Shown here: in pieces, positions 1 through 64,000 of the stretch | How positions within the stretch are numbered: the stretch's first letter is position 1 | Layout: every line of letters starts with the position of its first letter | NCBI GenBank assembly: GCA_002084425.1 | Contig: NBLN01000010.1 | Coordinates: forward strand, 1-64,000 | Source: Desulfobacteraceae bacterium 4572_130 | GTDB lineage: Bacteria; Desulfobacterota; Desulfobacteria; Desulfobacterales; Desulfobacteraceae | DNA: 64,000 nt | Direction of reading: 5' to 3' | Program-made: the position numbers and the translations under genes | The notes under the pieces: generated by a model | Seen by the model: only the letters and a program-made list of their open reading frames with translations | What the model was told of the DNA's origin: nothing | The model's database searches: none

Positions 1-2
1 AT

Positions 3-74
3 TTAGATGGTTTTAAGTCTGAAAATAATTTAAAATCTTTTCTGAAAATTCGTATTAATAACAATAAAATTTAA
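3..74 (+). CDS. possible C-terminal end of an upstream gene (partial)
   Basis: An open frame enters from the window edge and ends in TAA, giving 23 residues that finish LKIRINNNKI. It could be the tail of a gene lying upstream of the window. The peptide is too short to assign and could be chance in AT-rich DNA. The following bases up to 178 contain no gene that I can support. Confidence 0.3.
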   Translation, partial: LDGFKSENNLKSFLKIRINNNKI

Positions 75-178
75 AAAAATAGACACAGTTAAGTTAACGC
101 TCCCCTTTTTGTATTTTTTTATGTTATTTTTTTTCTACAATAGAATAAAATTTTTAATTTATTAATAAGGTAAAAAAA

Positions 179-826
179 ATGAGAATATATGCTGTTGCAG
201 ATGTTCATAGCAAGCAAGAAAAATTTGAAATAATTAAATCTAATATTAATAATTTAAAACCTGATGTTCTAGTTATTGCAGGAGATATTACAAATTATTT
301 TTCTCCTGACATTTTTATTAAACAATTAAATGAGTTGAATATTCCAATATTGGCAGTTCGTGGAAATGCAGATATAAAAAAAGTTGATAATTTGCTTTTT
401 TCCTATTCTAATACAATTGCCCTTGGATTAATAGAGTCTGTTTCTATTAATGATATAATATTTACAGGATTAAGCGGTGCTATTCCCTTTCCATTTTATT
501 CTATAATATGTCTTAAAGAAAAAAAGGCATTTAAAAAAATAGAAAAAATTACAAATTCAAATTCAATACTTGTTGTTCATCCTCCTCCCCGGGGTACACT
601 GGATAATGTTGGAAAAAAATTTTGTTCTGGAAGTATTAAATTAAGAAATTTTATTAGAAAATATCAGCCTGGTCTAGTTATTTGCGGACATGTCCATGAA
701 AATGCAGGGTTTGAATATATTAATAAAACACTGGTAGTTAATTGTTCCATGAACAAATATTATAATGGTGCAATTATTGAGTTTAAAAATAAAATAAAAC
801 CTATTGTTAAAATGGTGTCTATTTAA
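179..826 (+). CDS. calcineurin-like metallophosphoesterase (YfcE/MJ0936-like)
   Basis: Predicted metal-dependent phosphoesterase of 215 residues, a normal length for small bacterial phosphodiesterases of this superfamily. The metal-ligand motifs occur in order: ADVHS near residues 7-11 (DxH), AGDIT near 34-38 (GD), RGNAD near 61-65 (GN[HA]D), a lone His in VVHPPPRG, and the terminal GHVHE motif. The GNAD version, lacking the usual His, is common in this branch. No signal peptide, so it should be cytoplasmic. The CooT-like gene follows after 11 bp, suggesting co-transcription. The substrate cannot be deduced from sequence. Confidence 0.85.
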   Translation: MRIYAVADVHSKQEKFEIIKSNINNLKPDVLVIAGDITNYFSPDIFIKQLNELNIPILAVRGNADIKKVDNLLFSYSNTIALGLIESVSINDIIFTGLSGAIPFPFYSIICLKEKKAFKKIEKITNSNSILVVHPPPRGTLDNVGKKFCSGSIKLRNFIRKYQPGLVICGHVHENAGFEYINKTLVVNCSMNKYYNGAIIEFKNKIKPIVKMVSI

Positions 827-837
827 AGGAGAAAAAT

Positions 838-1029
838 ATGTGTGAATCCAATGTATATTTAAAAAATAATGAAAAAGAAGAACTTTTTATGGAAAATGTA
901 GTATCAATAATACCTGTTAAGGAGAATAGTTTTAAGCTAAAGGGACTTCTTGGAGATGATAAAGAGATTACTGGGAAAATCCTGGATATAAATTTAATGG
1001 CACATAAAATTTTATTTGAATCTGTTTAA
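838..1029 (+). CDS. CooT-family small protein (predicted nickel-binding/RNA-binding fold)
   Basis: A 63-residue protein that begins MCESNVYL and ends DINLMAHKILFE. This is the pattern of the CooT family: invariant Met-Cys at positions 1-2, then two small beta-hairpin blocks. In carbon monoxide dehydrogenase systems CooT binds nickel through the N-terminal Cys; other family members are uncharacterised. A good ribosome site, AAAGGAG, lies 6 bases before the ATG. No CO dehydrogenase genes are visible nearby, so a role in nickel delivery is only suggested by family resemblance. Confidence 0.7.
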   Translation: MCESNVYLKNNEKEELFMENVVSIIPVKENSFKLKGLLGDDKEITGKILDINLMAHKILFESV

Positions 1030-1043
1030 AGCTTTTATTAAAT

Positions 1044-1607
1044 ATGATTTTAAAAATTAAAGATTATTTTGATCAAATTGCATTATGTAATAATTTTTTT
1101 TTTGCAGATTTTAGTGAATGGTTATTTTATAATGGAATGCTCTTTGGATCCTATGAAAAATGGTGGGGAGATTTTGGTCTTCGTTCTAATTTGCATGAAG
1201 GGATTGATATTGCCATGTACAAAGATAAATATGGGAAAACAAAATGGTTTGATACAAATATTAAAATACCTGCAATGGCAAAGGGAGGCATTATAAATAT
1301 ATGCAATGATTTTCTTGGAAAGTCTTTAATTATTGAACATGAGTTAAGCCAGAATAAAAAATCTAGGATCATTTCAGTTTATGCCCATGTTTGCGTGGCA
1401 AAAAATATTTATATTGGAAGAAAAATTAGAAAAGGAGATATAATCGCTAATGTCTGCGATACTTCAAGAAAAAAATCAAACATTCCATGCCATGTTCATA
1501 TTTCTATAATGGAAGTAAAAAAGAAAATTAGTAATCATTTCCTTAATTGGGAATTTTTTGAAGTGAATAATTCTGATCTGGTAAAATTATTTAATCCATG
1601 GATTTAA
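1044..1607 (+). CDS. M23-family (LytM-type) peptidase
   Basis: A 187-residue protein with the zinc-ligand motifs of M23 endopeptidases: HEGID (HxGxD) near residue 51 and CHVHIS (HxH) near residue 151. Between them is the usual beta-rich core (GGIINICNDF, GKSLIIEHE, SVYAHV, GDIIANV). M23 enzymes cut peptidoglycan cross-links or other Gly-rich peptides. No signal peptide is evident, which is unusual for a wall enzyme and leaves localisation open. It starts 15 bp after the CooT-like gene without a clear ribosome site, so it may be translationally coupled or weakly expressed. Confidence 0.75.
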   Translation: MILKIKDYFDQIALCNNFFFADFSEWLFYNGMLFGSYEKWWGDFGLRSNLHEGIDIAMYKDKYGKTKWFDTNIKIPAMAKGGIINICNDFLGKSLIIEHELSQNKKSRIISVYAHVCVAKNIYIGRKIRKGDIIANVCDTSRKKSNIPCHVHISIMEVKKKISNHFLNWEFFEVNNSDLVKLFNPWI

Positions 1608-1689
1608 TTAATTGAGCTTTACACTTTTGTTTATTTAAAAAATTTAGCTACTGACAAAATAGGGTAACAGATATTCTATAAAATACTTA

Positions 1690-1734
1690 AAAAAAAATTT
1701 AAACCCCCATAATCCTATTAAAGAAGATGGGGGC
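1690..1734 (-). terminator. Rho-independent terminator of the tRNA-Ser pair
   Basis: On the minus strand a hairpin with a 7-bp GC-rich stem (GCCCCCAT region pairing with ATGGGGG) is followed by a T-rich run (TTTAAATTTTTTTTT). It lies about 45 bp past the 3' end of tRNA-Ser(GCT), in the right place to end transcription of both tRNAs. Confidence 0.7.
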
Positions 1735-1779
1735 AAAAATAGGGGGTAATTAGCTTTCAGCCTTTGAACTATTTATTAA

Positions 1780-1871
1780 TGGCGGAGAAAGAGAGATTCG
1801 AACTCTCGATGGAGTTTAACCCCCATACTCGCTTAGCAGGCGAGTGCCTTCAGCCACTCGGCCATTTCTCC
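1780..1871 (-). tRNA. tRNA-Ser (anticodon GCT)
   Basis: Class II tRNA with a 7-bp acceptor stem (GGAGAAA/TTTCTCC), anticodon loop CTGCTAA in the stem CTCGC/GCGAG, a long variable arm, and TTCGAAT in the T arm. The discriminator G is followed by an encoded CCA, so the 3' end needs no CCA addition. It lies 8 bp from the second tRNA-Ser and the two are probably co-transcribed. Confidence 0.93.
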
Positions 1872-1879
1872 ATAAGCCA

Positions 1880-1967
1880 TGGCGGAGGAGGTAGGATTTG
1901 AACCCACGAAGCTTTGACACTTAACGGTTTTCAAGACCGCCGCCTTCAGCCACTCGGCCACTCCTCC
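1880..1967 (-). tRNA. tRNA-Ser (anticodon TGA)
   Basis: Class II tRNA with acceptor stem GGAGGAG/CTCCTCC, anticodon stem GCGGT/ACCGT around loop CTTGAAA, and T-loop TTCAAAT. Discriminator G and CCA are encoded. It shares the D-arm sequence TGGCCGAGTGGCTGAAGGC with its neighbour, as expected for seryl-tRNA synthetase substrates. Confidence 0.93.
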
Positions 1968-2175
1968 AAATTCGGAAAAATGTATAACATCTTTTTATGT
2001 TCAGGTCAACTTATGTACTGTTCCCTAAATTAACTCATCAGAGAAAACAAAAAGCCTGGTTTGGACTTAATAAAACAAGCAGATACAAATGTTTTTTTTT
2101 AAAAAAAATATTTAAATTATGCTTGGGTAAGTCTAGTAAAAATTCAGGTCGTGGATTTAGGTGCTGACACTTTTC

Positions 2176-2205
2176 TTGACAATAATCAATTTCCTGTCAT
2201 ATATC
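2176..2205 (+). promoter_or_regulatory. possible sigma70 promoter for the acyl-CoA ligase gene
   Basis: A perfect TTGACA (2176-2181) is followed at 18 bp by TATATC (2200-2205). If used, it would give a leader of about 210 bases that includes the palindrome at 2254-2277. Such matches occur by chance in AT-rich DNA, so this is tentative. Confidence 0.3.
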
Positions 2206-2253
2206 ATTTATATGTTTTTTATAAAAATTTTATAGAGATAATAATGAATTCAT

Positions 2254-2277
2254 AAAAATTTCACTAGTGAAATTTTT
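2254..2277. promoter_or_regulatory. 24-bp perfect palindrome, candidate operator
   Basis: Twelve-base arms, AAAAATTTCACT and its exact reverse complement, meet with no spacer around ACTAGT. This is the shape of a binding site for a dimeric regulator. It sits between the possible promoter and the ligase start. The trailing T run also allows a hairpin/terminator reading. Confidence 0.4.
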
Positions 2278-2425
2278 TTACAATATACAGTGCCGATGGC
2301 TTATGTACAGGTACAGTTTTTTGTATTTAAAATTCATTGGCTTATTTTTTATTTACTATCTGATATTTTGAAGTTTAGATTTTTTACATGTTTATCAATT
2401 TTAACAAAAATATTAAGGAGATGTC

Positions 2426-4051
2426 ATGAGTCAAGCGTTTAATATGACAAATTATGAAAAAGAGTATAATGATTTTAAATGGAATATTTCTGAATATTTT
2501 AATTTTGCAAGTGATGTTATTGACAAATGGGCAAAGGACCCTGAAAAACTTGCAATGCTATGGGTTGATGATGATGGTAACAAACAGGAAAAAACATTTC
2601 TTGATTTTAGTATAAGCTCAAAAAAATTAGCAAATGTTTTAACTGCAAGTGGTGTAAAAAGAGATGATCTTGTTATTGTAATGCTTGGACGTGATATTGA
2701 ATGGTGGGAAATCTTTTCTGCATGCATTAGAATGGGCGCACTTATCTCTCCTGGTACAACTCAACTAACATCAAAAGATATTGAATACAGAATTAAAACT
2801 GCTGAAGCTGTTTGTTTTATCACAGATAATGCTAATGCTTCTAAATTTGAAGAAATTGAAAAAAATTGTCCTACAATAAAATCAAAAATAATTATAGGAG
2901 AAAAAAGAGACGGATGGATTGGCTATAATAAAGAAATGGAAAAAGCCTCAGAAGTATTTGAAACTGCAAAAACAAAAGCTACAGATAAATCAATTGTTTA
3001 TTTTACATCTGGAACAACAGGTTTTCCTAAAATGGTTCTTCATTCTCATTCTTATGGGTTTGCACATACAACAACAGGAAAATACTGGCTTGATTTAAAG
3101 CCAGAAGATCTACATTGGAATGTAAGTGATACAGGCTGGGCAAAGGCAGCATGGAGCAGTTATTTTGGACCATGGAATATGGGAGCAGCACTTTTTACTC
3201 ATTGTACAGATAGATTTGATCCTGTTAAAACTCTTGAACTTCTTCAAGAATTTCCTGTAACTACTATGTGTGGTGCACCTACAATATACAGAATGCTTGT
3301 GCTTCAAGATCTGAGTAAATTTAATTTTCCCAGTCTAAGACATTGTGTTGGTGCTGGTGAACCTTTAAATCCTGAAGTTATAGAAATTTGGAAAAAGGCA
3401 ACAAATACTATTATTCGCGACGGTTATGGACAAACTGAAACAGTTCTTTTATGTGGGAATTTTCCATGTATTGAAGCTCGTTTTGGCTCTATGGGCAAAC
3501 CTTCTCCCGGGATTGACCTTAATATTATTGATAATGATCAAAATATTGTTCCTGTAAATACCGAAGGTGATATAGCAATTAACATTGACTCTGAAAGACC
3601 CCTTGGTTTATTTCAGGAATATTGGAAGGAACCTGAAAAAACTGCTTCAACAGAAAAAAATGGATGGTATCTAACAGGTGATAGAGCCTACAAAGATGAA
3701 GATGGTTATTTTTGGTTTGTTAGCAGAAGTGATGATCTTATTTTAAGTTCTGGGTATAGAATAGGACCCTTTGAAGTTGAAAGTGCATTAATTGAACATG
3801 ATGCAGTTGCTGAATCTGCTGTTGTATCAAGTCCTGATGAAAAACGAGGAGAAATTGTAAAAGCCTTTATTGTTTTAGTAGATGGTTTTGATCCTTCAGA
3901 TAAGTTAAAAAAGGAAATTCAGGATCATGTTAAAAAAGTAACTGCTCCATATAAATATCCAAGAAAAATTGATTTTGTTAAAATTCTTCCTAAAACAGTA
4001 AGCGGTAAAATAAGACGCATTGAGCTAAGGGAGGCTGAGTGGAAGAAGTAA
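2426..4051 (+). CDS. AMP-forming acyl-CoA synthetase (medium-chain/ACSM-like)
   Basis: A 541-residue member of the adenylate-forming family, predicted to activate a carboxylic acid to its acyl-CoA with ATP and CoA. The P-loop-like motif FTSGTTGFPK is near residue 193, DGYGQTET carries the acyl/adenylate-binding segment, LTGD and RSDD lie at the hinge, and PKTVSGKIRR near the C-terminus holds the catalytic lysine. Overall pattern and length fit medium-chain or aromatic acyl-CoA ligases rather than long-chain FadD. A strong AAGGAG site lies before the ATG. Downstream genes encode a carboxylate-type symporter and another ligase, supporting a role in acid uptake and activation. The exact substrate is unknown. 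Confidence 0.88.
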   Translation: MSQAFNMTNYEKEYNDFKWNISEYFNFASDVIDKWAKDPEKLAMLWVDDDGNKQEKTFLDFSISSKKLANVLTASGVKRDDLVIVMLGRDIEWWEIFSACIRMGALISPGTTQLTSKDIEYRIKTAEAVCFITDNANASKFEEIEKNCPTIKSKIIIGEKRDGWIGYNKEMEKASEVFETAKTKATDKSIVYFTSGTTGFPKMVLHSHSYGFAHTTTGKYWLDLKPEDLHWNVSDTGWAKAAWSSYFGPWNMGAALFTHCTDRFDPVKTLELLQEFPVTTMCGAPTIYRMLVLQDLSKFNFPSLRHCVGAGEPLNPEVIEIWKKATNTIIRDGYGQTETVLLCGNFPCIEARFGSMGKPSPGIDLNIIDNDQNIVPVNTEGDIAINIDSERPLGLFQEYWKEPEKTASTEKNGWYLTGDRAYKDEDGYFWFVSRSDDLILSSGYRIGPFEVESALIEHDAVAESAVVSSPDEKRGEIVKAFIVLVDGFDPSDKLKKEIQDHVKKVTAPYKYPRKIDFVKILPKTVSGKIRRIELREAEWKK

Positions 4052-4080
4052 AAATTTGATGTGGTTGTAAACTTAGTATC

Positions 4081-4179
4081 TATTTTTATATAAAAGAACT
4101 TATAACTACTTAATATTTTTTCATGTTTTGTTGTGAGACGAACCATGAACCAAAAAATAGCTCTGTCTTATGGCAGTTG
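4081..4179 (+). repeat. dispersed repeat family 1, copy A
   Basis: About 100 bp matching six other intergenic copies in the window (18024, 18814, 23298, 39946, 41551, 51486). Common parts are an ATGAAAGAA...TTCTTTCAT-type hairpin, a TTGTAAGGCAAACCAGGAA-like middle, and an end near CAGATCTGTCTTATGGCAGTT. It lies in the 297-bp gap between the first ligase and the symporter genes, and codes for nothing. Confidence 0.75.
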
Positions 4180-4348
4180 CTATAGATTTTTTTTGTTTTT
4201 CATAGTTGTAATTTAGAATTTAAATTTTTATAAGATTTTTTTAAAAAGCTATTTTTTAATCATTTTTATAAAATTATAATGTATAAAAATAGAGCTGATT
4301 AAATCTTTAATTTTTTATATTTTTATTAATATAAAGTTAGGAGGGAAT

Positions 4349-4597
4349 ATGTTCAAAGGAATGCCAAAGATTTTTTGGATAGGAATGGGCATTATGTATG
4401 GCTGGGTATTTTTCTTTATGTTTTTGGAAATGATTATTCCGGGTCTGCCTTTAAAGCAGTTTCTTGGTGTACCAGCATGTTACATCTATAACTGGATTAT
4501 GGGTTTGTGGATTATTAACATTTTTATTTCATATCTTTTTTATAGTTCAGAGGAAAAAAGAGAAGAAATAATAAAAAATAGGAAAGGAGCTAAATAA
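4349..4597 (+). CDS. small membrane subunit of a sodium/solute symporter
   Basis: An 82-residue protein with two predicted membrane helices (about residues 8-30 and 45-67) and a charged C-terminal tail. Small two-helix proteins of this kind commonly precede SSS-family carboxylate symporter genes and are thought to be accessory subunits. Its TAA stop shares its last base with the ATG of the symporter (TAATG), so translation is coupled. Ribosome site AGGAGGG. Assignment rests on the context and hydropathy rather than on a strong motif. Confidence 0.7.
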   Translation: MFKGMPKIFWIGMGIMYGWVFFFMFLEMIIPGLPLKQFLGVPACYIYNWIMGLWIINIFISYLFYSSEEKREEIIKNRKGAK

Positions 4598-6198
4598 TGG
4601 AAAGTAATCCTATTGTACTTATTGGTGCACTTATATATTTTTTAATTATTTTTTATATAGGTTGGACCTCTCGTAAGGCATCCATGGATGCTTCTGAATT
4701 TTATGTTGCTGGAAGAAAAGTAGGTCCCTTTGTAAATGGAAGTGCCCTTGCTGCAACATATTTCAGCCCTGCAAGTTTTCTTGGACTTCCTGCTTTTATT
4801 TTTATTCTAGGTTATCCTTTTTGGTGGGCTCTTGTTGGTATTATTGGTGGAATGCCAATTGCTACATTATTAACAGCTGCTCCCTTAAGAAAATATGCAC
4901 CAACATCATTTACAGATTATTATGCTGACCGCTATGAAACTAAGTGGATGAGATTATGGTCTGCAATTCCTACAATTATAGGTGGGTTTGCTTATGTTAT
5001 TCTTTCTATCGTAGGTACAGCTCTGTTTCTTCTTTGTATTCTAAAATTTAATTTTACTATTTCAGTTATTCTTGCCTCTGTTATTGTATTTACCTATGTT
5101 TATTTCGGAGGCATGGTTGCTACTACTTTTTCAACAGCTTTTCAGGGTATTGCAATGACCGTTGCTGCTGTTGTGGCAGCTGGGTATGTTATTGGTCATT
5201 ATGGCGGATTAAATGGTCTTACAGATGCGGTAATATCAACTAGTCCTAATTTTTTCAACATGCCTTACGTAGCCGAAAAAGCGTCGCATCCTTTAATGGC
5301 GACATGGACCGGTGTCATTGGTTTTTTCTTTGTATGGCATTTTGGTTTTTCTGCAATGCCTTATACTGTTGTTAGATTTTTCACAACTCAGGATATTAAA
5401 TCTGCAAGAAGAAGTGTCTTTTGGGCGGTTTTAATTGGCGGAGCAATGTACGGTGGACTCATTATTATCGGAACAGGAGCAAGAGTTTTGATAGAACAGC
5501 TTCATCCTCTTATGGCAACTGATGGAGTTACAAATGCTATGGGTCTTTTAAAGCATATGAAAACAGCCTATGGCGTTGCAGGAGCATCTGTTACGGATTA
5601 TTCAATGATATCGGCTATGGAAGCACTGAAAAGTCCGTTCTTGCTTGCTATTATTGCAGCAGGTGGTCTTGCCATAGCAATGGCTACAGCTGCAGGCTGG
5701 ACAATGGTTTTAAATGTTGTTCTTGGAAGGGATCTTATTGGTAAAGTTTTTGGTTCAAAATGGCCAGAAGAAAAACCGGTTGCCTGTACAAGAGTTATGA
5801 CAATATTCATTATCGTTGTCTGCGGATTGCTTTCATTCAAACCGCCAGCACTTGTTCTTGATATATCGGGAGCTGCATTTGTTGTTATTTTATGCTCTGT
5901 TGGACCTCCACTTGTTCTTGGTCTGTGGTGGGAAAGAGGCACAACACTGGCAGCATCTTTAACTATTATAGTTATGACAATTTGTTCGACAAGTTCGTGG
6001 ATGTATGCAAAATATCATCTCGGAAGTTATCATTGGTTTTTTCTGAGCGACCCTGCAAATAAAATATCAACACCTCATCAGTTTTATTGGGTATTTATTG
6101 GGTTTATTTTTTATATTCTAATAAGTTTAATTACTCCAAAAAATAGTGATGAAGCAATTCAAAAATATGTTAAAGATTTAAAACCTGAACAATTATAA
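4597..6198 (+). CDS. SSS-family Na+/solute symporter
   Basis: A 533-residue polytopic membrane protein, about 13 helices, with the solute:sodium symporter signatures SRKASMDASEFYVAGRKVG near the N-terminus and GWTMVLNVVLGRDL in the middle. Relatives include acetate, pyruvate and pantothenate permeases. The small subunit just upstream and acyl-CoA ligases on both sides suggest a short-chain or other carboxylate as substrate; this is inference. A hairpin terminator follows at 6210-6256. Confidence 0.88.
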   Translation: MESNPIVLIGALIYFLIIFYIGWTSRKASMDASEFYVAGRKVGPFVNGSALAATYFSPASFLGLPAFIFILGYPFWWALVGIIGGMPIATLLTAAPLRKYAPTSFTDYYADRYETKWMRLWSAIPTIIGGFAYVILSIVGTALFLLCILKFNFTISVILASVIVFTYVYFGGMVATTFSTAFQGIAMTVAAVVAAGYVIGHYGGLNGLTDAVISTSPNFFNMPYVAEKASHPLMATWTGVIGFFFVWHFGFSAMPYTVVRFFTTQDIKSARRSVFWAVLIGGAMYGGLIIIGTGARVLIEQLHPLMATDGVTNAMGLLKHMKTAYGVAGASVTDYSMISAMEALKSPFLLAIIAAGGLAIAMATAAGWTMVLNVVLGRDLIGKVFGSKWPEEKPVACTRVMTIFIIVVCGLLSFKPPALVLDISGAAFVVILCSVGPPLVLGLWWERGTTLAASLTIIVMTICSTSSWMYAKYHLGSYHWFFLSDPANKISTPHQFYWVFIGFIFYILISLITPKNSDEAIQKYVKDLKPEQL

Positions 6199-6209
6199 TA
6201 TTAATTTGT

Positions 6210-6256
6210 TAACCTCCCTTTTAATTTTTTTTTAAATTTTAAAGGGGAGGTTTTTA
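6210..6256 (+). terminator. Rho-independent terminator after the symporter
   Basis: AACCTCCC pairs with GGGGAGGTT across an AT-rich loop, followed by TTTTT. It separates the symporter pair from the second ligase gene, whose ribosome site begins about 15 bp later, so some readthrough is possible. Confidence 0.6.
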
Positions 6257-6278
6257 ATTTATAACTTGGGAGAAAAAT

Positions 6279-7958
6279 ATGCAGATTCCAGAAATTGAAA
6301 TAGGTAAAACAACAATTAGTGATCTTGTTGATATTCTTGCCAATAATTTCGGGGAAAACAAAGCACTTACATATAATAGTTATGGAATTAATAATAATTT
6401 TAAAGAATTTAGAGATATATGTGATGATGTAGCAAAAGGACTTATTGGACTTGGTATTGAAAAGGGTGAAAACATTGCTGTCTGGGCAAATAATGTTCCT
6501 GAATGGGTTTATACTCAATATGGCAGTGCAAGAGCTGGAGCTGTTCTTGTAACAGTTAATACAAGTTATAAAAGCTTTGAACTTGAATATCTTATGAAGC
6601 AATCTGATTCTACAACCCTTATAATGATAGGCGGTGTTAGAGAACCTGATGAATATAAAAAAGTTGTAAAGGAATTATATCCAGAAATTGATAATGCAGC
6701 TCCGGGAAATATCAAATGTGAAAAACTTCCCAAGCTTAAAAATATTATTTACATTGGCAAAGATGATATGAAAGGAGCTTTATCCTGGAATGATCTGCTT
6801 GAGGCTGGCAGAAAAGTATCAGATAAAGAATTACAACAAAGAAAAAGCACTCTTAAACCTGAAGATGTTATTAATATGCAATATACATCAGGAACAACAG
6901 GTTTTCCAAAAGGTGTTATGCTTTCTCATACAAATCTTATTGGAAATGCAAAAAGCATGGCAGAATGTATGAAATTATCTCCAAAGGATGTTATGTGTAT
7001 TCCTGTTCCATTTTTTCATTGCTTTGGATGTGTTATAGGAACCTTATGCTGTATGGTATCAGGAACTACAATGGCACCTGTTGTTGCATTTGAGCCTCAG
7101 GATGTTATGCAGACAATTGATAAGGCAAAAGCTTCTGTTATTCTTGGGGTTCCAACAATGTTTATTGCAGAACTTGAGGAAATGGATAAAACAAATTATG
7201 ACACTTCAAACTTAAGAACTGGTGTAATGGCTGGTTCTCCATGTCCTATTGAAGTAATGAAGTCTGTTGTAAATAAAATGGGTGCTTCTGAAATGACAAT
7301 TGTTTATGGTCAAACAGAAGCTTCTCCTGGAATTACTCAAACAAGGGCTGAAGATTCACTTGAACTTCGTGTTACAACTGTTGGAAGAGCTCTTCCTGGT
7401 GTTGAAGTTAAAATTATTGACCCGATTACAGGAAAAGAACTTGAGTCTGGAGAACAGGGCGAACTTTGTAGCCGTGGTTATAATACCATGAAAGGTTATT
7501 ATAAAATGGAGGAAGCAACAAAAGGAGCTGTTGATTCTGACAACTGGCTTCATACTGGTGATCTTGCTATTATGGATGGAAATGGTTATTGCAAAATCAC
7601 AGGTAGAATAAAAGATATGATTATTAGAGGTGGTGAAAATATTTATCCAAGAGAAATTGAAGAATTTCTTTATACTAATGATAAAATTAAAGATGTGCAG
7701 GTTGTTGGAGTTCCAAGCAAAAAATATGGTGAGGAAGTTGCAGCATTTATTCAGCTAAAACCTGAAATTAAAGCATCAGAACAAGAAATAAGTGATTTTT
7801 GTCAAAATAAAATAGCATTTCATAAAATACCTAAATTTTTCTTTTTTGTTGAAGAATATCCAACTACAGCAAGTGGTAAAATTCAGAAATATAAATTGCG
7901 GGAACAAGTAACAGCTTCTCTTAATAGACAAGAAGATGCAGATATAGAAACAGCATAA
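6279..7958 (+). CDS. AMP-forming acyl-CoA synthetase (FadD-like)
   Basis: A 559-residue adenylate-forming enzyme. Motifs are YTSGTTGFPKG near residue 202, VYGQTEASPG, HTGDLAIMDGNG, GRIKDMIIRGGENIYPREIE, and the catalytic lysine in TTASGKIQKYKLR near the C-terminus. The GGENIYP signature and the insertion near residues 130-160 fit fatty-acid or medium-chain acyl-CoA ligases. It differs clearly from the first ligase, so the two probably have different substrates or expression. GGGAG ribosome site 7 bp before the ATG. Confidence 0.88.
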   Translation: MQIPEIEIGKTTISDLVDILANNFGENKALTYNSYGINNNFKEFRDICDDVAKGLIGLGIEKGENIAVWANNVPEWVYTQYGSARAGAVLVTVNTSYKSFELEYLMKQSDSTTLIMIGGVREPDEYKKVVKELYPEIDNAAPGNIKCEKLPKLKNIIYIGKDDMKGALSWNDLLEAGRKVSDKELQQRKSTLKPEDVINMQYTSGTTGFPKGVMLSHTNLIGNAKSMAECMKLSPKDVMCIPVPFFHCFGCVIGTLCCMVSGTTMAPVVAFEPQDVMQTIDKAKASVILGVPTMFIAELEEMDKTNYDTSNLRTGVMAGSPCPIEVMKSVVNKMGASEMTIVYGQTEASPGITQTRAEDSLELRVTTVGRALPGVEVKIIDPITGKELESGEQGELCSRGYNTMKGYYKMEEATKGAVDSDNWLHTGDLAIMDGNGYCKITGRIKDMIIRGGENIYPREIEEFLYTNDKIKDVQVVGVPSKKYGEEVAAFIQLKPEIKASEQEISDFCQNKIAFHKIPKFFFFVEEYPTTASGKIQKYKLREQVTASLNRQEDADIETA

Positions 7959-7986
7959 AATTATTAATTGCTAATTGCTAATGGTT

Positions 7987-8097
7987 ATATGCAAGATAAA
8001 ATAGAGCAGTTTTTTTGAAAAATTTCTTTTTAAAATGCGTAACCTTAAGAGATACGCTTATAAAAAAAATTATTTAATAACAATTTATCTTGCATAT
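7987..8097. repeat. inverted repeat with 14-bp perfect arms
   Basis: ATATGCAAGATAAA at 7987-8000 is exactly reverse-complemented at 8084-8097, with about 83 bp between. A smaller inverted pair (GCGT/ACGC) lies inside. It fills the gap after the second ligase and has no coding content. It could be a miniature transposable element or a large regulatory or terminator hairpin; no second copy was noticed in the window. Confidence 0.5.
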
Positions 8098-8302
8098 GAC
8101 TGGTATTTGTTAAAATACAGGGAATAAAAATCGTCAAATAAGAATAATGATACAAAGATTAGGAAATAAAGAGTTAAAAATCTTAAAAGAATAAGAATAG
8201 GAAGTATAAAACTTTCTAATTTAAAAGAAGGACAATAGCGATATCTTAATTTAACTGAAATTGAAACTCTTATTTTTAAGATACAAAGGAAAAATAATAA
8301 AA

Positions 8303-8491
8303 ATGAGAAATACATGGAAAGATTTTTTTGTTGGGTGTTTTACCGTGATATTAATATTATTATTAATTCCTGTATTTTTTCTATTTGGTAAAGCGGCATT
8401 CTTGATGGCTGTTCTAATCGCTATTGTTGTGTGCATTCTTTTTGGATTTGTTTTTATTGGTAAATTTGTACAATTCTTTTTCAGAAAATAG
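8303..8491 (+). CDS. small two-helix membrane protein, unknown function
   Basis: A 62-residue product starting MRNTWKDFF with two strongly hydrophobic segments (about residues 8-28 and 32-54). The ATG at 8303 is preferred over an in-frame TTG at 8261 because AAAGGA precedes it, although the spacing is long. No family recognised. It stands alone between the ligase and a convergent CNB-domain gene. Confidence 0.5.
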   Translation: MRNTWKDFFVGCFTVILILLLIPVFFLFGKAAFLMAVLIAIVVCILFGFVFIGKFVQFFFRK

Positions 8492-8553
8492 GAAATAAGA
8501 AAAATCAAAATAAAGTTATATATGCTAAAGAATTTAATACCCTTTAAAATTTT

Positions 8554-9027
8554 TTATGCTTTTTTTATTTCAGGGTGGTTAGTAAGGAAGTGTAAAAATT
8601 GTCTGGTATGTTTAACTAAACGGGATTTAAAAAACTGTGCGGTTTGTAAAAGAATTAAATAACTAATATCTTTTTCTTTTTTAAACAGATCTTTCATTTT
8701 TTTGCTTGAAAGAGTTATGATTGTGCTTGGCTCAGCACATACAGCAGTAAAGGAACTTAGCTCATTATCAAGAAAAGCAGAAGCACCAAAGGAATATCCT
8801 GGAATAATTTCATCTAATGTAAGTATTTTTCCTCCAGGTGATGTGGTGTTTAACAATACTTTTCCCTTTAAAACCATATAAAAGCTGGAAAGTTCTTTGT
8901 TTTGCCTGAATAATACTTGGTTTGCTTTAAAGTTCTGGATATCTGCTGCTGGTTTGATTTTTTCAAGTATTTCTGCATTAATATTTTTAAAAAATAATAT
9001 TTGTTTTAATTCTTCTTTTTTTATCAT
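8554..9027 (-). CDS. cyclic-nucleotide-binding-domain protein (no DNA-binding domain)
   Basis: A 157-residue protein consisting of one cNMP-binding beta-barrel (Crp/Fnr-type sensor domain): FKANQVLFRQNKELSSFYMV, GKVLL, PGYSFGASAFL, and AVCAEPSTIITLS. The phosphate-binding cassette lacks the canonical Arg before Ala, so it may not bind cAMP. There is no C-terminal helix-turn-helix; a short helix ends the protein. A paralogue of similar layout is encoded just upstream. The pair follows the antiporter operon on the same strand, so it may be part of, or regulate, that system, but this is conjecture. Confidence 0.75.
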   Translation of the reverse strand: MIKKEELKQILFFKNINAEILEKIKPAADIQNFKANQVLFRQNKELSSFYMVLKGKVLLNTTSPGGKILTLDEIIPGYSFGASAFLDNELSSFTAVCAEPSTIITLSSKKMKDLFKKEKDISYLILLQTAQFFKSRLVKHTRQFLHFLTNHPEIKKA

Positions 9028-9068
9028 TGCTATAACCTATAAGTTAAGAATTCTCAAAAAGTTTAAAT

Positions 9069-9578
9069 TTAAAATATAGAGAGAGTAAGAGATTTTAAAT
9101 CATCAGCTTGATTTTTTAATTCAGGATTTTCATCTAGGATAGTCATAATCATTTTTATTCTATTATTCATTTTTTGCTTATAACTTCTAGCCAGCCTTAG
9201 CATAATTTCGTAACCAAATTCATTGTTATCCTGGAAAAGCTGCATCATTCTTTGTCCCGGAAGAGTAATTATTTCACATGGCTCTTGACATATTGCTGAT
9301 GAGAAAACCTTTGCTTTAGGAACTAATGAGGACAAACCAAAGCAGGAGCCTGATTGAATTGTTTCCAGTGTTACAGTAATTTTAGAAGAAAGTTTAACTT
9401 CCATGGAAATCTGTCCCATGAGAAGCATATAAAAATTATCAACAATATCATTTTCTTTAAATAATTGTTTTTTTGTACTAAAAATACTTATTTGAGCCTC
9501 AGCACCAATAATTTCCAGTAAATTATCCGGCATATCTTTAAATAAATTTATTCGTTTAAATTCCTGAATTTTGATCAT
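9069..9578 (-). CDS. cyclic-nucleotide-binding-domain protein (paralogue)
   Basis: A 169-residue protein with the same single CNB-domain layout as its downstream neighbour: opening MIKIQEFKRINLFKDM, barrel strands STKKQLFKENDIVDNFYMLLMG, SGSCFGLSSLV, and ICQEPCEIITLPG. No HTH domain. The C-terminal helix (KQKMNNRIKMIMTILDENPELK) matches the neighbour's NHPEIK ending, supporting a tandem duplication. The two genes are 41 bp apart. The ligand and partner are unknown. Confidence 0.75.
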   Translation of the reverse strand: MIKIQEFKRINLFKDMPDNLLEIIGAEAQISIFSTKKQLFKENDIVDNFYMLLMGQISMEVKLSSKITVTLETIQSGSCFGLSSLVPKAKVFSSAICQEPCEIITLPGQRMMQLFQDNNEFGYEIMLRLARSYKQKMNNRIKMIMTILDENPELKNQADDLKSLTLSIF

Positions 9579-9602
9579 AAAAACACCATTAAAGTTAAAT
9601 TA

Positions 9603-9658
9603 GATAGGCAAGTAAAAAGCTTTCCAGAACTAGGGAGAAGAATTTTTACGACGCCATC
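9603..9658. repeat. dispersed repeat family 2, internally deleted copy
   Basis: A 56-bp copy retaining both ends of the element seen in full at 47707-47834: GATAGGCAAGTAAAAAGC at one side and TTTTTACGACGCCATC at the other. The right end encodes the last residues Met-Ala-Ser and the TAA stop of the antiporter subunit gene on the minus strand. Confidence 0.7.
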
Positions 9659-11418
9659 AATATTAGAATAATAAAAAAACATGCAACAGCTGCTCCTATT
9701 CCAATGGGCAAAGTACTTTCCATTATATCATCATAAAGTTTGTTTTTCTTAATATCCAAATGTTTATCTCTGTATCCCATAATTAACCAAAAACTTACAA
9801 ATAAAAATAAAGCAAGTTTTGCAAAGGCATTTTTAAAAAAATTTGTTAAAAATTTAGCACTGCCTATAACAAATCCATCTGCTATTTTATTAATATTATT
9901 TAATACAATATCAAAAATTTTATAAGCAAATCCGCCTGTTTTACGGTAGATCCAGTCAATATCAAGATTTTTTGCTTTAATTTCAGGGATATAATATCCT
10001 GAGCAAATAAGAAGAGTAAATGCAAAGGCACCAAACATAAGAAGTTGTAGTTGTCCTACCACATGCATTCCTGTGTATGGTTGATAATGAACAGGATATG
10101 GAAGAAGATTATATAAAGGTGCTGGATAAACTCCAACAAATATACATATAAAAGCTGCAATACCCATTGCTAATAGCATGTTCCATGGTGGTTCTTTGGC
10201 TCTTATTCCTGAATCATGTCCAAAAAATGTAAAAAATGGAACTTTAATTCCTGCATGATCTACAACTCCAGTTGAAGCAAACTGAAGAATAAGCCATAAG
10301 GCAACTATTTTTTCAGCACCTGAAGCACTGATAATCATGGATTTACTCACAAATCCGCTAAAAAAAGGAAAAGCTGAAATAGAAGCAGCACCCACTATAC
10401 AAAGCAGACAAGTTATGGGCATGGTTTTATATAATCCGCCAAGTTCAGTACATTTTATTTTTCCAGTCATTTGTAAAACTGAACCTGCTACCATAAAAAG
10501 AAGGGCTTTATAAATAATATGACAAAAAGCATGGGCAACAGCACCATTAATTGCAAGTTCAGTACCTATACCAATTCCGCATAACATAAAACCAACCTGG
10601 TTTAGCAAGCTATAAGATAAAACTCTACGAATATCATTTTCCAGAACTGCATAAAATATAGGTAAGGAAACCATAAGTCCCCCAATCCAGATAAGGGGAG
10701 TTGCACCGGGAAAAGTTCTGATAAAAAGATAAACAGCACTTTTTGTAGTAAATGCACTTAAAAATACTGTACTTGTTGGTGTACCATTTGGGTAGGCATC
10801 TGGAAGCCATGCGTGTAAGGGAATAGCAGCTGCATTAAGAGCAATTCCAATAAAAATAAGATATGACTCAATTCCATCAAGTCCAATATAATTAAATTTA
10901 GCAGATCCTGTTTTATGTATATAAAGAATAATACCTGCAAGTAAAATTAATCCACCTATAAGATGAACAAGAATATATCGAAACCCAGCATTTTTAGCTT
11001 CTTTGGTTCTAGCTGCAAGTATTAAAAAAGTAGAGCTTACAGCCATAAATTCCCAGAAAATATAAAGTGAGAAAAAATCACCTGCAAACACTACTCCAAG
11101 TGTACTTCCCACATAAATAAATGCTGCCACATGCTGTAAATTATCTTTTACTTTTAAAGCAAAAAGAACTCCTATAAAAGCCATAATAGTAAAAACATAA
11201 CCAAATAACATTGATAGTTTATCTATTCTGCCAAGAATAAGCTCATATCCCCAGAACTCAAAAGTCCAAAAATTGCCATAGGGAAGTTTAATCAGCATGG
11301 AAAAAACCAGCACAGGCAAAATAAGCATATACCAGGATTTGATTTTTCCCCGTAAAAAAGGAACCAGGATTGCTCCAAAAATTAATAGTACTGCTGGAGG
11401 AAGCATATTATTTATCAT
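9646..11418 (-). CDS. Mrp/NuoL-type proton-translocating antiporter subunit
   Basis: A 590-residue polytopic membrane protein of the proton-conducting (NuoL/M/N, MrpA/D) family, with the family core around VFAGDFFSLYIFWEFMAVSS, a lysine-containing channel segment near AIPLHAWLPDAYPNGTPTS, and HAFCHIIYKALLFM. The ATG at 11418, preceded by AGAGG, is a better start than an in-frame TTG at 11442. It overlaps the preceding small gene by 11 bp. A C-terminal extension adds a last helix. The final residues Met-Ala-Ser come from a family-2 repeat end. It is the third antiporter-type subunit of this operon. Confidence 0.85.
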   Translation of the reverse strand: MINNMLPPAVLLIFGAILVPFLRGKIKSWYMLILPVLVFSMLIKLPYGNFWTFEFWGYELILGRIDKLSMLFGYVFTIMAFIGVLFALKVKDNLQHVAAFIYVGSTLGVVFAGDFFSLYIFWEFMAVSSTFLILAARTKEAKNAGFRYILVHLIGGLILLAGIILYIHKTGSAKFNYIGLDGIESYLIFIGIALNAAAIPLHAWLPDAYPNGTPTSTVFLSAFTTKSAVYLFIRTFPGATPLIWIGGLMVSLPIFYAVLENDIRRVLSYSLLNQVGFMLCGIGIGTELAINGAVAHAFCHIIYKALLFMVAGSVLQMTGKIKCTELGGLYKTMPITCLLCIVGAASISAFPFFSGFVSKSMIISASGAEKIVALWLILQFASTGVVDHAGIKVPFFTFFGHDSGIRAKEPPWNMLLAMGIAAFICIFVGVYPAPLYNLLPYPVHYQPYTGMHVVGQLQLLMFGAFAFTLLICSGYYIPEIKAKNLDIDWIYRKTGGFAYKIFDIVLNNINKIADGFVIGSAKFLTNFFKNAFAKLALFLFVSFWLIMGYRDKHLDIKKNKLYDDIMESTLPIGIGAAVACFFIILILMAS

Positions 11419-11653
11419 AGTAATCCTCTTTACGCATGACAATTTTTCTTAAAATTTTAGCGACAAAAATCAAAAATACATATGAAATAAAACCATATAC
11501 AGCATAGAAACCTGGGAAATCTTCCCATGCAAAACCATGATGTTTATGAATAAAAAATTCTGACACTAGCAAAAGCACAAGTGTGATATAAAAGAAAATT
11601 CTGAATTTTCCCACATTTTTGGGGTTATCAAATATTGTTAATTCTTTTTTCAT
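11408..11653 (-). CDS. small membrane protein in the Mrp-type operon
   Basis: An 81-residue protein with two predicted helices (about residues 18-35 and 48-68) and charged ends. It overlaps the following antiporter subunit by 11 bp, so the two are translationally coupled. No named family recognised; position suggests an accessory subunit of the antiporter complex. Confidence 0.65.
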   Translation of the reverse strand: MKKELTIFDNPKNVGKFRIFFYITLVLLLVSEFFIHKHHGFAWEDFPGFYAVYGFISYVFLIFVAKILRKIVMRKEDYYDK

Positions 11654-11692
11654 TATTTTTTGTCCTAATTATATTTATCTTCACCATAAAGC

Positions 11693-12085
11693 TCATGTAA
11701 GTAAGGGCATTTTAGGGAGGACAATTTTATTAGATTTTTCGTTTTTATATGCAGATATTTTATTTAAAATTGGTTCTTTTTTAATCATACAAAAGCCAAC
11801 AAACTTATCAGCAGGAACCGCCAATCTAATTGCAATGGGAAGCATTTCATAAACTTTTTTAAACATTGCTTTTAAAATTGTATCATTATTTAGATTATTT
11901 TCAGCTAGAGTTAATAATTTCTCTACAACAATTTTCTCTATGCTTTGCCATTTTTTTTCAATAATTTTATTAGTTCTATTTTTACTGGAACTAATTATGT
12001 TTTCGGCTGTTTGCTTTGTGTCGCTGATTTTTGTCTTTATATCAACTTTTAAATTCTTTGCTTTATTTGCTATTTTTTTAAACAT
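11693..12085 (-). CDS. hypothetical protein within the Mrp-type operon
   Basis: A 130-residue protein, Lys-rich and probably alpha-helical over the first 70 residues (coiled-coil-like, charged), followed by a more hydrophobic middle (MLPIAIRLAVPADKFVGFCMI). No signal peptide and no recognised motif. It lies in line with the operon, 40-70 bp from each neighbour, without overlap. Codon use matches the surroundings. Function unknown. Confidence 0.55.
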   Translation of the reverse strand: MFKKIANKAKNLKVDIKTKISDTKQTAENIISSSKNRTNKIIEKKWQSIEKIVVEKLLTLAENNLNNDTILKAMFKKVYEMLPIAIRLAVPADKFVGFCMIKKEPILNKISAYKNEKSNKIVLPKMPLLT

Positions 12086-12155
12086 ATGATTTCTTTTATT
12101 TTTTTAAAAGTATCAAACAACCAGAAATTGTATTTTTATTACCTTATTAAAACCC

Positions 12156-12293
12156 TTAGCTTGCTGCAAAAACATATATAAAATAAATTACAGCAATTGC
12201 GATAATTATATGGAATGCTGTTTTATATCCCGGCAAAGCTTTATGCTGAAGAATTTCCCATTCCATGTTTTCTTTTATATTAGAATTAGTCAT
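12156..12293 (-). CDS. 45-residue single-helix membrane protein
   Basis: A short gene starting MTNSNIKENMEWEILQHKAL with one strong C-terminal helix (AFHIIIAIAVIYFIYVFAA). An in-frame ATG four codons upstream (12305) is an alternative start. It sits between antiporter subunit genes of the same strand and has the amphipathic-then-hydrophobic shape of small respiratory-complex subunits. It is real if conserved in relatives; I see no frame disruption. Confidence 0.55.
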   Translation of the reverse strand: MTNSNIKENMEWEILQHKALPGYKTAFHIIIAIAVIYFIYVFAAS

Positions 12294-12320
12294 TTTTTTA
12301 TCCATTCAATATTTTAATTT

Positions 12321-13796
12321 TTAAATACCTAAGGCTATTTTAATTAAATTAATAAAAACATTTGGGGTAAAAAATAATATAACTGATATTATTGCTGTAA
12401 TAACTATTGGAATAACACAAAACAAAGGAGCTTCTTTTATTTGTACTGGCAGATTTTGTTCTTTTTCATCTTTTGAGAAAAATGCTTGATAAATTATAGG
12501 CAGAAAATAAAAGGCATTTAAAAATGAGCTGAGTAAAAGCACAATAAGAAAAAGTTTTTGAGTTGATTCAATAGTACCAATAAGAATAAACCATTTACTA
12601 AAAAAACCACCTGTTGGAGGTAAGCCAATAACTCCAAGGGCGCCAATAAAAAAAGCTGCAAATGTTATGGGCATTTGTTTGCCCAGTCCCTTCATTTGAC
12701 TGATATATTTTTTTCCGGTTGCTACAAAAATTGCTCCTGCACAGAAAAAAAGAGTTATTTTACCAAAAGCATGCATAACAATATGAATAATACCGCCAAG
12801 CTGTCCCTGGGGTGTTAGCAATGCAACACCAAGAATTATATAGGAAAGCTGACTAACAGTTGAAAATGCCAGGCGTCTTTTTAATTCATCTTGGGACATG
12901 GCAATACAAGAACTGACTATTATTGTAATAGATGCCAGAGATGCAACAACAACTCCAAGATTAAAAGACGCTAGAAGATCAATGCCAAAGATACAAACTA
13001 TAACTCGTACAATACTGAAAACACCAACTTTAACCACAGCAACAGCATGGAGAAGTGCGCTAACAGGGGTAGGAGCAACCATTGCAGCTGGAAGCCAGGA
13101 ATGAAAGGGCATTAACCCCGCCTTTGCAAAACCAAAAACAAACATTAAAAGTACAACAGTTAAAGCAGGTTTTGATATTTGACCTGATGCAAATATACCA
13201 TGAATGGAAAAATCCAGGGTTCCTGTAATATGGTAACAATAGAGCATGGCAGGTAAAACCAAGGCAATAGATGTACCAAGTATAAAGATAAGATATCTGC
13301 GACCAGATATTCTTGATTTTTTATCTTGATGATGAGTAACTAGGGGATATGTTGCAAGGGATAAAATTTCATAAAAAAGATAAAGTGTAAGCAGATTAGC
13401 TGAAAATGCTACGCCAATTGTTGCAAATATTGCCAAAGCAAAAAAACAATAGTATCTGGTTTGACCATGTTCATTCAAGGTTCTCATGTATCCAATGGAA
13501 TACATACTTGTTACAATCCACAAAGATGATGCAACAATGGCAAAAAGCATGCCTAATCCATCAACCTTAAAGGCAATAGAAACTCCAGAAGCTATTTCAA
13601 ACATATTAAATACAATTTTATTGCCAGCCAAAATAGCAGGAAGCATGGAAAGAACAAGAAGAAATTTTACTCCTCCTGCAATAAAAGTACAACTTTCCCT
13701 AATATTTGGTTTTTTAGAAGTAACTATTAAAAAGGGAATAACAGCCAAAGAAACTAAAACAGTCAACAAAGGCTTAATTGAAGTAATATAATCCAT
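12321..13796 (-). CDS. NuoN/MrpD-type antiporter subunit
   Basis: A 491-residue protein of the proton-conducting membrane transporter family, about 14 helices. Core segments include FSANLLTLYLFYEILSLATYPLV (conserved Glu in the fifth helix), GLMPFHSWLPAAMVAPTPVS, and SQDELKRRLAFSTVSQLSYI (lysine half-channel region). It follows mrpD in the operon with a 37-bp gap. Together with two other large subunits it gives this complex three antiporter modules. The ion used, Na+ or H+, cannot be told from sequence. Confidence 0.85.
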   Translation of the reverse strand: MDYITSIKPLLTVLVSLAVIPFLIVTSKKPNIRESCTFIAGGVKFLLVLSMLPAILAGNKIVFNMFEIASGVSIAFKVDGLGMLFAIVASSLWIVTSMYSIGYMRTLNEHGQTRYYCFFALAIFATIGVAFSANLLTLYLFYEILSLATYPLVTHHQDKKSRISGRRYLIFILGTSIALVLPAMLYCYHITGTLDFSIHGIFASGQISKPALTVVLLMFVFGFAKAGLMPFHSWLPAAMVAPTPVSALLHAVAVVKVGVFSIVRVIVCIFGIDLLASFNLGVVVASLASITIIVSSCIAMSQDELKRRLAFSTVSQLSYIILGVALLTPQGQLGGIIHIVMHAFGKITLFFCAGAIFVATGKKYISQMKGLGKQMPITFAAFFIGALGVIGLPPTGGFFSKWFILIGTIESTQKLFLIVLLLSSFLNAFYFLPIIYQAFFSKDEKEQNLPVQIKEAPLFCVIPIVITAIISVILFFTPNVFINLIKIALGI

Positions 13797-13833
13797 TAAT
13801 TACTAACCTTCTTATATTGTAAATTTAGATTTT

Positions 13834-15351
13834 TTATATCACCATTTTATATTGAGTAAGAAAAGGTGTAATAATATTTTTTACAATTGAATCAGAATAA
13901 ACACCCAAAATAATTAAAGTAGCACTTGTTAAACCAAGAGAAATAAGCATTGAAACTGGTGCCTCAGTTATTCCAGCTATTTTGTCATGATTCTTATGTT
14001 CATTTTGTTGCTTATTTTGTATTGATGATTCAAAAAATGATATTTCAAATATTTTGAAAAAAAGAATAGCACATATTAAACTACTTATAATTAAAGCACC
14101 TACAAAATGGTAAGCTCCTGCTTCAATACCACCAAGAATTAAATACCACTTGCTAAAAAAACCGCATGTTGGAGGTACACCTATTATACTAAAACCAGCA
14201 AGAACAAGACCTGCCATTGTCCAGGGCATTTTACTAAATAACCCCTTAAAATTATTAAGATGAGCATTTTTAAGACAAAATGTAATATTTCCAACAACTA
14301 GAAAAAGAGCAAAAGTCATAACAGCATCATTTATAATATGAAGAATAGATCCTGTCATACCAGTTTGATTTCCCAGCCATGCTCCACCAACCATATATCC
14401 AATTTCAGAAACAATAATATAAGCAAAAATTTTTTTTACATTTTTTTGTGCAAGGGCCATAACACCCCCTGCTATGATAGCAATACTTGCAATCCAAACA
14501 ACTACCTTTGAAAGTTCAAGTGTTTCAAAAATATAATTAAAGCCAAAAACATTAAGCATTAGTCTTATCATTACATATACCATAATTTTTGTCATCAAAG
14601 GAGCAATTAGTCTGCCTACTGAGATAGAAGTATAGGAATAGGCATTTGGAAGCCAAATATGTAAAGGGAAAAGTGCCATTTTAATCCATAGACCTAGCAT
14701 GCAGAAAATAAAGCCAATCAATACTGCACTTGAGCCATGTAAATTCTGAAGAATATCTGCAACATTAATCATATTTAAGGAGCCTGTCATAATATAAAGA
14801 TAACCAACTCCAAGAAGATAAAAACTTGCTCCTATTACTCCTATAAAAAGATAATTTAAACTTGCAATGGGACTGCGGTCAGGATCTCCCATAGCAATTA
14901 AAGCATAGCTAGTAAGTGATGTTATTTCTAAAAGTACATATAGATTAAATAAATCACCGGTTGCAACCACACCAAGAAGTCCAGTAACAAATAAAACATA
15001 AACAGAATAGAATGCTCCAAGTTTTTCCTTCATATCCTGCAAAACACTTTTATGACTTGCAACAAGATTAATCAGAGCTATTGCTGAAACTATTAAAAGT
15101 ACAACAGCATTTAAAAGATCAATTCTATATTCTATGCCAAAGGGTGGTGCCCAGCCTGCCATACGATATTGAATTGTTCCAGAGGTTAAAACAATCATTA
15201 AAAGTTTAAATGCTGAAAACAAAGAGATTGCAAGACCTACCAGTACAATAGGATAACAGAATTTTTTTTGTATCCAGCTGAAACCACTGCATAAAAGAGC
15301 AGCTAGAAGGGGAGCAATAACAAGTAAAGCAGGATAAAATGTTTTTATCAT
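13834..15351 (-). CDS. mrpD: Mrp antiporter subunit D
   Basis: A 505-residue polytopic membrane protein with the MrpD/NuoM pattern: VVATGDLFNLYVLLEITSLTSYALIA (conserved Glu), KMALFPLHIWLPNAYSYTSIS, and the lysine-bearing MALAQKNVKKIFAYIIVSEIGYM. MrpD is a large subunit of the multisubunit Na+/H+ antiporter. It begins 3 bp after mrpC ends. A polar His/Asn-rich loop near residue 455 is a local peculiarity. Confidence 0.87.
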   Translation of the reverse strand: MIKTFYPALLVIAPLLAALLCSGFSWIQKKFCYPIVLVGLAISLFSAFKLLMIVLTSGTIQYRMAGWAPPFGIEYRIDLLNAVVLLIVSAIALINLVASHKSVLQDMKEKLGAFYSVYVLFVTGLLGVVATGDLFNLYVLLEITSLTSYALIAMGDPDRSPIASLNYLFIGVIGASFYLLGVGYLYIMTGSLNMINVADILQNLHGSSAVLIGFIFCMLGLWIKMALFPLHIWLPNAYSYTSISVGRLIAPLMTKIMVYVMIRLMLNVFGFNYIFETLELSKVVVWIASIAIIAGGVMALAQKNVKKIFAYIIVSEIGYMVGGAWLGNQTGMTGSILHIINDAVMTFALFLVVGNITFCLKNAHLNNFKGLFSKMPWTMAGLVLAGFSIIGVPPTCGFFSKWYLILGGIEAGAYHFVGALIISSLICAILFFKIFEISFFESSIQNKQQNEHKNHDKIAGITEAPVSMLISLGLTSATLIILGVYSDSIVKNIITPFLTQYKMVI

Positions 15352-15354
15352 AAT

Positions 15355-15765
15355 TTATTTTTCCCTTAATCTCATTCTGATTTCATCTTCTTCCAAAGTC
15401 TGATATCTTTGATAAATTTTTACTGACAAAGCAAGGGCTACTCCAAAAGTGGCAACTGAAACAACAATTGCTGTAAGCATAAGCACATGGGGCAGAGGAT
15501 TTATATAATCAGCTGCATGAATTATAAGTTTATGAGCACCAGTACCATGATCTCCATGGGCATTTTTTATAATTGGAATAGTTGCATTAGTTTTATAGCC
15601 TATTGAAATATAAAAAAGAATAATGGCTGTTTGAAAAATATTCATTCCCACTATTTTTTTTATGAGATTATTTTTAACAATCATGGCATAAAGACCAATC
15701 ATCATTAAAATTATATAAAGCCAATAATTATATTTTGTCATAATTCCAATAAAAAAATCAGTCAT
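15355..15765 (-). CDS. mrpC: Mrp antiporter subunit C (NuoK-like)
   Basis: A 136-residue protein with three helices matching MrpC/NuoK: YNYWLYIILMMIGLYAMIV, VGMNIFQTAIILFYISIGY, and PHVLMLTAIVVSVATFGVALAL. The loop between helices 2 and 3 is extended, as in MrpC compared with NuoK. It sits between the fused B subunit (9 bp upstream) and mrpD (3 bp downstream), the standard order. Confidence 0.87.
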   Translation of the reverse strand: MTDFFIGIMTKYNYWLYIILMMIGLYAMIVKNNLIKKIVGMNIFQTAIILFYISIGYKTNATIPIIKNAHGDHGTGAHKLIIHAADYINPLPHVLMLTAIVVSVATFGVALALSVKIYQRYQTLEEDEIRMRLREK

Positions 15766-15774
15766 AGTCCTCTC

Positions 15775-16599
15775 CTACAATCCTTCATCATGCCTTCCTT
15801 CTGATGCTATATTAACATATATTACAACCATAACAGCCATAACAGCTATGCCAACACCTATTTCAACTCCTAACATACCCAGTGCTCTGACATGAATAGG
15901 ATCAACAGGTAAAATTTTTGCAAGTTGGCTATAATCTAAAAAGTTACCACCAAGAAACATACAAATAATACCTATACCAACATATATTAGCACTCCAAGA
16001 GCACTTAATAGACCAAGTATTTTTTCTTTAATTTTTTTCATGGCTGTTTGCAGATTATATGAGATAGCAAGTAAAATAAAACTTGACCCAAAAATAACCC
16101 CACCTTGAAATCCTCCTCCAGGACTAAAATCACCATGGGCAACAACATACAAAGCATATATTTGAATAAAAGGAATTAAAATCCTGCAAACAGTCATTAT
16201 TATTAAGTCATGGGGTATCCAATCTGCATCCATTTGTTCAAATTTTTTGCTTGCTGGAAGATTCTTGCAGTTATCTTTAAAACATAAAACTACTCCTGTT
16301 GAAATATGCCTGTAAAAAAATTTTTTTTGTCTGTTATAGTTTCTAAGAAGAAGAAAGCATACAAGACCTGCACAAAAAATTACTGCTGTTTCAAACATAG
16401 TGTCAAAACTACGATAATCAGCAAGCACTGATGTAACTAGATTTGGAACACCTGTTTCTTCAATGGATTTTTCAATATAGTGATTAGAAAGATAAGTGCT
16501 TGCAGGAGATTGTGAATATCCCCAGTCAGGAAAATCAGAAGTAGCACTAAGCAGAATTCCACCACAAACAGCAACTATTAATAATCCAATATATTTCAA
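15775..16599 (-). CDS. fused MbhE-like/MrpB antiporter subunit
   Basis: A 274-residue membrane protein with two joined parts. Residues 1-90 resemble the MbhE-type domain (YRSFDTMFETAVIFCAGL), which in MrpA forms the C-terminal extension. Residues 125-270 match MrpB/MnhB (RILIPFIQIYALYVVAHGDFSPGGGFQGGVIFG). Such fusions are known in Mrp-like complexes lacking a full MrpA. It overlaps the MbhD-like gene by 4 bp. Confidence 0.82.
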   Translation of the reverse strand: MKYIGLLIVAVCGGILLSATSDFPDWGYSQSPASTYLSNHYIEKSIEETGVPNLVTSVLADYRSFDTMFETAVIFCAGLVCFLLLRNYNRQKKFFYRHISTGVVLCFKDNCKNLPASKKFEQMDADWIPHDLIIMTVCRILIPFIQIYALYVVAHGDFSPGGGFQGGVIFGSSFILLAISYNLQTAMKKIKEKILGLLSALGVLIYVGIGIICMFLGGNFLDYSQLAKILPVDPIHVRALGMLGVEIGVGIAVMAVMVVIYVNIASEGRHDEGL

Positions 16600-16841
16600 T
16601 CTTTTGTTCTCCTAGTTGTATTAAAAACAGCGGCAACAAAAAATACCGTGCTTACGCCTGCTCCTACCGAGGCTTCTGTAAAAGCAACATCAACAGCCCC
16701 CATAATTGCCCATAAAAGACACATCATAAAACTATAAGCACCAAATAATATTGCTGTACTTAACAAGTCCTTAACAGAAATTGCAGTGATTGCACAAAGA
16801 ATAACAAATATCAGAACTATTAAATCTATTTGCCAGGGCAT
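16596..16841 (-). CDS. MbhD-like (DUF4040) antiporter subunit
   Basis: An 81-residue, three-helix protein matching the MbhD/DUF4040 domain: TAISVKDLLSTAILFGAYSF and GAVDVAFTEASVGAGVSTVF. In canonical MrpA this domain is part of the large subunit; here it is a separate gene, as in membrane-bound hydrogenases. It ends inside the start of the next gene and follows mrpG closely. Confidence 0.85.
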   Translation of the reverse strand: MPWQIDLIVLIFVILCAITAISVKDLLSTAILFGAYSFMMCLLWAIMGAVDVAFTEASVGAGVSTVFFVAAVFNTTRRTKD

Positions 16842-16845
16842 GATT

Positions 16846-17166
16846 TTACCTTTTATCCTCTTTTGTCCAGTGTCTGAGACCTGCTCTTATACCTGCATCA
16901 ACAATGGAATGAGTTGCTGTTGGGCTTGACAAAAATACAAAAAATACAATTAATAACATTTTTATACTTAGTAAGAGTTCTGATATGGAAAAAGTTTTAA
17001 GATTAAAAAGAGCAAATCCTAGAACCATTGCAAGTATTCCAAGTGTGTCTAATTTTCCTGCTGGATGAAGCCTACTATAAAAATCAGGCATTCTAATAAT
17101 TCCCACCGCTCCTCCAGTAAAAAAAACTAGACCTATAATTAAAAATAATAAAACAAAGAAATTCAT
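16846..17166 (-). CDS. mrpG: Mrp antiporter subunit G
   Basis: A 106-residue, three-helix protein with the MnhG/PhaG signature GAVGIIRMPDFYSRLHPAGKLDT followed by the LG-rich second helix. It lies 12 bp after mrpF and 4 bp before the MbhD-like gene. Confidence 0.88.
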   Translation of the reverse strand: MNFFVLLFLIIGLVFFTGGAVGIIRMPDFYSRLHPAGKLDTLGILAMVLGFALFNLKTFSISELLLSIKMLLIVFFVFLSSPTATHSIVDAGIRAGLRHWTKEDKR

Positions 17167-17178
17167 ATTAACTCCATC

Positions 17179-17466
17179 TTATTTAAGGGTGGATTCTTCG
17201 TATAACCCTTTTCTTTTATGAAAATATCTGGAAGCTGCCACAACTGTAATAAAATTTAAAAATGCATAGGCTAAAGCTATATCAATAAACATGTCCACAC
17301 GTTCATAAATAAAACCAATAAGCAAAAGCAGAATAACTGTTTTACTGCCAATGGCATTAACTCCTATTAATCTGTCCAAAACTGTTGGCCCAAACATAGC
17401 TCTATATAAAGAGAAAAGCATTAAAAAACATAAATATAGACTTGTATAAAGAAAAAAAGTATTCAT
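17179..17466 (-). CDS. mrpF: Mrp antiporter subunit F
   Basis: A 95-residue, three-helix protein with the MrpF motif RAMFGPTVLDRLIGVNAIG and DIALAYAFLNFITVVAASRY. Its ATG overlaps the stop of mrpE by 4 bp, so translation is coupled. Confidence 0.88.
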   Translation of the reverse strand: MNTFFLYTSLYLCFLMLFSLYRAMFGPTVLDRLIGVNAIGSKTVILLLLIGFIYERVDMFIDIALAYAFLNFITVVAASRYFHKRKGLYEESTLK

Positions 17467-18008
17467 TTGTCTTCTCCAAATATCCTGGCGGTTTTTTTAA
17501 GCATTGTGCCGGGAAGTGCTTCAGCAGACTCTTTATCAATGGAATGTACTTTAAAAACTCCTTCCCTATCAGCATTAATTGTAATTGTACCTGGAGTCAG
17601 AGTAATAGAATTAGCCATAGTAACAATTGACATTTCTTTTTTTAATCCAGTTTTTATAACTACTACATGGGGATCAATCATATCTTTCATTCTTGGATGA
17701 AAAACAAGGTATAAAAGGTGAAAGTTAGCTTTAATTATTTCAAAAATAAGCCATGGTATATATTTAAAAAAACGAAACATAATTAATAAAAAATCAGAAT
17801 CAGGATCTGAGAATAAAAGATCCTTAAAAAAGAATGCACATAAAAAACTTGAAAAAAGACCCAAAAAGATAAGCAGAGGTTCAAAATTACCTGAAAGAAT
17901 CACCCACAAACCAAACATTAATATAAAGGTAAGGGAAAAAGATAATATTGATTTAAAAGGTTTGCCAGAAGATTTGTTTTTAAATTCTTTTTTTTCTGAG
18001 ATAGTCAA
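17463..18008 (-). CDS. mrpE: Mrp antiporter subunit E
   Basis: A 181-residue protein with a helical N-terminal region and the MrpE core DPHVVVIKTGLKKEMSIVTMANSITLTPGT, then a soluble C-terminal part. It appears to be the first gene of the operon, which reads mrpE-F-G-mbhD-(mbhE/B)-C-D and then two further antiporter subunits. The start is TTG at 18008, chosen because AAGGA stands 7 bp upstream. Family-1 repeat copy B lies directly upstream. Confidence 0.85.
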   Translation of the reverse strand: MTISEKKEFKNKSSGKPFKSILSFSLTFILMFGLWVILSGNFEPLLIFLGLFSSFLCAFFFKDLLFSDPDSDFLLIMFRFFKYIPWLIFEIIKANFHLLYLVFHPRMKDMIDPHVVVIKTGLKKEMSIVTMANSITLTPGTITINADREGVFKVHSIDKESAEALPGTMLKKTARIFGEDK

Positions 18009-18023
18009 GGCTTAATCCTTAAA

Positions 18024-18120
18024 TTTTTATATGAAAGAACTTATAACTGCTTAATATTCTTTTATGTTTTCTTGTGAGACAAACCAGGAATTAAAAACCA
18101 GATCTGTTTCATGGCAGTTA
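18024..18120 (+). repeat. dispersed repeat family 1, copy B
   Basis: A full-length copy between mrpE and the response-regulator gene. Its last bases, GGCAGTTA, contain the TAA stop codon of the minus-strand response regulator. It fills nearly the whole gap, so any mrpE promoter must lie in or near the element. Confidence 0.8.
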
Positions 18121-18591
18121 TTTGTTAACACTGTATAGTTTACGAAATTTATTAAATGCTTTTTTAAATCTTCCATCTTTGTTTTCAGACTCTGCATTTT
18201 TTTCTACTTCACTATATAATTTTTCCTGTTCAAGTCGGAACTCATAGGCTTTATTAATAGTTTTAATAAGAGAATCCATATCAACTGGTTTTGATAAAAA
18301 TTTAAAAGCATTATATTTGCCGCTTTCCAAAGCATTTTCAATACTTCCATGTCCTGTTAAAACTATGCATGGTAAAAACGGTTGAAGTTTTTTTAATCTT
18401 TTTTGAACTTCAATTCCATCAATTCCCGGCATTTGTAAATCCACCACAGCCACATCAAAATCTTCCTTTGCAGCAAGTTCTACAGCTTCTTCACCAGAAA
18501 AAGTAGTTTTAACTGTAAATCCATCAAGAACAAGTCTTTTAGCCATATATTTTAAAAATGTTTGTTCATCATCAATAAATATGAGTTTCAT
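18118..18591 (-). CDS. single-domain response regulator
   Basis: A 157-residue protein with one receiver domain: acidic pair DDE at residues 6-8, phospho-acceptor Asp in VVDLQMPG near residue 53, Thr in VLTGHG near 81, and Lys in LSKPVD near 103. The C-terminal 35 residues are a charged helix, not an output domain. No histidine kinase lies next to it, so its partner is elsewhere. The stop codon is inside family-1 repeat copy B, suggesting that the element's insertion redefined the end of the gene. Confidence 0.87.
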   Translation of the reverse strand: MKLIFIDDEQTFLKYMAKRLVLDGFTVKTTFSGEEAVELAAKEDFDVAVVDLQMPGIDGIEVQKRLKKLQPFLPCIVLTGHGSIENALESGKYNAFKFLSKPVDMDSLIKTINKAYEFRLEQEKLYSEVEKNAESENKDGRFKKAFNKFRKLYSVNK

Positions 18592-18813
18592 AATTTATTT
18601 TTCTCCCTCTTTTTTAAAAATGGACATGCACTACCAAAGCTTATTATCTAAGTCAATAACAAATCTAAAAAGTAAAAAATATGAAGAAGTAAGTTAGAAT
18701 AAAAACAACAAAATAATTAAGTAAAATCAAATAGATATACTAAATTAATTTTAACTTTATACTTCATGTTTTATAGTTTTAGCCTTATATTTCTTCCCTA
18801 GTTCTTATTGACA

Positions 18814-18909
18814 TTTTTATATGAAAAAATTTATAACCATTTAATATTCTTGTATGTTTCTTTGTAAGGCAAACTAAGAATTAAAAACTAGATCTGTCTT
18901 ATGCTAGTT
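18814..18909 (+). repeat. dispersed repeat family 1, copy C
   Basis: Diverged copy, retaining TTTTTATATGAAA, TTTAATATTCTTGTATG, GTAAGGCAAACTAAGAATTA and ACTAGATCTGTCTTATG in order. The same orientation as copy B, 790 bp away. Confidence 0.75.
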
Positions 18910-18953
18910 ATTGACATCTGTTTATAAAAGCAAGGGATATTTTTATTAGTTAA

Positions 18954-19079
18954 GATAAACTTGTAAAAAGTTTTATATACAAAATGTAGTATTTTTTTAA
19001 GAGCATGGGTGCGTATATGGTATATTAAAGTTTTAAAAAAATATTATATTAAAGTAGATGGTAAGTTTATAATACCATC
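18954..19079. repeat. dispersed repeat family 2, full-length copy
   Basis: About 126 bp with long imperfect inverted arms running inward from GATAAACTTGTAAAAAG on the left and GATGGTATTATAAACTT (reverse complement of the right end). Inside each arm is a TAGTATTTTTTTAA-like block. It matches the 128-bp element at 47707-47834 in length and arrangement. Confidence 0.65.
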
Positions 19080-19296
19080 ACATCACATTAATTAAGATAA
19101 GTAATGAGAGGTTTATACAATCGTTCTATTTTGTTCAAATTTTATAGTGAAGATGTATTTGTAATACCTGAAACCTAAAATTTGGATAATTGATACCGCT
19201 TTTATTTATAGGCATTATTGATAAAAAAACCTGTTTTTTATAAAAATTTAATTGTACAAAGGTCTTATAATATAAGCTTGAGCCTGGAGGTATTAA

Positions 19297-21351
19297 ATGC
19301 TTAAATCAGTTTTTTTAATGGGTGGACTTGGATTTGTTATAGGTGGAATTTTAGCCTTTGCTTCAAAGATATTTTATGTTTATGTTGATCCTAAAATTGT
19401 TGCCATAGAAGATGTGTTGCCAGGAGCAAACTGTGGGGGGTGTGGTTTTCCAGGATGTACTCCAAATGCAGAAGCTATTGTTCAAGGTAAAGCATCAGCA
19501 GATTCATGTGTTGCAGCAGGTCCTGATGTTGCCATTGCAATTGCAGAACTTATGGGTGTATCTCTTGAAGAAAAAGAACCTGAATTTGCTCTTTCTTCCT
19601 GTTATTACAGTAAACAAGATGCAGATATTAAATATCTTTATGATGGAATAAAAGATTGCAGAGCTGCATCTATTATGTCTGGTGGCATGAAAGTTTGTAA
19701 TATTGGTTGTCTTGGACTTGGAACATGTGTAACAGCTTGTCTTTTTGGTGCTCTTTCAATGGGAGAAAATGGTCTTCCTAAAGTTAACGAAGAAAAATGC
19801 ACAGGATGTGGAGCATGTGAAAAAATATGTCCTAAAAATATTATTAAACTTACATCTATTACAAGAAGAATTATTCGTGAATATACTGAGGATGAATGTG
19901 TAACTCCATGTCAAAGAGCATGCCCCACAGGTATTGATATTAGAAAATATATTAATCTCATAAAAAATGGAGATAATAAAGGAGCACTTCAGGTAATTAA
20001 AGAAAGAAATCCTTTTCCATCTGTTATTGGAAGAATATGCCCTGCTTTTTGCGAGGTTGAATGCAGAAGGCAGCTTGTTGATGAACCTGTTGCGATAAAT
20101 CATTTAAAGCGATTTGTCAGTGATATTGAAATAAAACTTGGGAAAAGAGTTTTTCCATATAAAGCTCCAGACACAGGAAAAAAAATTGCTGTTCTTGGTG
20201 GAGGCGTAGAAGGACTATCTGCTGCATTTTTTACAGCAAGGCTTGGGCATGAGCCCACAGTATTTGAAACAACTTCTATTCTTGGTGGACTTTTAAGATT
20301 TGCAATTTCTGAATATAGACTTCCCCAGCATATTCTTGATTGGGATATTCAAGGAATTATTGAAATGGGAGTTAAGGTTAAAACAGATGTTAAAGTTGGA
20401 AAAGATATGTCTTTATCATCTTTTTTTAAATCTGGTTTTGACGCAGTTTTTACAGCAACAGGGGGATGGGATAATAGGCTTGTCAGGGATGAAATATCAG
20501 ATATAGTAAATATTTTTCCAGGAGGATATCTTTTAATTGATGTGCTTCGGAATAATATTAAAAATGAAAAAAATATTTCCTGGGGAAAAAATGTTGTAAT
20601 TGCAGGTGATGATATTATTATTTCTGATGCAATTAAGATTTGTATGGAATTTGGTACAGAATCCATTACAATTATATCAAGAAAGACAAAGGGAAATTCA
20701 TGTTTTAATAATTCACAATTTACTGTAAACAATAAAACTAAAATAATATATAATGCTGGAATAACAAAAATTTGTGGCAAGGAGGATAATCTAACTAATA
20801 TTGAATGCACAGATCTTACAACCGGAAATATAAGTGTTGTTAATGCTGATACTTTGGTAGTTACTTCTGGTAGATTTCCTGAATTTATTTTTACTAAAAC
20901 TAAAATATCTGATAATGAAGCTTCTGAATTAGACTTGGATTCTATACCATTAAAATGGGAAGGTGTTGAAATCCATAAGGATCCTGCAAATATACAAGAG
21001 CTTGGACTTTTATCAAATAGTGATATGATAAGTGGTTATAGTGCTGCTGTTAAAGCAATAAATGGTGGTCGTAAAGCTGCTGCAACAATTCATAATCTTA
21101 TCTATGGTATATCTTTGGAACATCCTTTAAATTTTATCACTAAATATTCTTATCTTCAAAAAGTTGATTGCCTTAAAAATGTTAAAGTATCACCAAGAAA
21201 TATTATGCCTGTATTTAATGATATTAAGGCAGAACCACAACATGAATTTTTACAGGGTTTTACTAGTGAAATGGCTCAGAAAGAATCTGAACGATGTCTG
21301 AAATGCGGATTGATTTGCTATGAACAATCACAACATAGCTCTGCTGCTTGA
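19297..21351 (+). CDS. RnfB-like Fe-S protein fused to a GltD-like FAD oxidoreductase domain
   Basis: A 684-residue two-part protein. Residues 1-190 match RnfB: an N-terminal membrane anchor (FVIGGILAFASKIFYV), the cluster motif NCGGCGFPGC, then a ferredoxin motif CTGCGACEKICP. Residues 200-675 match the glutamate-synthase small-subunit/NfnB fold: Fe-S motifs CVTPCQRACP and GRICPAFCEVEC, FAD motif VLGGGVEGLSAAF, and a C-terminal RCLKCGLICYE motif. The second dinucleotide site (VVIAGDDIIISDA) and the usual GD near the end are degenerate, so NAD(P)H binding is doubtful. No rnfCDGEA genes are nearby. It may link ferredoxin to a membrane partner. Confidence 0.8.
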   Translation: MLKSVFLMGGLGFVIGGILAFASKIFYVYVDPKIVAIEDVLPGANCGGCGFPGCTPNAEAIVQGKASADSCVAAGPDVAIAIAELMGVSLEEKEPEFALSSCYYSKQDADIKYLYDGIKDCRAASIMSGGMKVCNIGCLGLGTCVTACLFGALSMGENGLPKVNEEKCTGCGACEKICPKNIIKLTSITRRIIREYTEDECVTPCQRACPTGIDIRKYINLIKNGDNKGALQVIKERNPFPSVIGRICPAFCEVECRRQLVDEPVAINHLKRFVSDIEIKLGKRVFPYKAPDTGKKIAVLGGGVEGLSAAFFTARLGHEPTVFETTSILGGLLRFAISEYRLPQHILDWDIQGIIEMGVKVKTDVKVGKDMSLSSFFKSGFDAVFTATGGWDNRLVRDEISDIVNIFPGGYLLIDVLRNNIKNEKNISWGKNVVIAGDDIIISDAIKICMEFGTESITIISRKTKGNSCFNNSQFTVNNKTKIIYNAGITKICGKEDNLTNIECTDLTTGNISVVNADTLVVTSGRFPEFIFTKTKISDNEASELDLDSIPLKWEGVEIHKDPANIQELGLLSNSDMISGYSAAVKAINGGRKAAATIHNLIYGISLEHPLNFITKYSYLQKVDCLKNVKVSPRNIMPVFNDIKAEPQHEFLQGFTSEMAQKESERCLKCGLICYEQSQHSSAA

Positions 21352-21842
21352 TATATTTTTTATTAAAAACTAGTACGATAAAGGTATATAATTTTTTTAA
21401 ACAAGATTTGGACAAAAATTATTGTGGTATAAACTAGAACCTAAGAAAAACACAAAAGAATATAATGTATTTTTTTTCATTGCCAGGCTGAAGCCTGGCA
21501 ATTCTTATATACATGCTTCAGTGTCATACCTGCCTATATTGGGTTTTATCTAGATATTTTTGGTTGTTAGTAAAGACTGATCAACTAAAGATAAAACATT
21601 TTATATAAGACCTTTATACAAACTAATTTTTTATAAAAATGCTTTAAAAAACATAAAATATCTTTTTCTAATTTTTAATTTAAAAAATGTTTGTAAATGC
21701 CTATTCACTATCAAATTTGAATAAAAGCAATCATTTTGTAAAATTTTCTATATGTGTTTAGCTTGTGAATTAGTGTTATCCTGATTAAATGTTATAATAA
21801 TATGCTTTAAAAATATTTATCATAAGCAAATGAGGAGAATTT
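21352..21842. other. 491-bp intergenic region
   Basis: No gene is supported. It has a hairpin at 21479-21502 with 11-bp arms (ATTGCCAGGCT) and a 2-base loop but no T run, a family-3 repeat copy at 21619-21712, and the upstream region of trpB2. Confidence 0.5.
21619..21712. repeat. dispersed repeat family 3, copy 1
   Basis: Matches 59237-59331 over about 95 bp: TTTTTTATAAAAA, AAAACATAAAATAT, TTTAATTTAAAAAATGTTTG and GTAAATGCCT occur in the same order. The ends are imperfect inverted repeats (CAAATGCATT-like and AATATTTGTAAATG-like). Confidence 0.55.
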
Positions 21843-23219
21843 ATGGATACTAAAAAGATTTTTTTAAATGAATCAGAATTACCAAGGCAATGGTATAATA
21901 TTATGGCAGATTTGCCAACGCCAGTGGAACCGCCATTACATCCAGGAACAGGACAACCTCTAAATCCTAATGATCTAGAAGCAATTTTTCCAATGCCATT
22001 AATTGAACAGGAAATGAGTCAGGAAAGATGGATTGATATTCCAGAACCTGTTTTTGAAAAATATCTTATGTGGCGTCCTTCTCCTCTTTATAGGGCATAT
22101 TCTCTGGAAAAACATCTTGATACTCCTGCAAAAATTTACTTTAAAAATGAAGGAGTAAGTCCAGCTGGAAGTCATAAACCAAACACAGCTCTGGCACAGG
22201 CTTATTATAATAAGATATCAGGAACTAAAAAGATTTATACTGAAACAGGTGCAGGACAATGGGGTAGTGCACTTTCATTTTGTTGTGCTCAATTTGGACT
22301 GGAATGTAAAGTTTATATGGTAAAAATTAGTTTTAACCAAAAACCATATCGTAGAATGATGATGGAAACTTGGGGAGCTGAATGTGTTGGAAGTCCCAGC
22401 TCAGAAACTGCTTCTGGCAGAGCTATGTTGGCAAAAGATCCAGATTCTCCAGGTAGTCTGGGAATGGCAATTAGTGAAGCAGTGGAAAGAGCAGTGCAGG
22501 AAGAAACTTCTAAATATGCCTTAGGAAGTGTTTTAAATCATGTTATGCTTCATCAAACTGTTATTGGTTTGGAAACACAAAAACAAATGGAAATAGCTGG
22601 AGATTATCCAGATATTATTATTGGATGTTCTGGTGGTGGAAGTAATTTTGCAGGTTTAATACTTCCCTATGTAAAAGATAAAATTGAAGGTAAAGAAATA
22701 GAGATTATTGGTGTTGAACCTAATTCATGTCCAACTATGACAAGGGGTAAATTTGCCTATGATTTTGGAGATCTTGCTCAATTAACACCTCTTTTGCCCA
22801 TGCATACGCTTGGACATAATTTTGTACCGGCAGCAATTCATGCTGGTGGACTTCGCTATCACGGCATGTCACCTATTATTAGTCAACTTTTAATTAGTAA
22901 TTTAATTCAAAGTAAGGCAATTCCACAAATTGAAACTTTTGAATCAGGTATAACCTTTGCAAAAACAGAAGGTTTTATAAGTGCTCCTGAAACAAATCAT
23001 GCAGTAGCAATGACCATAAGAGAAGCTCTAAAAGCTAAAGAGGAAGGAAAGGAAAAAGTTATTTTATTTAACTGGAGTGGTCATGGCCTAGTAGATTTAG
23101 CTGCTTATGATGATTTTAATAAAGGAAAACTTTCTGATTATAAGCTGTCTGATGATATAATTCAAAATGCTTTAAAAGATATTGAATCACTACCTAAGCC
23201 TAAGCAATTTAAAGAGTAA
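21843..23219 (+). CDS. trpB2: tryptophan synthase beta-like protein (TrpB2 type)
   Basis: A 458-residue fold-type II PLP enzyme. The PLP lysine is in [13 protein letters not shown] near residue 112, and [11 protein letters not shown] near residue 262 binds the phosphate. The long N-terminal section ([17 protein letters not shown]) and total length identify the TrpB2 branch rather than TrpB1. TrpB2 makes tryptophan from indole and serine. No trpA or other trp genes are adjacent, so it may salvage indole. Ribosome site GAGGAG; a strong terminator follows at 23248. Confidence 0.88.
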
Positions 23220-23247
23220 ATCTAAAAAAATAATCTAAATAATAATA

Positions 23248-23290
23248 AAGAAAGGGCAATCGTAATAGATTGTCCTTTCTTATTTTTTCT
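23248..23290 (+). terminator. Rho-independent terminator after trpB2
   Basis: A near-perfect 14-bp stem, AAGAAAGGGCAATC pairing with GATTGTCCTTTCTT around a 6-base loop, followed by ATTTTTTCT. It begins about 30 bp after the stop codon. Confidence 0.85.
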
Positions 23291-23297
23291 AATTTTT

Positions 23298-23362
23298 GGT
23301 TATTGGTTTTTCTTACAACGAAATATAAAAAAATATTAAATAGTTATTCTTTTATATAAATT
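23298..23362 (-). repeat. dispersed repeat family 1, copy D (partial, inverted)
   Basis: The reverse orientation of the family, retaining TTTTTCTTACAACGAAATAT, AAAATATTAAATAGTTAT and TCTTTTATATAAA. The GATCTG end is missing. It lies between the trpB2 terminator and the next small gene. Confidence 0.65.
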
Positions 23363-23396
23363 CCATTAGATTTTAAAAAAAAATTGGATGTTTTTT

Positions 23397-23678
23397 ATGA
23401 GTGATCAAATTTTACCGTCAAAAGATGATTTTACCAAAGACAATTTGATTAGATGGTGTCCCAAATTAGGACAGCAAATTGCCTTTTCCTATTGTTGTAT
23501 GGAAAATTCAGGACTTCCCTGTTTTAGATCCATTAACTGCTGGTTTGAATATTTTGATGTTAAAAAATATTTTAAGGAAAAATTAACCAGAGACCAGTGG
23601 GAACAAGTGTTTAATACAAAGTATAATCCAAAAATGCTTTCTCTTATGGAATTAATTGAACAAGCTAAAAAAAAATAA
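23397..23678 (+). CDS. small Cys-containing protein, unknown function
   Basis: A 93-residue soluble protein starting MSDQILPSKDDF. Central cysteines in RWCPKLG, SYCCMENSG, LPCFRSI and NCWFEYF are spaced like metal or cluster ligands, but no established motif is matched. The ATG at 23397 is chosen over 23388. The ribosome site is weak. Codon use fits the neighbours. No firm family assignment. Confidence 0.6.
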   Translation: MSDQILPSKDDFTKDNLIRWCPKLGQQIAFSYCCMENSGLPCFRSINCWFEYFDVKKYFKEKLTRDQWEQVFNTKYNPKMLSLMELIEQAKKK

Positions 23679-23788
23679 CTGGGATAACCAAACAAAATTA
23701 TTAGTATCTGGACCACAACACAGAATAAAATACTTATAAAAACTAAGAAATTTTAACTAACACAGCTTATTAAACACTCCCCCAAATA

Positions 23789-25363
23789 ATGAATTTAACA
23801 AATAGAATAATACATTTTATAAAATATTTTCCTGCATGTTTCAGTGGATTTATTTTAACTATGTCCTTTCCTAAAATTTCTTTTTCTTTACTTGCATGGA
23901 TAGGTCTTGTTCCTCTTTTAATTTCAATTTCCAAAATGAATCGTAAACAATCCTTTTATGCAGGGCTTCTAACTGGAATGTGTCATTTTCTGTCCCTTTT
24001 ATATTGGATAACTCCTACAGTTCAAACCTATGGAAATCTTCCGCTGTTTCTAGCATTTCCTATTCTTGTACTTTTATCGTTTTATCTCAGTCTTTATCTG
24101 GGCATTTTTACTCTGATTTTTAAGTCATTTAAACAAAATTCCATTTTAACACCTTTTAAAGCAGCAGCTTTATGGACAAGCCTTGAGTATATTCGTTCAT
24201 TTTGTTTTACAGGATTTCCATGGGGTAGTATTGGATATTCTCAATATATGCAGATTGATCTTATTCAAGTTGCTGATATTACAGGGATATATGGAATTTC
24301 ATTTCTTATTGTTCTTTTTAATTCAGGGGTTTGTGCAAGTTTTTTCATGGTTGGATTTTATAATAAAAAAGTAAGAATTAAAAAAATCATTTCACTTTTT
24401 TTTTGTATTTTTTTTATTATAGGAGCAGTATTAATTTATGGCAAAATCAGATTGCAAGATATTGATAAAGCAATTTTAAAAGCTCCCAGAAAAAATATAA
24501 CTGTTGTCCAGGGCAATATCAGTCAGCATGTTAAATGGGATAAATCATTTAAAGAAAACATAGTAAAAAAATATTGTAATCTTTTTCAAAATATCAGCCA
24601 TAATAATATTAATGAAACTACAGATCTTGTTATATTGCCTGAAACTGCTTTACCATTTTATTATCTTAATAATAAAAAACTTTCTAGTATTGTTAATAAG
24701 TGCATAAAAAAAACTCAAACATCTTTTTTGCTGGGAAGTCCTGCTTTTGAATATAAAAATAACAAGGCAATTTTTTATAATAGAGCTTATATGATAAATA
24801 AATCTGGTGTTATAACAGGAAAATACGATAAAATTCATCTTGTTCCTTTTGGAGAATATGTTCCTTTGGAAGATTATTTTTTTTTTCTTGGCAAAATTAT
24901 AACTCACGCAGGAAATTTTTCTTCAGGAGAAAAAAATATTCAACCTTTAATATTTAAAGATACAAACTTAGGAGTTTTAATTTGTTTTGAAATCATATTT
25001 CCTGAACTTTCTGCTGACATTGTAAAAAATGGAGCAGATATTCTTGTAACTATTACAAATGATGCATGGTTTGGCTTTAGCTCTGCTCCTTTACAGCATT
25101 TTTCAATGTCAGTATTTAGAGCTGTTGAAAATAGAAGAGCTTTAGTAAGGTCTGCTAATACAGGAATAAGCGGTTTTATAGATCCTGTAGGAAGAGTTAT
25201 ACAAAGAACAAACCTGTTTAAAGAGCAGGTAATAACTAAATCTGTTCCATGCTTAAAACTTAAAAGTTTTTACACTTATTATAAAGATGTGTTTGCCAAA
25301 GGTTGTATTATTATAAGTTTAATAATGATTGTGTTTTCATTGTTTAATAGAAAAAATAGCTAA
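23789..25363 (+). CDS. lnt: apolipoprotein N-acyltransferase
   Basis: Catalyses the last step of lipoprotein maturation, N-acylation of the diacylglyceryl-cysteine, in the inner membrane. The 524 residues comprise about six N-terminal helices and a nitrilase-like periplasmic domain with the Glu-Lys-Cys triad: Glu in LPETALPF near 284, Lys in KYDKIHLVPFGEYVP near 346, and Cys in LICFEIIFPE near 398. A last helix is at the C-terminus. prfB begins 62 bp later and may be co-transcribed, an arrangement often seen in Deltaproteobacteria. Confidence 0.92.
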   Translation: MNLTNRIIHFIKYFPACFSGFILTMSFPKISFSLLAWIGLVPLLISISKMNRKQSFYAGLLTGMCHFLSLLYWITPTVQTYGNLPLFLAFPILVLLSFYLSLYLGIFTLIFKSFKQNSILTPFKAAALWTSLEYIRSFCFTGFPWGSIGYSQYMQIDLIQVADITGIYGISFLIVLFNSGVCASFFMVGFYNKKVRIKKIISLFFCIFFIIGAVLIYGKIRLQDIDKAILKAPRKNITVVQGNISQHVKWDKSFKENIVKKYCNLFQNISHNNINETTDLVILPETALPFYYLNNKKLSSIVNKCIKKTQTSFLLGSPAFEYKNNKAIFYNRAYMINKSGVITGKYDKIHLVPFGEYVPLEDYFFFLGKIITHAGNFSSGEKNIQPLIFKDTNLGVLICFEIIFPELSADIVKNGADILVTITNDAWFGFSSAPLQHFSMSVFRAVENRRALVRSANTGISGFIDPVGRVIQRTNLFKEQVITKSVPCLKLKSFYTYYKDVFAKGCIIISLIMIVFSLFNRKNS

Positions 25364-25425
25364 GTAAAATACTTAAACAAACCAGATGGAGAATTTTTAG
25401 ACCCCATTTAAAAGGATAATTTAAT

Positions 25426-26527
25426 ATGGCACTGGAAACAAAACAAAATATAATATCTTTTTATGAAAAAATAGAACAACTTAAGGAGTATCTTTGACCT
25501 TCCTTATAAAGAAAATAGATTAAAGGAAATTGAATTTTTCATGTCAAAGGAAAATTTTTGGGATAATCATGAAAAAGCTACAAAATTGTTAAAAGAGCGA
25601 ACCAGAATTTCTGAAACAATTGAAACATGGAATTTTATATATAAAGAATTAAAAGATGCTGATATTTTGTTTGAACTTGCTTTGGAAGAATCTGATAAAG
25701 ATGCTGAAAAAGATGTGGAAAATCAACTTAATAAACTTGAAAAAAGAATTAAAAATTTTTCTTTAGATATTATGCTTGATAATGAAGATGATACAAAAAA
25801 TGCTATAATATCTATAAATGCAGGTGCAGGTGGTACAGATTCTCAGGATTGGGCTGAAAAATTATTTAGAATGTATTCTAGATGGATAGATAAAAAAGAT
25901 TATAAATTTAGATTAATTGATTATCAACAAGGTGATGAAGCAGGTATTAAAAGTGTAACTTTTAGTGTATCAGGTATAAATTGTTATGGATTTATGAAGG
26001 TAGAATCAGGAGTACATAGGCTTGTCCGTATATCTCCATTTAATGCCAGCGGTAAAAGGCATACATCATTTACATCTGTTTTTGTTTATCCTGAAGTAAA
26101 AGATGAAATAACAATAAATATTGATGAAAAAGATTTAAGGATTGATGTTTACAGAGCAAGCGGGGCAGGGGGACAGCATATAAACAAAACAAGCAGTGCA
26201 GTTCGTATAACTCATATTCCAAGTGGTGTTGTAGCCCAATGTCAGCAGGAGTCATCTCAACATAGAAATAAAGAAATTGCTATGAAAGTCCTTTGCTCAA
26301 GGCTTTACCAGATTGAAAAGCAAAAACAAAATCAAAAAATGCAGGACTTACATGATGGTAAAGATGATATTGCTTGGGGCAGCCAGATAAGATCCTATGT
26401 TCTGCATCCTTATAGAATGGTAAAAGATCATAGAACAGATTTTGAAATTGGTGATGTAGATAAAGTTTTAAATGGCAATCTTGATGACCTTATTGAAAAT
26501 GTACTTCTTTCTGGAAAAATCAAATAA
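25426..26527 (+). CDS. prfB: peptide chain release factor 2 (programmed +1 frameshift)
   Basis: Recognises UGA and UAA stop codons. The gene is in two frames: ATG at 25426 to CTT at 25492-25494, then a +1 shift past T25495 to GAC and on to 26527, giving 366 residues, the usual RF2 length. The shift site CTTTGAC and an upstream AGGAG are those of known prfB autoregulation: RF2 scarcity at the UGA favours the shift. Functional motifs are SPF (RISPFNASG) and GGQ (ASGAGGQHINKTSSAV). AAAGGA precedes the first ATG. Confidence 0.95.
25484..25498 (+). promoter_or_regulatory. prfB +1 programmed frameshift site
   Basis: Internal Shine-Dalgarno-like AGGAG, three bases, then CTTTGAC with an in-frame UGA. 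This is the standard recoding signal that regulates RF2 synthesis. Confidence 0.93.
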
Positions 26528-26589
26528 AAAAACAAAAATATACAACTATGAACACATAAATAAAGATAAATTCAAAAAATTATTTTTAT

Positions 26590-27408
26590 TTATTTTTTTA
26601 TTTTGTTTGTCAAACGGTTTTGAAGAAATTCAATCAAAACAAGAAGAGCAATTGCTAATAACAGCAAAAGAGTTGATATTGCAGGAAGCATTGGTTCTAT
26701 TTCATAGCGAATTACATCCCACATTTTTTTGGGTAAAGTTACAGTATCAGATCCGCAGATAAATAAAGCAATTACAACTTCATCAAATGCTATCATAAAA
26801 GCAAAGATAGCTCCTGTTATTACCCCGGGTCTAATAATTGGCAGAATAATTTTCATAAAAGTCTGAAATGGACTAGCTCCTAAATTAAGTGAAGCATATT
26901 CTAAAGAACGGTCAAATCCCCTGATCATTGCAGATATAGGCAATACAGTAAATGGAAGCGTAAGAGGTATATAGGCAATAATTAATCCTATTCTGGTGCC
27001 TATAAGGTTTAGTTTTACAAGGGAGATATAATATGCAAGTCCCATAACAATTATGGGAACTATCATAGGAGTAAGAATAAAAGAATTAATAAAACTTTTA
27101 CCTTTAAACCGTCCCCATACAAGTCCAAAAGAAGCCATTAAACCAATAATTGTGGAAATAACAGCTGTTGTAAATGCTATTATAAGAGAATTTACCAAAG
27201 AAGACTGCCATGCAGGATTAGAAAAAAATTTGCGGTATTGATCTAAACTAATTTTACTTGGTGGAAATTCAATTATTTCAGCTGAACCAAATGACATAAC
27301 CACTAACAATAAAATTGGAATAATCAGAAAAAAAATTCCTGCTCCAGAAATAATCCACAATGGCAAGCTGATATGTAATGGATCATATTTATTTATAGAT
27401 TTTTTCAT
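26590..27408 (-). CDS. potC: polyamine-type ABC transporter permease PotC
   Basis: A 272-residue inner-membrane permease with about six helices and the EAA loop EYASLNLGASPFQTFMKIILPIIRPG near residue 175, which contacts the ATPase. It pairs with potB (32419 to 31496). In typical operons potB and potC are adjacent or overlapping; here they are separated by about 4.1 kb of cassette-like DNA. A truncated second copy of the potB 3' end lies about 65 bp upstream of the potC start, marking the ancestral junction. Confidence 0.87.
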   Translation of the reverse strand: MKKSINKYDPLHISLPLWIISGAGIFFLIIPILLLVVMSFGSAEIIEFPPSKISLDQYRKFFSNPAWQSSLVNSLIIAFTTAVISTIIGLMASFGLVWGRFKGKSFINSFILTPMIVPIIVMGLAYYISLVKLNLIGTRIGLIIAYIPLTLPFTVLPISAMIRGFDRSLEYASLNLGASPFQTFMKIILPIIRPGVITGAIFAFMIAFDEVVIALFICGSDTVTLPKKMWDVIRYEIEPMLPAISTLLLLLAIALLVLIEFLQNRLTNKIKK

Positions 27409-27469
27409 AATTTAATAATATAGGAATTTTGATTTTATTATTTAAATCGATCTGTTTTTTTTATCTATT

Positions 27470-27534
27470 TTATAGTTTAACCCCACCCCATAAACGCTTA
27501 GCTCCAAGATATCTATTATAAATCGTAAAAATAA
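27470..27534 (-). repeat. duplicated 3' end of potB (U4), adjacent to potC
   Basis: Starts TTATTTTTACGATTTATAAT on the minus strand and still encodes the potB C-terminal residues IYNRYLGAKRLWGGVKL and stop. It follows the core G of attC-like site d. As it is next to potC, it is probably the original potB end, displaced when the cassettes entered. Confidence 0.8.
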
Positions 27535-27658
27535 CGATTAAGTTGAGCTGTCGGGGGCTGAATTCCAACAAACTCAGCATGATTAAAGTTTATGTCAAAG
27601 TCAAAACCTTCAAGAGCCGCTCAGTAGCCCCCCGATCAGCTCAAACGGTTGGTTGGGC
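27529..27658 (-). other. attC-like recombination site d (130 bp)
   Basis: Minus-strand layout: R''-type core GCCCAAC (27658-27652), long hairpin arms TTTGAGCTGATCGGGGGGCT and AGCCCCCGACAGCTCAA, and a final core GTTATTT (27535-27529). GCCCAAC fits RYYYAAC and is the exact reverse complement of GTTGGGC at the start of the same cassette (28466-28460). Length and shape resemble the large attC sites of Vibrio superintegrons. It overlaps the last codons of the upstream gene. Confidence 0.75.
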
Positions 27659-28423
27659 TCGCCCATTCCTGTTTTTGAAGTTGCTATTGAGTACATCATT
27701 GTCAGTTAAAAAACGAATAATATCATCTGGTTTAGTAAATTCATATATTTTCACATTAGAAAAGACTTCACTAACATTACGCATTAAAAAAGGTAAGTGA
27801 TTTCGATTACGAATGAAATAAATGCACTTTTTGCCAAGAGCTAAGGCAATTCCTGCTTCAAAGAGAACGCTTGATGGAGATTTTCGATAAAAGATCAATA
27901 TGAAATATTCACTTGTCTCAATAGCCTCTATATCGGTTTCAACGGAAATGGCAGGCGGATCAAACTCTTCAGGAGATTTAATTGATTCAGCAGCCCAAAA
28001 TATACTAGTCTTACCGCAATTGTTTCTTAGACACTCTACTACTTGACTGACATTTCTCCGATCTGCTTGAAACTGCTTATCGCTAAGTGCAGCCATCGGA
28101 GATGAAACAAATACATTATATTTGACGGGAGGCACACGGTCAATTGTAGGTTTCACATGTAATGGAACCTCTGGTCGTTCTTTTGTTTTTAGAGCAGGAT
28201 TTGATGCCTCTGTCTTTTCTGCAACTTTAAATGCTACGATTAATATTGTTATTATCATCAACAGAAACCATCCAGCTAAAAGCAAGGTAAGATCAACGCC
28301 TTCTAATTTAGGCACGATATAGAAAAGTATTCCTTGGAGAATTAGCATCACAAGTACAAAAAATGCAAGCTTACTTTGAACCGCATTAATAATTTTAACC
28401 CAAAAGTCCTGAACAATTTTCAT
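27641..28423 (-). CDS. two-TM protein with nucleoside-deoxyribosyltransferase/TIR-like domain
   Basis: A 260-residue protein with two N-terminal helices (about residues 19-37 and 43-66), a linker, and a cytoplasmic alpha/beta domain from about 100 to 245. That domain shows VFVSSPMAAL, DIEAIETSEYFILIFY and SSVLFEAGIALALGKKCIYF, resembling nucleoside 2-deoxyribosyltransferase/TIR-like folds, where the Glu of xFExGxAxAxGK is catalytic. Membrane-anchored proteins of this kind are proposed nucleotide-processing effectors in phage defence. It is the only gene of its cassette. The defence role is inference; base composition is less AT-rich than its neighbours. Confidence 0.6.
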   Translation of the reverse strand: MKIVQDFWVKIINAVQSKLAFFVLVMLILQGILFYIVPKLEGVDLTLLLAGWFLLMIITILIVAFKVAEKTEASNPALKTKERPEVPLHVKPTIDRVPPVKYNVFVSSPMAALSDKQFQADRRNVSQVVECLRNNCGKTSIFWAAESIKSPEEFDPPAISVETDIEAIETSEYFILIFYRKSPSSVLFEAGIALALGKKCIYFIRNRNHLPFLMRNVSEVFSNVKIYEFTKPDDIIRFLTDNDVLNSNFKNRNGRAQPTV

Positions 28424-28459
28424 GACTACTCCTCAAAGGTTTATTAAAATTTGATATTA

Positions 28460-28466
28460 GCCCAAC
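28460..28466 (-). other. cassette start core GTTGGGC
   Basis: A perfect GTTRRRY core at the junction between repeated unit U3 and the NDT-like cassette. Strand-exchange position would be G|TT. The reverse complement GCCCAAC is at the cassette's other end (27652-27658). Confidence 0.7.
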
Positions 28467-28796
28467 AATTATTATTGCACATAAATAAATAATATCATTC
28501 ATATTACAGCAAGCATATGAAAAAATGTTTAGTATTATTTATTGTTATTAAAAATTCTATGTTTTACACATTTTTCAAAATTATATTTTGGACAAATTAC
28601 CATAAAAACCTGTCTTTTTATTATCACGAAAGGTTTTTTACAGCATAGCTATATTAAATTAACAACCTTGTATTTTTTTCGTGTTTTTCATAGTTGTATT
28701 TTAATATTAATAATATTCGTGTTTTTCGTGGTTATAGTTTAACCCCGCCCCATAAACGCTCAGCACCAAGATATCTATTATAAATATCAGAAATAA
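28466..28796 (-). repeat. repeated unit U3 (potB 3' end plus flank)
   Basis: 331 bp bounded by G|TT cores. It starts with the potB C-terminal coding segment (IYNRYLGAERLWGGVKL, stop) and ends GTGCAATAATAATTG. It is near-identical to both ends of U1 (31097-31560) but lacks about 130 bp of the middle. Its final 40 bp carry a short reading frame MNDIIYLCAIIIV that runs into the next cassette. Confidence 0.8.
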
Positions 28797-28847
28797 CGCT
28801 ACTAATCAGCCGCGGCCTTAGCTGTCTGCTGTAACGATTTGTTATGG
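28791..28847 (-). other. attC-like recombination site c (57 bp)
   Basis: Minus strand: CCATAAC at one end (overlapping the ParE stop codon), TAACAAATCGTTACAGC, an imperfect hairpin around CAGCTAAGGCCGCGGCTG, and AGCGTTATTT at the other end. The 57-bp size equals that of small integron attC sites. The first half resembles site a (TAACAATACGCTACAGC). Confidence 0.65.
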
Positions 28848-29141
28848 ATATGGAGTCTTTTTCCATGGAAAACTCTGTGCTCCATGTATGACAGCCAGAA
28901 TATCGATTTGATTGGACTTGATATAGTAAATAATTCGGTATGGACCTTCTATAACCTCTTTGATTTGATCCATTTCAATTTCAGGCACTTTTCTTCCAGA
29001 AAGAGGAAAATTAGCAATTTGAATAGAACGTTTTGTCAGACGATCGACAACTCTTTTTCCGTAATTCACAGAATCATTAGCAATATAACAATAAATACCA
29101 TCTAAATGTCCAATTGCTGTTTTTGTCCAATGAACTTCCAT
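28842..29141 (-). CDS. ParE/RelE-family toxin
   Basis: A 99-residue protein of the ParE/RelE toxin fold: opening VHWTKTAIGHLDGIYCYIA, middle FPLSGRKVPE, and EGPYRIIYYIKSNQIDILAVIHGAQ. ParE toxins poison DNA gyrase; RelE toxins cut mRNA on ribosomes; the sequence leans to ParE. The antitoxin gene upstream overlaps by 1 bp. The stop codon sits inside attC-like site c, as commonly seen in integron cassettes. Toxin-antitoxin cassettes are thought to stabilise cassette arrays. Confidence 0.82.
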   Translation of the reverse strand: MEVHWTKTAIGHLDGIYCYIANDSVNYGKRVVDRLTKRSIQIANFPLSGRKVPEIEMDQIKEVIEGPYRIIYYIKSNQIDILAVIHGAQSFPWKKTPYP

Positions 29142-29338
29142 TACGATAAACCAAATTGTTTTCTTACTTTTTTTACTTCCTTTGTTCTAGCTGCTTTGCT
29201 ATCAGCCGAACCTTTTTCTATACTCTGACGTACATATATTTCATGCATCAAATCATCCCATGAAGAATTATTGGGTAACTTGTCAACCAGAATTCTTGCT
29301 TCTTCTTTTATTGCTGTATTAGGCATGTTGTACTCCAT
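29141..29338 (-). CDS. antitoxin of the ParE/RelE-type pair
   Basis: A 65-residue acidic-then-basic protein with ARILVDKLPNNSSWDDLMHEIYVRQSIEKG, the pattern of small addiction-module antitoxins that precede ParE-type toxins. The C-terminal RTKEVKKVRKQFGLS is probably the toxin-binding tail. An alternative start lies four codons in (MPNTAI). A short palindromic stretch upstream, ACATTGTATTGTACAG, could be its autoregulatory operator. Confidence 0.75.
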   Translation of the reverse strand: MEYNMPNTAIKEEARILVDKLPNNSSWDDLMHEIYVRQSIEKGSADSKAARTKEVKKVRKQFGLS

Positions 29339-29389
29339 TTAATTGTTTACCTATCTGTACAATACAATGTACTTGCTTTTAATCTATTA

Positions 29390-29684
29390 TTTTTCATTAT
29401 ATTTTAACCTAAGAAAATCACGAAATTGCACAAAAAAAACTTTATATTTTTATCATTGTTAATTTAATATGATTTTTTAAAATTATAACCGTCTGTTTTT
29501 ATTTGATAATAAAAGCTTGAATCTATAAAAGATTAACAACCCAGTATTTTTTCGTATCTTTTAGTGTTTTTCGTGGTTGTATTTTAATATTAATAATATT
29601 CGTGTTTTTATTATGTTATAGTTTAACCCCACCCCATACATAAACGCTCAGCTCCAAGATATCTATTATAAATCGCAAAAATAA
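29390..29684 (-). repeat. repeated unit U2 (potB 3' end plus flank, degenerate)
   Basis: Starts after the G of a GCGTTATTTTTGC junction and carries the potB end, but a 4-bp insertion (CATACATAAACG) breaks its frame. The TTCGTGTTTTT-rich flank matches U1, up to about TTATATTTTAACCTAAG. Its far boundary is diffuse and no clean cassette-start core is visible. Confidence 0.7.
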
Positions 29685-29770
29685 CGCCAAAGCTGAGGGT
29701 CCTGCCTTCTCAGTTTTTTAAAGAAACAAAGCTTATCCCGCTCTTTCTTAAGCATCTTATTCGGCATTTT
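29679..29770 (-). other. probable degenerate attC-like site b after the TrmO gene
   Basis: The minus-strand end GGCGTTATTT is like those of sites c and d, and the preceding 80 bp hold CTGAG/CTCAG complementarity. The expected GTCTAAC core at the other end is not found (CTTATTCGGC stands there on the plus strand), so the site may be decayed. Confidence 0.4.
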
Positions 29771-29779
29771 TTTTGTTTT

Positions 29780-30256
29780 TTATTGGAATCTTTTATCAGA
29801 ACGTTTTTTTCTAATTTCTTTGTCACTGGCTTGTAACCAACCAGAAACACTATTATGCACCGCATCAAATTTTTCTATATATGGCTTGATATCCAATAAT
29901 GGAGTTCCATCAAGTATATCAATTCCCTTTATAAAAATCTTATTACCTTTGACTCTTGTTAAATTAACAATAGATATGCCTATATGATTTGGTCGTAGCG
30001 GAGAACGTGTAGCAAATACACCCCTTGTTTGATTGTCCATAAAGGGAGTTACATGTGTTTCTGTTCGTGTTGCCTTATGAAAGCTGTATAAAAGGTAAAT
30101 ATGGCTGAAACTATCAATGTCTTGTAATCCATCACTATATTTTTCATCCACTATTACGTGCCCAGCAACTTCTGGTGCACCTTTAGGTTGAATAGGCATA
30201 TCTTCAATTGATTTATAAGGTGAATGTATTATTCCTATTGGATTTATATTATGCAC
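29780..30256 (-). CDS. TrmO/TsaA-like tRNA methyltransferase (UPF0066)
   Basis: A 158-residue protein of the TrmO family, SAM-dependent enzymes that N6-methylate the t6A37 of some tRNAs. The hallmarks are present: NPIGIIHSPYKS at the N-terminus, RSPLRPNHIGIS near residue 80 (SAM-binding loop), and DILDGTPLLDIKPY near residue 117. It is shorter than E. coli TrmO, lacking most of the C-terminal domain, as many family members do. It is a single-gene cassette starting at a GTTAGAC core. A tRNA-modifying enzyme is unusual cassette cargo. Confidence 0.82.
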   Translation of the reverse strand: MHNINPIGIIHSPYKSIEDMPIQPKGAPEVAGHVIVDEKYSDGLQDIDSFSHIYLLYSFHKATRTETHVTPFMDNQTRGVFATRSPLRPNHIGISIVNLTRVKGNKIFIKGIDILDGTPLLDIKPYIEKFDAVHNSVSGWLQASDKEIRKKRSDKRFQ

Positions 30257-30281
30257 TATTTTTTATCTCTTTTTTATTGTT

Positions 30282-30304
30282 GTCTAACGCTGAACTCAGT
30301 TGAT
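30282..30304 (-). other. attC-like right half with GTTAGAC core
   Basis: Minus strand AACTGAGTTCAGCGTTAGAC: a perfect GTTRRRY core preceded by the AAC...GCG arrangement seen at the ends of integron attC sites. It separates the BrnA gene from the TrmO cassette. The left half is not recognised. Confidence 0.55.
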
Positions 30305-30312
30305 TTATTAAA

Positions 30313-30534
30313 CTACATTTCATCCCACTGCATTTGCAACTTACGTTTATTTATTGCACAATCACGTAAGTACAAATTAATCAGAGTTTGATATGGAATC
30401 CCAATTTCTTTAGTAAGTGATTTAAAGTAGTCTACTGAATCACGATCAAGCCTTATTGTAATGGGTTGTTTAAGTAGTTTTGTATATGGATTTTTTTTAC
30501 CTTCCATTTTTGAAAAGTCATAGTGATCTCTCAT
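30313..30534 (-). CDS. brnA: BrnA-like antitoxin
   Basis: A 73-residue protein ending in a ribbon-helix-helix type segment: QPITIRLDRDSVDYFKSLTKEIGIPYQTLINLYLRDC. This is the BrnA pattern; BrnA neutralises the RNase BrnT and represses their operon. Its ATG overlaps the stop of an upstream BrnT-like remnant by 4 bp, as in intact brnTA pairs. Only the antitoxin appears intact. Confidence 0.75.
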   Translation of the reverse strand: MRDHYDFSKMEGKKNPYTKLLKQPITIRLDRDSVDYFKSLTKEIGIPYQTLINLYLRDCAINKRKLQMQWDEM

Positions 30535-30680
30535 CTTCTTTTACTCCAATAATGTTTTTTTTCCTCTTTATTAGCCTTTCTAGCAGATATTATTCTAATC
30601 TTTGTTTCTTTTTTTCTGAAACAATGACAAACAATAATTGCTCTTATTTTAAAACTCAATCCAAGTAGCAAAAATCGCGA
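30531..30680 (-). pseudogene. brnT: BrnT toxin remnant (C-terminal fragment)
   Basis: The open frame preceding brnA encodes LLLGLSFKIRAIIVCHCF followed by KIRIISARKANKEEKKHY, matching the C-terminal half of BrnT (the RIISARKA motif). The N-terminal half, including the start codon, is absent: the frame begins abruptly at the core of attC-like site a. The toxin is therefore inactive, probably truncated by deletion or recombination at the site. Confidence 0.75.
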
Positions 30681-30717
30681 CGCTTTTGACTGTCAGCTGT
30701 AGCGTATTGTTAGAGGG
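30675..30717 (-). other. attC-like recombination site a (short)
   Basis: Minus strand CCCTCTAACAATACGCTACA, then CTGACAGTCAAAAGCGTCGC. CCCTCTAAC (30717-30709) is the exact 9-base reverse complement of GTTAGAGGG at the start of the same cassette (31097-31089). The far core, GTCGCGA, departs from GTTRRRY, and the site is only about 40 bp, so its right side is probably damaged. Confidence 0.6.
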
Positions 30718-30725
30718 TTTTTTCA

Positions 30726-31076
30726 TTAAGGTAACGCCACCCACATGAAATAAGCACAAACAGGCATAATTACAAAACCAGCAAGACTAAACATGAAATA
30801 TGAATTACGTAACCCTAGCTTTGCCTCGATTGGAAACCAGATAAACTTTATAGCAAACGCCACGCCAAATAATATTGCTGACTCTACCCAGCTTACTTTG
30901 TAGCCATAATATAGAAGGAAACCTACCCCAAATATAGTTGCTGCTAAAGTGAATAAATTTAATACCAATAGAAATGATTGGCTTGCGCCTCTAAAGTTTT
31001 TTATGTGTAGCTTTTGGTAGAAACCGAAAAAGCTAAAAGCTGCATAACTTGCTAATAATGTGATTGGTATGTTCAT
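30726..31076 (-). CDS. small membrane protein in a cassette, unknown function
   Basis: A 116-residue protein with four predicted helices (about residues 4-20, 35-57, 63-80, 93-113). The start at 31076 (MNIPITLLAS) is inside the cassette. An upstream in-frame ATG at 31133 belongs to repeated unit U1 and would add 19 residues encoded across the recombination core. No family recognised. The stop codon lies 9 bp before attC-like site a, the compact layout typical of cassettes. Confidence 0.65.
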   Translation of the reverse strand: MNIPITLLASYAAFSFFGFYQKLHIKNFRGASQSFLLVLNLFTLAATIFGVGFLLYYGYKVSWVESAILFGVAFAIKFIWFPIEAKLGLRNSYFMFSLAGFVIMPVCAYFMWVALP

Positions 31077-31096
31077 TATTTTTTTTTGCCCTCTAA

Positions 31097-31560
31097 CAAT
31101 TATTATTGCACATAAATAAATAATATCATTCATATTACAGTAAACATATGAAAAAATGCTTAGTATTATTTATTTTTATTAAAAATTCCATGTTTTATAC
31201 ATTTTTCAAAACTACATTTTGGACAGATTACCATAACAATCTGTCTTTTTATTATCATGAAAGGTTTTTTACAGCATAGCTATATTAAATTAATAACCTT
31301 GTATTTTTTTCGTGTTTTTCATATTTGTATTTTAATTTTATTATGTATTAAATCAAGATGATATAAAAAAATTGCATTTATATTTTAACCTAAGAAAATC
31401 ATGAAATATCAGAAAAAGAGTTTTGTATTTTTTCGTGTCTTTTAGTGTTTTTCGTGGTTGTTTTTAATATTAATAATATTCGTGTTTTTATTATGTTATA
31501 GTTTAACCCCGCCCCATAAACGATCAGCTCCAAGGTATCTATTATAAATTGCAAAAATAA
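31097..31560 (-). repeat. repeated unit U1 (potB 3' end plus downstream flank)
   Basis: 464 bp from TTATTTTTGC inside the potB coding end to ATTG at the GTTAGAGGG core. It encodes the true current C-terminus of PotB (IYNRYLGADRLWGGVKL), and its flank has TTTCGTG-rich short repeats. The whole unit recurs in shortened form as U3 and in part as U2 and U4. Confidence 0.8.
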
Positions 31561-32419
31561 TTAATGTAACTACAAGCAATATAATTGACATTGCAGAAGC
31601 AAAAGACCAGTTTAAAAGGTCAATAACCTGAATTTGAATAAGATTGGATAACATTTGTTCCTTTCGTCCCCCAAGAAGGGCAGGAGTAATAAAAAAACCA
31701 ATTGACATAATAAAAACTAAAAGAGCTCCTGCACCAATGCCGGGCAGGCTTAATGGAAAGTTGATACGCCAGAATACTTGTAAACGTGATGCTCCAAGAT
31801 TTTGTGCAGCTTTTTCTAAATTTAGATCTATTCCCTGCATTACACTGTAAATGGGAAATACAATATAGGGAATAAATATATGGGTCATGCCAATTAAAAC
31901 ACCAATTTTATTATGTAACAGTTTTAAGGGTGATTCAATAATTCCCAGAAAACTCAGCAATATATTAATAACACCATTTCGTTGCAGCACAATAATCCAT
32001 GAATAATTTCGCACAAGCAGGCTGATAATAAAGGAAAGAACAAGTACCAGCATAAAAAATTTTCTAATATTAGGTTTTGCCCTTTGAAGCACATATGCAA
32101 CAGGATAACCAATTAGTAAAGAAGTCAGGGTTGCAAGACTGCTTATTTGAATAGTTATCCATAACACTCTTCCGTAAAGTGGATTTTTAAAAAAATAAAT
32201 ATAGTGCTTAAGTGTTAATTCAGGATCAAAAATACTTTTCATAAAAATACTTGCAATAGGAATAACAAAAAAAAGCATTAATGCAATTAAAGCAGGTAAG
32301 ACTAATAAAAAATGTCTGGAACCAGACCTGTTTTTTGATTTTTTTTTAATTATTGTTTGTGTTGGCATAGGCATAATAATCTGGAGTATTTTTTTTAAAT
32401 CCTTTGCCAAGCTCAACAT
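31496..32419 (-). CDS. potB: polyamine-type ABC transporter permease PotB
   Basis: A 307-residue inner-membrane permease, about six helices, with the EAA loop EKAAQNLGASRLQVFWRINFPLSLPG near residue 208. A Lys/Arg-rich N-terminal extension of about 35 residues precedes helix 1. The last 20 or so codons belong to a segment repeated three more times downstream. The junction at TTATTTTTGC suggests that the current 3' end was replaced by a duplicate during cassette insertion, with the reading frame kept. It is followed, in order, by cassettes and then potC. Confidence 0.87.
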   Translation of the reverse strand: MLSLAKDLKKILQIIMPMPTQTIIKKKSKNRSGSRHFLLVLPALIALMLFFVIPIASIFMKSIFDPELTLKHYIYFFKNPLYGRVLWITIQISSLATLTSLLIGYPVAYVLQRAKPNIRKFFMLVLVLSFIISLLVRNYSWIIVLQRNGVINILLSFLGIIESPLKLLHNKIGVLIGMTHIFIPYIVFPIYSVMQGIDLNLEKAAQNLGASRLQVFWRINFPLSLPGIGAGALLVFIMSIGFFITPALLGGRKEQMLSNLIQIQVIDLLNWSFASAMSIILLVVTLIIFAIYNRYLGADRLWGGVKL

Positions 32420-32541
32420 CCGATATTAGTTTTCCTTGGGTTTATGAGCTTGTCAAAGAATGTGTAAGTGCAAATAAATAGTTAGGTTTTTATTCAAAGT
32501 TTTTGATAAATATAAAAACAACATCAAAATTTTTAGAAATT

Positions 32542-33622
32542 TTAAGAAATCATCCATGTTTTCCAGCGTTCAGTTACTTTAGAAAGTTTTTTACCCCAAT
32601 AATCTGCATTGTGCATAAATTGTTTTTTTAGATTTTCAGGATAGGATGGGAGTTGTTTTGCCCTGTTTGCTGGAATATATTTAAATGCATTTAAATTAGT
32701 TGGTCCATAAGCAATATATTTAGCTGCCTGCTCTCCTTGTCGTTCTGCTGAAAGTGCAAAATCAATGAATTTCATAGCTAAATCTTTATTGGGATTTCCT
32801 TTTGGAACACACCACCAGTCAAGGTCCATACAACCACCATTCCATACAATCTCAAGGGGTACTCCCTTGCTTTGGGCAACATTAACTCGACCATTCCATG
32901 CAGAAGAATAATTTACTTCCCCACTTGTTAAAAGCTGAACTTGCTGGGCACCATTTTTCCACCACACAGTAATATTATTTTTAATTTTATCCATTTTTTT
33001 AAATGCTCTATCCAGATCCAAAGGATAAAGTTTGTCCATTGGAACACCATCTGCCAGCAATGCAAATTCCAGATTAAAGGGTCCTTGATCCTGTAAAGCT
33101 CGTGGTCCTGAAAAGTTATTAACATCCCAGAAATCTGCCCAGCTGCTAGCAGGTTTTGCTCCCTTTAAAGTCTTTTTGTTATATGCCAAAGATGTTGTCC
33201 AGAAAATATTACCTACACCTGCTTTACGAATAGCTTTTTTGTCAATATTTGAAAAGATCTACTATGTTTGTATCTAATGGCTCTAATAGATTTTCTAATT
33301 CACCTCTTGCAATATGCCTTGTTTCCAGATCAACAACATCCCATTGATAGGATTTGTTATCTACCTGTGCTTTGATTTTAGCAATATCTGCTCCTGAGCT
33401 TTCAATTATTTTTACCCCAAATTTATCAGCAAAAGCTTGAAAAAAAGCTTTGCGTTGAGACTCCTGATATGAGCCTCCATACGAGCAAATTCTTAGAGTT
33501 TTACTTTTTGCCATAGTGGTATGCACAAAAGGCCCAACAAGAGGACTTACCAGGGCTGCACCTAGGGCAATACCAGTAGTTTTAATAAATTCACGCCTTT
33601 TCATTTTTTTATTTTTTACCAT
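32542..33622 (-). pseudogene. potD: frameshifted PotD-like periplasmic substrate-binding protein
   Basis: Two adjacent frames together encode a spermidine/putrescine-type binding protein of about 360 residues. The first (33622-33242) has a twin-arginine-like signal, KRREFIKTTGIALG, and KTLRICSYGGSYQES. The second continues through IDKKAIRKAGVGNIFWTTSLAYN to the C-terminus. Removing one T from the CTTTTC run near 33255 restores a single frame (VDLSNIDKKAI). Either the gene is recently inactivated or there is a homopolymer sequencing error. It lies between potA and potB. Confidence 0.8.
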
Positions 33623-33919
33623 AATTCACCTCTTTTGTTTAAGTTTTTGGTTAATTTAGAGAAAAGAGCTTTATATTTTAACCACGAAAGTCACGAAATT
33701 ACACGAAAAGGGATTTATGATTTTTTTTATTTTTTATAAAAAGTTGTGGCTAGGCAAAAAGTCAACTTTTAGGTTAATAAATAAAAATTTATGTAATTTC
33801 TGGACAATTTTATATTTTTTTCGTGTTTTTAGTGTTTGAATTTTAATATCAATAATTAAATCCTCAATTAAATTAACCTGATAAATATTAGCATCTCCAA
33901 TATAAACTGTTTCTTTTAT
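33623..33919. other. potA-potD spacer with a TOBE-domain remnant
   Basis: About 300 bp. Next to potA, the same frame past the TAG stop encodes KETVYIGDANIYQVNLIED, like the TOBE domain of PotA. The rest is AT-rich DNA with TTTCGTG/CACGAAA short repeats resembling those in units U1-U3. Confidence 0.5.
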
Positions 33920-34705
33920 CTATCCATGTATGGTTTGAATTTTTATAAAATCTTTATCTGCTTTAATTGTTTTTCCTTTTAAAGAATTTGATTCTCCAAT
34001 AAAATTAGAAACAAAAAGTTTAGCAGGACTATTATAAAGTTTTTCAGGGGTGTCTAGTTGAACAATATTTCCATTGTTCATGATTGCAATACGATCTGAC
34101 ATAGTTAAAGCTTCTTCTTGATCATGGGTAACATATATTACAGTTATATTTAAATTGTTTTGAAGATGTTTTATTTCAAGACGCATATGGTCTCTCAGCT
34201 TTTTGTCTAAGGCTCCCAAAGGTTCATCCATTAATAAAATTTTTGGCTTAAATACCAAAGCTCTTGCTAAGGCAATGCGTTGCTGCTGTCCTCCGCTTAA
34301 TTGATTGGGATAGCGTTCTCCAAGATCTGGAAGTTTAACTAATTCTAATATTTCATTAGTTTTTTTTTTAATTTTTTTAGTTGATATTTTTCGCATTTTT
34401 AATGGAAAAGCTATGTTATTAAACACAGTCATATGAGGGAATAAAGCGTAATTTTGAAAAACCATTCCAATATTGCGTTTATTTGGCGGGACTGTGGTAA
34501 TATCTTGTTGTTCTAGTAATATCTGCCCTGATGAAGGATTTTCAAAACCTGCTACCATATTAAGTGTAGTTGTTTTTCCAGAACCACTTGGTCCCAAAAG
34601 TGTTAAAAATTCACCATATTCAATATCAATAGAAATATTATTTACTGCAGTAAAATCATTAAAATATTTTGAAACATTTATTAGCTTTAACTGCTTATTT
34701 GTCAT
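33920..34705 (-). CDS. potA: polyamine-type ABC transporter ATPase PotA (C-terminally truncated)
   Basis: A 261-residue ATPase with Walker A GPSGSGKTTT near residue 38, signature LSGGQQQR near 138, Walker B ILLMDEPLGALD near 158, and switch His in TVIYVTHDQEEA. PotA proteins are normally about 350 residues with a C-terminal TOBE regulatory domain; here a TAG stop follows FIKIQTIHG. TOBE-like residues continue in frame after the stop, with part of the domain deleted. The ATPase core is complete, so partial function is possible. It is the first gene of the pot operon. Confidence 0.85.
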   Translation of the reverse strand: MTNKQLKLINVSKYFNDFTAVNNISIDIEYGEFLTLLGPSGSGKTTTLNMVAGFENPSSGQILLEQQDITTVPPNKRNIGMVFQNYALFPHMTVFNNIAFPLKMRKISTKKIKKKTNEILELVKLPDLGERYPNQLSGGQQQRIALARALVFKPKILLMDEPLGALDKKLRDHMRLEIKHLQNNLNITVIYVTHDQEEALTMSDRIAIMNNGNIVQLDTPEKLYNSPAKLFVSNFIGESNSLKGKTIKADKDFIKIQTIHG

Positions 34706-34842
34706 TTTTTGTTATCCTGTCATTTTTTTAAAAGGCTTTTTATTAACTTTATAACTTATTATAATATATTTATACTTAACAAGATTTGTAAAAATATTAT
34801 CAACATTGACCATTAAATTTCCTAATGTTAAATTTCTGCTTT

Positions 34843-36825
34843 ATGAGCATCTTTAATCTTAAATCATCTTTTGTGCCAACAGGAGATCAGCCAAAGGCAA
34901 TTGAATATCTTTCCAAAGGAGTTCTTGCCAGTGACAAACATCAAGTGCTTCTTGGTGTTACAGGTTCTGGCAAAACCTTTACAATGGCTAATGTTATAGC
35001 AAAAATTCAAAAACCCACCCTTGTAATTGCACCTAACAAAACTCTTGCAGCTCAACTTTATAATGAATTTAAAGCTTTTTTCCCTGATAATGCAGTGGAA
35101 TATTTTATAAGTTATTATGATTATTACCAGCCTGAAGCATATATTGCTGCAAGTGATACTTATATTCAAAAAGATGCATCAATAAATGATATAATTGATA
35201 AAATGCGACATTCTGCAACAAGATCTGTTTTATCCAGAAAAGATATTATTATTGTTGCAAGTGTGTCATGTATTTATGGTCTTGGAACTCCTGAAGATTA
35301 TCTTTCTCTGCGCATTGAATTAAAGCAGGATATGGAAAAATCCAGACAAAAACTTATATCTGAACTTGTTAATATTCAATATACTAGAAATGATATTGAT
35401 TTTCACAGAGGTACTTTCAGGGTTAGGGGAGACAGAGTTGAAATATTTCCTTCATATGAACAAGACAAAGCTGTTAGAGTTGATTTTTGGGGTGATACTA
35501 TTGAATTTGTATGTGAAATTAATCCACTAAAAGGTGATGTAATAAGAAATTTTAAAGAAACTGCTGTATATCCTGCAACCCATTATGTAACAAAATCTAA
35601 AACAAGAAAGCGGGCAGTAAAAGAAATAATAAAAGAACTTAAACAAAGACTTGCATATTTTAGAAATGAAAACAAATTTATTGAGGCACAGCGATTAGAT
35701 GAAAAAACACTATATGATGTTGAAATGATTAATGAAATGGGATACTGCAATGGAATTGAGAATTATTCAAGGCATCTTACAGGCAGGAAAAAAGGTCTGC
35801 CTCCTCCAACTCTTTTTGATTATTTCCCAGATGATTTTCTTGTTTTTTTTGATGAAAGTCATATTTCAGTATCACAGTTTAATGCAATGTATAAAGCTGA
35901 CCGTTCCAGAAAAAAATCTTTGGTATCCCATGGTTTCAGGCTTCCATCTGCTATGGATAATCGTCCATTAAAATTTGAAGAATTTAAAAATAAAGTTTCA
36001 AAAGTTATATATGTATCTGCCACTCCTGCTGATTATGAAATAGAAAAATCAAAAGGGAAAATTGTAGAACAGATTGTAAGACCAACAGGACTTCTTGATC
36101 CTGAAATTGAAATTAGAAGCGCCTTAAATCAAGTGGATGATCTTTATGAGGAAATTATTAAAAAGGCAGTAGCTAGAGAACGAGTTCTTGTTACAACACT
36201 TACAAAAAAAATGTCAGAAGACCTTACAGGATATTTTTCTGATCTTGGAATTAAAGTTAAGTATCTTCATTCAGATATAGGAACTGTTGAACGAATAGAT
36301 ATTATTCAAGATCTTAGAAAAGGTATTTTTGATGTTTTAATTGGAATTAATCTTTTAAGGGAAGGACTTGATATTCCAGAAGTTTCTTTGGTAGCTATTC
36401 TAGATGCTGATAAAGAAGGTTTTTTACGCTCATTTAGATCTCTTATTCAAACTTTTGGAAGAGCATCAAGAAATCTAGGGGGAAAAGTTATAATGTATGC
36501 AGAAAGACAAACTCCTTCCATGCAAAAGGCTATTTATGAAACCGATCGCCGTAGAAAAATCCAAAAACAATATAATAAAAAACATAATATTATTCCCTGC
36601 TCCATAAAAAAAGAAATTAAAATGTTTGATTATACTTTGGGAAAAAATATCCAAACAGATAAAATAAGTGAAACAAAGTTAGATTATGATTCTTCTAAAA
36701 CTATTAATGATATTATTAAAAATTTAAAAAAAGAAATGACACAGGCATCTAGTAAAATGCAGTTTGAAAAAGCAGCACAGTTAAGGGATAAAATAAAAGA
36801 GCTTTTAAAGATTTCAGAAATGTAA
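34843..36825 (+). CDS. uvrB: excinuclease ABC subunit B
   Basis: Damage-verification helicase of nucleotide excision repair. The 660 residues hold Walker A GVTGSGKT near residue 39, the beta-hairpin YYDYYQPEAY, the DEXX-type FDESHIS, motif VI QTFGRASRN, and the C-terminal UVR motif FEKAAQLRDKI that binds UvrC. The start at 34843 (MSIFNLKSSF) is chosen because it matches the family; an in-frame ATG at 34825 adds six residues. Neither has a strong ribosome site. The nitrilase-type gene follows within 20 bp. Confidence 0.94.
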   Translation: MSIFNLKSSFVPTGDQPKAIEYLSKGVLASDKHQVLLGVTGSGKTFTMANVIAKIQKPTLVIAPNKTLAAQLYNEFKAFFPDNAVEYFISYYDYYQPEAYIAASDTYIQKDASINDIIDKMRHSATRSVLSRKDIIIVASVSCIYGLGTPEDYLSLRIELKQDMEKSRQKLISELVNIQYTRNDIDFHRGTFRVRGDRVEIFPSYEQDKAVRVDFWGDTIEFVCEINPLKGDVIRNFKETAVYPATHYVTKSKTRKRAVKEIIKELKQRLAYFRNENKFIEAQRLDEKTLYDVEMINEMGYCNGIENYSRHLTGRKKGLPPPTLFDYFPDDFLVFFDESHISVSQFNAMYKADRSRKKSLVSHGFRLPSAMDNRPLKFEEFKNKVSKVIYVSATPADYEIEKSKGKIVEQIVRPTGLLDPEIEIRSALNQVDDLYEEIIKKAVARERVLVTTLTKKMSEDLTGYFSDLGIKVKYLHSDIGTVERIDIIQDLRKGIFDVLIGINLLREGLDIPEVSLVAILDADKEGFLRSFRSLIQTFGRASRNLGGKVIMYAERQTPSMQKAIYETDRRRKIQKQYNKKHNIIPCSIKKEIKMFDYTLGKNIQTDKISETKLDYDSSKTINDIIKNLKKEMTQASSKMQFEKAAQLRDKIKELLKISEM

Positions 36826-36844
36826 ATAATAAATGGGAGATATT

Positions 36845-37639
36845 ATGAAAATCGGTGTTATGCAAATGGACTGCTTTGTTGGTAATGTTGAAACTAATAT
36901 TTCTAGAATTTTATTATATACGGAAAAAGCAAAAAAAAATGGATGTGAGATTATTGTTTTTCCTGAAATGATTGATACTGGCTATGAAATGAAAGTTATC
37001 AAAAAAAAAGCATCAACATGGGATGATAAACCTTTTTATGCTCTGATACAGGCTGCTATAAATAATAAAATTCATATAATCTGCAATATTTCAGAAAGAG
37101 AAAATGAAAAAATTTATAATTCAACTGCTGTAATTAATCCTAAAGGAAAACTACTAGGAAAATATCGTAAAATACATCTTGCAGATTATCCACCTTTAAA
37201 TGAAGCAAGTGCTATTACTCCTGGAAAAAGTCTGGAAATTGTTAAAATAAATGGGTTAAATTTGGGTCTTATAATCTGCTATGACTTAAGATTTCCAGAA
37301 ATGAGTCGTAAACTTGTTTTAAATGGGGCTCATGTACTGGTATTATGTTCAGCTTGGCCTCTTCTCCGATTAAGACATTGGAATACGCTAATTAGTGCCA
37401 GGGCAATAGAGAATCAGGTTTATTTTATTGGGGCTAATCGTGTGGGTATTGATGGATCAGTAACTTATTGCGGCTCAAGTCGCATTGTTGATCCCTATGG
37501 TGTGATTGTTTCATCTGCATCTGAAAATGATGAAACATTGATAACAGGTGATATTCTTGAAAACACAATTAAAAAAGTGCGTAAAAGCATGCCTGTATTT
37601 AAACATAGAACTGAACTTGACAAGCAACGGCTTTGCTAA
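36845..37639 (+). CDS. carbon-nitrogen hydrolase (nitrilase superfamily)
   Basis: A 264-residue amidase with the Glu-Lys-Cys triad: Glu in VFPEMIDTGY near residue 40, Lys in KYRKIHLADYPP near 108, and Cys in LIICYDLRFPEMS near 143. The layout fits the omega-amidase/YafV or N-carbamoyl-type amidases. The start at 36845 is chosen because GGGAG lies 7 bp upstream, inside the alternative ATG codon region at 36833. It probably forms a transcription unit with uvrB, though no functional link is evident. The substrate is undetermined. Confidence 0.85.
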   Translation: MKIGVMQMDCFVGNVETNISRILLYTEKAKKNGCEIIVFPEMIDTGYEMKVIKKKASTWDDKPFYALIQAAINNKIHIICNISERENEKIYNSTAVINPKGKLLGKYRKIHLADYPPLNEASAITPGKSLEIVKINGLNLGLIICYDLRFPEMSRKLVLNGAHVLVLCSAWPLLRLRHWNTLISARAIENQVYFIGANRVGIDGSVTYCGSSRIVDPYGVIVSSASENDETLITGDILENTIKKVRKSMPVFKHRTELDKQRLC

Positions 37640-37706
37640 GTTTTTTTATCTAAATTTTAAAATAGAGTTATAAAAATATTCATGAAAAATTATATAAAAT
37701 CGCTTT

Positions 37707-39005
37707 TTATTCTATTCCTTGGGCATACAATTCTATTGGATGTTTAACATAAATATTGCTTTTTTCTTGGGAAAGCATATCTGAAATTTGCATCATACAA
37801 GCTGGACAACTTGTTGCAACTGTATGACAAGATGTGTCCTGGATATTTTTTTTTTTGATATTTCCAATTTTTAAGGAAATATCATAATGATACAGATTAA
37901 AACTGCCTCCCATGCCGCAACACAAATCAGCATCTGTCATTTCTTTTAAATTATATTCTATTGCAGCATTAATAATCTGTCTTGGCTCTTTTTTAATGCC
38001 AAGGGATTTTGCCAGATGGCATGGGTCATGATAGGTTACATTTTTTTTAGATTTAATACTTTGATTTTTTTGTTTTTTTAATCCCACAATATTAGTTAAA
38101 AATTCATTGATATCATAGACTTTTTCAGCAAAAGCCATGATCTGACTTCTTAAATTTTGATTTTGACTTTGGGTCATGGAAGTCCATAATTTTTTAAGGG
38201 TAGCTGTACAAGTGGCACAGGAGGTAACAATATATTCAACATTGCCCGGGTCAAAAATTTTTAAATTATACTTTACCAAACTTAAAAATGTATCCATATC
38301 TCCTGCTGCCAGAGCAGGAATTCCACAGCAGCCCTGGTTTTTGGGGATAAACACTCTTAGATTATGATGTAAAAGTGTTTTTACTGTTGCAATGCCAACT
38401 CTTGGATATATTTTATCAATAAGGCACCCTGTAAAAAAAGCTACCCTAGGACCTGTTGTATTGGTATTGGTTATTAGTTTATCAATGGATTTTTCAAATG
38501 GTAAATTTGCAAAAGGTACAATTCTACGATTATTTAAAAGTGGAGATAAAAGTTTTAAAGAAGCTGTTTGTGTATTGGGATGCTTATCTACTAGAATATA
38601 TTTTTGAAATTTTGTACCTATATTTATAAGCTTATTAAAAATATAGGGTCTTGCCAGAACATTTCTTAGAATTTGTTTTTTAATAAATGATAATTTTAAA
38701 TATTTAGTAATAATTGTACGAGCTCTAATAAATATTTCAAGAGAATTTACACCGCTTGGACAATTTGCCTCACAAGAACCACATAAAAGACATTTGTTCA
38801 GTCGTTTATTAACTCCATGGGGATTATCAAACATTTCCTTCATAAGAGATTCAAGAAGGGCAATTTTTCCCCTTGCTACATCTGCTTCTTTATGTGTTTG
38901 TTTAAAAAGGGGGCATACTGATTGGCACATACCGCATTTCATGCAGGTTATAAGCTGTGCCTCAAGTTTTTGCATCTGTTTTGCAAGTTCTTTGATTGCC
39001 GACAT
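37707..39005 (-). CDS. GlcF/LldE-like Fe-S oxidoreductase subunit
   Basis: A 432-residue protein with two ferredoxin motifs, CMKCGMCQSVCP near residue 20 and CLLCGSCEANCP near 73, then two CCG domains ending GCCGIPALAAGD and CCGMGGSFNLYH. This is the architecture of the glycolate-oxidase iron-sulfur subunit and heterodisulfide-reductase D-like proteins that pass electrons from an FAD dehydrogenase. No glcD/glcE partner lies next to it in the window. Cytoplasmic, possibly membrane-associated through partners. Confidence 0.85.
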   Translation of the reverse strand: MSAIKELAKQMQKLEAQLITCMKCGMCQSVCPLFKQTHKEADVARGKIALLESLMKEMFDNPHGVNKRLNKCLLCGSCEANCPSGVNSLEIFIRARTIITKYLKLSFIKKQILRNVLARPYIFNKLINIGTKFQKYILVDKHPNTQTASLKLLSPLLNNRRIVPFANLPFEKSIDKLITNTNTTGPRVAFFTGCLIDKIYPRVGIATVKTLLHHNLRVFIPKNQGCCGIPALAAGDMDTFLSLVKYNLKIFDPGNVEYIVTSCATCTATLKKLWTSMTQSQNQNLRSQIMAFAEKVYDINEFLTNIVGLKKQKNQSIKSKKNVTYHDPCHLAKSLGIKKEPRQIINAAIEYNLKEMTDADLCCGMGGSFNLYHYDISLKIGNIKKKNIQDTSCHTVATSCPACMMQISDMLSQEKSNIYVKHPIELYAQGIE

Positions 39006-39108
39006 TTTAAACTCCTAATATTTTGTCGGGATTTAATATATTTCCATAATTTAATAGTATGAAAATTTTTATTTTATTATGTATTAAATAAATCTATTAT
39101 TTTTGAGA

Positions 39109-39160
39109 GCGTTTGCATAAACGCATTTTTTATAAAAACATTTTTTTTTGCGTTTTAGTT
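39109..39160 (+). repeat. possible partial family-3 repeat with hairpin
   Basis: GCGTTT and AAACGC form a 6-bp hairpin followed by ATTTTTTATAAAAACA, which is shared with the family-3 element at 59237. The hairpin plus T run could also terminate plus-strand transcription, but no plus-strand gene precedes it. Confidence 0.35.
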
Positions 39161-39200
39161 TTTTTTTAGGTTTTAGTCTTTTTTTTTAAAAAAATTCATT

Positions 39201-39776
39201 TTAATGAAAAAATGATAAAAAATCATAAAAATATTGTTTTATTTTATTTTTAAGTTCCAGGGTGTTCCATTTGTCTGGAAAAGCTGTTGCAGCAAATTGA
39301 ACTTCCATTGTTAAAAAAAAACATTCTTTGTTTTTGTCATATTTATAATTTATTATTTTAATTGGAGTTTTTATAGCGCCTTCATAGCTTACAACAGTAT
39401 CACAGGCAACTGCTGTGTTGTTATAGATATTATTAAAGCTTTTTACTGATTTTAATCCATTTTTTTCCAGGAGTAATTTAAAGGCATTTTCCTTTGACTT
39501 GGCAATTAATTCCCTAGTTGAATTGTTTAAAAAGGTAAAACTTGAACCTTTTAAAGAAATTGTTTTAAAATTTTTTAGCCTAAATTTGTGTTGTGCAGGA
39601 ACCATAATAAAATTTGTTTTTATAATTTTATTTTTTGATGATTGAATATCATATTTTATATAATACAGGTTAATTCCCTGATTACTAAATGTCTGGAAAG
39701 ATAAAAATATAACAAGAAAAAGTCCTAGAAAAATAATTTTAATTAAAACCATATATTTTTTTTTAAACCCAGGCAT
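39201..39776 (-). CDS. membrane-anchored or exported protein, unknown function
   Basis: A 191-residue protein with an N-terminal hydrophobic segment (about residues 8-28, preceded by Lys) that is a signal peptide or anchor, then a beta-rich soluble region, and a short aromatic C-terminus. No recognised domain. It stands alone between the GlcF-like gene and the lipoprotein gene, which is divergent. Codon use is like its neighbours. Confidence 0.6.
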   Translation of the reverse strand: MPGFKKKYMVLIKIIFLGLFLVIFLSFQTFSNQGINLYYIKYDIQSSKNKIIKTNFIMVPAQHKFRLKNFKTISLKGSSFTFLNNSTRELIAKSKENAFKLLLEKNGLKSVKSFNNIYNNTAVACDTVVSYEGAIKTPIKIINYKYDKNKECFFLTMEVQFAATAFPDKWNTLELKNKIKQYFYDFLSFFH

Positions 39777-39945
39777 AATTATTGTATATCTTATTTCTTT
39801 AGTTGATTGTAATCAAGACGATTTTTATTTTTATCATTATATTAAAAATAAAATATCATCATGATTCTGTAAAAAATTTTTATAACCCTATAAATTATAT
39901 ATAAAAATCTGTTGAATTCTTATTAATTAGGTAAATTAGTTAAAT

Positions 39946-40041
39946 AACTGCTCTAGAGCAGATCTGATTTTTGATTCCTGGTTTGCCTTACAACGAAATA
40001 TGAAAGAATATTAAATAGTTATAAGTTCTTTCATATAAACT
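39946..40041 (-). repeat. dispersed repeat family 1, copy E (inverted)
   Basis: A well-conserved full-length copy: CTCTAGAGCAGATCTGATTT, GGTTTGCCTTACAACGAAAT, ATGAAAGAATATTAAATAG and TTCTTTCATATAAAC. It ends about 20 bp before the lipoprotein ATG, so the promoter of that gene lies within or beyond the element. Confidence 0.8.
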
Positions 40042-40061
40042 GTTTAAAAGGACGGATAAAA

Positions 40062-40550
40062 ATGAATAAATTCATTATTTATTTATGCGCATTTGCAAGT
40101 TTAATAATGATACTTTCCGGATGTAGTAAATTTTACTCAGCAGCTTCTAATATTTTTAGTGGTGGCATTTATGATGCTAAAGCACATAAGGTTGTAACTT
40201 TTTATGTTGTTGGAAAGGGACTTGAACCTGAAAATGCTTTAACAAGAGGTCAGGCTGTTATAATGGCTGAACGAGCAGCAGTGGCTGATGGTCATAGGCA
40301 GCTTGCTGAAAAAGTTAAAGGTGTTTATGTTGATGCATATATGAAAGCAGGCAATGGAGTAGCTAATTATAATACTATTCATGTTCATACCCAGGCATGG
40401 CTTAGAGGTTCTGAAATCATAGAATTAAAACAAGGTCAATATAATATAACAGAGGCCCGTATGAGATTGCGTATTAATTTTTCAAAAAAAGGTATGGTTT
40501 GGTGGCCCGTTGGAGTAAATACTAGTAATTCAAAAAATGTACCCATATAA
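40062..40550 (+). CDS. LPP20-like outer-membrane lipoprotein
   Basis: A 162-residue lipoprotein. The signal peptide ends in the lipobox LSGC (Cys at residue 21), and the mature part holds an LPP20-type domain: MAERAAVADGHRQLAEKVKG, typical of the short helix-strand repeat also found in periplasmic flagellar and surface proteins. The +2 residue is Ser, so outer-membrane sorting is expected. The OmpA-family gene follows after 43 bp and is probably co-expressed. Confidence 0.8.
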   Translation: MNKFIIYLCAFASLIMILSGCSKFYSAASNIFSGGIYDAKAHKVVTFYVVGKGLEPENALTRGQAVIMAERAAVADGHRQLAEKVKGVYVDAYMKAGNGVANYNTIHVHTQAWLRGSEIIELKQGQYNITEARMRLRINFSKKGMVWWPVGVNTSNSKNVPI

Positions 40551-40593
40551 TTGTGTTGTTTTCTAGTATAGATAATATTTTTGGAGGTTTGCT

Positions 40594-41562
40594 ATGAGGT
40601 TATTTTTATTATGTGCATTATTATTTAGCGCATATATTTTTGTTATGCCTTATTCTGCTCAAGCTAAAAATTTTGATGCAGAACCAATTCAGGCAAATTT
40701 TGAAACTGCTTCATATCTGCGTACAAAAATTCAAAAGTATAATCAAACAATATCTTATATAGATGATCAAATAATATCCATTCATAAAGAAATTGATTGG
40801 CTTGATAATAAAATTAATCTAATAAAAAGTTCTGGAAGACCTGCTCCCATTGAATTATATCAATCCATAAAAAATAAAAATAATAAACTTAAATCAATTA
40901 CAAAAAAGAGAAATTGTATTTATGAATTTTGGGAAAAGGCCTCTGCAAAATTAAAAGTACTTGAAGAAAAGCTTGAGCTTGTACAAACAAAATCTGGATT
41001 TATTAACAATGATTATACAAAAAAGGATTTTTTTAAAAAACAAGAACAGGAAACAAAAAAAACAGGGTACTTGGAAAAGAGAAGAAAATGGCATGGAACA
41101 ATAAATCATAAAATAAAAAGAACAGGAAATTTAAATATAAAAAAACTTTATGCTGGGATAAAAAAAGCAGGGCTTGAAAATTGGGTTCAAATAATAAAAT
41201 CAAAAACAGATGTTAAGATAAAAACAAAACTTCCAATACTTTTTGGTTCAGGTAAAGCAGGTCTTGCAAAGGAATATAAATATTTTTTTAAACAACTTGC
41301 AAATTTTGTTAAATCCTATGATGTTCGAATTATTGTTGAGGGTTATGCAGCTAAAGAATCAATAAATACAAAGAAATATTCTTCAAATTTTGAATTAGGA
41401 GCAGCCAGGGCATCAAATATTGTGCATGAGCTTATTAAATATGGTTTAAAGCCATCTATTTTTAAAATCGCAAGCACTGGTGAGAATAGATTTTCTGGTA
41501 AAAATAAATTAAAAACAAATATTTTTGAAAGACGGGCTGAAGTTACTGTAATTTTTATATGA
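40594..41562 (+). CDS. OmpA-family peptidoglycan-associated protein with coiled coil
   Basis: A 322-residue exported protein. There is a signal peptide (residues 1-24, ending SAQA), a long charged helical stretch (about 35-140) likely forming a coiled coil, and a C-terminal OmpA-like domain from about 205: LPILFGSGKAGLAKEYKYFF, IIVEGYAAKE, ELGAARASNIVHELIKYGL and ERRAEVTVIF. The latter binds peptidoglycan. The final codons and TGA stop lie in the beginning of family-1 repeat copy F, so the original C-terminus may have been altered by its insertion. Confidence 0.82.
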   Translation: MRLFLLCALLFSAYIFVMPYSAQAKNFDAEPIQANFETASYLRTKIQKYNQTISYIDDQIISIHKEIDWLDNKINLIKSSGRPAPIELYQSIKNKNNKLKSITKKRNCIYEFWEKASAKLKVLEEKLELVQTKSGFINNDYTKKDFFKKQEQETKKTGYLEKRRKWHGTINHKIKRTGNLNIKKLYAGIKKAGLENWVQIIKSKTDVKIKTKLPILFGSGKAGLAKEYKYFFKQLANFVKSYDVRIIVEGYAAKESINTKKYSSNFELGAARASNIVHELIKYGLKPSIFKIASTGENRFSGKNKLKTNIFERRAEVTVIFI

Positions 41563-41674
41563 GAAAACTTATAATTACTTAATATTGTTTCATATTTTGT
41601 TGTAAGGCAAGATAGGAATTATAAACCAGATCTGCTTTATGGCAGTTTATATGAAAGAACTTATAACTACTTAA
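41551..41674 (+). repeat. dispersed repeat family 1, copy F plus a truncated tandem copy
   Basis: A full copy runs from ATTTTTATATGAGAAAACTT to TTATGGCAG (41551-41644). It is immediately followed by the first 28 bp of a second copy (TTTATATGAAAGAACTTATA and on), which is cut off by the IS1595-like end at 41675. The first copy contains the stop codon of the OmpA-family gene. Confidence 0.8.
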
Positions 41675-42398
41675 GGTTGAAGACAACTTGAGAGATTTTT
41701 TTCTAAATATTTTTAACAAAATTTTGTGTTCTATTATTAAATCTAAATTCACATTCTTTTAAATGCAAATAAAAAGTTTTTTTAGATAATCCCCTAAACA
41801 GCATTAATCTTACTTTGGCAATCCTCCAAAAATTTTCTATTTCATTTATATGTTTGTTTTTATTAGCAAATTCGTTTTTGAATGATCAACACGATAATGT
41901 TTTTTATACCCTAAATCTACTAACCCATTATAAGCTCGCCACCAATCAGAATGAATCTCACTATTTTTATTGACCCGTTTTTTTATTATGGATTGAGTGT
42001 CTTGCGACTGCAATTATCAACTATTTGTGTATAAATCTTATCTCCTCTTTTAAGCAGACCAAATACTTTTATTTTACATGAGGCTCCTCTTCCTCTTTTA
42101 CCCTTTACTCGTTTTGCTCCAAAATAAGATTCGTCAATTTTTATCATATCAGATATATCAGAGTGTTGCATGCAACACTCTGATATCCGCTCTCTTATTT
42201 TATGCAAATATTTATTGATTGTATTTCTACTAATATTTGTTAAAATAGCTGTTTTATTTGCTTCTAAATCAAGGGGAAAATATTTAATTATTTCTCTAAA
42301 TTTTCCCTCTGAAATTTTTGCATTATTTACATACTTGTTTTTAACTGTCATTGCAGAAGCTTAATATATCTTTAATGTGTGTCAAGTTGTCTTGAACC
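41675..42398 (-). mobile_element. degraded IS1595-family insertion sequence
   Basis: A 724-bp element with terminal inverted repeats GGTTGAAGACAACTTGA (left) and GGTTCAAGACAACTTGA (right, reverse complement), 16 of 17 matching. It carries one broken transposase gene. The flanking 8 bp are not identical, so no target-site duplication is preserved. The left end interrupts a family-1 repeat. Confidence 0.8.
41703..42351 (-). pseudogene. ISXO2-like transposase with two frameshifts
   Basis: The N-terminal part (42351-41986) reads IKIDESYFGAKRVKGKRGRG, including the first catalytic Asp of the DDE-type IS1595 fold. Two further frames continue with SDWWRAYNGLVDLGYKKHYR and then INEIENFWRIAKVRLMLFRG and FYLHLKECEFRFNNRTQN. 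At least two single-base shifts near 41990 and 41886 break the gene, so the element is immobile on its own. Confidence 0.82.
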
Positions 42399-42488
42399 TA
42401 AATTAATTATATTAACAACTAACTGGAACAAACAGTGATTTTAGATAAATAGTTAAACTTTTTTTTATAGATAAAAAGGACTTAAAAA

Positions 42489-43773
42489 ATGAACACAAAA
42501 GATATTGAAAAATTACAAAAACAAATTTTCAAAAAAGACAAACTTGTATTTGATGAACTAGGAAAGGAAGAAAAAAATAGTATTTTTAAATTTGCAGAAG
42601 ATTATAAAGATTTTTTAAACAACGCAAAAACTGAAAGACAAGCAGTAAAAGAAATAATTAAAAGAGTTGAAAAAAATGGATTTATGGATATTAAAGAAGC
42701 TCTTAAAAATCCTTTAAAACATAAAACCCAAAAGTATTATTCAGTATTTAAAGAAAAAACTGTTGCTCTAGCTGTAATTGGGAAACAAGATATTGAAAAA
42801 GGAACAAATATAATTGTTTCACACATAGATTCCCCTAGATTAGATTTAAAGCAAAATCCTGTTTATGAAGATACTGATATGGCTTTGTTAAAAACTCATT
42901 ATTATGGGGGCATAAAAAAATATCAATGGCTTTCAATTCCCTTGGCTTTATATGGCACAGTAATAAAAGCAAATGGAGAAAAAATTGATATAAAAATAGG
43001 TGATAAAAAAAATGATCCAATATTTGTTGTTTCTGATCTTTTACCTCATCTTGCAGGAAAAACTCAGACAAACAAAAAAGTATGCTGAATTTGAAGCTGT
43101 TCCTGCGATAAAAGCAAAAGATATTGGATTTGACAGATCAATGATTGGAGCCTATGGACAAGATGATCGTATTTGTGCATTTGCTGAGCTTAAAGCATTT
43201 CTTAAAATAACCAATTCTTACAAAACAGCAGTTGGATTTTTTTTTGATAAAGAAGAAATTGGAAGTGAAGGAAATTCTGGTGCAAAATCAAAATTTTTAG
43301 AAAGTTTTTTTTCAGATATTATTTCTTTAAATTCTAAATCATTTAATGAAAAAATTTTAAGAGATTCAATTATGAATTCAATGGCACTTTCAGCAGATGT
43401 TAATGCTGCAATTGATCCTAATTTTAAAGATGTATATGAAAAAATGAATGGTGCAAAACTTGGTCATGGAATTTGCATAACCAAATTTACAGGTGCAAGA
43501 GGTAAATCAGGAGCAAGTGATGCAAGTGCTGAATTTGTAGGAATGATAAGAAAATTATTTAATGAAAATAATATTGTATGGCAAACAGGAGAACTTGGAA
43601 AAGTTGATCAAGGTGGTGGAGGTACAATAGCAAAGTATTTTGCTGAATATGGAATGGATATTCTTGATTGCGGACCAGGAATTTTATCCATGCATTCGCC
43701 CTTTGAAATATCAAGCAAAGCAGATGTTTATATGACCTATAAAGGATATTTATCCTTTATAAAGTTTAGATAA
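42489..43773 (+). pseudogene. M18-family aminopeptidase, frameshifted and internally deleted
   Basis: The first frame (from 42489) gives the N-terminal part with SHIDSPRLDLK, a metal-ligand motif, and SDLLPHLAGK. The second, ending at 43773, resumes at FEAVPAIKAKDIGFDRSMIGAYGQDDR and includes FFDKEEIGSEG and LSADVNAAIDP. The frame switches near 43060-43078 at an A-rich run, and about 40 residues that normally lie between LLPHLA and the EAVPA segment are missing. The deletion argues for a true pseudogene rather than only a sequencing error. Confidence 0.8.
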
Positions 43774-43802
43774 AAATTTAGGTTTAGGGGTCATGCCAAG
43801 TG

Positions 43803-43928
43803 TCAAGAACAGACTTGACCCCTTCATTTAGTCCTTGACCCCTTCATTTAATCAAGAACAGACTTGACCCCTTCATTTAGTCCTTGACCCCTTCATTTAA
43901 TCAAGAACAGACTTGACCCCTTCATTTA
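43803..43928. repeat. 49-bp tandem repeat, 2.6 copies
   Basis: A 49-bp unit (starting TCAAGAACAGACTTGACCCC) begins at 43803, 43852 and 43901, exactly in register and identical in the copied parts. Each unit holds two CTTGACCCCTTCATTTA half-units, so it has an internal duplication. It lies between two broken genes that converge on it. Confidence 0.9.
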
Positions 43929-43932
43929 TCAT

Positions 43933-44635
43933 TTATATTTTTTCTAGATCAAGATTTTTTAAAATTGTTATTCCTTTTTCTTTCATTTCTAATAAAGCCT
44001 TTGCTGTAGTATCAGAAGAAACTCCTTTACATAATGATTCTATAACAATAACCTTAAATCCAGCAGAAAGAGCATCTATTGCAGTAGCTTTTACACAATA
44101 ATCTGTAGCTATTCCATAAATAATAACTTTTTTTATTCCATTCTTTTCTAGAATTTGTGCTAAATCTGTTGTTTGTCCTCCATCATCTTTAAAGCCTGAA
44201 TAGCTGTTTGGATTTTGTCCCTTTCTTACAATACATGATGCTGAAAATAAATTGTTGTCCACAAGAACTTTTGCATTTTCAGTACCTTGTACACAATGAG
44301 GAGGCCATAAAACTTGCGTTTTTTGATTAATTTTAATTGTTTCAAAGGCTTTTTTTTCTTTATGATTAGTATAAAAAGAAACATGATTTAATGGATGCCA
44401 ATCTTGCGTGGCAAAAATACTATAGCCTTTTTTCTTTAATGTATCAGTTGTTTTTATAACATTATTGAATAAAAGTTTTATCTGTACCTGGAACTGCAAG
44501 AGAGCCTTTTTTCAGTATAGTAAAATCTCCTTGAACATCCACCACAATAATACCTGTTTTATCTTTAGCAAATACTTGATTTACAAAAATACTTAAAAAA
44601 ACTGCACAACATATTATGGCAAGTATATACTTCAT
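43933..44635 (-). pseudogene. frameshifted exported nicotinamidase/isochorismatase-family protein
   Basis: From the ATG at 44635, a signal peptide (MKYILAIICCAVFLSIFVN..FA) is followed by GIIVVDVQGDF with the catalytic Asp. The frame then breaks near 44467 (ATTCAATAATG) and continues with FATQDWHPLNHVSF (metal ligands) and GIATDYCVKATAIDA (catalytic Cys). Deleting one C restores the reading frame. A periplasmic enzyme of this family would hydrolyse nicotinamide or a related amide outside the cytoplasm. It is either recently inactivated or a base-call error. Confidence 0.8.
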
Positions 44636-44763
44636 AAAACAACTCCTTTTTATAGTCTTAAAAATTTGTTAAATTTGTGTGTATTATTAAGCTTTATGTT
44701 TCTTCAAAATAATCTGTATCAATTTTTTTAACTTTAAAAATTCTAGAGCAACTCAATTAATAG

Positions 44764-47112
44764 TTATATCAAAGCAAGTTCTAGTACTTCATCTATTTCA
44801 TCAACAAAAATTATTTCAAGTTGTTTTTTTATTAATGCAGGAATATCATTAATGTCTTTTTTATTTTCCTTTGAAATTATAACCTTTGTAATTCCACTTG
44901 CATGGGCAGCTAAAAGTTTTTCCTTAAGTCCTCCTACTGGAAGAACTCTGCCACGAAGTGTTATTTCACCTGTCATAGCAGTTTTTCTATTAACCAAACG
45001 ATTTGTAAGGGCAGAAACTAGTGCTGTGCAGATTGAAATTCCAGCTGATGGTCCATCTTTTGGAATTGCACCTTCTGGCACATGAATATGTATATCAAGA
45101 TTTTTGTAAAAATCTTTTTTAATATTTAGTTTTTTGCTTCTGGATCTAACATAACTTACAGCAGCTCTTGCAGATTCTTTCATTACATCGCCAAGTTTTC
45201 CTGTTACAGAAACATTTCCTTTACCAGGCATTGTTACAGTTTCAATGGTTAAAAGCTCGCCTCCTGCCTGAGTCCAGGCAAGACCTGTTACAATTCCAAC
45301 TTTATCTTTTTCTTCCAGCATACCATGTTTAAAAATAAATTCACCAAGGTATTTTTGAATAGATCGAAAAGATATAAGATGATGTTTTCTTTGGTTTGTT
45401 TGAACAATTTGTTTTGCAATTTTTCTTAAAATAGAAGAAATTTTCTGCTCAAGATTTCTTACTCCAGCTTCCCTTGTATAATTACGAATTATTGAAAGTA
45501 TTGCATTTTTGGAAAAAGAAACATCTTTTTTGTTAAGACCATTTTGTTTAAGTTGTTTTGGAATTAAAAATCCATTGGCAATACATTTTTTTTCATATTC
45601 TGTATATCCTGAAATACGTATTATTTCCATTCTGTCTTGAAGAGGTGCAGGTATATTATGGAGTGTATTTGCAGTAGTTATAAAAAGAATATCAGATAAA
45701 TCATAGGAAACATCAAGGTAGTGGTCATTAAAATTCTGGTTTTGTTCAGGATCAAGCACTTCAAGAAGGGCTGATGAGGGATCTCCGCGAAAATCAGTAC
45801 TCATTTTATCTATCTCATCAAGACAAAATACAGGATTGTTATATCCTGTTTTTTTTAATGTCTGAATAATTTTTCCGGGCATGGCACCAATATATGTTCT
45901 TCTATGTCCGCGAATTTCAGCTTCATCTCGAACACCTCCAAGGGACATTCTAGCAAATTTTCTTTTTGTTGCTCTTGCAACAGATTTTGCAAGGGAAGTT
46001 TTACCAACTCCCGGGGGTCCCACAAGACATAAAATAGGACCTTTAATTTTTTTCACCAGTATTTGTACGGCAAGATATTCTAGGATTCTTTCTTTGGGCT
46101 TTTCAAGGGCATAATGATCTTGTGCCAGAATATCTTCAGCTTCAACAAGATTTGTCATTATTCTGGATTTTCTATACCATGGCATTGTTATAAGCCATTC
46201 AATATAATTTCTTACAACAGTTGCTTCTGAAGACATTGGAGACATCATTTTAAGTTTAGCAAATTCTTTTCTAACTGCTGTAGCTGCTTCCTTTGGTAGT
46301 TTTTTACGTTTTATCCGATTTTCAAGTTCTTTTAATTCAGGTTGGGTTTTATCTTCTCCCATTTCTTTTTTTATGGCTTTCATTTGCTCATGAAGATAAT
46401 GTTTTTTTTGAAATTTCTCCATTTGCTCCTTAACTCTTTCCTTAATTTTTTGAGACATAATAAAAATTTCAGTCTCTTCTTGAATAAATTTTAAAAGCAT
46501 AAGAAATCTTTTATCAAGATCATAAGTTTCAAGGAGCTTTTGTTTATTAGAAATTTTAAATGGCATTTGAAAGGCAATTGTATCAGCAAGTTTGGAAGGA
46601 TAGGGGATTAATTGATTAAGATTTGCCAGGAAATTTTTTGAAATAGCACCTGATAATTTTGCATAGTTTTCAAAGGATTCAATAACTGTTCTTAGTGCAG
46701 CCTCTGCCTCAGATTTATCCATTGGATGCTCTAGTACATCTTTAATTTCTGCTGTAATATATTCCTTTGAATCTAGAAATTTTATTATTTCTCCTCTTGC
46801 TTTTCCTTCAACAAGAGCTTTAACAGTACCATCAGGCAAACGAAGCAGTTGAGTTATTTTAGCTTGTGTCCCTGTTTTATATGTTTCATTTGTCTTGGAA
46901 TTAATAATTTTAGAGTCATCTTTAGTTATGAAAAATACTTTTTTATCAGTTTCCATTGCTTTGGATAAAGCTTTAATAGATTTATCCTTTCCCACAAATA
47001 CAGATGTTACCATGGAAGGAAAAAGAACAATGTTTTTTATGGGAATCACAGGTAGTTGTTTTTTTATAATTTTGTTATCCTTTGAGTTAAAAATTTTTGA
47101 TATATTAATCAT
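44764..47112 (-). CDS. lon: ATP-dependent protease Lon
   Basis: A 782-residue AAA+ serine protease for damaged and regulatory proteins. N-terminal substrate domain, Walker A LVGPPGVGKTSL near residue 355, Walker B PVFCLDEIDKM, and a C-terminal protease domain with the Ser in KDGPSAGISIC near 677 and the Lys in GGLKEKLLAAHASG near 720. Length equals E. coli Lon. It closes the tig-clpP-clpX-lon series, after a small hypothetical gene. Confidence 0.95.
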   Translation of the reverse strand: MINISKIFNSKDNKIIKKQLPVIPIKNIVLFPSMVTSVFVGKDKSIKALSKAMETDKKVFFITKDDSKIINSKTNETYKTGTQAKITQLLRLPDGTVKALVEGKARGEIIKFLDSKEYITAEIKDVLEHPMDKSEAEAALRTVIESFENYAKLSGAISKNFLANLNQLIPYPSKLADTIAFQMPFKISNKQKLLETYDLDKRFLMLLKFIQEETEIFIMSQKIKERVKEQMEKFQKKHYLHEQMKAIKKEMGEDKTQPELKELENRIKRKKLPKEAATAVRKEFAKLKMMSPMSSEATVVRNYIEWLITMPWYRKSRIMTNLVEAEDILAQDHYALEKPKERILEYLAVQILVKKIKGPILCLVGPPGVGKTSLAKSVARATKRKFARMSLGGVRDEAEIRGHRRTYIGAMPGKIIQTLKKTGYNNPVFCLDEIDKMSTDFRGDPSSALLEVLDPEQNQNFNDHYLDVSYDLSDILFITTANTLHNIPAPLQDRMEIIRISGYTEYEKKCIANGFLIPKQLKQNGLNKKDVSFSKNAILSIIRNYTREAGVRNLEQKISSILRKIAKQIVQTNQRKHHLISFRSIQKYLGEFIFKHGMLEEKDKVGIVTGLAWTQAGGELLTIETVTMPGKGNVSVTGKLGDVMKESARAAVSYVRSRSKKLNIKKDFYKNLDIHIHVPEGAIPKDGPSAGISICTALVSALTNRLVNRKTAMTGEITLRGRVLPVGGLKEKLLAAHASGITKVIISKENKKDINDIPALIKKQLEIIFVDEIDEVLELALI

Positions 47113-47167
47113 ATATAAATGTTTCTCTTTATTATTGATACTAGAAAATTTTGTTTTATTAATTTAC

Positions 47168-47629
47168 TTATTTAAGAATTTTATCAATTTCTGTAATTAA
47201 TTTTTTATGCATATTTTCTACCTGATCTCTCATGTCTTGCTCTAATTTATGTTTGTTCTTGTTTCTAGAATAGATAAGTATAGAGCATCTATTGTGTAAG
47301 TCTCTGATAGCTTGTTTTAATTTTGGATATCGTCGGAATCGACCCGCTTTTTTTATAAAATCATCTAATTTTTTGTTTAGTTCATCAGATTGTAAATCAA
47401 GTTGATAAGTTCCAGCCCATTCTGTAATTTCTCCTGCCAGCATTTCTAACTCAGTTATTTCTTTTTCTTTTTCAAATTTTAGACTAAGAGAATGCTTTAA
47501 ATTAGCCATTTTTTTTTCGTGCTTTTGTTTATTAAAATATACAAAGACACACCAAAATATATTTACTATAAAAAATAACCAAGCAGAATAATCAGGATTT
47601 TTTTGAATTAATTCATAAACCACATTCAT
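47168..47629 (-). CDS. membrane-anchored helical protein, unknown function
   Basis: A 153-residue protein with one N-terminal helix (about 15-32) and a charged, largely alpha-helical cytoplasmic region with coiled-coil-like stretches at 38-65 and 120-150. No family recognised. It lies between clpX and lon on the same strand, 55 bp before lon, but is not a usual member of that group. Confidence 0.6.
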   Translation of the reverse strand: MNVVYELIQKNPDYSAWLFFIVNIFWCVFVYFNKQKHEKKMANLKHSLSLKFEKEKEITELEMLAGEITEWAGTYQLDLQSDELNKKLDDFIKKAGRFRRYPKLKQAIRDLHNRCSILIYSRNKNKHKLEQDMRDQVENMHKKLITEIDKILK

Positions 47630-47706
47630 TTTTTAGTTATCTATTCCTTATATATTAGGTTTGTTTTTGTTGATGAATCTGTAAAAAAATCAATTTTAAT
47701 AAAAAA

Positions 47707-47834
47707 GATGGCTAAGTAAAAAGCTCCATATACAAGGCGTAATATTTTTTCAAGGATGAAATCATACATATAGTATTTTAAGGTCTTGAAAAAATATTAC
47801 AACAAAGTATATGGAGAATTTTTACGACGCCATC
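47707..47834. repeat. dispersed repeat family 2, best-preserved copy
   Basis: A 128-bp element with about 50-bp near-perfect inverted arms: from the left GATGGCTAAGTAAAAAGCTC and from the right GATGGCGTCGTAAAAATTCT, both continuing to CCATATAC and then TAATATTTTTTCAAG. The right arm overlaps clpX and encodes its last residues Met-Ala-Ser and stop. It is a foldback or MITE-like structure, or a very long terminator hairpin for clpX. Confidence 0.8.
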
Positions 47835-49087
47835 TTAGTTGTTTTTTTTAGTTTGGCTTGTTCAAATAAAAGTATGGGATCTTCTTGTTTTAAAATAACT
47901 TCTTCACCTATAATGCATTCCTTAACATTTTTTTGGGAAGGTATTTCATACATAATATCCAGCATTGCCTTTTCCATAATTGCACGAAGACCTCTTGCAC
48001 CTGATTTTCGCTCAACCCCTTTTTTTGCAATAGCAGTAAGGGCTTCATCAGTAAATTCCAGATTAATTTTTTCAAATTCAAATAATCGTTTATATTGTTT
48101 AATAAGAGCATTTTTAGGTTGTGTAAGAATTTTTATAAGGGAAGATTCGTTAAGTTCATTAAGAGTTGTAAGAATTGGTAAACGACCAAGAAATTCTGGA
48201 ATTAGACCAAATTTAATAAGATCTTCAGGATTAAGATGTTTAAGAAGTTCACCTATATTCTTTTTCTTGTTATTTATAAGTTTTGCATCAAATCCTATTG
48301 ATTTATTGGTAAGTCTTTTTTGAACAATTTTTTCAAGACCTGTAAATGTTCCTCCGCAAATAAAAAGAATATTTGAAGTATTTATTTTTACGAAATCCTG
48401 TTGAGGATGTTTTCTTCCTCCTTTGGGAGGTATGCTTGCTGTGGTACCTTCAATAATTTTTAAAAGTGCTTGTTGAACTCCTTCGCCTGAAACATCTCGG
48501 GTAATGGATGGATTATCACCTCGCTGGGAAATTTTATCTATTTCATCAATATAAATTATTCCCTGTTGTGCTTTTTCAATGTCATAATCAGCATTTTGAA
48601 CAAGGGAAAGAATAATGTTTTCAACATCTTCACCAACATATCCTGCTTCTGTTAAAGTTGTTGCATCTGCAAGGGTAAAGGGAACATCCAGAAATCTTGC
48701 AAGGGTTTGAGCAAGAAGAGTTTTTCCACATCCTGTGGGACCAATAAGAAGAATATTGCTTTTTTGTATTTCCACATCATCATCTTTTATTTCTGAACCA
48801 AGGCGTTTGTAATGATTATAAACAGCAACAGCAAGAACCTTTTTTGCTCTATCCTGTTCAATAACATAGGAGTCTAGAACTTCTTTAATTTGTTTTGGAG
48901 CAAGAAATTCTTTTTTCTTATTATCCTTATTATTTTTGTTTTCATCTTTAATTATTTCATTGCATAAACTAACACAGTCATTACAAATATAAACACTTGG
49001 ACCTGCAATGAGTTTTGTTACCTGTTTTTGATTTTTCCCACAAAATGAACAAAAAAATTCATCACTATTTTTATTTTTTGTACTCAT
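47822..49087 (-). CDS. clpX: ATP-dependent Clp protease ATP-binding subunit ClpX
   Basis: A 421-residue AAA+ unfoldase that feeds ClpP. N-terminal zinc finger [21 protein letters not shown], Walker [16 protein letters not shown] near residue 124, Walker [11 protein letters not shown], and the IGF-type loop SIGFDAK for ClpP docking. The start at 49087 is chosen (AGAGGA upstream); the longer frame to 49132 begins in repeat DNA. The C-terminal Met-Ala-Ser comes from a family-2 repeat. Confidence 0.94.
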
Positions 49088-49108
49088 ATTAATTTTCCTC
49101 TGAAACTT

Positions 49109-49205
49109 GATGGGATCATAAAAATTTTCCATCTACTTTAATGTAGTATTTTTTCAAGACTTTGAAATACTATATTTTGTATATAAAAATTTTTACATAC
49201 CTATC
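49109..49205. repeat. dispersed repeat family 2, copy between clpP and clpX
   Basis: A 97-bp copy starting GATGGGATCATAAAAATTTT and ending with the inverted TTTTTACATACCTATC. It touches the TAG stop of clpP on one side and lies about 20 bp from the clpX start on the other, so it occupies nearly the entire clpP-clpX spacer. Confidence 0.7.
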
Positions 49206-49822
49206 TATACTTCAATTTTTTTGTCTTGTATTTCTTCTCTTTCAGAAACTACATTATCTATAATTCCATATTCACAAGCTTGAGAACTTGACATAAAAAA
49301 ATCACGATCTGTATCCTTTGAAATCTTTTTTATATTTTGTCCAGTATGATTGGCTAAAATATTATTTAATGAATCCTTCATTCTAAGAATTTCTGTTGCC
49401 TGGATTTTTATATCAGAGGCTTGACCTTGGGCACCTCCCAGGGGCTGATGAATCATAATTCTTGAATTGGGAAGGGCGGAGCGCTTTCCTTTTTTACCTG
49501 CTGCAAGGAGCAAAGCTCCCATGCTTGAAGCTTGTCCAATACAAACCGTTGCAATATCAGGTTTTATAAATTGTATAGTATCATATATTGCCAAACCTGC
49601 TGTAACAACTCCTCCAACTGAATTTATATAAAAATTAATATCTTTTTCAGGATCTTCAGATTCAAGAAATAAAAGCTGTGCCACAATAAGATTTGCAATT
49701 TCATCATTTATTGCAGAGCCAAGAAAAATTATTCTATCCTTTAAAAGCCTGGAATAAATATCATAGGCTCGTTCTCCTCTATTGGTTTGTTCAACAACCA
49801 TTGGTATTAGTGGCACAATCAT
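49205..49822 (-). CDS. clpP: ATP-dependent Clp protease proteolytic subunit
   Basis: A 205-residue serine peptidase. Catalytic Ser in [16 protein letters not shown], His in [16 protein letters not shown], and the conserved D in [11 protein letters not shown]. Length is standard. It lies 67 bp after tig and before clpX, the common tig-clpP-clpX order. Confidence 0.95.
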
Positions 49823-49888
49823 ATCTCCTTTTTCTTAATGTTTTCAAATCAATGTTGTTTGTTCATTCTTATCCTGTTTTTTGTTCTG

Positions 49889-51247
49889 CTATTCTTTAGA
49901 TTCAGAACTATCATTTTCTGTAACTTCTGAATTTTCTTCAGATTTTTCAACAACAGGTTCAACCTCAGTAATATTTCCATTTTTAATTATAATATCAACA
50001 ACTTTTTTTTCAAGCTGGAGATGTTTGTAATATTCAAGCTGATTTTTATCTGCGTCAAAGAATTTTTTAACTGCCTCTTTAGTAGCATTCATTCCTATTG
50101 CCATATTTTCAAAACTTTTTTCCAGCTCATCCTTTGTTAGTTCCAATTTTTCCTGCTCTATAATTTTTTTCAGAATCAAGCGTCTTATTGCCTGTTTTTC
50201 TGCAACATCACGATATTTTGTTTTTAAGGTGTCATGGGTTAAACCAACATCTTTAAGGGTAATATTACTCTGGGCATAGGCTTGTTCTGTTTCTGCTATA
50301 ATCCCTTGTAATTCAATTTCAATAAGTGACTCTGGAATTTCAAACTGATTATCTTTAATAAGAGCAGTAAAGATCTGTTCACTTAATTCATGTTTAATTC
50401 TTTGTTCATAACCCTTTGTAAGATTATCTCGAATTCCATTTTTAATTTCTTCAAGATTTTCATATTGACCAAGTTTTTTAGCAAGACTATCATCAACAGG
50501 TGGTAATATTTCTTTTTGAATCTCCTTTAAAAAAACTTTATATATAATAGTTTGTCCAGCAAGCTCCTTGTTTGCATGTTCTTTTTCATAAATAACATTA
50601 ATTTCAATTTCTTTTTCAGGAATCACACCTATTAATTTTTCTGAAAATTCTTTTGGCATATTGTTGTTGGAAATGTTTAAGAGATAATTTTCAATTTTTG
50701 GCGTTTTATCAAAGGCTTTGTCATCAATAAATCCTTGATAATCAATAAGAACAAAATCATTTTTTTGTACTGCACGTTGTTCTTCAACTTTTTCCTTTGT
50801 AGCCATATTCTTTCTAATCATTTCAATTTGAGCATCAACTTCTTTTTCGGAAAATGTGTATATGGTTTTTTTAAGGTCTATACCTTTAAAATTAATATCT
50901 TTAATTTCAGGCATTACTTCAATTGTAATATCAAAAATATAGGATTCATCAGGTTTTAATTCAGGGGGATCAACCTTTGGGCTTCCCACAGTTTTAAACT
51001 CATGCTCTTTTAAAACTTTTTGAAATGATTCTTGAATTAAAATAGGTACAATCTTTGAATGCACATCCTTTGCAAACCTGCTTTCTAGTATTTTTTGGGG
51101 TGTTTTACCTTTTCGAAATCCTTTTACAACTGTTGTTTTTTTAAGTTCTTTATAGGCTTTGTCTAGTTCTTTTGCTACATCTTCTCTGGGAATTTCAATG
51201 TGGAGAATTTTCTTTATCGAACTTTTTTCTTCAATATTTACCTGCAT
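49889..51247 (-). CDS. tig: trigger factor
   Basis: A 452-residue ribosome-associated chaperone and prolyl isomerase. The ribosome-binding loop is VKGFRKGKTPQKILESRF near residue 38, the FKBP-type PPIase domain spans about 165-245 (NDFVLIDYQGFIDDKAFDKT), and the C-terminal helical arms follow. An acidic Glu/Ser-rich tail closes the protein. It is the first gene of the tig-clpP-clpX block. Confidence 0.93.
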   Translation of the reverse strand: MQVNIEEKSSIKKILHIEIPREDVAKELDKAYKELKKTTVVKGFRKGKTPQKILESRFAKDVHSKIVPILIQESFQKVLKEHEFKTVGSPKVDPPELKPDESYIFDITIEVMPEIKDINFKGIDLKKTIYTFSEKEVDAQIEMIRKNMATKEKVEEQRAVQKNDFVLIDYQGFIDDKAFDKTPKIENYLLNISNNNMPKEFSEKLIGVIPEKEIEINVIYEKEHANKELAGQTIIYKVFLKEIQKEILPPVDDSLAKKLGQYENLEEIKNGIRDNLTKGYEQRIKHELSEQIFTALIKDNQFEIPESLIEIELQGIIAETEQAYAQSNITLKDVGLTHDTLKTKYRDVAEKQAIRRLILKKIIEQEKLELTKDELEKSFENMAIGMNATKEAVKKFFDADKNQLEYYKHLQLEKKVVDIIIKNGNITEVEPVVEKSEENSEVTENDSSESKE

Positions 51248-51485
51248 TGTTTTCCTTTTTCTTAAATAAATTGTAAAATAAATAAATTATGCACAAAACT
51301 AGATTAAAATATAACAAATACACTTTAAATGAAAGGCATAAATCAGAAAATTCATAATTAATGAGCATATAACTTAAGTTTTGTTCTTTAAAACGATAAG
51401 TTAGACTATAACAACATAACTAACTGAAATAACTATTAAAATTAATAAATTCGTTTTTTGTATTATAATTTTTTGAATTCAGTAA

Positions 51486-51560
51486 CTGACATAAGGCAGA
51501 TCTGATTTTTAATTCTTGATTTGCCTTACAACGAAACATAAAAGAATATTAAATAACTAG
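51486..51560 (-). repeat. dispersed repeat family 1, copy G (inverted)
   Basis: Contains GCAGATCTGATTTTTAATTC, TTGATTTGCCTTACAACGAA and CATAAAAGAATATTAAATAA, as in copy E; it ends early, next to the IS5-type remnant. Confidence 0.75.
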
Positions 51561-51568
51561 AAGCCATT

Positions 51569-51697
51569 TTAAAAATACCTCAGCAGGATTATTACACAGC
51601 CAAGTTGTAGTATGCCAAGAAAATTATCAGCTTTGTGTTCATAACTCACAACAATCCTCCTAAAATTATGGAGCCAGGCAAAAAGACATTTCACTTC
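51569..51697 (-). pseudogene. IS5-type transposase remnant (C-terminal 42 residues)
   Basis: An open stretch reads CLFAWLHNFRRIVVSYEHKA and then FLGILQLGCVIILLRYF before a stop. This matches the C-terminal end of IS5-family transposases. Upstream the frame is broken by stops and no terminal repeats were found, so it is an old fragment. Confidence 0.75.
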
Positions 51698-51843
51698 CTA
51701 CTACTTTGATTTTTGCTGAATTGGTTGGAAGAAAATACTGGGGTTAGTATTAATAATAAAGATGAACTTTTAATTTTACTAAATTGTTATAAAAAATTGA
51801 TTAAAACCAGAATTTATAAAAATAAATAATAGTAATTATTACT

Positions 51844-52299
51844 TTAATTTAAGTCATCTTTATCAGATTTTATGGGAAATGGGATTTTGACTGGGAAGAT
51901 GCCTTCCTTTGCAAGAACTTTATCATCTTCCTTGGTTGTTGTGCCCCTTATGTTTTTGGGTTTAGATACTCCATAGTGCATTTTAAGGGCTTGTTTTGTA
52001 AAATCAGAATCAACATCTTTAAAATTTTTTTCAAAGAAATTTTTTATTTTTGTACCAAGTTCAATTATGGCATCCTTACTTGCTGTTTCCCTTTGTTTTT
52101 CAATGTCTTTTGTGGTTTGGGAAACATAACTGGAAGATGTTTTTATAGAAACAGGGGAAAGTTTTTGTGTTATAGAAGTTGTATCACAAAATGGACATAT
52201 TATTATACCTTGTTTCTGTTGAGCTTCAAAGGCTTGGGTGTGTTCAAACCATCCTTCAAAGGTATGTCCATTTATGCATTGTAAATCAAAAACAATCAT
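51844..52299 (-). CDS. DUF1178 family protein
   Basis: A 151-residue protein of the conserved DUF1178 family: MIVFDLQCINGHTFEGWF at the N-terminus, with Cys-x-x-Gly-His, and IICPFCDTTSITQKLSPV, together forming a rubredoxin-like Cys4 zinc site. Function unknown; common in Proteobacteria. Its ATG overlaps by 4 bp the stop codon of the upstream frameshifted Na/Pi symporter gene, indicating an old operon. Confidence 0.85.
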   Translation of the reverse strand: MIVFDLQCINGHTFEGWFEHTQAFEAQQKQGIIICPFCDTTSITQKLSPVSIKTSSSYVSQTTKDIEKQRETASKDAIIELGTKIKNFFEKNFKDVDSDFTKQALKMHYGVSKPKNIRGTTTKEDDKVLAKEGIFPVKIPFPIKSDKDDLN

Positions 52300-53830
52300 T
52301 TTTTATGTATCCTGTTAATTCCTGTTGCAATATTAAGACAATAGTCTCCCATTCTTTCAAAATTAGATAAAAGAGTAATAAAATGCACTCCTGTGTCTAC
52401 AGAACAATCTCCTTTTCTTAATCTGTTAATATGGTCATTGCGCATATCTTCACGCATTTTATCAATACGATCTTCTTTTTCCTGAGCCTTTATAGAAAAA
52501 TCCTTTGTTTTTTCTGAAATAAGTTATTATTGGTAATTCTCATCATTTCAGATATTTCAATTGCCTCAGCTTCATTAACACCACCTTGATATATGGTTGT
52601 TAAATATTGAATTATAGATTTTTGCATAGCATCTATATGATCTTCTATTTCTTGTCTTCTGGTAAGTATATCATTATCTTTTATAGTAAGGGATTTACGG
52701 ATTTTTATTAAATTTTTCTGGGTAAACCTTGCCATTTTAGTAGCTTCACCACGAACTTTAGCAAGAGCTCCAATAGTAGAATCAATAAATGTAGTATTAA
52801 ATTCAGGTACTTTGTATTTTTCTGTTGATGTTTTTCTTTTTGGTGATAAAAAAATTGCTGCCTTAATTAATTTGGGAAGGAAGATTAAAAAAATCATGGC
52901 ATTTAATATGTTAAAAAGAGTATGACCATTTGCAATATATCTAGCAATATTTACTGTTTCTCCATCAACAACTTCATTAACAGGTGATGCACCAAAAAAT
53001 AAGGTTATATAATTAACAAAATTTACAAATGGCTGAAAAAAAATAACAATAATACCAACTCCTAGAACATTAAATAAAGTATGGGCACGAGCTGTTTGAT
53101 GAGCACTAATACTTCTTGAACCAATTGTTGCAAGTTCCGCTGTAATTGTGGTCCCAATATTTTCTCCTAGAACTAGAGCCATTGCTATGGGAAAACTTAA
53201 TAATCCCTGGGATGCAAGAGTTATGGTTAAACCGATTGTGGCAGAAGAAGATTGAACCATAATAGTTGCAATGGTTCCCATAGATATACATAAAAGAATA
53301 CCTGCAATGGTATCAGTATTAAATTGGGTAAAAAAAGCAATAAATTGAGGATCAGATTTTATTGGGGCAAGCCCATGTTTCATTACTGTTATACCATAGA
53401 AAAGTAATCCAAATCCCAGAATAATATCTCCAATATGTCTGTATCGTCTTTTTTTGGAAAAAAATTTCATGGGAACACCAATGGCAATGGCAGGAAGTGC
53501 AAGCTTAGTAAGTTTAAATGCAATCATCTGCCCTGTAATTGTGGTCCCAATATTTGCACCTAAAATCACACCCACTGCATTTTCAAGACTCATAATACCT
53601 GCACTTACAAATCCTATTAACATTACTGTTGTTGCAGATGAAGATTGAATAAGAGCTGTTATTCCTGCTCCTGTAATACATCCAATCACTCTATTAGATG
53701 AAATTGCCTCAAGAACCTGTTTAATTTTTTGGCCTGCTGACATTTCAAGGCCCTCGGTCATTATTTTCATGCCAAGAATAAATAATCCAAGCCCGCCAAT
53801 GGTCTGGATAAGAATATTAGTTATATCCAC
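52296..53830 (-). pseudogene. Na/Pi-cotransporter-family protein with PhoU-like tail, frameshifted
   Basis: The first 446 residues (53830-52490) form a two-repeat Na/Pi membrane module with LIQSSSATTVMLIGFVSAG and VQSSSATIGLTITLASQG, and the start of a PhoU-like domain. After MMRITNNNLF the frame breaks and resumes with ISEKTKDFSIKAQEKEDRID through LLSNFERMGDYCLNIATGIN to a TGA at 52296. The PhoU-like part is shorter than usual, so a deletion accompanies the shift. The transporter core is intact and may still work. Confidence 0.78.
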
Positions 53831-53975
53831 ATTTTCACCTTTTGATAATTAATCAATACAAAAGCCAAACATAACTTTTAGAAAATTAAAGTCATACTTT
53901 ATATTATTTTGTTGTTTCTATATATTTTAGCTTTTGCGTACTGCATAATTCTTACTTAAAAAATCAAAATCCTAC

Positions 53976-55388
53976 CTATACATCATAGTAAAGATAAAAT
54001 TCATGGGGATGGGGACGCTGATTAACCTCGTTTACTTCATTTTCTTTTTTGTACTTAATCCATTTTTCAATAACATCTTTTGTAAAAACATCACCTTTAA
54101 GAAGAAAATCCTGATCATGCTCCAGGGAATGTAGAGCTTGTTCAAGGGAATTGGGGGCAGATTTTATTTCTGTAAGTTCTTCAGGTTCAAGGTCATAAAT
54201 ATTTTTATCCATGGGTTTACCTGGATCAATTTTGTTTTGTATTCCATCAAGCATTGCCATTGTTATAGCAGCAAATGCTAAATAACTGTTGCATGAAGGA
54301 TCAGGAGTTCTAAATTCAATGCGTTTACTTGCAGGAGATTGTGAATCCATTGGAATTCGTATTGCAGCACTTCTATTTCTGCTGGAATATGCCAGATTAA
54401 TAGGTGCTTCAAAGCCTGGAACAAGTCGTTTGTATGAGTTTGTTGTGGGGTTTGTAAAGGCACATAAAGCATTGCAGTGTTCAATAATTCCTCCAATGGA
54501 ATAAAGAGCCTCATTAGATATTCCTGCATATTTATTGCCTGCAAAAATAGGATTACCATCCTTCCAAATACTTAAATGAGTATGCATACCTGTTCCATTA
54601 TCTTGAAACAAAGGCTTAGGCATAAAAGTTACTGTATGATTATATTTATGGGCAACATTTTTAATAATATATTTAGACCAGGCAATTTGATCACTCATTT
54701 TAAGAAGACTTGAATATTGTAAACCAATTTCTGCTTGTCCTGCACTTGCTACTTCATGGTGCTGGCATTCCATTTTAATTCCTATATTTTCAAGAGTAAG
54801 CATCATTTCTGTACGCATATCCTGGTACTGATCTGCCGGAGGAAGAGGGAAGTAGCCTTGTTTGTGGCGAATTTTATATCCTAGATTTGGCATTTCTTTT
54901 CTACCTGAATTCCAGATTCCTTCCCTTGAATCAATTTCATAAAATCCAATATTTTTTTCAGAGGCATATCTTATATTATCAAAAATAAAAAATTCTGGTT
55001 CAGGTCCAACATTAATTACATCTCCAACACCTGTAGCTTTTACATATTGCTCTACTTTTTTTGCGATATATCGTGGGTCCCTTGAATAGGGTTCATGGGT
55101 AATTGGATCTAGAATATTTCCAATAAAGACTAGAGTGGGAGTTTTGAAAAATGGATCCATTTTTGCTGTTTCAGGATCAGGCATAACAATCATATCACTG
55201 TTATTAATTGTTTTCCATGCTCTCATGCTGGAGCCGTCAAATCCAAATCCTTTTTCAAATGAGGATTCTTTTAATTTAGTGGAAGGAATTGAAAAATGCT
55301 GCCATGTGCCAAGAAAATCCATATACCTGATATCAATTACTCTAATATTATTCTTTTTAATTATTTCAAAAACTTTTTTTTTCTCCAT
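53976..55388 (-). CDS. glnA: glutamine synthetase type I
   Basis: Makes glutamine from glutamate and ammonia. The 470 residues include GFDGSSMRAW near residue 50, EPEFFIFD with metal-ligand Glu, GTGMHTHLSIWKDG near 265, NRSAAIRIP near 335, and KNIYDLEPEE near 397, which contains the Tyr that is adenylylated in class I-beta enzymes. It follows glnB by about 115 bp and glnD further upstream, so it lies in a nitrogen-control cluster. Confidence 0.94.
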   Translation of the reverse strand: MEKKKVFEIIKKNNIRVIDIRYMDFLGTWQHFSIPSTKLKESSFEKGFGFDGSSMRAWKTINNSDMIVMPDPETAKMDPFFKTPTLVFIGNILDPITHEPYSRDPRYIAKKVEQYVKATGVGDVINVGPEPEFFIFDNIRYASEKNIGFYEIDSREGIWNSGRKEMPNLGYKIRHKQGYFPLPPADQYQDMRTEMMLTLENIGIKMECQHHEVASAGQAEIGLQYSSLLKMSDQIAWSKYIIKNVAHKYNHTVTFMPKPLFQDNGTGMHTHLSIWKDGNPIFAGNKYAGISNEALYSIGGIIEHCNALCAFTNPTTNSYKRLVPGFEAPINLAYSSRNRSAAIRIPMDSQSPASKRIEFRTPDPSCNSYLAFAAITMAMLDGIQNKIDPGKPMDKNIYDLEPEELTEIKSAPNSLEQALHSLEHDQDFLLKGDVFTKDVIEKWIKYKKENEVNEVNQRPHPHEFYLYYDV

Positions 55389-55504
55389 TTTTTGTCCCTT
55401 TTAAAGTTTTAATTTAAAATAACAATTAATGACATTAAAAGAATCTCAATCTAAATTTATTGTTATATTTTTTATTATTAGTTTTTACTTTCTATTTTAT
55501 AAAT

Positions 55505-55932
<428 letters not shown>

Positions 55933-56086
55933 ATGTTCATTATAAGATGTTACCTGCAAGTCCTGGTGCAAGAACAGAAAAAAGTGCAAGAACAGAAAAA
56001 AACACAAAATATAAAAAGAAAAAAATGGCTTTACCATTAAGACAATACAAAACTTCATATGAAATTTTTATCAAGACATCTGATAT

Positions 56087-58690
56087 TTAGTTTTTTATAT
56101 GTTTGTAAATTTTAGGAAGTTTTTTAAGAATTTCATTTTTAACATCTTGTATTTTTTCTGGATCATCAATCTTTTCGCCTTCAACTGTTTTTACATAAAA
56201 AACATCAATAATTTGATCTATTTCTGTAGCAACCATAGCTATTCTAACATCTATTCCTTTTTTGTATAAGATATTTGTAATTGTAAAAAGAAGACCTTGG
56301 AAATCATAGGTAATAACTTCAATAATAGTAAAGAAGCTTGATGTTTTATTATCAAATTTTATGCTGTTTCGCTCTGGGATTTGGCCTGATGATGGAGTAA
56401 ATTTTTTTGGAATTTTTTTAAGTTTATTAAGAAAATTATCATCATAAATAGCTTTTTGAAGGTCTTTTTCTGTTTTTTTCCATTTTTCATTTTCAAAAAT
56501 TCTGTCTTTGGGAGGTTTTACTTTAAAAATATCTAATACTGTATTTTCATTTAATAAATATGCTGTAGAACCTATTATATCCAAATGGTTTAAAGAAAAA
56601 ACTCCAGCAAGTTTAGAATAAAAACCAGGTTTGTCTCTAGCACATATTGAAACTGTTCTGATTTCAGAATTTCTATCTTTTTTTATTTCCCATAAAAAAT
56701 CTTTATCTCCAAGATTTTTAAAAAGATTTATATGTTTAACAATATCTTTCAAAGGAACATAAAAAAAATATCTGGGAGACATTGACTCTATTTCTTTTTT
56801 TAGAATTTTTTCATCCCATTCATATTTTTTAAAATTTAATAATTGATCTTTTTTTTGTTGAATGATTTTATGAGCTTTTTTTGTTGCAAACTCTCCATTT
56901 TTTATAATGTTCATAGTTTTAAGAAAAAGATCTCTTAAAAGATTTTCAGTCCATTTATTCCATGCTTTAGGTCCAGTGGCCAGGGAATCTGCAACAGTTA
57001 AAATGTAAAGTTTTTTTAACCATTGCAATTTTCCTATTTTATTGGCACAGAAAATAGCAGTTTCTTCATTTTGAATATCCCGCCTTGTGGCAATCTTTAT
57101 AAGAAAAAGATGGTTTTTAATAAGAAAAACAACTTCTTCAATTTCAAATGGTTTATATCCAAATCGTTTTAAAATTAAACGGGCAATTTTTGTACCTTTT
57201 TCTGAGTGTTCACAAGCAGGATCGCCTTTGCCAATATCATGAATTAAAGCTGTTAAAAGCAAAAGTTTTTTATTTCTTATCTCGTTATAAACATTTGAAT
57301 CAAAACATTGTTTGTTAAAACTGTTTATTATTTGCACACATCTTATGGAATGTTTGTCAACTGGAAAAAGATGGTAATGAGTATATTGGATTTTATTTGT
57401 TATTAAAGCAAATTCAGGGATAAGTTTTTTTAAAAGCCCTGTTGAATGCATTACATTAAGTACATTAAATTCCCATAAAGATAGTGCCAATATTTTTTTA
57501 AATTCTTTTACATTAGATTCTTTTTTTCTAAATTGGGCATTTATAAGATATGTAAATTCACTTACAATTCGTAAAGCATCAATGGATAAAGGTATTTTTA
57601 AGCGGCCGCTTTGCACAAAAATTTTAAGTAATAAATCAGGATGTTGTGGTACTAGTTCTATTGATGAAAAATCAAGTCTTCGATTTTTTATTTCTATTCC
57701 ACTGACTTTTGTGGGTTTTGGATAATTTGAACTTTTTTTTATTTTTCTTCTTATTTGTATTTCTTCAATTAAAGTATGGTTTATCTGTTTTAGATAATCC
57801 ATTTTAGAATGCAGTACTCCCAGGAATCTTTCAACTCCTCTGTTACCATTTTTTTGTTTGAATTTTAAAAGTTCTGCTACTTGTGTTTGATATTCAAAAT
57901 GAAGTTGATCACATTTTCTGTCAGTAATATAATGAAGCCTGTTTCTTATATCCCATATAAAATTTAAAGCATTTTCCATAGTTTTAAATTCATTATGGGA
58001 AAGAAAACCATAATGTTCTATGTCTTTTCTTGTTTTAATTTTAATATTAGAAACAATGCGCATATACCAAAGCAAGGTATGATAATCACGAAGTCCTCCA
58101 TGCCCTAGTTTTAAATTAGGCTCTAGAAGATATGTTGAATCTCCAAAATTTGAATGGCGTTTTTTCCCATATTCAATAAGATTGTCTAAACTTTTTTGTA
58201 AATATTTTTTTAAAAGTTCTTTTTTGAATTTTTCAGTTAAAGTAAAATAAATATCGTGATTACCACATATAAATCTTGCATCTAAAAGAGTAGTTAAAAC
58301 ATCAAAACTATTCCATGCCATGGAAAGGCATTCATTAATTGTTCTAACGGCATAACCTGTTTCAATGCGTGCATTCCACAATGGATATATCAGCTCTTTT
58401 ATTAATTTATCTGTTTTTCCAGATATTTTTTTTTTAAAAAGTATAAGAACATCTACATCAGAATGAACACATTGTTCCTGCCTGCCATATCCTCCTAAGG
58501 CAACTATTGCCACAGGATTGTTTGAATTATTTATTTCATGTATTAAAATACTTTTTTCAAAAACATTTTTAAAATATTGATCTATAATTTGTGCAAAAAT
58601 TTTAATGAATTCTGGTTCTTTTTTGTGAATTAATTTTTTAATAAGTTTTTCTTTGCTTTGAATCAGAATTTTTAAATTGTTTTTAATCAT
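56087..58690 (-). CDS. glnD: bifunctional [protein-PII] uridylyltransferase/uridylyl-removing enzyme
   Basis: An 867-residue sensor that uridylylates PII when glutamine is low and removes UMP when it is high. Nucleotidyltransferase motif ALGGYGRQEQCVHSDVDVL near residue 70, an HD hydrolase motif LIHDIGKGDP near 483, and two C-terminal ACT domains (SICARDKPGFYSKLAGVF and FTIIEVITYDFQGLLFTITN) for glutamine sensing. It is the first gene of the glnD-glnB-glnA cluster. Confidence 0.93.
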   Translation of the reverse strand: MIKNNLKILIQSKEKLIKKLIHKKEPEFIKIFAQIIDQYFKNVFEKSILIHEINNSNNPVAIVALGGYGRQEQCVHSDVDVLILFKKKISGKTDKLIKELIYPLWNARIETGYAVRTINECLSMAWNSFDVLTTLLDARFICGNHDIYFTLTEKFKKELLKKYLQKSLDNLIEYGKKRHSNFGDSTYLLEPNLKLGHGGLRDYHTLLWYMRIVSNIKIKTRKDIEHYGFLSHNEFKTMENALNFIWDIRNRLHYITDRKCDQLHFEYQTQVAELLKFKQKNGNRGVERFLGVLHSKMDYLKQINHTLIEEIQIRRKIKKSSNYPKPTKVSGIEIKNRRLDFSSIELVPQHPDLLLKIFVQSGRLKIPLSIDALRIVSEFTYLINAQFRKKESNVKEFKKILALSLWEFNVLNVMHSTGLLKKLIPEFALITNKIQYTHYHLFPVDKHSIRCVQIINSFNKQCFDSNVYNEIRNKKLLLLTALIHDIGKGDPACEHSEKGTKIARLILKRFGYKPFEIEEVVFLIKNHLFLIKIATRRDIQNEETAIFCANKIGKLQWLKKLYILTVADSLATGPKAWNKWTENLLRDLFLKTMNIIKNGEFATKKAHKIIQQKKDQLLNFKKYEWDEKILKKEIESMSPRYFFYVPLKDIVKHINLFKNLGDKDFLWEIKKDRNSEIRTVSICARDKPGFYSKLAGVFSLNHLDIIGSTAYLLNENTVLDIFKVKPPKDRIFENEKWKKTEKDLQKAIYDDNFLNKLKKIPKKFTPSSGQIPERNSIKFDNKTSSFFTIIEVITYDFQGLLFTITNILYKKGIDVRIAMVATEIDQIIDVFYVKTVEGEKIDDPEKIQDVKNEILKKLPKIYKHIKN

Positions 58691-59020
58691 AATTTTTTTG
58701 ATATTTATATTTTAATGACCTGGTAAACTTAGTATTTATTTTGTGCTTTAGGATTTTGTTAAGACTTTAAGGTATTATCTATTAGTTTTTGGGCAAGAAG
58801 AAATATAAAATTATAAAAATGCCTTAACCTTAAAAAAATGATCTAAAAAAAACCAGGAAGTCTATATGGCGTTAGAAACGCCCTTTTTATTTTAATTAAT
58901 ATATCCTAAATTAATACATCCAATTTAATTTATGATTTTTAATTACAGACTAAAAAGGCAGGACTTTTAAAAAAATATTTAACAGGAAAATTTGATAATT
59001 TTGTAAAAATTGAAAAAGTT
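58691..59020. other. 330-bp intergenic region between tatA and glnD
   Basis: No gene is supported. It contains a plus-strand hairpin, GGCGTT/AACGCC at 58868-58882, followed by CTTTTTATTTT. It looks like a terminator but has no plus-strand gene before it. Confidence 0.4.
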
Positions 59021-59209
59021 TTAAGATTTGATTTCTTCAATTTTTTCATGTTTTTTTTCTTCAATTTTTTCTTCTTTTGTTGCTTTTTTAAAATTTTTTA
59101 TTCCTTTTCCTATACCAGCACCTATTTCAGGAAGTTTACCTGCTCCAAATATAATAAGAATAATAACAAGAATAATAACAAGTTCAGGCATTCCAAGTCC
59201 ACCAATCAT
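59021..59209 (-). CDS. tatA: Sec-independent protein translocase TatA
   Basis: A 62-residue protein with one N-terminal helix ([21 protein letters not shown]), the Phe-Gly hinge, an amphipathic helix ([15 protein letters not shown]), and a Lys/Glu-rich tail. This is the TatA/E pattern, forming the pore for folded, cofactor-bearing exported proteins. The Tat-type signal of the PotD-like protein would use this route. GGAG ribosome site upstream. Confidence 0.9.
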
Positions 59210-59236
59210 AATATACTCCTATATTTTAAGATTTTT

Positions 59237-59331
59237 ACACAAATGCATTTTTTATAAAAACACTTTTAAAAGCATAAAATATTTTTATTTAATTTTTTAT
59301 CTAAAAAATATTTGTAAATGCCTGTAAATAG
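59237..59331. repeat. dispersed repeat family 3, copy 2
   Basis: Shares ATTTTTTATAAAAA, AAGCATAAAATATTTTT and AAAATATTTGTAAATGCCT with 21619-21712, in the same order and orientation. Its imperfect inverted ends, ACAAATGCATT and AATATTTGTAAATG, suggest a foldback element. It is upstream of tatA. Confidence 0.55.
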
Positions 59332-59708
59332 GGCTTGTTTTCTTTTGTTTCAAATTTAGGTTTAAGGTATTAGAATACATCTTCACCATAAAATTTGAAC
59401 AAAATCAAGCATTGTGCAAATGTCTCATTTTCTAGTAAAAATTTAAAAAAAAATAAATAACACTCTATTTTAAAAGTGTCAATTTAGGATAAGTAGTTTT
59501 ATAGAATTAACTCATAACAAAAAGTTACTTATTTTTGAGATAGCTTGTAGATAATGATAAAAAATTATTTAATAAAAAAATTAAAACTGCCATAAAGAAT
59601 ATTGAAGAAAATAAAAAACACACAAAGTCCCCAGTTAGAAAATATCTAAAACTTGGAGAACAAGAATAGCCCTTTTAATAAAAGAAAAACACACTACTGA
59701 TATTAAAA

Positions 59709-59782
59709 CAACAAAATAACAAAAGAGGCTTTTTAAAGATATGCTTGTATTTCAAGCACTTTTAAAAAGCCCCTTTTGTTTT
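59709..59782. terminator. long hairpin, likely terminator downstream of adk
   Basis: AACAAAAGAGGCTTTTTAAA pairs with TTTTAAAAAGCCCCTTTTGT across about 22 bases. T-rich sequence on both sides could end transcription in either direction; adk ends about 95 bp away. Confidence 0.55.
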
Positions 59783-59874
59783 AAATATTAAATTTTTATA
59801 TTTTCCAGATTTACTCTTATTTTTGATTTGTTTCTTTAAAAATCCAACTTTAAAAATCTCACTTCCTGAGTTTT

Positions 59875-60549
59875 CTATAATTTTGAAAGCAATTCATTAG
59901 TTACTGCTTTAAGTTCCTTTGCTCCATCAATGGTAATGTACTTAATAGAAGAATCATTTTCAGCAATATCACGGAAATAATAAGCTGATGCAAGGGTTCC
60001 AACTTGTGCATCATAATAAATATTATGGCGTTTATTTATGGCTTCTTCATCTTGATCATCTGCCCGTTTAGTTAATGACCCACCACATACTCTGCATTTG
60101 TCACCATCAGGTTTAATAGCATCAATAAATTTATTATTGGGATGATTATTATCATTTTCACAAAGACGACGCCCCATTATCCTATCTTTAGCAATTTCAC
60201 GGTCAAGAAGTATTTCAATTACATAATCAATTTTAAGACCTTCCTGTTTAAGAGAAGCATCAAGTTTTTCAGCCTGCACTTTGTTTCTTGGAAAACCATC
60301 AAGTAGCCATCCATTTTTGCAATCATCTTGTTTAAGTCTGTCAAGAATCATGGGAATGGTTATTTCATCAGGCACAAGATCACCTTTATCTATATATTCT
60401 TTAGCTTTATTTCCAAGCTCTGTTCCACCTTTAATATTATCACGAAATATCATACCAGATTCAATATGAGATATATTAAACTTGTCCTTTAAAATAGTTC
60501 CCTGGGTTCCTTTTCCACTTCCATTTGGTCCTAAAAAAAGAATATTCAT
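59875..60549 (-). CDS. adk: adenylate kinase
   Basis: Interconverts AMP, ADP and ATP. The 224 residues include P-loop FLGPNGSGKGTQ near residue 7, AMP-site DGFPRNKVQAEKL near 85, and GRRLC opening the LID at about 127. The LID holds an atypical insert (ENDNNHPNNKFIDAIKPDG) and one CRVCG pair, so a Cys4 zinc site is incomplete by sequence, though RADDQDEEAINKR follows as normal. Gene stands alone, with a ribosome site AAGGAG upstream. Confidence 0.92.
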   Translation of the reverse strand: MNILFLGPNGSGKGTQGTILKDKFNISHIESGMIFRDNIKGGTELGNKAKEYIDKGDLVPDEITIPMILDRLKQDDCKNGWLLDGFPRNKVQAEKLDASLKQEGLKIDYVIEILLDREIAKDRIMGRRLCENDNNHPNNKFIDAIKPDGDKCRVCGGSLTKRADDQDEEAINKRHNIYYDAQVGTLASAYYFRDIAENDSSIKYITIDGAKELKAVTNELLSKL

Positions 60550-60707
60550 TTAAAACTCCTTGAAATTATTTGATTATTATTAATAATTTTTAAAAAATTT
60601 ATAACTATAAAAGTGATTAAAAATTGTCAAGGATTAGCAGGTTTTAAAAAACAATTCTTGGTTTGTTAAAGTTGATTTTTGATTTTTTATGAGCTCATTA
60701 ATTTTAA

Positions 60708-63700
60708 TTAAATTGCCATTAACTTTTGAGGTGAAAAATGTTGGTGTTCATTTTTTTGTTTAACAGGAACAACAGAAATAGAAAAATCATCCATTTCATA
60801 TATGGGAAGTCCATCAACACAAATAAAACCCTGGGCTGTAATTTCAGTAAAATTTTTATTTAAATTTAAACATAATGTTTTTTTTATTTTTTTTATATGG
60901 GCATGAATTTCAATATTTTTATTTGTTGGAACAATTTGACCTCGATAAATCCATTTATGAGTGTGATTTTTCATTTGGATTTGATATTTATCAGGATTAT
61001 ATTTAATAGTTTTTAATGCAAAAAAATTAATAAGTTGAAGAAAAGATTCAATTCCAAGAGATCCCGGACATACAGGATCCTGATAAAAATGTGCCTTAAA
61101 AAACCACTCATTAGGAACAATTTTTTTACTTGCCTTAATATAACCTTTTTTATATTTTCCGCCATTTACAATAAAAGTATCAATTTTATCCACCATTCTA
61201 AGAGCTTTTAAGTGCATGCCTGTATTATTTTTATCTGATTTTAAATCATCATCATTTAAATATTTTTGTAAATCATCTGGAAAAAATGGTTTATCATCTT
61301 TAAATTCAAAGGTTTGTGATTCTGCAATTTCTTTTTTAGATGGAACATAATCAAAAAATTTATTTTTAATTCCTGTTTGATTGGAAAGTGCCTGCTTTGT
61401 AAAAAATCCAAAGCTTGTTTGTCCTTTATAAAGATAATCTTTATTTTTTAATACCTGCATATCAAAATCTTGAATTATCATATCATGGGTCTTAGAAATA
61501 TTTGTAAGGCAGGAACGCATTGTAATAGTTCCCATATTGTTATTAAGAGATTTTATAATTTTTGCTTGTCCCCCAAGATTTCTAAAAAAAAGTCTTTTAT
61601 TGCTTTGTAATGCAGAACCTGCATAGGCAGCATGCCATCCACATGTTTGAAGGGCAGTTTCCAAAAGAATACAAAAAGGCAGAATATTAGAATGACAGGC
61701 TTTAAAATACCATCCATTAACAGGTATATCAAATTCAGCTTCTACCCATCCTCCTTTTTTTATTTTCCATTGAACAGGCTCTGTTTTTATAATTCTATCT
61801 ATAAAAAGATATGGAGGACTTGGAAGTCTTGCTAATTTACGATCTTTATCAAATATTTTATATTTTTCGCCAAAGGCATTAGAGGGCTTGCCCTTTGCAA
61901 AGGATAAAATGCTTTGTTTTGTAAAAATTTCTTTTTTTTTCTTTTTTTTAAGGTTTGATTTAAGTTCAGGTTTAAATTTAGAAAAAAGAGAAGAATCTGT
62001 TACAGCTTCAAACCCTGTAATGCTTGCAATAACAATTCCTTTGTTATTAATAAATGTAAAATATCCTTTTATTATATGCTTTGTTTGTTCATTTATTGTA
62101 AGTATGATTTTAACATTTTCATTTTCTTTAATCTGAGCAAAAGAAGAATAAATTTCAAAATTTGCAATATATGAAGGCAGACAAACTTTTCCTGTTATTT
62201 CATAGGACCAAAGACTTGCTGCTTGAAATGCTGAATCAATAATAAGAGGATCTGCCAGCCATTGTTTTTTATAGGGGTTTTTAATCCATTTTTCTTGGTT
62301 CAAAGCCCTTGAGGTTAGAACTTCAATTCCCTTGGTTGAACAACCAATAATAGATTTTATTCCCTTAAGTTTATTTTCATGAAATAATATATCGTCATAG
62401 GCATCTTTAATTGTTCTAGAATATGGCTTTAAATGCATTTGATTTGATGCAGCATAAACAGGAGGATCTAAAAGTTTTTCCTTTAAAATAGTTTTTGCCT
62501 TTGAATAAAGAAAAAAGTCTTTTTGTGATACAGCATAAACATCAATTTCAAATTTATTATCCAATGTTTTTAATTTGTCTGGTGTTTTAATATCAATTTC
62601 TATTTCATTAAAATTTAGTTCATTTAAATCTGATTTATCTGAAGTTTGATTTAAATCTAGTTTGATTCCTTTAAAAATTCTCATTTGATTAAGACCTGCA
62701 AAAAAAAGCCCTGGATTTTTATATTCTGCTGCATAAGCAAACCATTCCATAATTAAAGCAAAAGGAACCACAGGCTTGTTTGCAATTTTATGATATTTAA
62801 GAATTGGATAGGAATCTATTCCAACTTTAGTTTTAAAAGCTGTTACAAGGGCTGATTTAGTTTTAAGTATTTCAAGTGGTTTAGAATTATCCTGATAAAT
62901 ATTGTTAATTTTTTGTTTTTCTTGTTTTATTGTTTCCGGTTTTATTCTTTCTGGTTTTATCTTTTTTTGTTTAATAAGAGATGCTCCAATTATAACTTCA
63001 ACTGGACCTGATTCAATGGAGTTTAATTCACCAGTTATATTATTTTTAATCCCCATTTCAGCAACAAAACTTTTTGCACCTTGTTCTAGGGGAATTAAAT
63101 CAATTCCTTTTTTTTCAAATTCTTTTTTTAAGGAATTATTAATCATGCCTCCTGCCCAGGGACCCCAGTTAAATGAAATAACCCTGCAATTTTGATTTTC
63201 CTTTGCATATTTTTGTGCTGTTTTATTTAAAACTTCATTTGCCATAGCATAATCAACCTGTCCCTTATTTCCTGTTCTTGCTGCAATAGATGAAAACATA
63301 ATAAAATATTTAAGATTATCATTTTTTGTTGCGCTAATAAGAGAATTAAGACCTTTTACTTTAGTATCAAAAACTAAATTAAACTGCTCAAGGGTTTTAT
63401 CTTGAATAAGTTTATCTTCAATCATTCCTGCCCCATGAATTACTCCTGTTATTTTACCAAAATCTTTTCTTATTTCCTTAAAAGTTTTATTAACCATTTT
63501 TTCATCACAAATATTTAAGGAAAAATATTTTACTTTTGATCCTGTTGACTTTATCTTTTTAAGATTTTTATTTATTTCATAAATAGATAATATGTCTTTA
63601 TAGGCTTGTTCTAATTTAAGTGGAGTAATTTTTTTGTTATGGAATTTATTTTTTAATATAGCTTTTTTTATTTCAGATTCAGATGAAAGTTTTTTTATCC

Positions 63701-64000
63701 ATTCAGGCTCTTTAGATGATTGTTGTGATTTTCCCAAAAGGATGATTTTAGGAGAATATTGTTTTGCAATTTCAAGGGCACATTCAAAAGTTATACCTTT
63801 TGCACCGCCTGCAATAACAATAACATCATTTTTATTAATATCTGCCTTAGCTTTTGGAGCAGAACTTGTTATCATTTCTGGGAAAAAACAGAAATCATCT
63901 TTAATTCCTATTTCTACAAACCCATGTGTCATTAAAAGAGATACAGCAGGTTCTACATTTTCAATGACTTTTTCAAAGGTATCAGCCATGTCTAAACTTT
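60708..64000 (-). CDS. PUFA/polyketide synthase-type protein: KR-DH-FabA-FabA (N-terminus beyond window)
   Basis: At least 1093 residues. Order: a short N-terminal lead; an SDR ketoreductase at about 55-310 (VIVIAGGAKGITFECAL, HGAGMIEDK, catalytic FIMFSSIAARTGNKGQVDYA); a polyketide-type dehydratase at about 385-680 (His in KYHKIANKPVVPFALIMEW, Asp in DPLIIDSAFQAA); and two FabA-like hotdog domains, the second with FKAHFYQDPVCPGSLGIE. This resembles the reductive half of PfaA/PfaC-type synthases. No stop separates the ATG at 63989 from the window edge, so KS/AT/ACP modules may lie upstream in the same protein. Confidence 0.75.
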   Translation of the reverse strand, partial: SLDMADTFEKVIENVEPAVSLLMTHGFVEIGIKDDFCFFPEMITSSAPKAKADINKNDVIVIAGGAKGITFECALEIAKQYSPKIILLGKSQQSSKEPEWIKKLSSESEIKKAILKNKFHNKKITPLKLEQAYKDILSIYEINKNLKKIKSTGSKVKYFSLNICDEKMVNKTFKEIRKDFGKITGVIHGAGMIEDKLIQDKTLEQFNLVFDTKVKGLNSLISATKNDNLKYFIMFSSIAARTGNKGQVDYAMANEVLNKTAQKYAKENQNCRVISFNWGPWAGGMINNSLKKEFEKKGIDLIPLEQGAKSFVAEMGIKNNITGELNSIESGPVEVIIGASLIKQKKIKPERIKPETIKQEKQKINNIYQDNSKPLEILKTKSALVTAFKTKVGIDSYPILKYHKIANKPVVPFALIMEWFAYAAEYKNPGLFFAGLNQMRIFKGIKLDLNQTSDKSDLNELNFNEIEIDIKTPDKLKTLDNKFEIDVYAVSQKDFFLYSKAKTILKEKLLDPPVYAASNQMHLKPYSRTIKDAYDDILFHENKLKGIKSIIGCSTKGIEVLTSRALNQEKWIKNPYKKQWLADPLIIDSAFQAASLWSYEITGKVCLPSYIANFEIYSSFAQIKENENVKIILTINEQTKHIIKGYFTFINNKGIVIASITGFEAVTDSSLFSKFKPELKSNLKKKKKKEIFTKQSILSFAKGKPSNAFGEKYKIFDKDRKLARLPSPPYLFIDRIIKTEPVQWKIKKGGWVEAEFDIPVNGWYFKACHSNILPFCILLETALQTCGWHAAYAGSALQSNKRLFFRNLGGQAKIIKSLNNNMGTITMRSCLTNISKTHDMIIQDFDMQVLKNKDYLYKGQTSFGFFTKQALSNQTGIKNKFFDYVPSKKEIAESQTFEFKDDKPFFPDDLQKYLNDDDLKSDKNNTGMHLKALRMVDKIDTFIVNGGKYKKGYIKASKKIVPNEWFFKAHFYQDPVCPGSLGIESFLQLINFFALKTIKYNPDKYQIQMKNHTHKWIYRGQIVPTNKNIEIHAHIKKIKKTLCLNLNKNFTEITAQGFICVDGLPIYEMDDFSISVVPVKQKNEHQHFSPQKLMAI

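Follow-up and report, generated by a model that had tools for sequence, protein, structure and literature searches.

An RnfB–GltD fusion clade that has lost its NADPH motif as a candidate electron partner of cytosolic formate dehydrogenase in sulfate-reducing bacteria

What is the role of an RnfB protein that is fused to a GltD-like flavoprotein with an altered NADPH site? This question is raised by a gene on the forward strand (19297–21351) of the first 64,000 nucleotides of contig NBLN01000010.1 from Desulfobacteraceae bacterium 4572_130 (GCA_002084425.1). We refer to this entire stretch of DNA as the window. A preliminary description, made from the sequence alone, had suggested that the encoded protein may not use NAD(P)H, and that it may act as a membrane ferredoxin hub or as an electron-bifurcation partner.

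The open reading frame is complete, begins with ATG and codes for 684 amino acids. Based on this frame, domain models and trees, we assign the protein to a clade of RnfB–GltD fusions without the NADPH motif. RnfB models cover residues 2–212 (TIGR01944 on the N-terminal half: 85.4 bits, cut-off 68.7), and GltD-like models (NCBIfam) cover residues 190–676. The Pfam matches are FeS (41–72), ferredoxin clusters (137–184), Fer4_20 (201–280) and a weak Pyr_redox_2 (296–529). A single hydrophobic helix at the N-terminus (residues 2–25, 19300–19371; 19-residue hydropathy maximum of 2.1 at residue 5) is predicted to be an RnfB-like membrane anchor. This helix is followed by the RnfB [4Fe-4S] domain (PF04060, residues 41–72, 19417–19512) with C46, C49, C54 and C71, and by two ferredoxin-type [4Fe-4S] motifs (residues 134–184, 19696–19848; Fer4 families on 137–184) with C134, C138, C144, C148, C168, C171, C174 and C178. 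All twelve cysteines are invariant in an alignment of 75 sequences. The GltD part starts with the Fe-S domain Fer4_20 (PF14691, E 2.9e-22; residues 201–280 including K271, 19897–20136) and continues with an intact FAD-binding Rossmann start (residues 294–336, GGGVEGLS...LGGLLR, 20176–20304). Near the C-terminus lies a C667LKCGLICY675 motif (21295–21321), of which C667, C670, C674 and Y675 each occur in at least 90% of the 75 aligned sequences. Among plasmid records, none covers 80% of the fusion protein.

The second dinucleotide site (residues 430–475, 20584–20721) is degenerate by motif alignment. Its core is AGDDIIISDA (residues 436–445, 20602–20631), exactly as first reported, and the NADPH-site pattern GGGNxAxD ... 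YRRxxxEMPA is absent from the window's fusion. For comparison, we kept 150 frames from relatives, excluding non-spanning frames and frames longer than 950 residues, and removed duplicates. The resulting 123 distinct fusions, a sample and not a census, comprise 41 members with an intact NADPH motif, 80 that have lost it and 2 partial cases. The aligned columns of the intact members contain G437 (41 of 41), G438 (40), G439 (41), N440 (41), A442 (41) and D444 (41). Six residues that are present in every intact member (N440, R447, R451, Y461, R463 and P469) are all missing in the window's fusion, which has aspartate at positions 438 and 439 and the similar residue lysine in place of R447 and R463. 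R462, the first arginine of the RR pair, is still present in the window's fusion. Among the 80 lost members it persists in 66, G437 in 72, G438 in 64 and G439 in 63. The FAD motif had been described as kept, and the glycines G301, G303, G306, G330 and G331 are indeed found in 80/80 lost and 41/41 intact members. The reported loss of the C-terminal GD motif is half right: in the FAD-side segment at residues 570–595 (21004–21081; alignment) G575 is replaced by serine, but D576 is still there (D in 61 and E in 17 of the 80 lost members).

We considered the possibility that the decay is private to the window's gene and rejected it, because the motif is lost in 80 of the 123 distinct fusions. Since the AGDDIIISDA change is common to the whole clade, it is neither a chance event nor peculiar to this gene. 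The suggestion that the protein may not use NAD(P)H is supported: the NAD(P)H port of the fusion is predicted to be probably dead, and the remaining second Rossmann domain would be structural.

A view of the gene as a one-off is not supported: it belongs to a clade-wide family represented by the 80 lost members. All 54 first-aligned sequences of the window's family, the window included, lack the NADPH motif, and when 395 genomes of the phylum were searched, 48 gave a match with an E value of 1e-100 or lower. The idea of an unusual single fusion was discarded, as orthologues were found in many families. In a tree of 93 rows calculated without the NADP-domain columns, 59 of the 60 lost rows and both partial rows lie on one side of a branch with 99 SH-aLRT support; the other side holds all 31 intact rows and one lost row, L082. 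In an outgroup-rooted tree of the GltD half (41 fusions and six other GltD-like proteins), the lost clade (99) is nested within intact members by forks with support of 93 and 86, and its nearest intact kin, L150 and L167, are both located in rnf operons. Because of these two topologies, a single early loss of the NADPH motif, together with an independent loss in L082, appears to be the most likely history. The lost clade spans many families. The L082 gene (469–2646 of that locus) is a second RnfB–GltD gene beside Rnf-Nqr genes in genome G050, with an NADPH site that decayed independently.

The fusion as such is not unusual either, contrary to the preliminary description. Passages of two papers describe the large RnfB of the Rnf2 complex of Desulfobacteraceae as a protein of about 700 residues with NAD+-binding sites (PMC5109826; PMC11887813). 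Like the window's protein, this RnfB (Desulfobacula toluolica/Desulfococcus multivorans type) joins an RnfB helix, an FeS domain and a ferredoxin domain to a GltD-like half, and the two share common ancestry on our trees. A second fusion family in 58 genomes (the window's own and 57 others), approximately 35–40% identical to the window protein, fits the Rnf2 description; we equate it with the Rnf2 RnfB by size, domain order and operon, not by published sequence. Rnf-Nqr genes lie within 0.2 kb of this paralogue in all 16 regions taken from relatives, a sample and not a census, and 15 of these regions carry the motifs G(G/S)GN(T/S)A(I/V)DC and YRRT(R/L)xEMPAN, the exception being L082. The intact family thus adjoins Rnf-Nqr genes and keeps the NADPH motif; the window's fusion does neither. 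By sequence and phylogeny, the window's fusion belongs to a paralogous clade distinct from the Rnf2 large RnfB, and the family is a genuine, widely distributed variant of a fusion type already known. In openly licensed PMC papers we found no description of a family without the NADPH motif.

The effect of motif loss on the protein can be followed domain by domain. In the lost set, mean pairwise identity is 0.59 for helix and linker, 0.75 for the RnfB FeS domain, 0.65 for the rest of RnfB, 0.65 for Fer4_20, 0.59 for the first FAD part, 0.41 for the second FAD part, 0.38 for the C tail and 0.30 for the NADP domain. The corresponding values for the intact set are 0.52, 0.69, 0.49, 0.68, 0.67, 0.56, 0.42 and 0.63. 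The drop from intact to lost members is greatest in the NADP domain, with a smaller drop in the second FAD part. Judged from these identities, the NADP domain of the lost members is relaxed, while the FAD and Fe-S ligands are retained. Cys201 is present in 80/80 lost members and missing in 20 of the 41 intact ones.

A structural model of the window's fusion (pLDDT 83.9, pTM 0.83) was compared with that of an intact control, L075 (pLDDT 76.8, pTM 0.73). By sequence and fold, the closest solved relatives of the GltD half are StnC from Sporomusa ovata StnABC and NfnABC chains (8OH5, 9BOV, 9N5U). The window model matches these chains with Z scores of 24.7–26.6 and rmsd values of 13.5–14.2 Å, and the control with Z scores of 31.7–34.0 and 8.0–8.4 Å; the placing of the NADP domain is unreliable in both comparisons. 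The exception is 9BOV, which the window model fits with an rmsd of 2.9 Å over 298 residues. RnfB from A. woodii is also a clear structural match (9eri_B; Z 12.8, rmsd 5.0 Å, 194 aligned residues). In the second site a beta-alpha-beta element is still predicted (strand 432–436, helix 442–451, strand 456–460).

Residues K271 and R341 of the fusion correspond to K170 and R239 of StnC. K271, beside the cluster next to the FAD, is conserved in 79/80 lost and 41/41 intact members. NfnB carries a glutamate at this position, according to passages of PMC10482914 and to an alignment with 5VJ7, so the fusion is not of the NfnB type at this site. According to the same passages, StnC includes a NuoG part and its NADPH site is functional, whereas the fusion has an RnfB membrane part in place of NuoG and no NADPH motif; they also term the FAD of StnC non-bifurcating. 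Bifurcation, if there is any, would therefore more likely take place in a NuoEF partner. For the proposed role as an electron-bifurcation partner, the evidence is indirect. Part of the fusion clade does have, like StnC, a HydBC-like NuoEF partner.

To describe the genomic context, we used neighbour profiles built on genes initially noted next to members of the window's family; the resulting counts are tuned to these neighbours and would miss partners found specifically with intact members. FdhA lies within 4.5 kb of 33 of the 80 lost members, NuoE/NuoF of 18 and Rnf-Nqr of 13; for the 41 intact members the counts are 1, 0 and 31. If a DRTGG gene is counted as well and partnerless loci near contig edges are dropped, a partner is nearby in 59 of 71 scorable lost members versus 1 of 33 intact ones. 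Eight of these 59 depend on the DRTGG gene alone, and the other 12 scorable lost members have no partner nearby. Since motif loss is essentially one event, the association with FdhA or NuoEF is not replicated on the tree: a phylogenetic test yielded two independent pairs only and had no power (sign test p = 1).

Two layouts predominate. In most loci of the window's family, FdhA is divergent from the fusion (upstream and codirectional in L111), and in other families the order is NuoE-DRTGG-NuoF-fusion-RseC. FdhA lies downstream of and codirectional with the fusion in L164, L149, L147 and L153. L164 reads rnfD, an rnfG-like gene, two Rnf-Nqr genes, fusion and FdhA; L149 reads two Rnf-Nqr genes, fusion, FdhA and DRTGG, with NuoF further along; and L147 has the same order as L149 by our neighbour profiles, from which, rather than from Pfam, its FdhA call derives. 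More generally, early-branching lost members are found in rnf operons, some with FdhA and two also with NuoF. Seven lost members (L138 and L140–L145) and one partial member (L139) have Rnf-Nqr and RseC nearby and neither FdhA nor NuoEF within 4.5 kb; these loci are a poor fit to a strict partnership with FdhA.

At the N-terminus the linked FdhA proteins resemble NuoG, and their genes carry an in-frame TGA where the selenocysteine codon is expected. This codon follows TNN(I/V)DHCAR(L/T) in 22 of 24 N-terminal FdhA frames; the other two are cut by contig ends. Their sequences identify these proteins as predicted selenocysteine enzymes. Several neighbouring genes were recorded in passing. Between the fusion and the DRTGG gene, L149 encodes (6176–9154) a formate dehydrogenase catalytic subunit of 992 residues with a C-terminal NuoE-like domain. 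In L097 (8130–11221), and at similar places in L090–L103, the fusion is often followed by a gene for approximately 650 residues and then one for approximately 307–330; in L097, the only locus scanned for this pair, the genes encode a hybrid histidine kinase and a manganese-type inorganic pyrophosphatase.

At the window itself, the statement that the fusion lies away from rnf genes is confirmed, as there is no rnf gene among the scanned neighbours. Extended to its relatives, it applies to the 62 closest lost members, which lack nearby Rnf-Nqr, but not to 12 more distant ones that have it; the link to FdhA was absent from that account. Searches of the window's own genome (G000, a 1.94 Mb assembly that is 80% complete) with PF02508 (Rnf-Nqr) and PF03116 (RnfD) gave no match. 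NuoE and NuoF are absent from the window locus. The genome does contain an FdhA orthologue with one in-frame TGA and 66–76% identity to the linked FdhAs, on contig C23 and hence unlinked to the fusion on C2. CdhD (C5) and dsrA (C21) are likewise not on C2. Divergent from the fusion, the window carries genes for a Mrp/Mnh-type cation/proton antiporter on the reverse strand (9646–18008; E, F, G, B, C and several D-like). We rejected this antiporter as a conserved partner, because its protein clusters were seen at none of the 54 loci compared except the window's own; many of these loci extend no more than 6 kb on a side. Elsewhere in the genome, locus L127 (3417–9171; C12:55416–61170) encodes NuoE, NuoF with extra ferredoxin domains and a 1086-residue NuoG-like/flavin/Fe-S protein; together these probably make up a further complex of the HydABC/Bfu-like kind.

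Across genomes, the fusion and FdhA occur together. With FdhA orthologues defined by a score of 480 bits or more, and with G010 of the 58 genomes set aside as ambiguous, 43 of 57 scorable genomes (the window's own included) contain both genes, 12 contain neither, two (G012 and G025) contain FdhA alone and none contains the fusion alone (Fisher p 1.3e-10, kinship ignored). Presence was called from fragments in G011, G014, G026, G041 and G052. Within genus g7, G027 has both genes, and G006, G015, G021 and G032 have neither orthologue; G021 shows a weaker FdhA-like match of 249 bits. CdhD also tracks the fusion, less well than FdhA does (p 6e-5), and in 16 hand-picked genomes where the two share a contig they are separated by 6–23 kb in 13 and by 165–557 kb in 3. 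The presence of Rnf-Nqr genes, which 42 of the 43 fusion-bearing genomes contain, shows no such association with the fusion (p 0.15).

Taken as a whole, we lean, with modest confidence, towards the view that the fusion is a membrane-tethered Fe-S/FAD wire that derives from an Rnf2-type large RnfB, has no direct NADPH chemistry and serves, we infer, a cytosolic FdhA. The suggested membrane ferredoxin hub agrees with this view, and a role as an electron hub tethered to the membrane is probable. The NuoG-like Fe-S domain of FdhA would pass electrons from formate to the Fer4_20 clusters and the FAD of the GltD part, and the RnfB clusters would in turn relay them either to ferredoxin or to an acceptor in the membrane, which would be the Rnf core where one is present. 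Alternatively, the flow may be reversed during CO2 reduction. A report that some formate dehydrogenase genes of Desulfobacterium autotrophicum are linked with hdrA/hdrL (PMC2702500) indicates that other partners exist.

Several other explanations deserve consideration. That the fusion still binds NAD(H) or NADP(H) through the altered site, as an NAD(P)H:ferredoxin-type oxidoreductase, would agree with the predicted beta-alpha-beta fold, the three glycines and R462 retained in most lost members, and the lysines that replace R447 and R463 in the window. Nevertheless, the absence of six residues that no intact member lacks, the aspartates at two of the glycine positions and the fall of NADP-domain identity to 0.30 across the lost set render this activity unlikely. 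The fusion could also be an alternative RnfB subunit that replaces the NADPH-linked one in the Rnf2 membrane core. The structural match to A. woodii RnfB and the near-constant presence of Rnf-Nqr in fusion-bearing genomes favor such a role, as do the 13 lost members with Rnf-Nqr within 4.5 kb: L082, which is outside the clade, nine early-branch rows, and three undrawn members (L141, L142 and L152) that are at least 80% identical to drawn rows. It is nonetheless improbable given that no Rnf-Nqr gene lies within 4.5 kb of any of the 62 lost members scoring at least 640 bits against the window protein (some of these loci are cut by contig ends), that PF02508 and PF03116 found nothing in the 80%-complete genome of the window, and that Rnf-Nqr does not track the fusion.

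The NuoE-DRTGG-NuoF-fusion-RseC order at several loci outside the window's family raises the question of whether NuoE, NuoF and the fusion together form a bifurcating enzyme of the Bfu/Stn-like kind. The fusion would be its third-substrate subunit, with the GltD FAD linked to the membrane instead of to NADPH. Bfu enzymes combine a HydBC-like bifurcating core with varied third-substrate subunits, and NuoE/NuoF likewise stand beside part of the fusion clade, 18 of the 80 lost members. The best structural matches of the fusion are NfnABC and StnC chains, and NuoF of L009 shows two features that passages of PMC10482914 present as hallmarks of StnB/HydB, a thioredoxin-like domain at the N-terminus and a ferredoxin-like one at the C-terminus. 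Formate dehydrogenase types of Bfu appear in passages of PMC9304861; these passages mention no Rnf-linked Bfu, and the main text contains "rnf" a single time, among the references. At loci of the window's family, however, NuoE/NuoF are not near the fusion, and the only NuoF found in the window's genome pairs with the different 1086-residue partner, which leaves this assignment a slim chance. Finally, the 1.94 Mb assembly, the separation of FdhA from the fusion and the GDD of the window, as opposed to GGG in most lost members, might suggest a decaying, functionless remnant in a small genome. With the frame intact, the relatives' invariant cysteines and FAD glycines in place and the fusion present in 43 of 57 scorable genomes, we judge this to be very improbable.

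It is possible, though doubtful at present, that the clade represents an undescribed class of Fdh-(NuoEF)-Rnf complexes, to which the one-operon versions in L149, L147 and L164 hint directly. The fusion would then be a junction that feeds electrons from formate (FdhA) and, where NuoEF is present, from NADH to an Rnf-type ion-pumping core, and in lineages with a split operon or a lost Rnf, such as that of the window, it would persist, tethering cytosolic formate dehydrogenase to the membrane and conducting its electrons. A related arrangement may be fdhF2 beside nfnB in Seep-SRB1g, where, according to passages of PMC10553843, a cytosolic formate dehydrogenase adjoins a GltD/NfnB-like gene and is predicted to be NADPH-linked and bifurcating; if this gene belongs to the same family, which is possible, its NADPH site would be dead. 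Genes of this kind may encode products without NADPH chemistry even where their annotation reads RnfB, NfnB or NADPH-dependent glutamate synthase. Complete-oxidising sulfate reducers oxidise acetyl-CoA via the Wood–Ljungdahl pathway, and for these organisms the family provides a concrete, widespread and testable candidate for the electron partner of cytosolic formate dehydrogenase. From operons in which rnf genes come together with the fusion, FdhA and NuoF, it seems that different electron inlets can be fitted to the Rnf pump.
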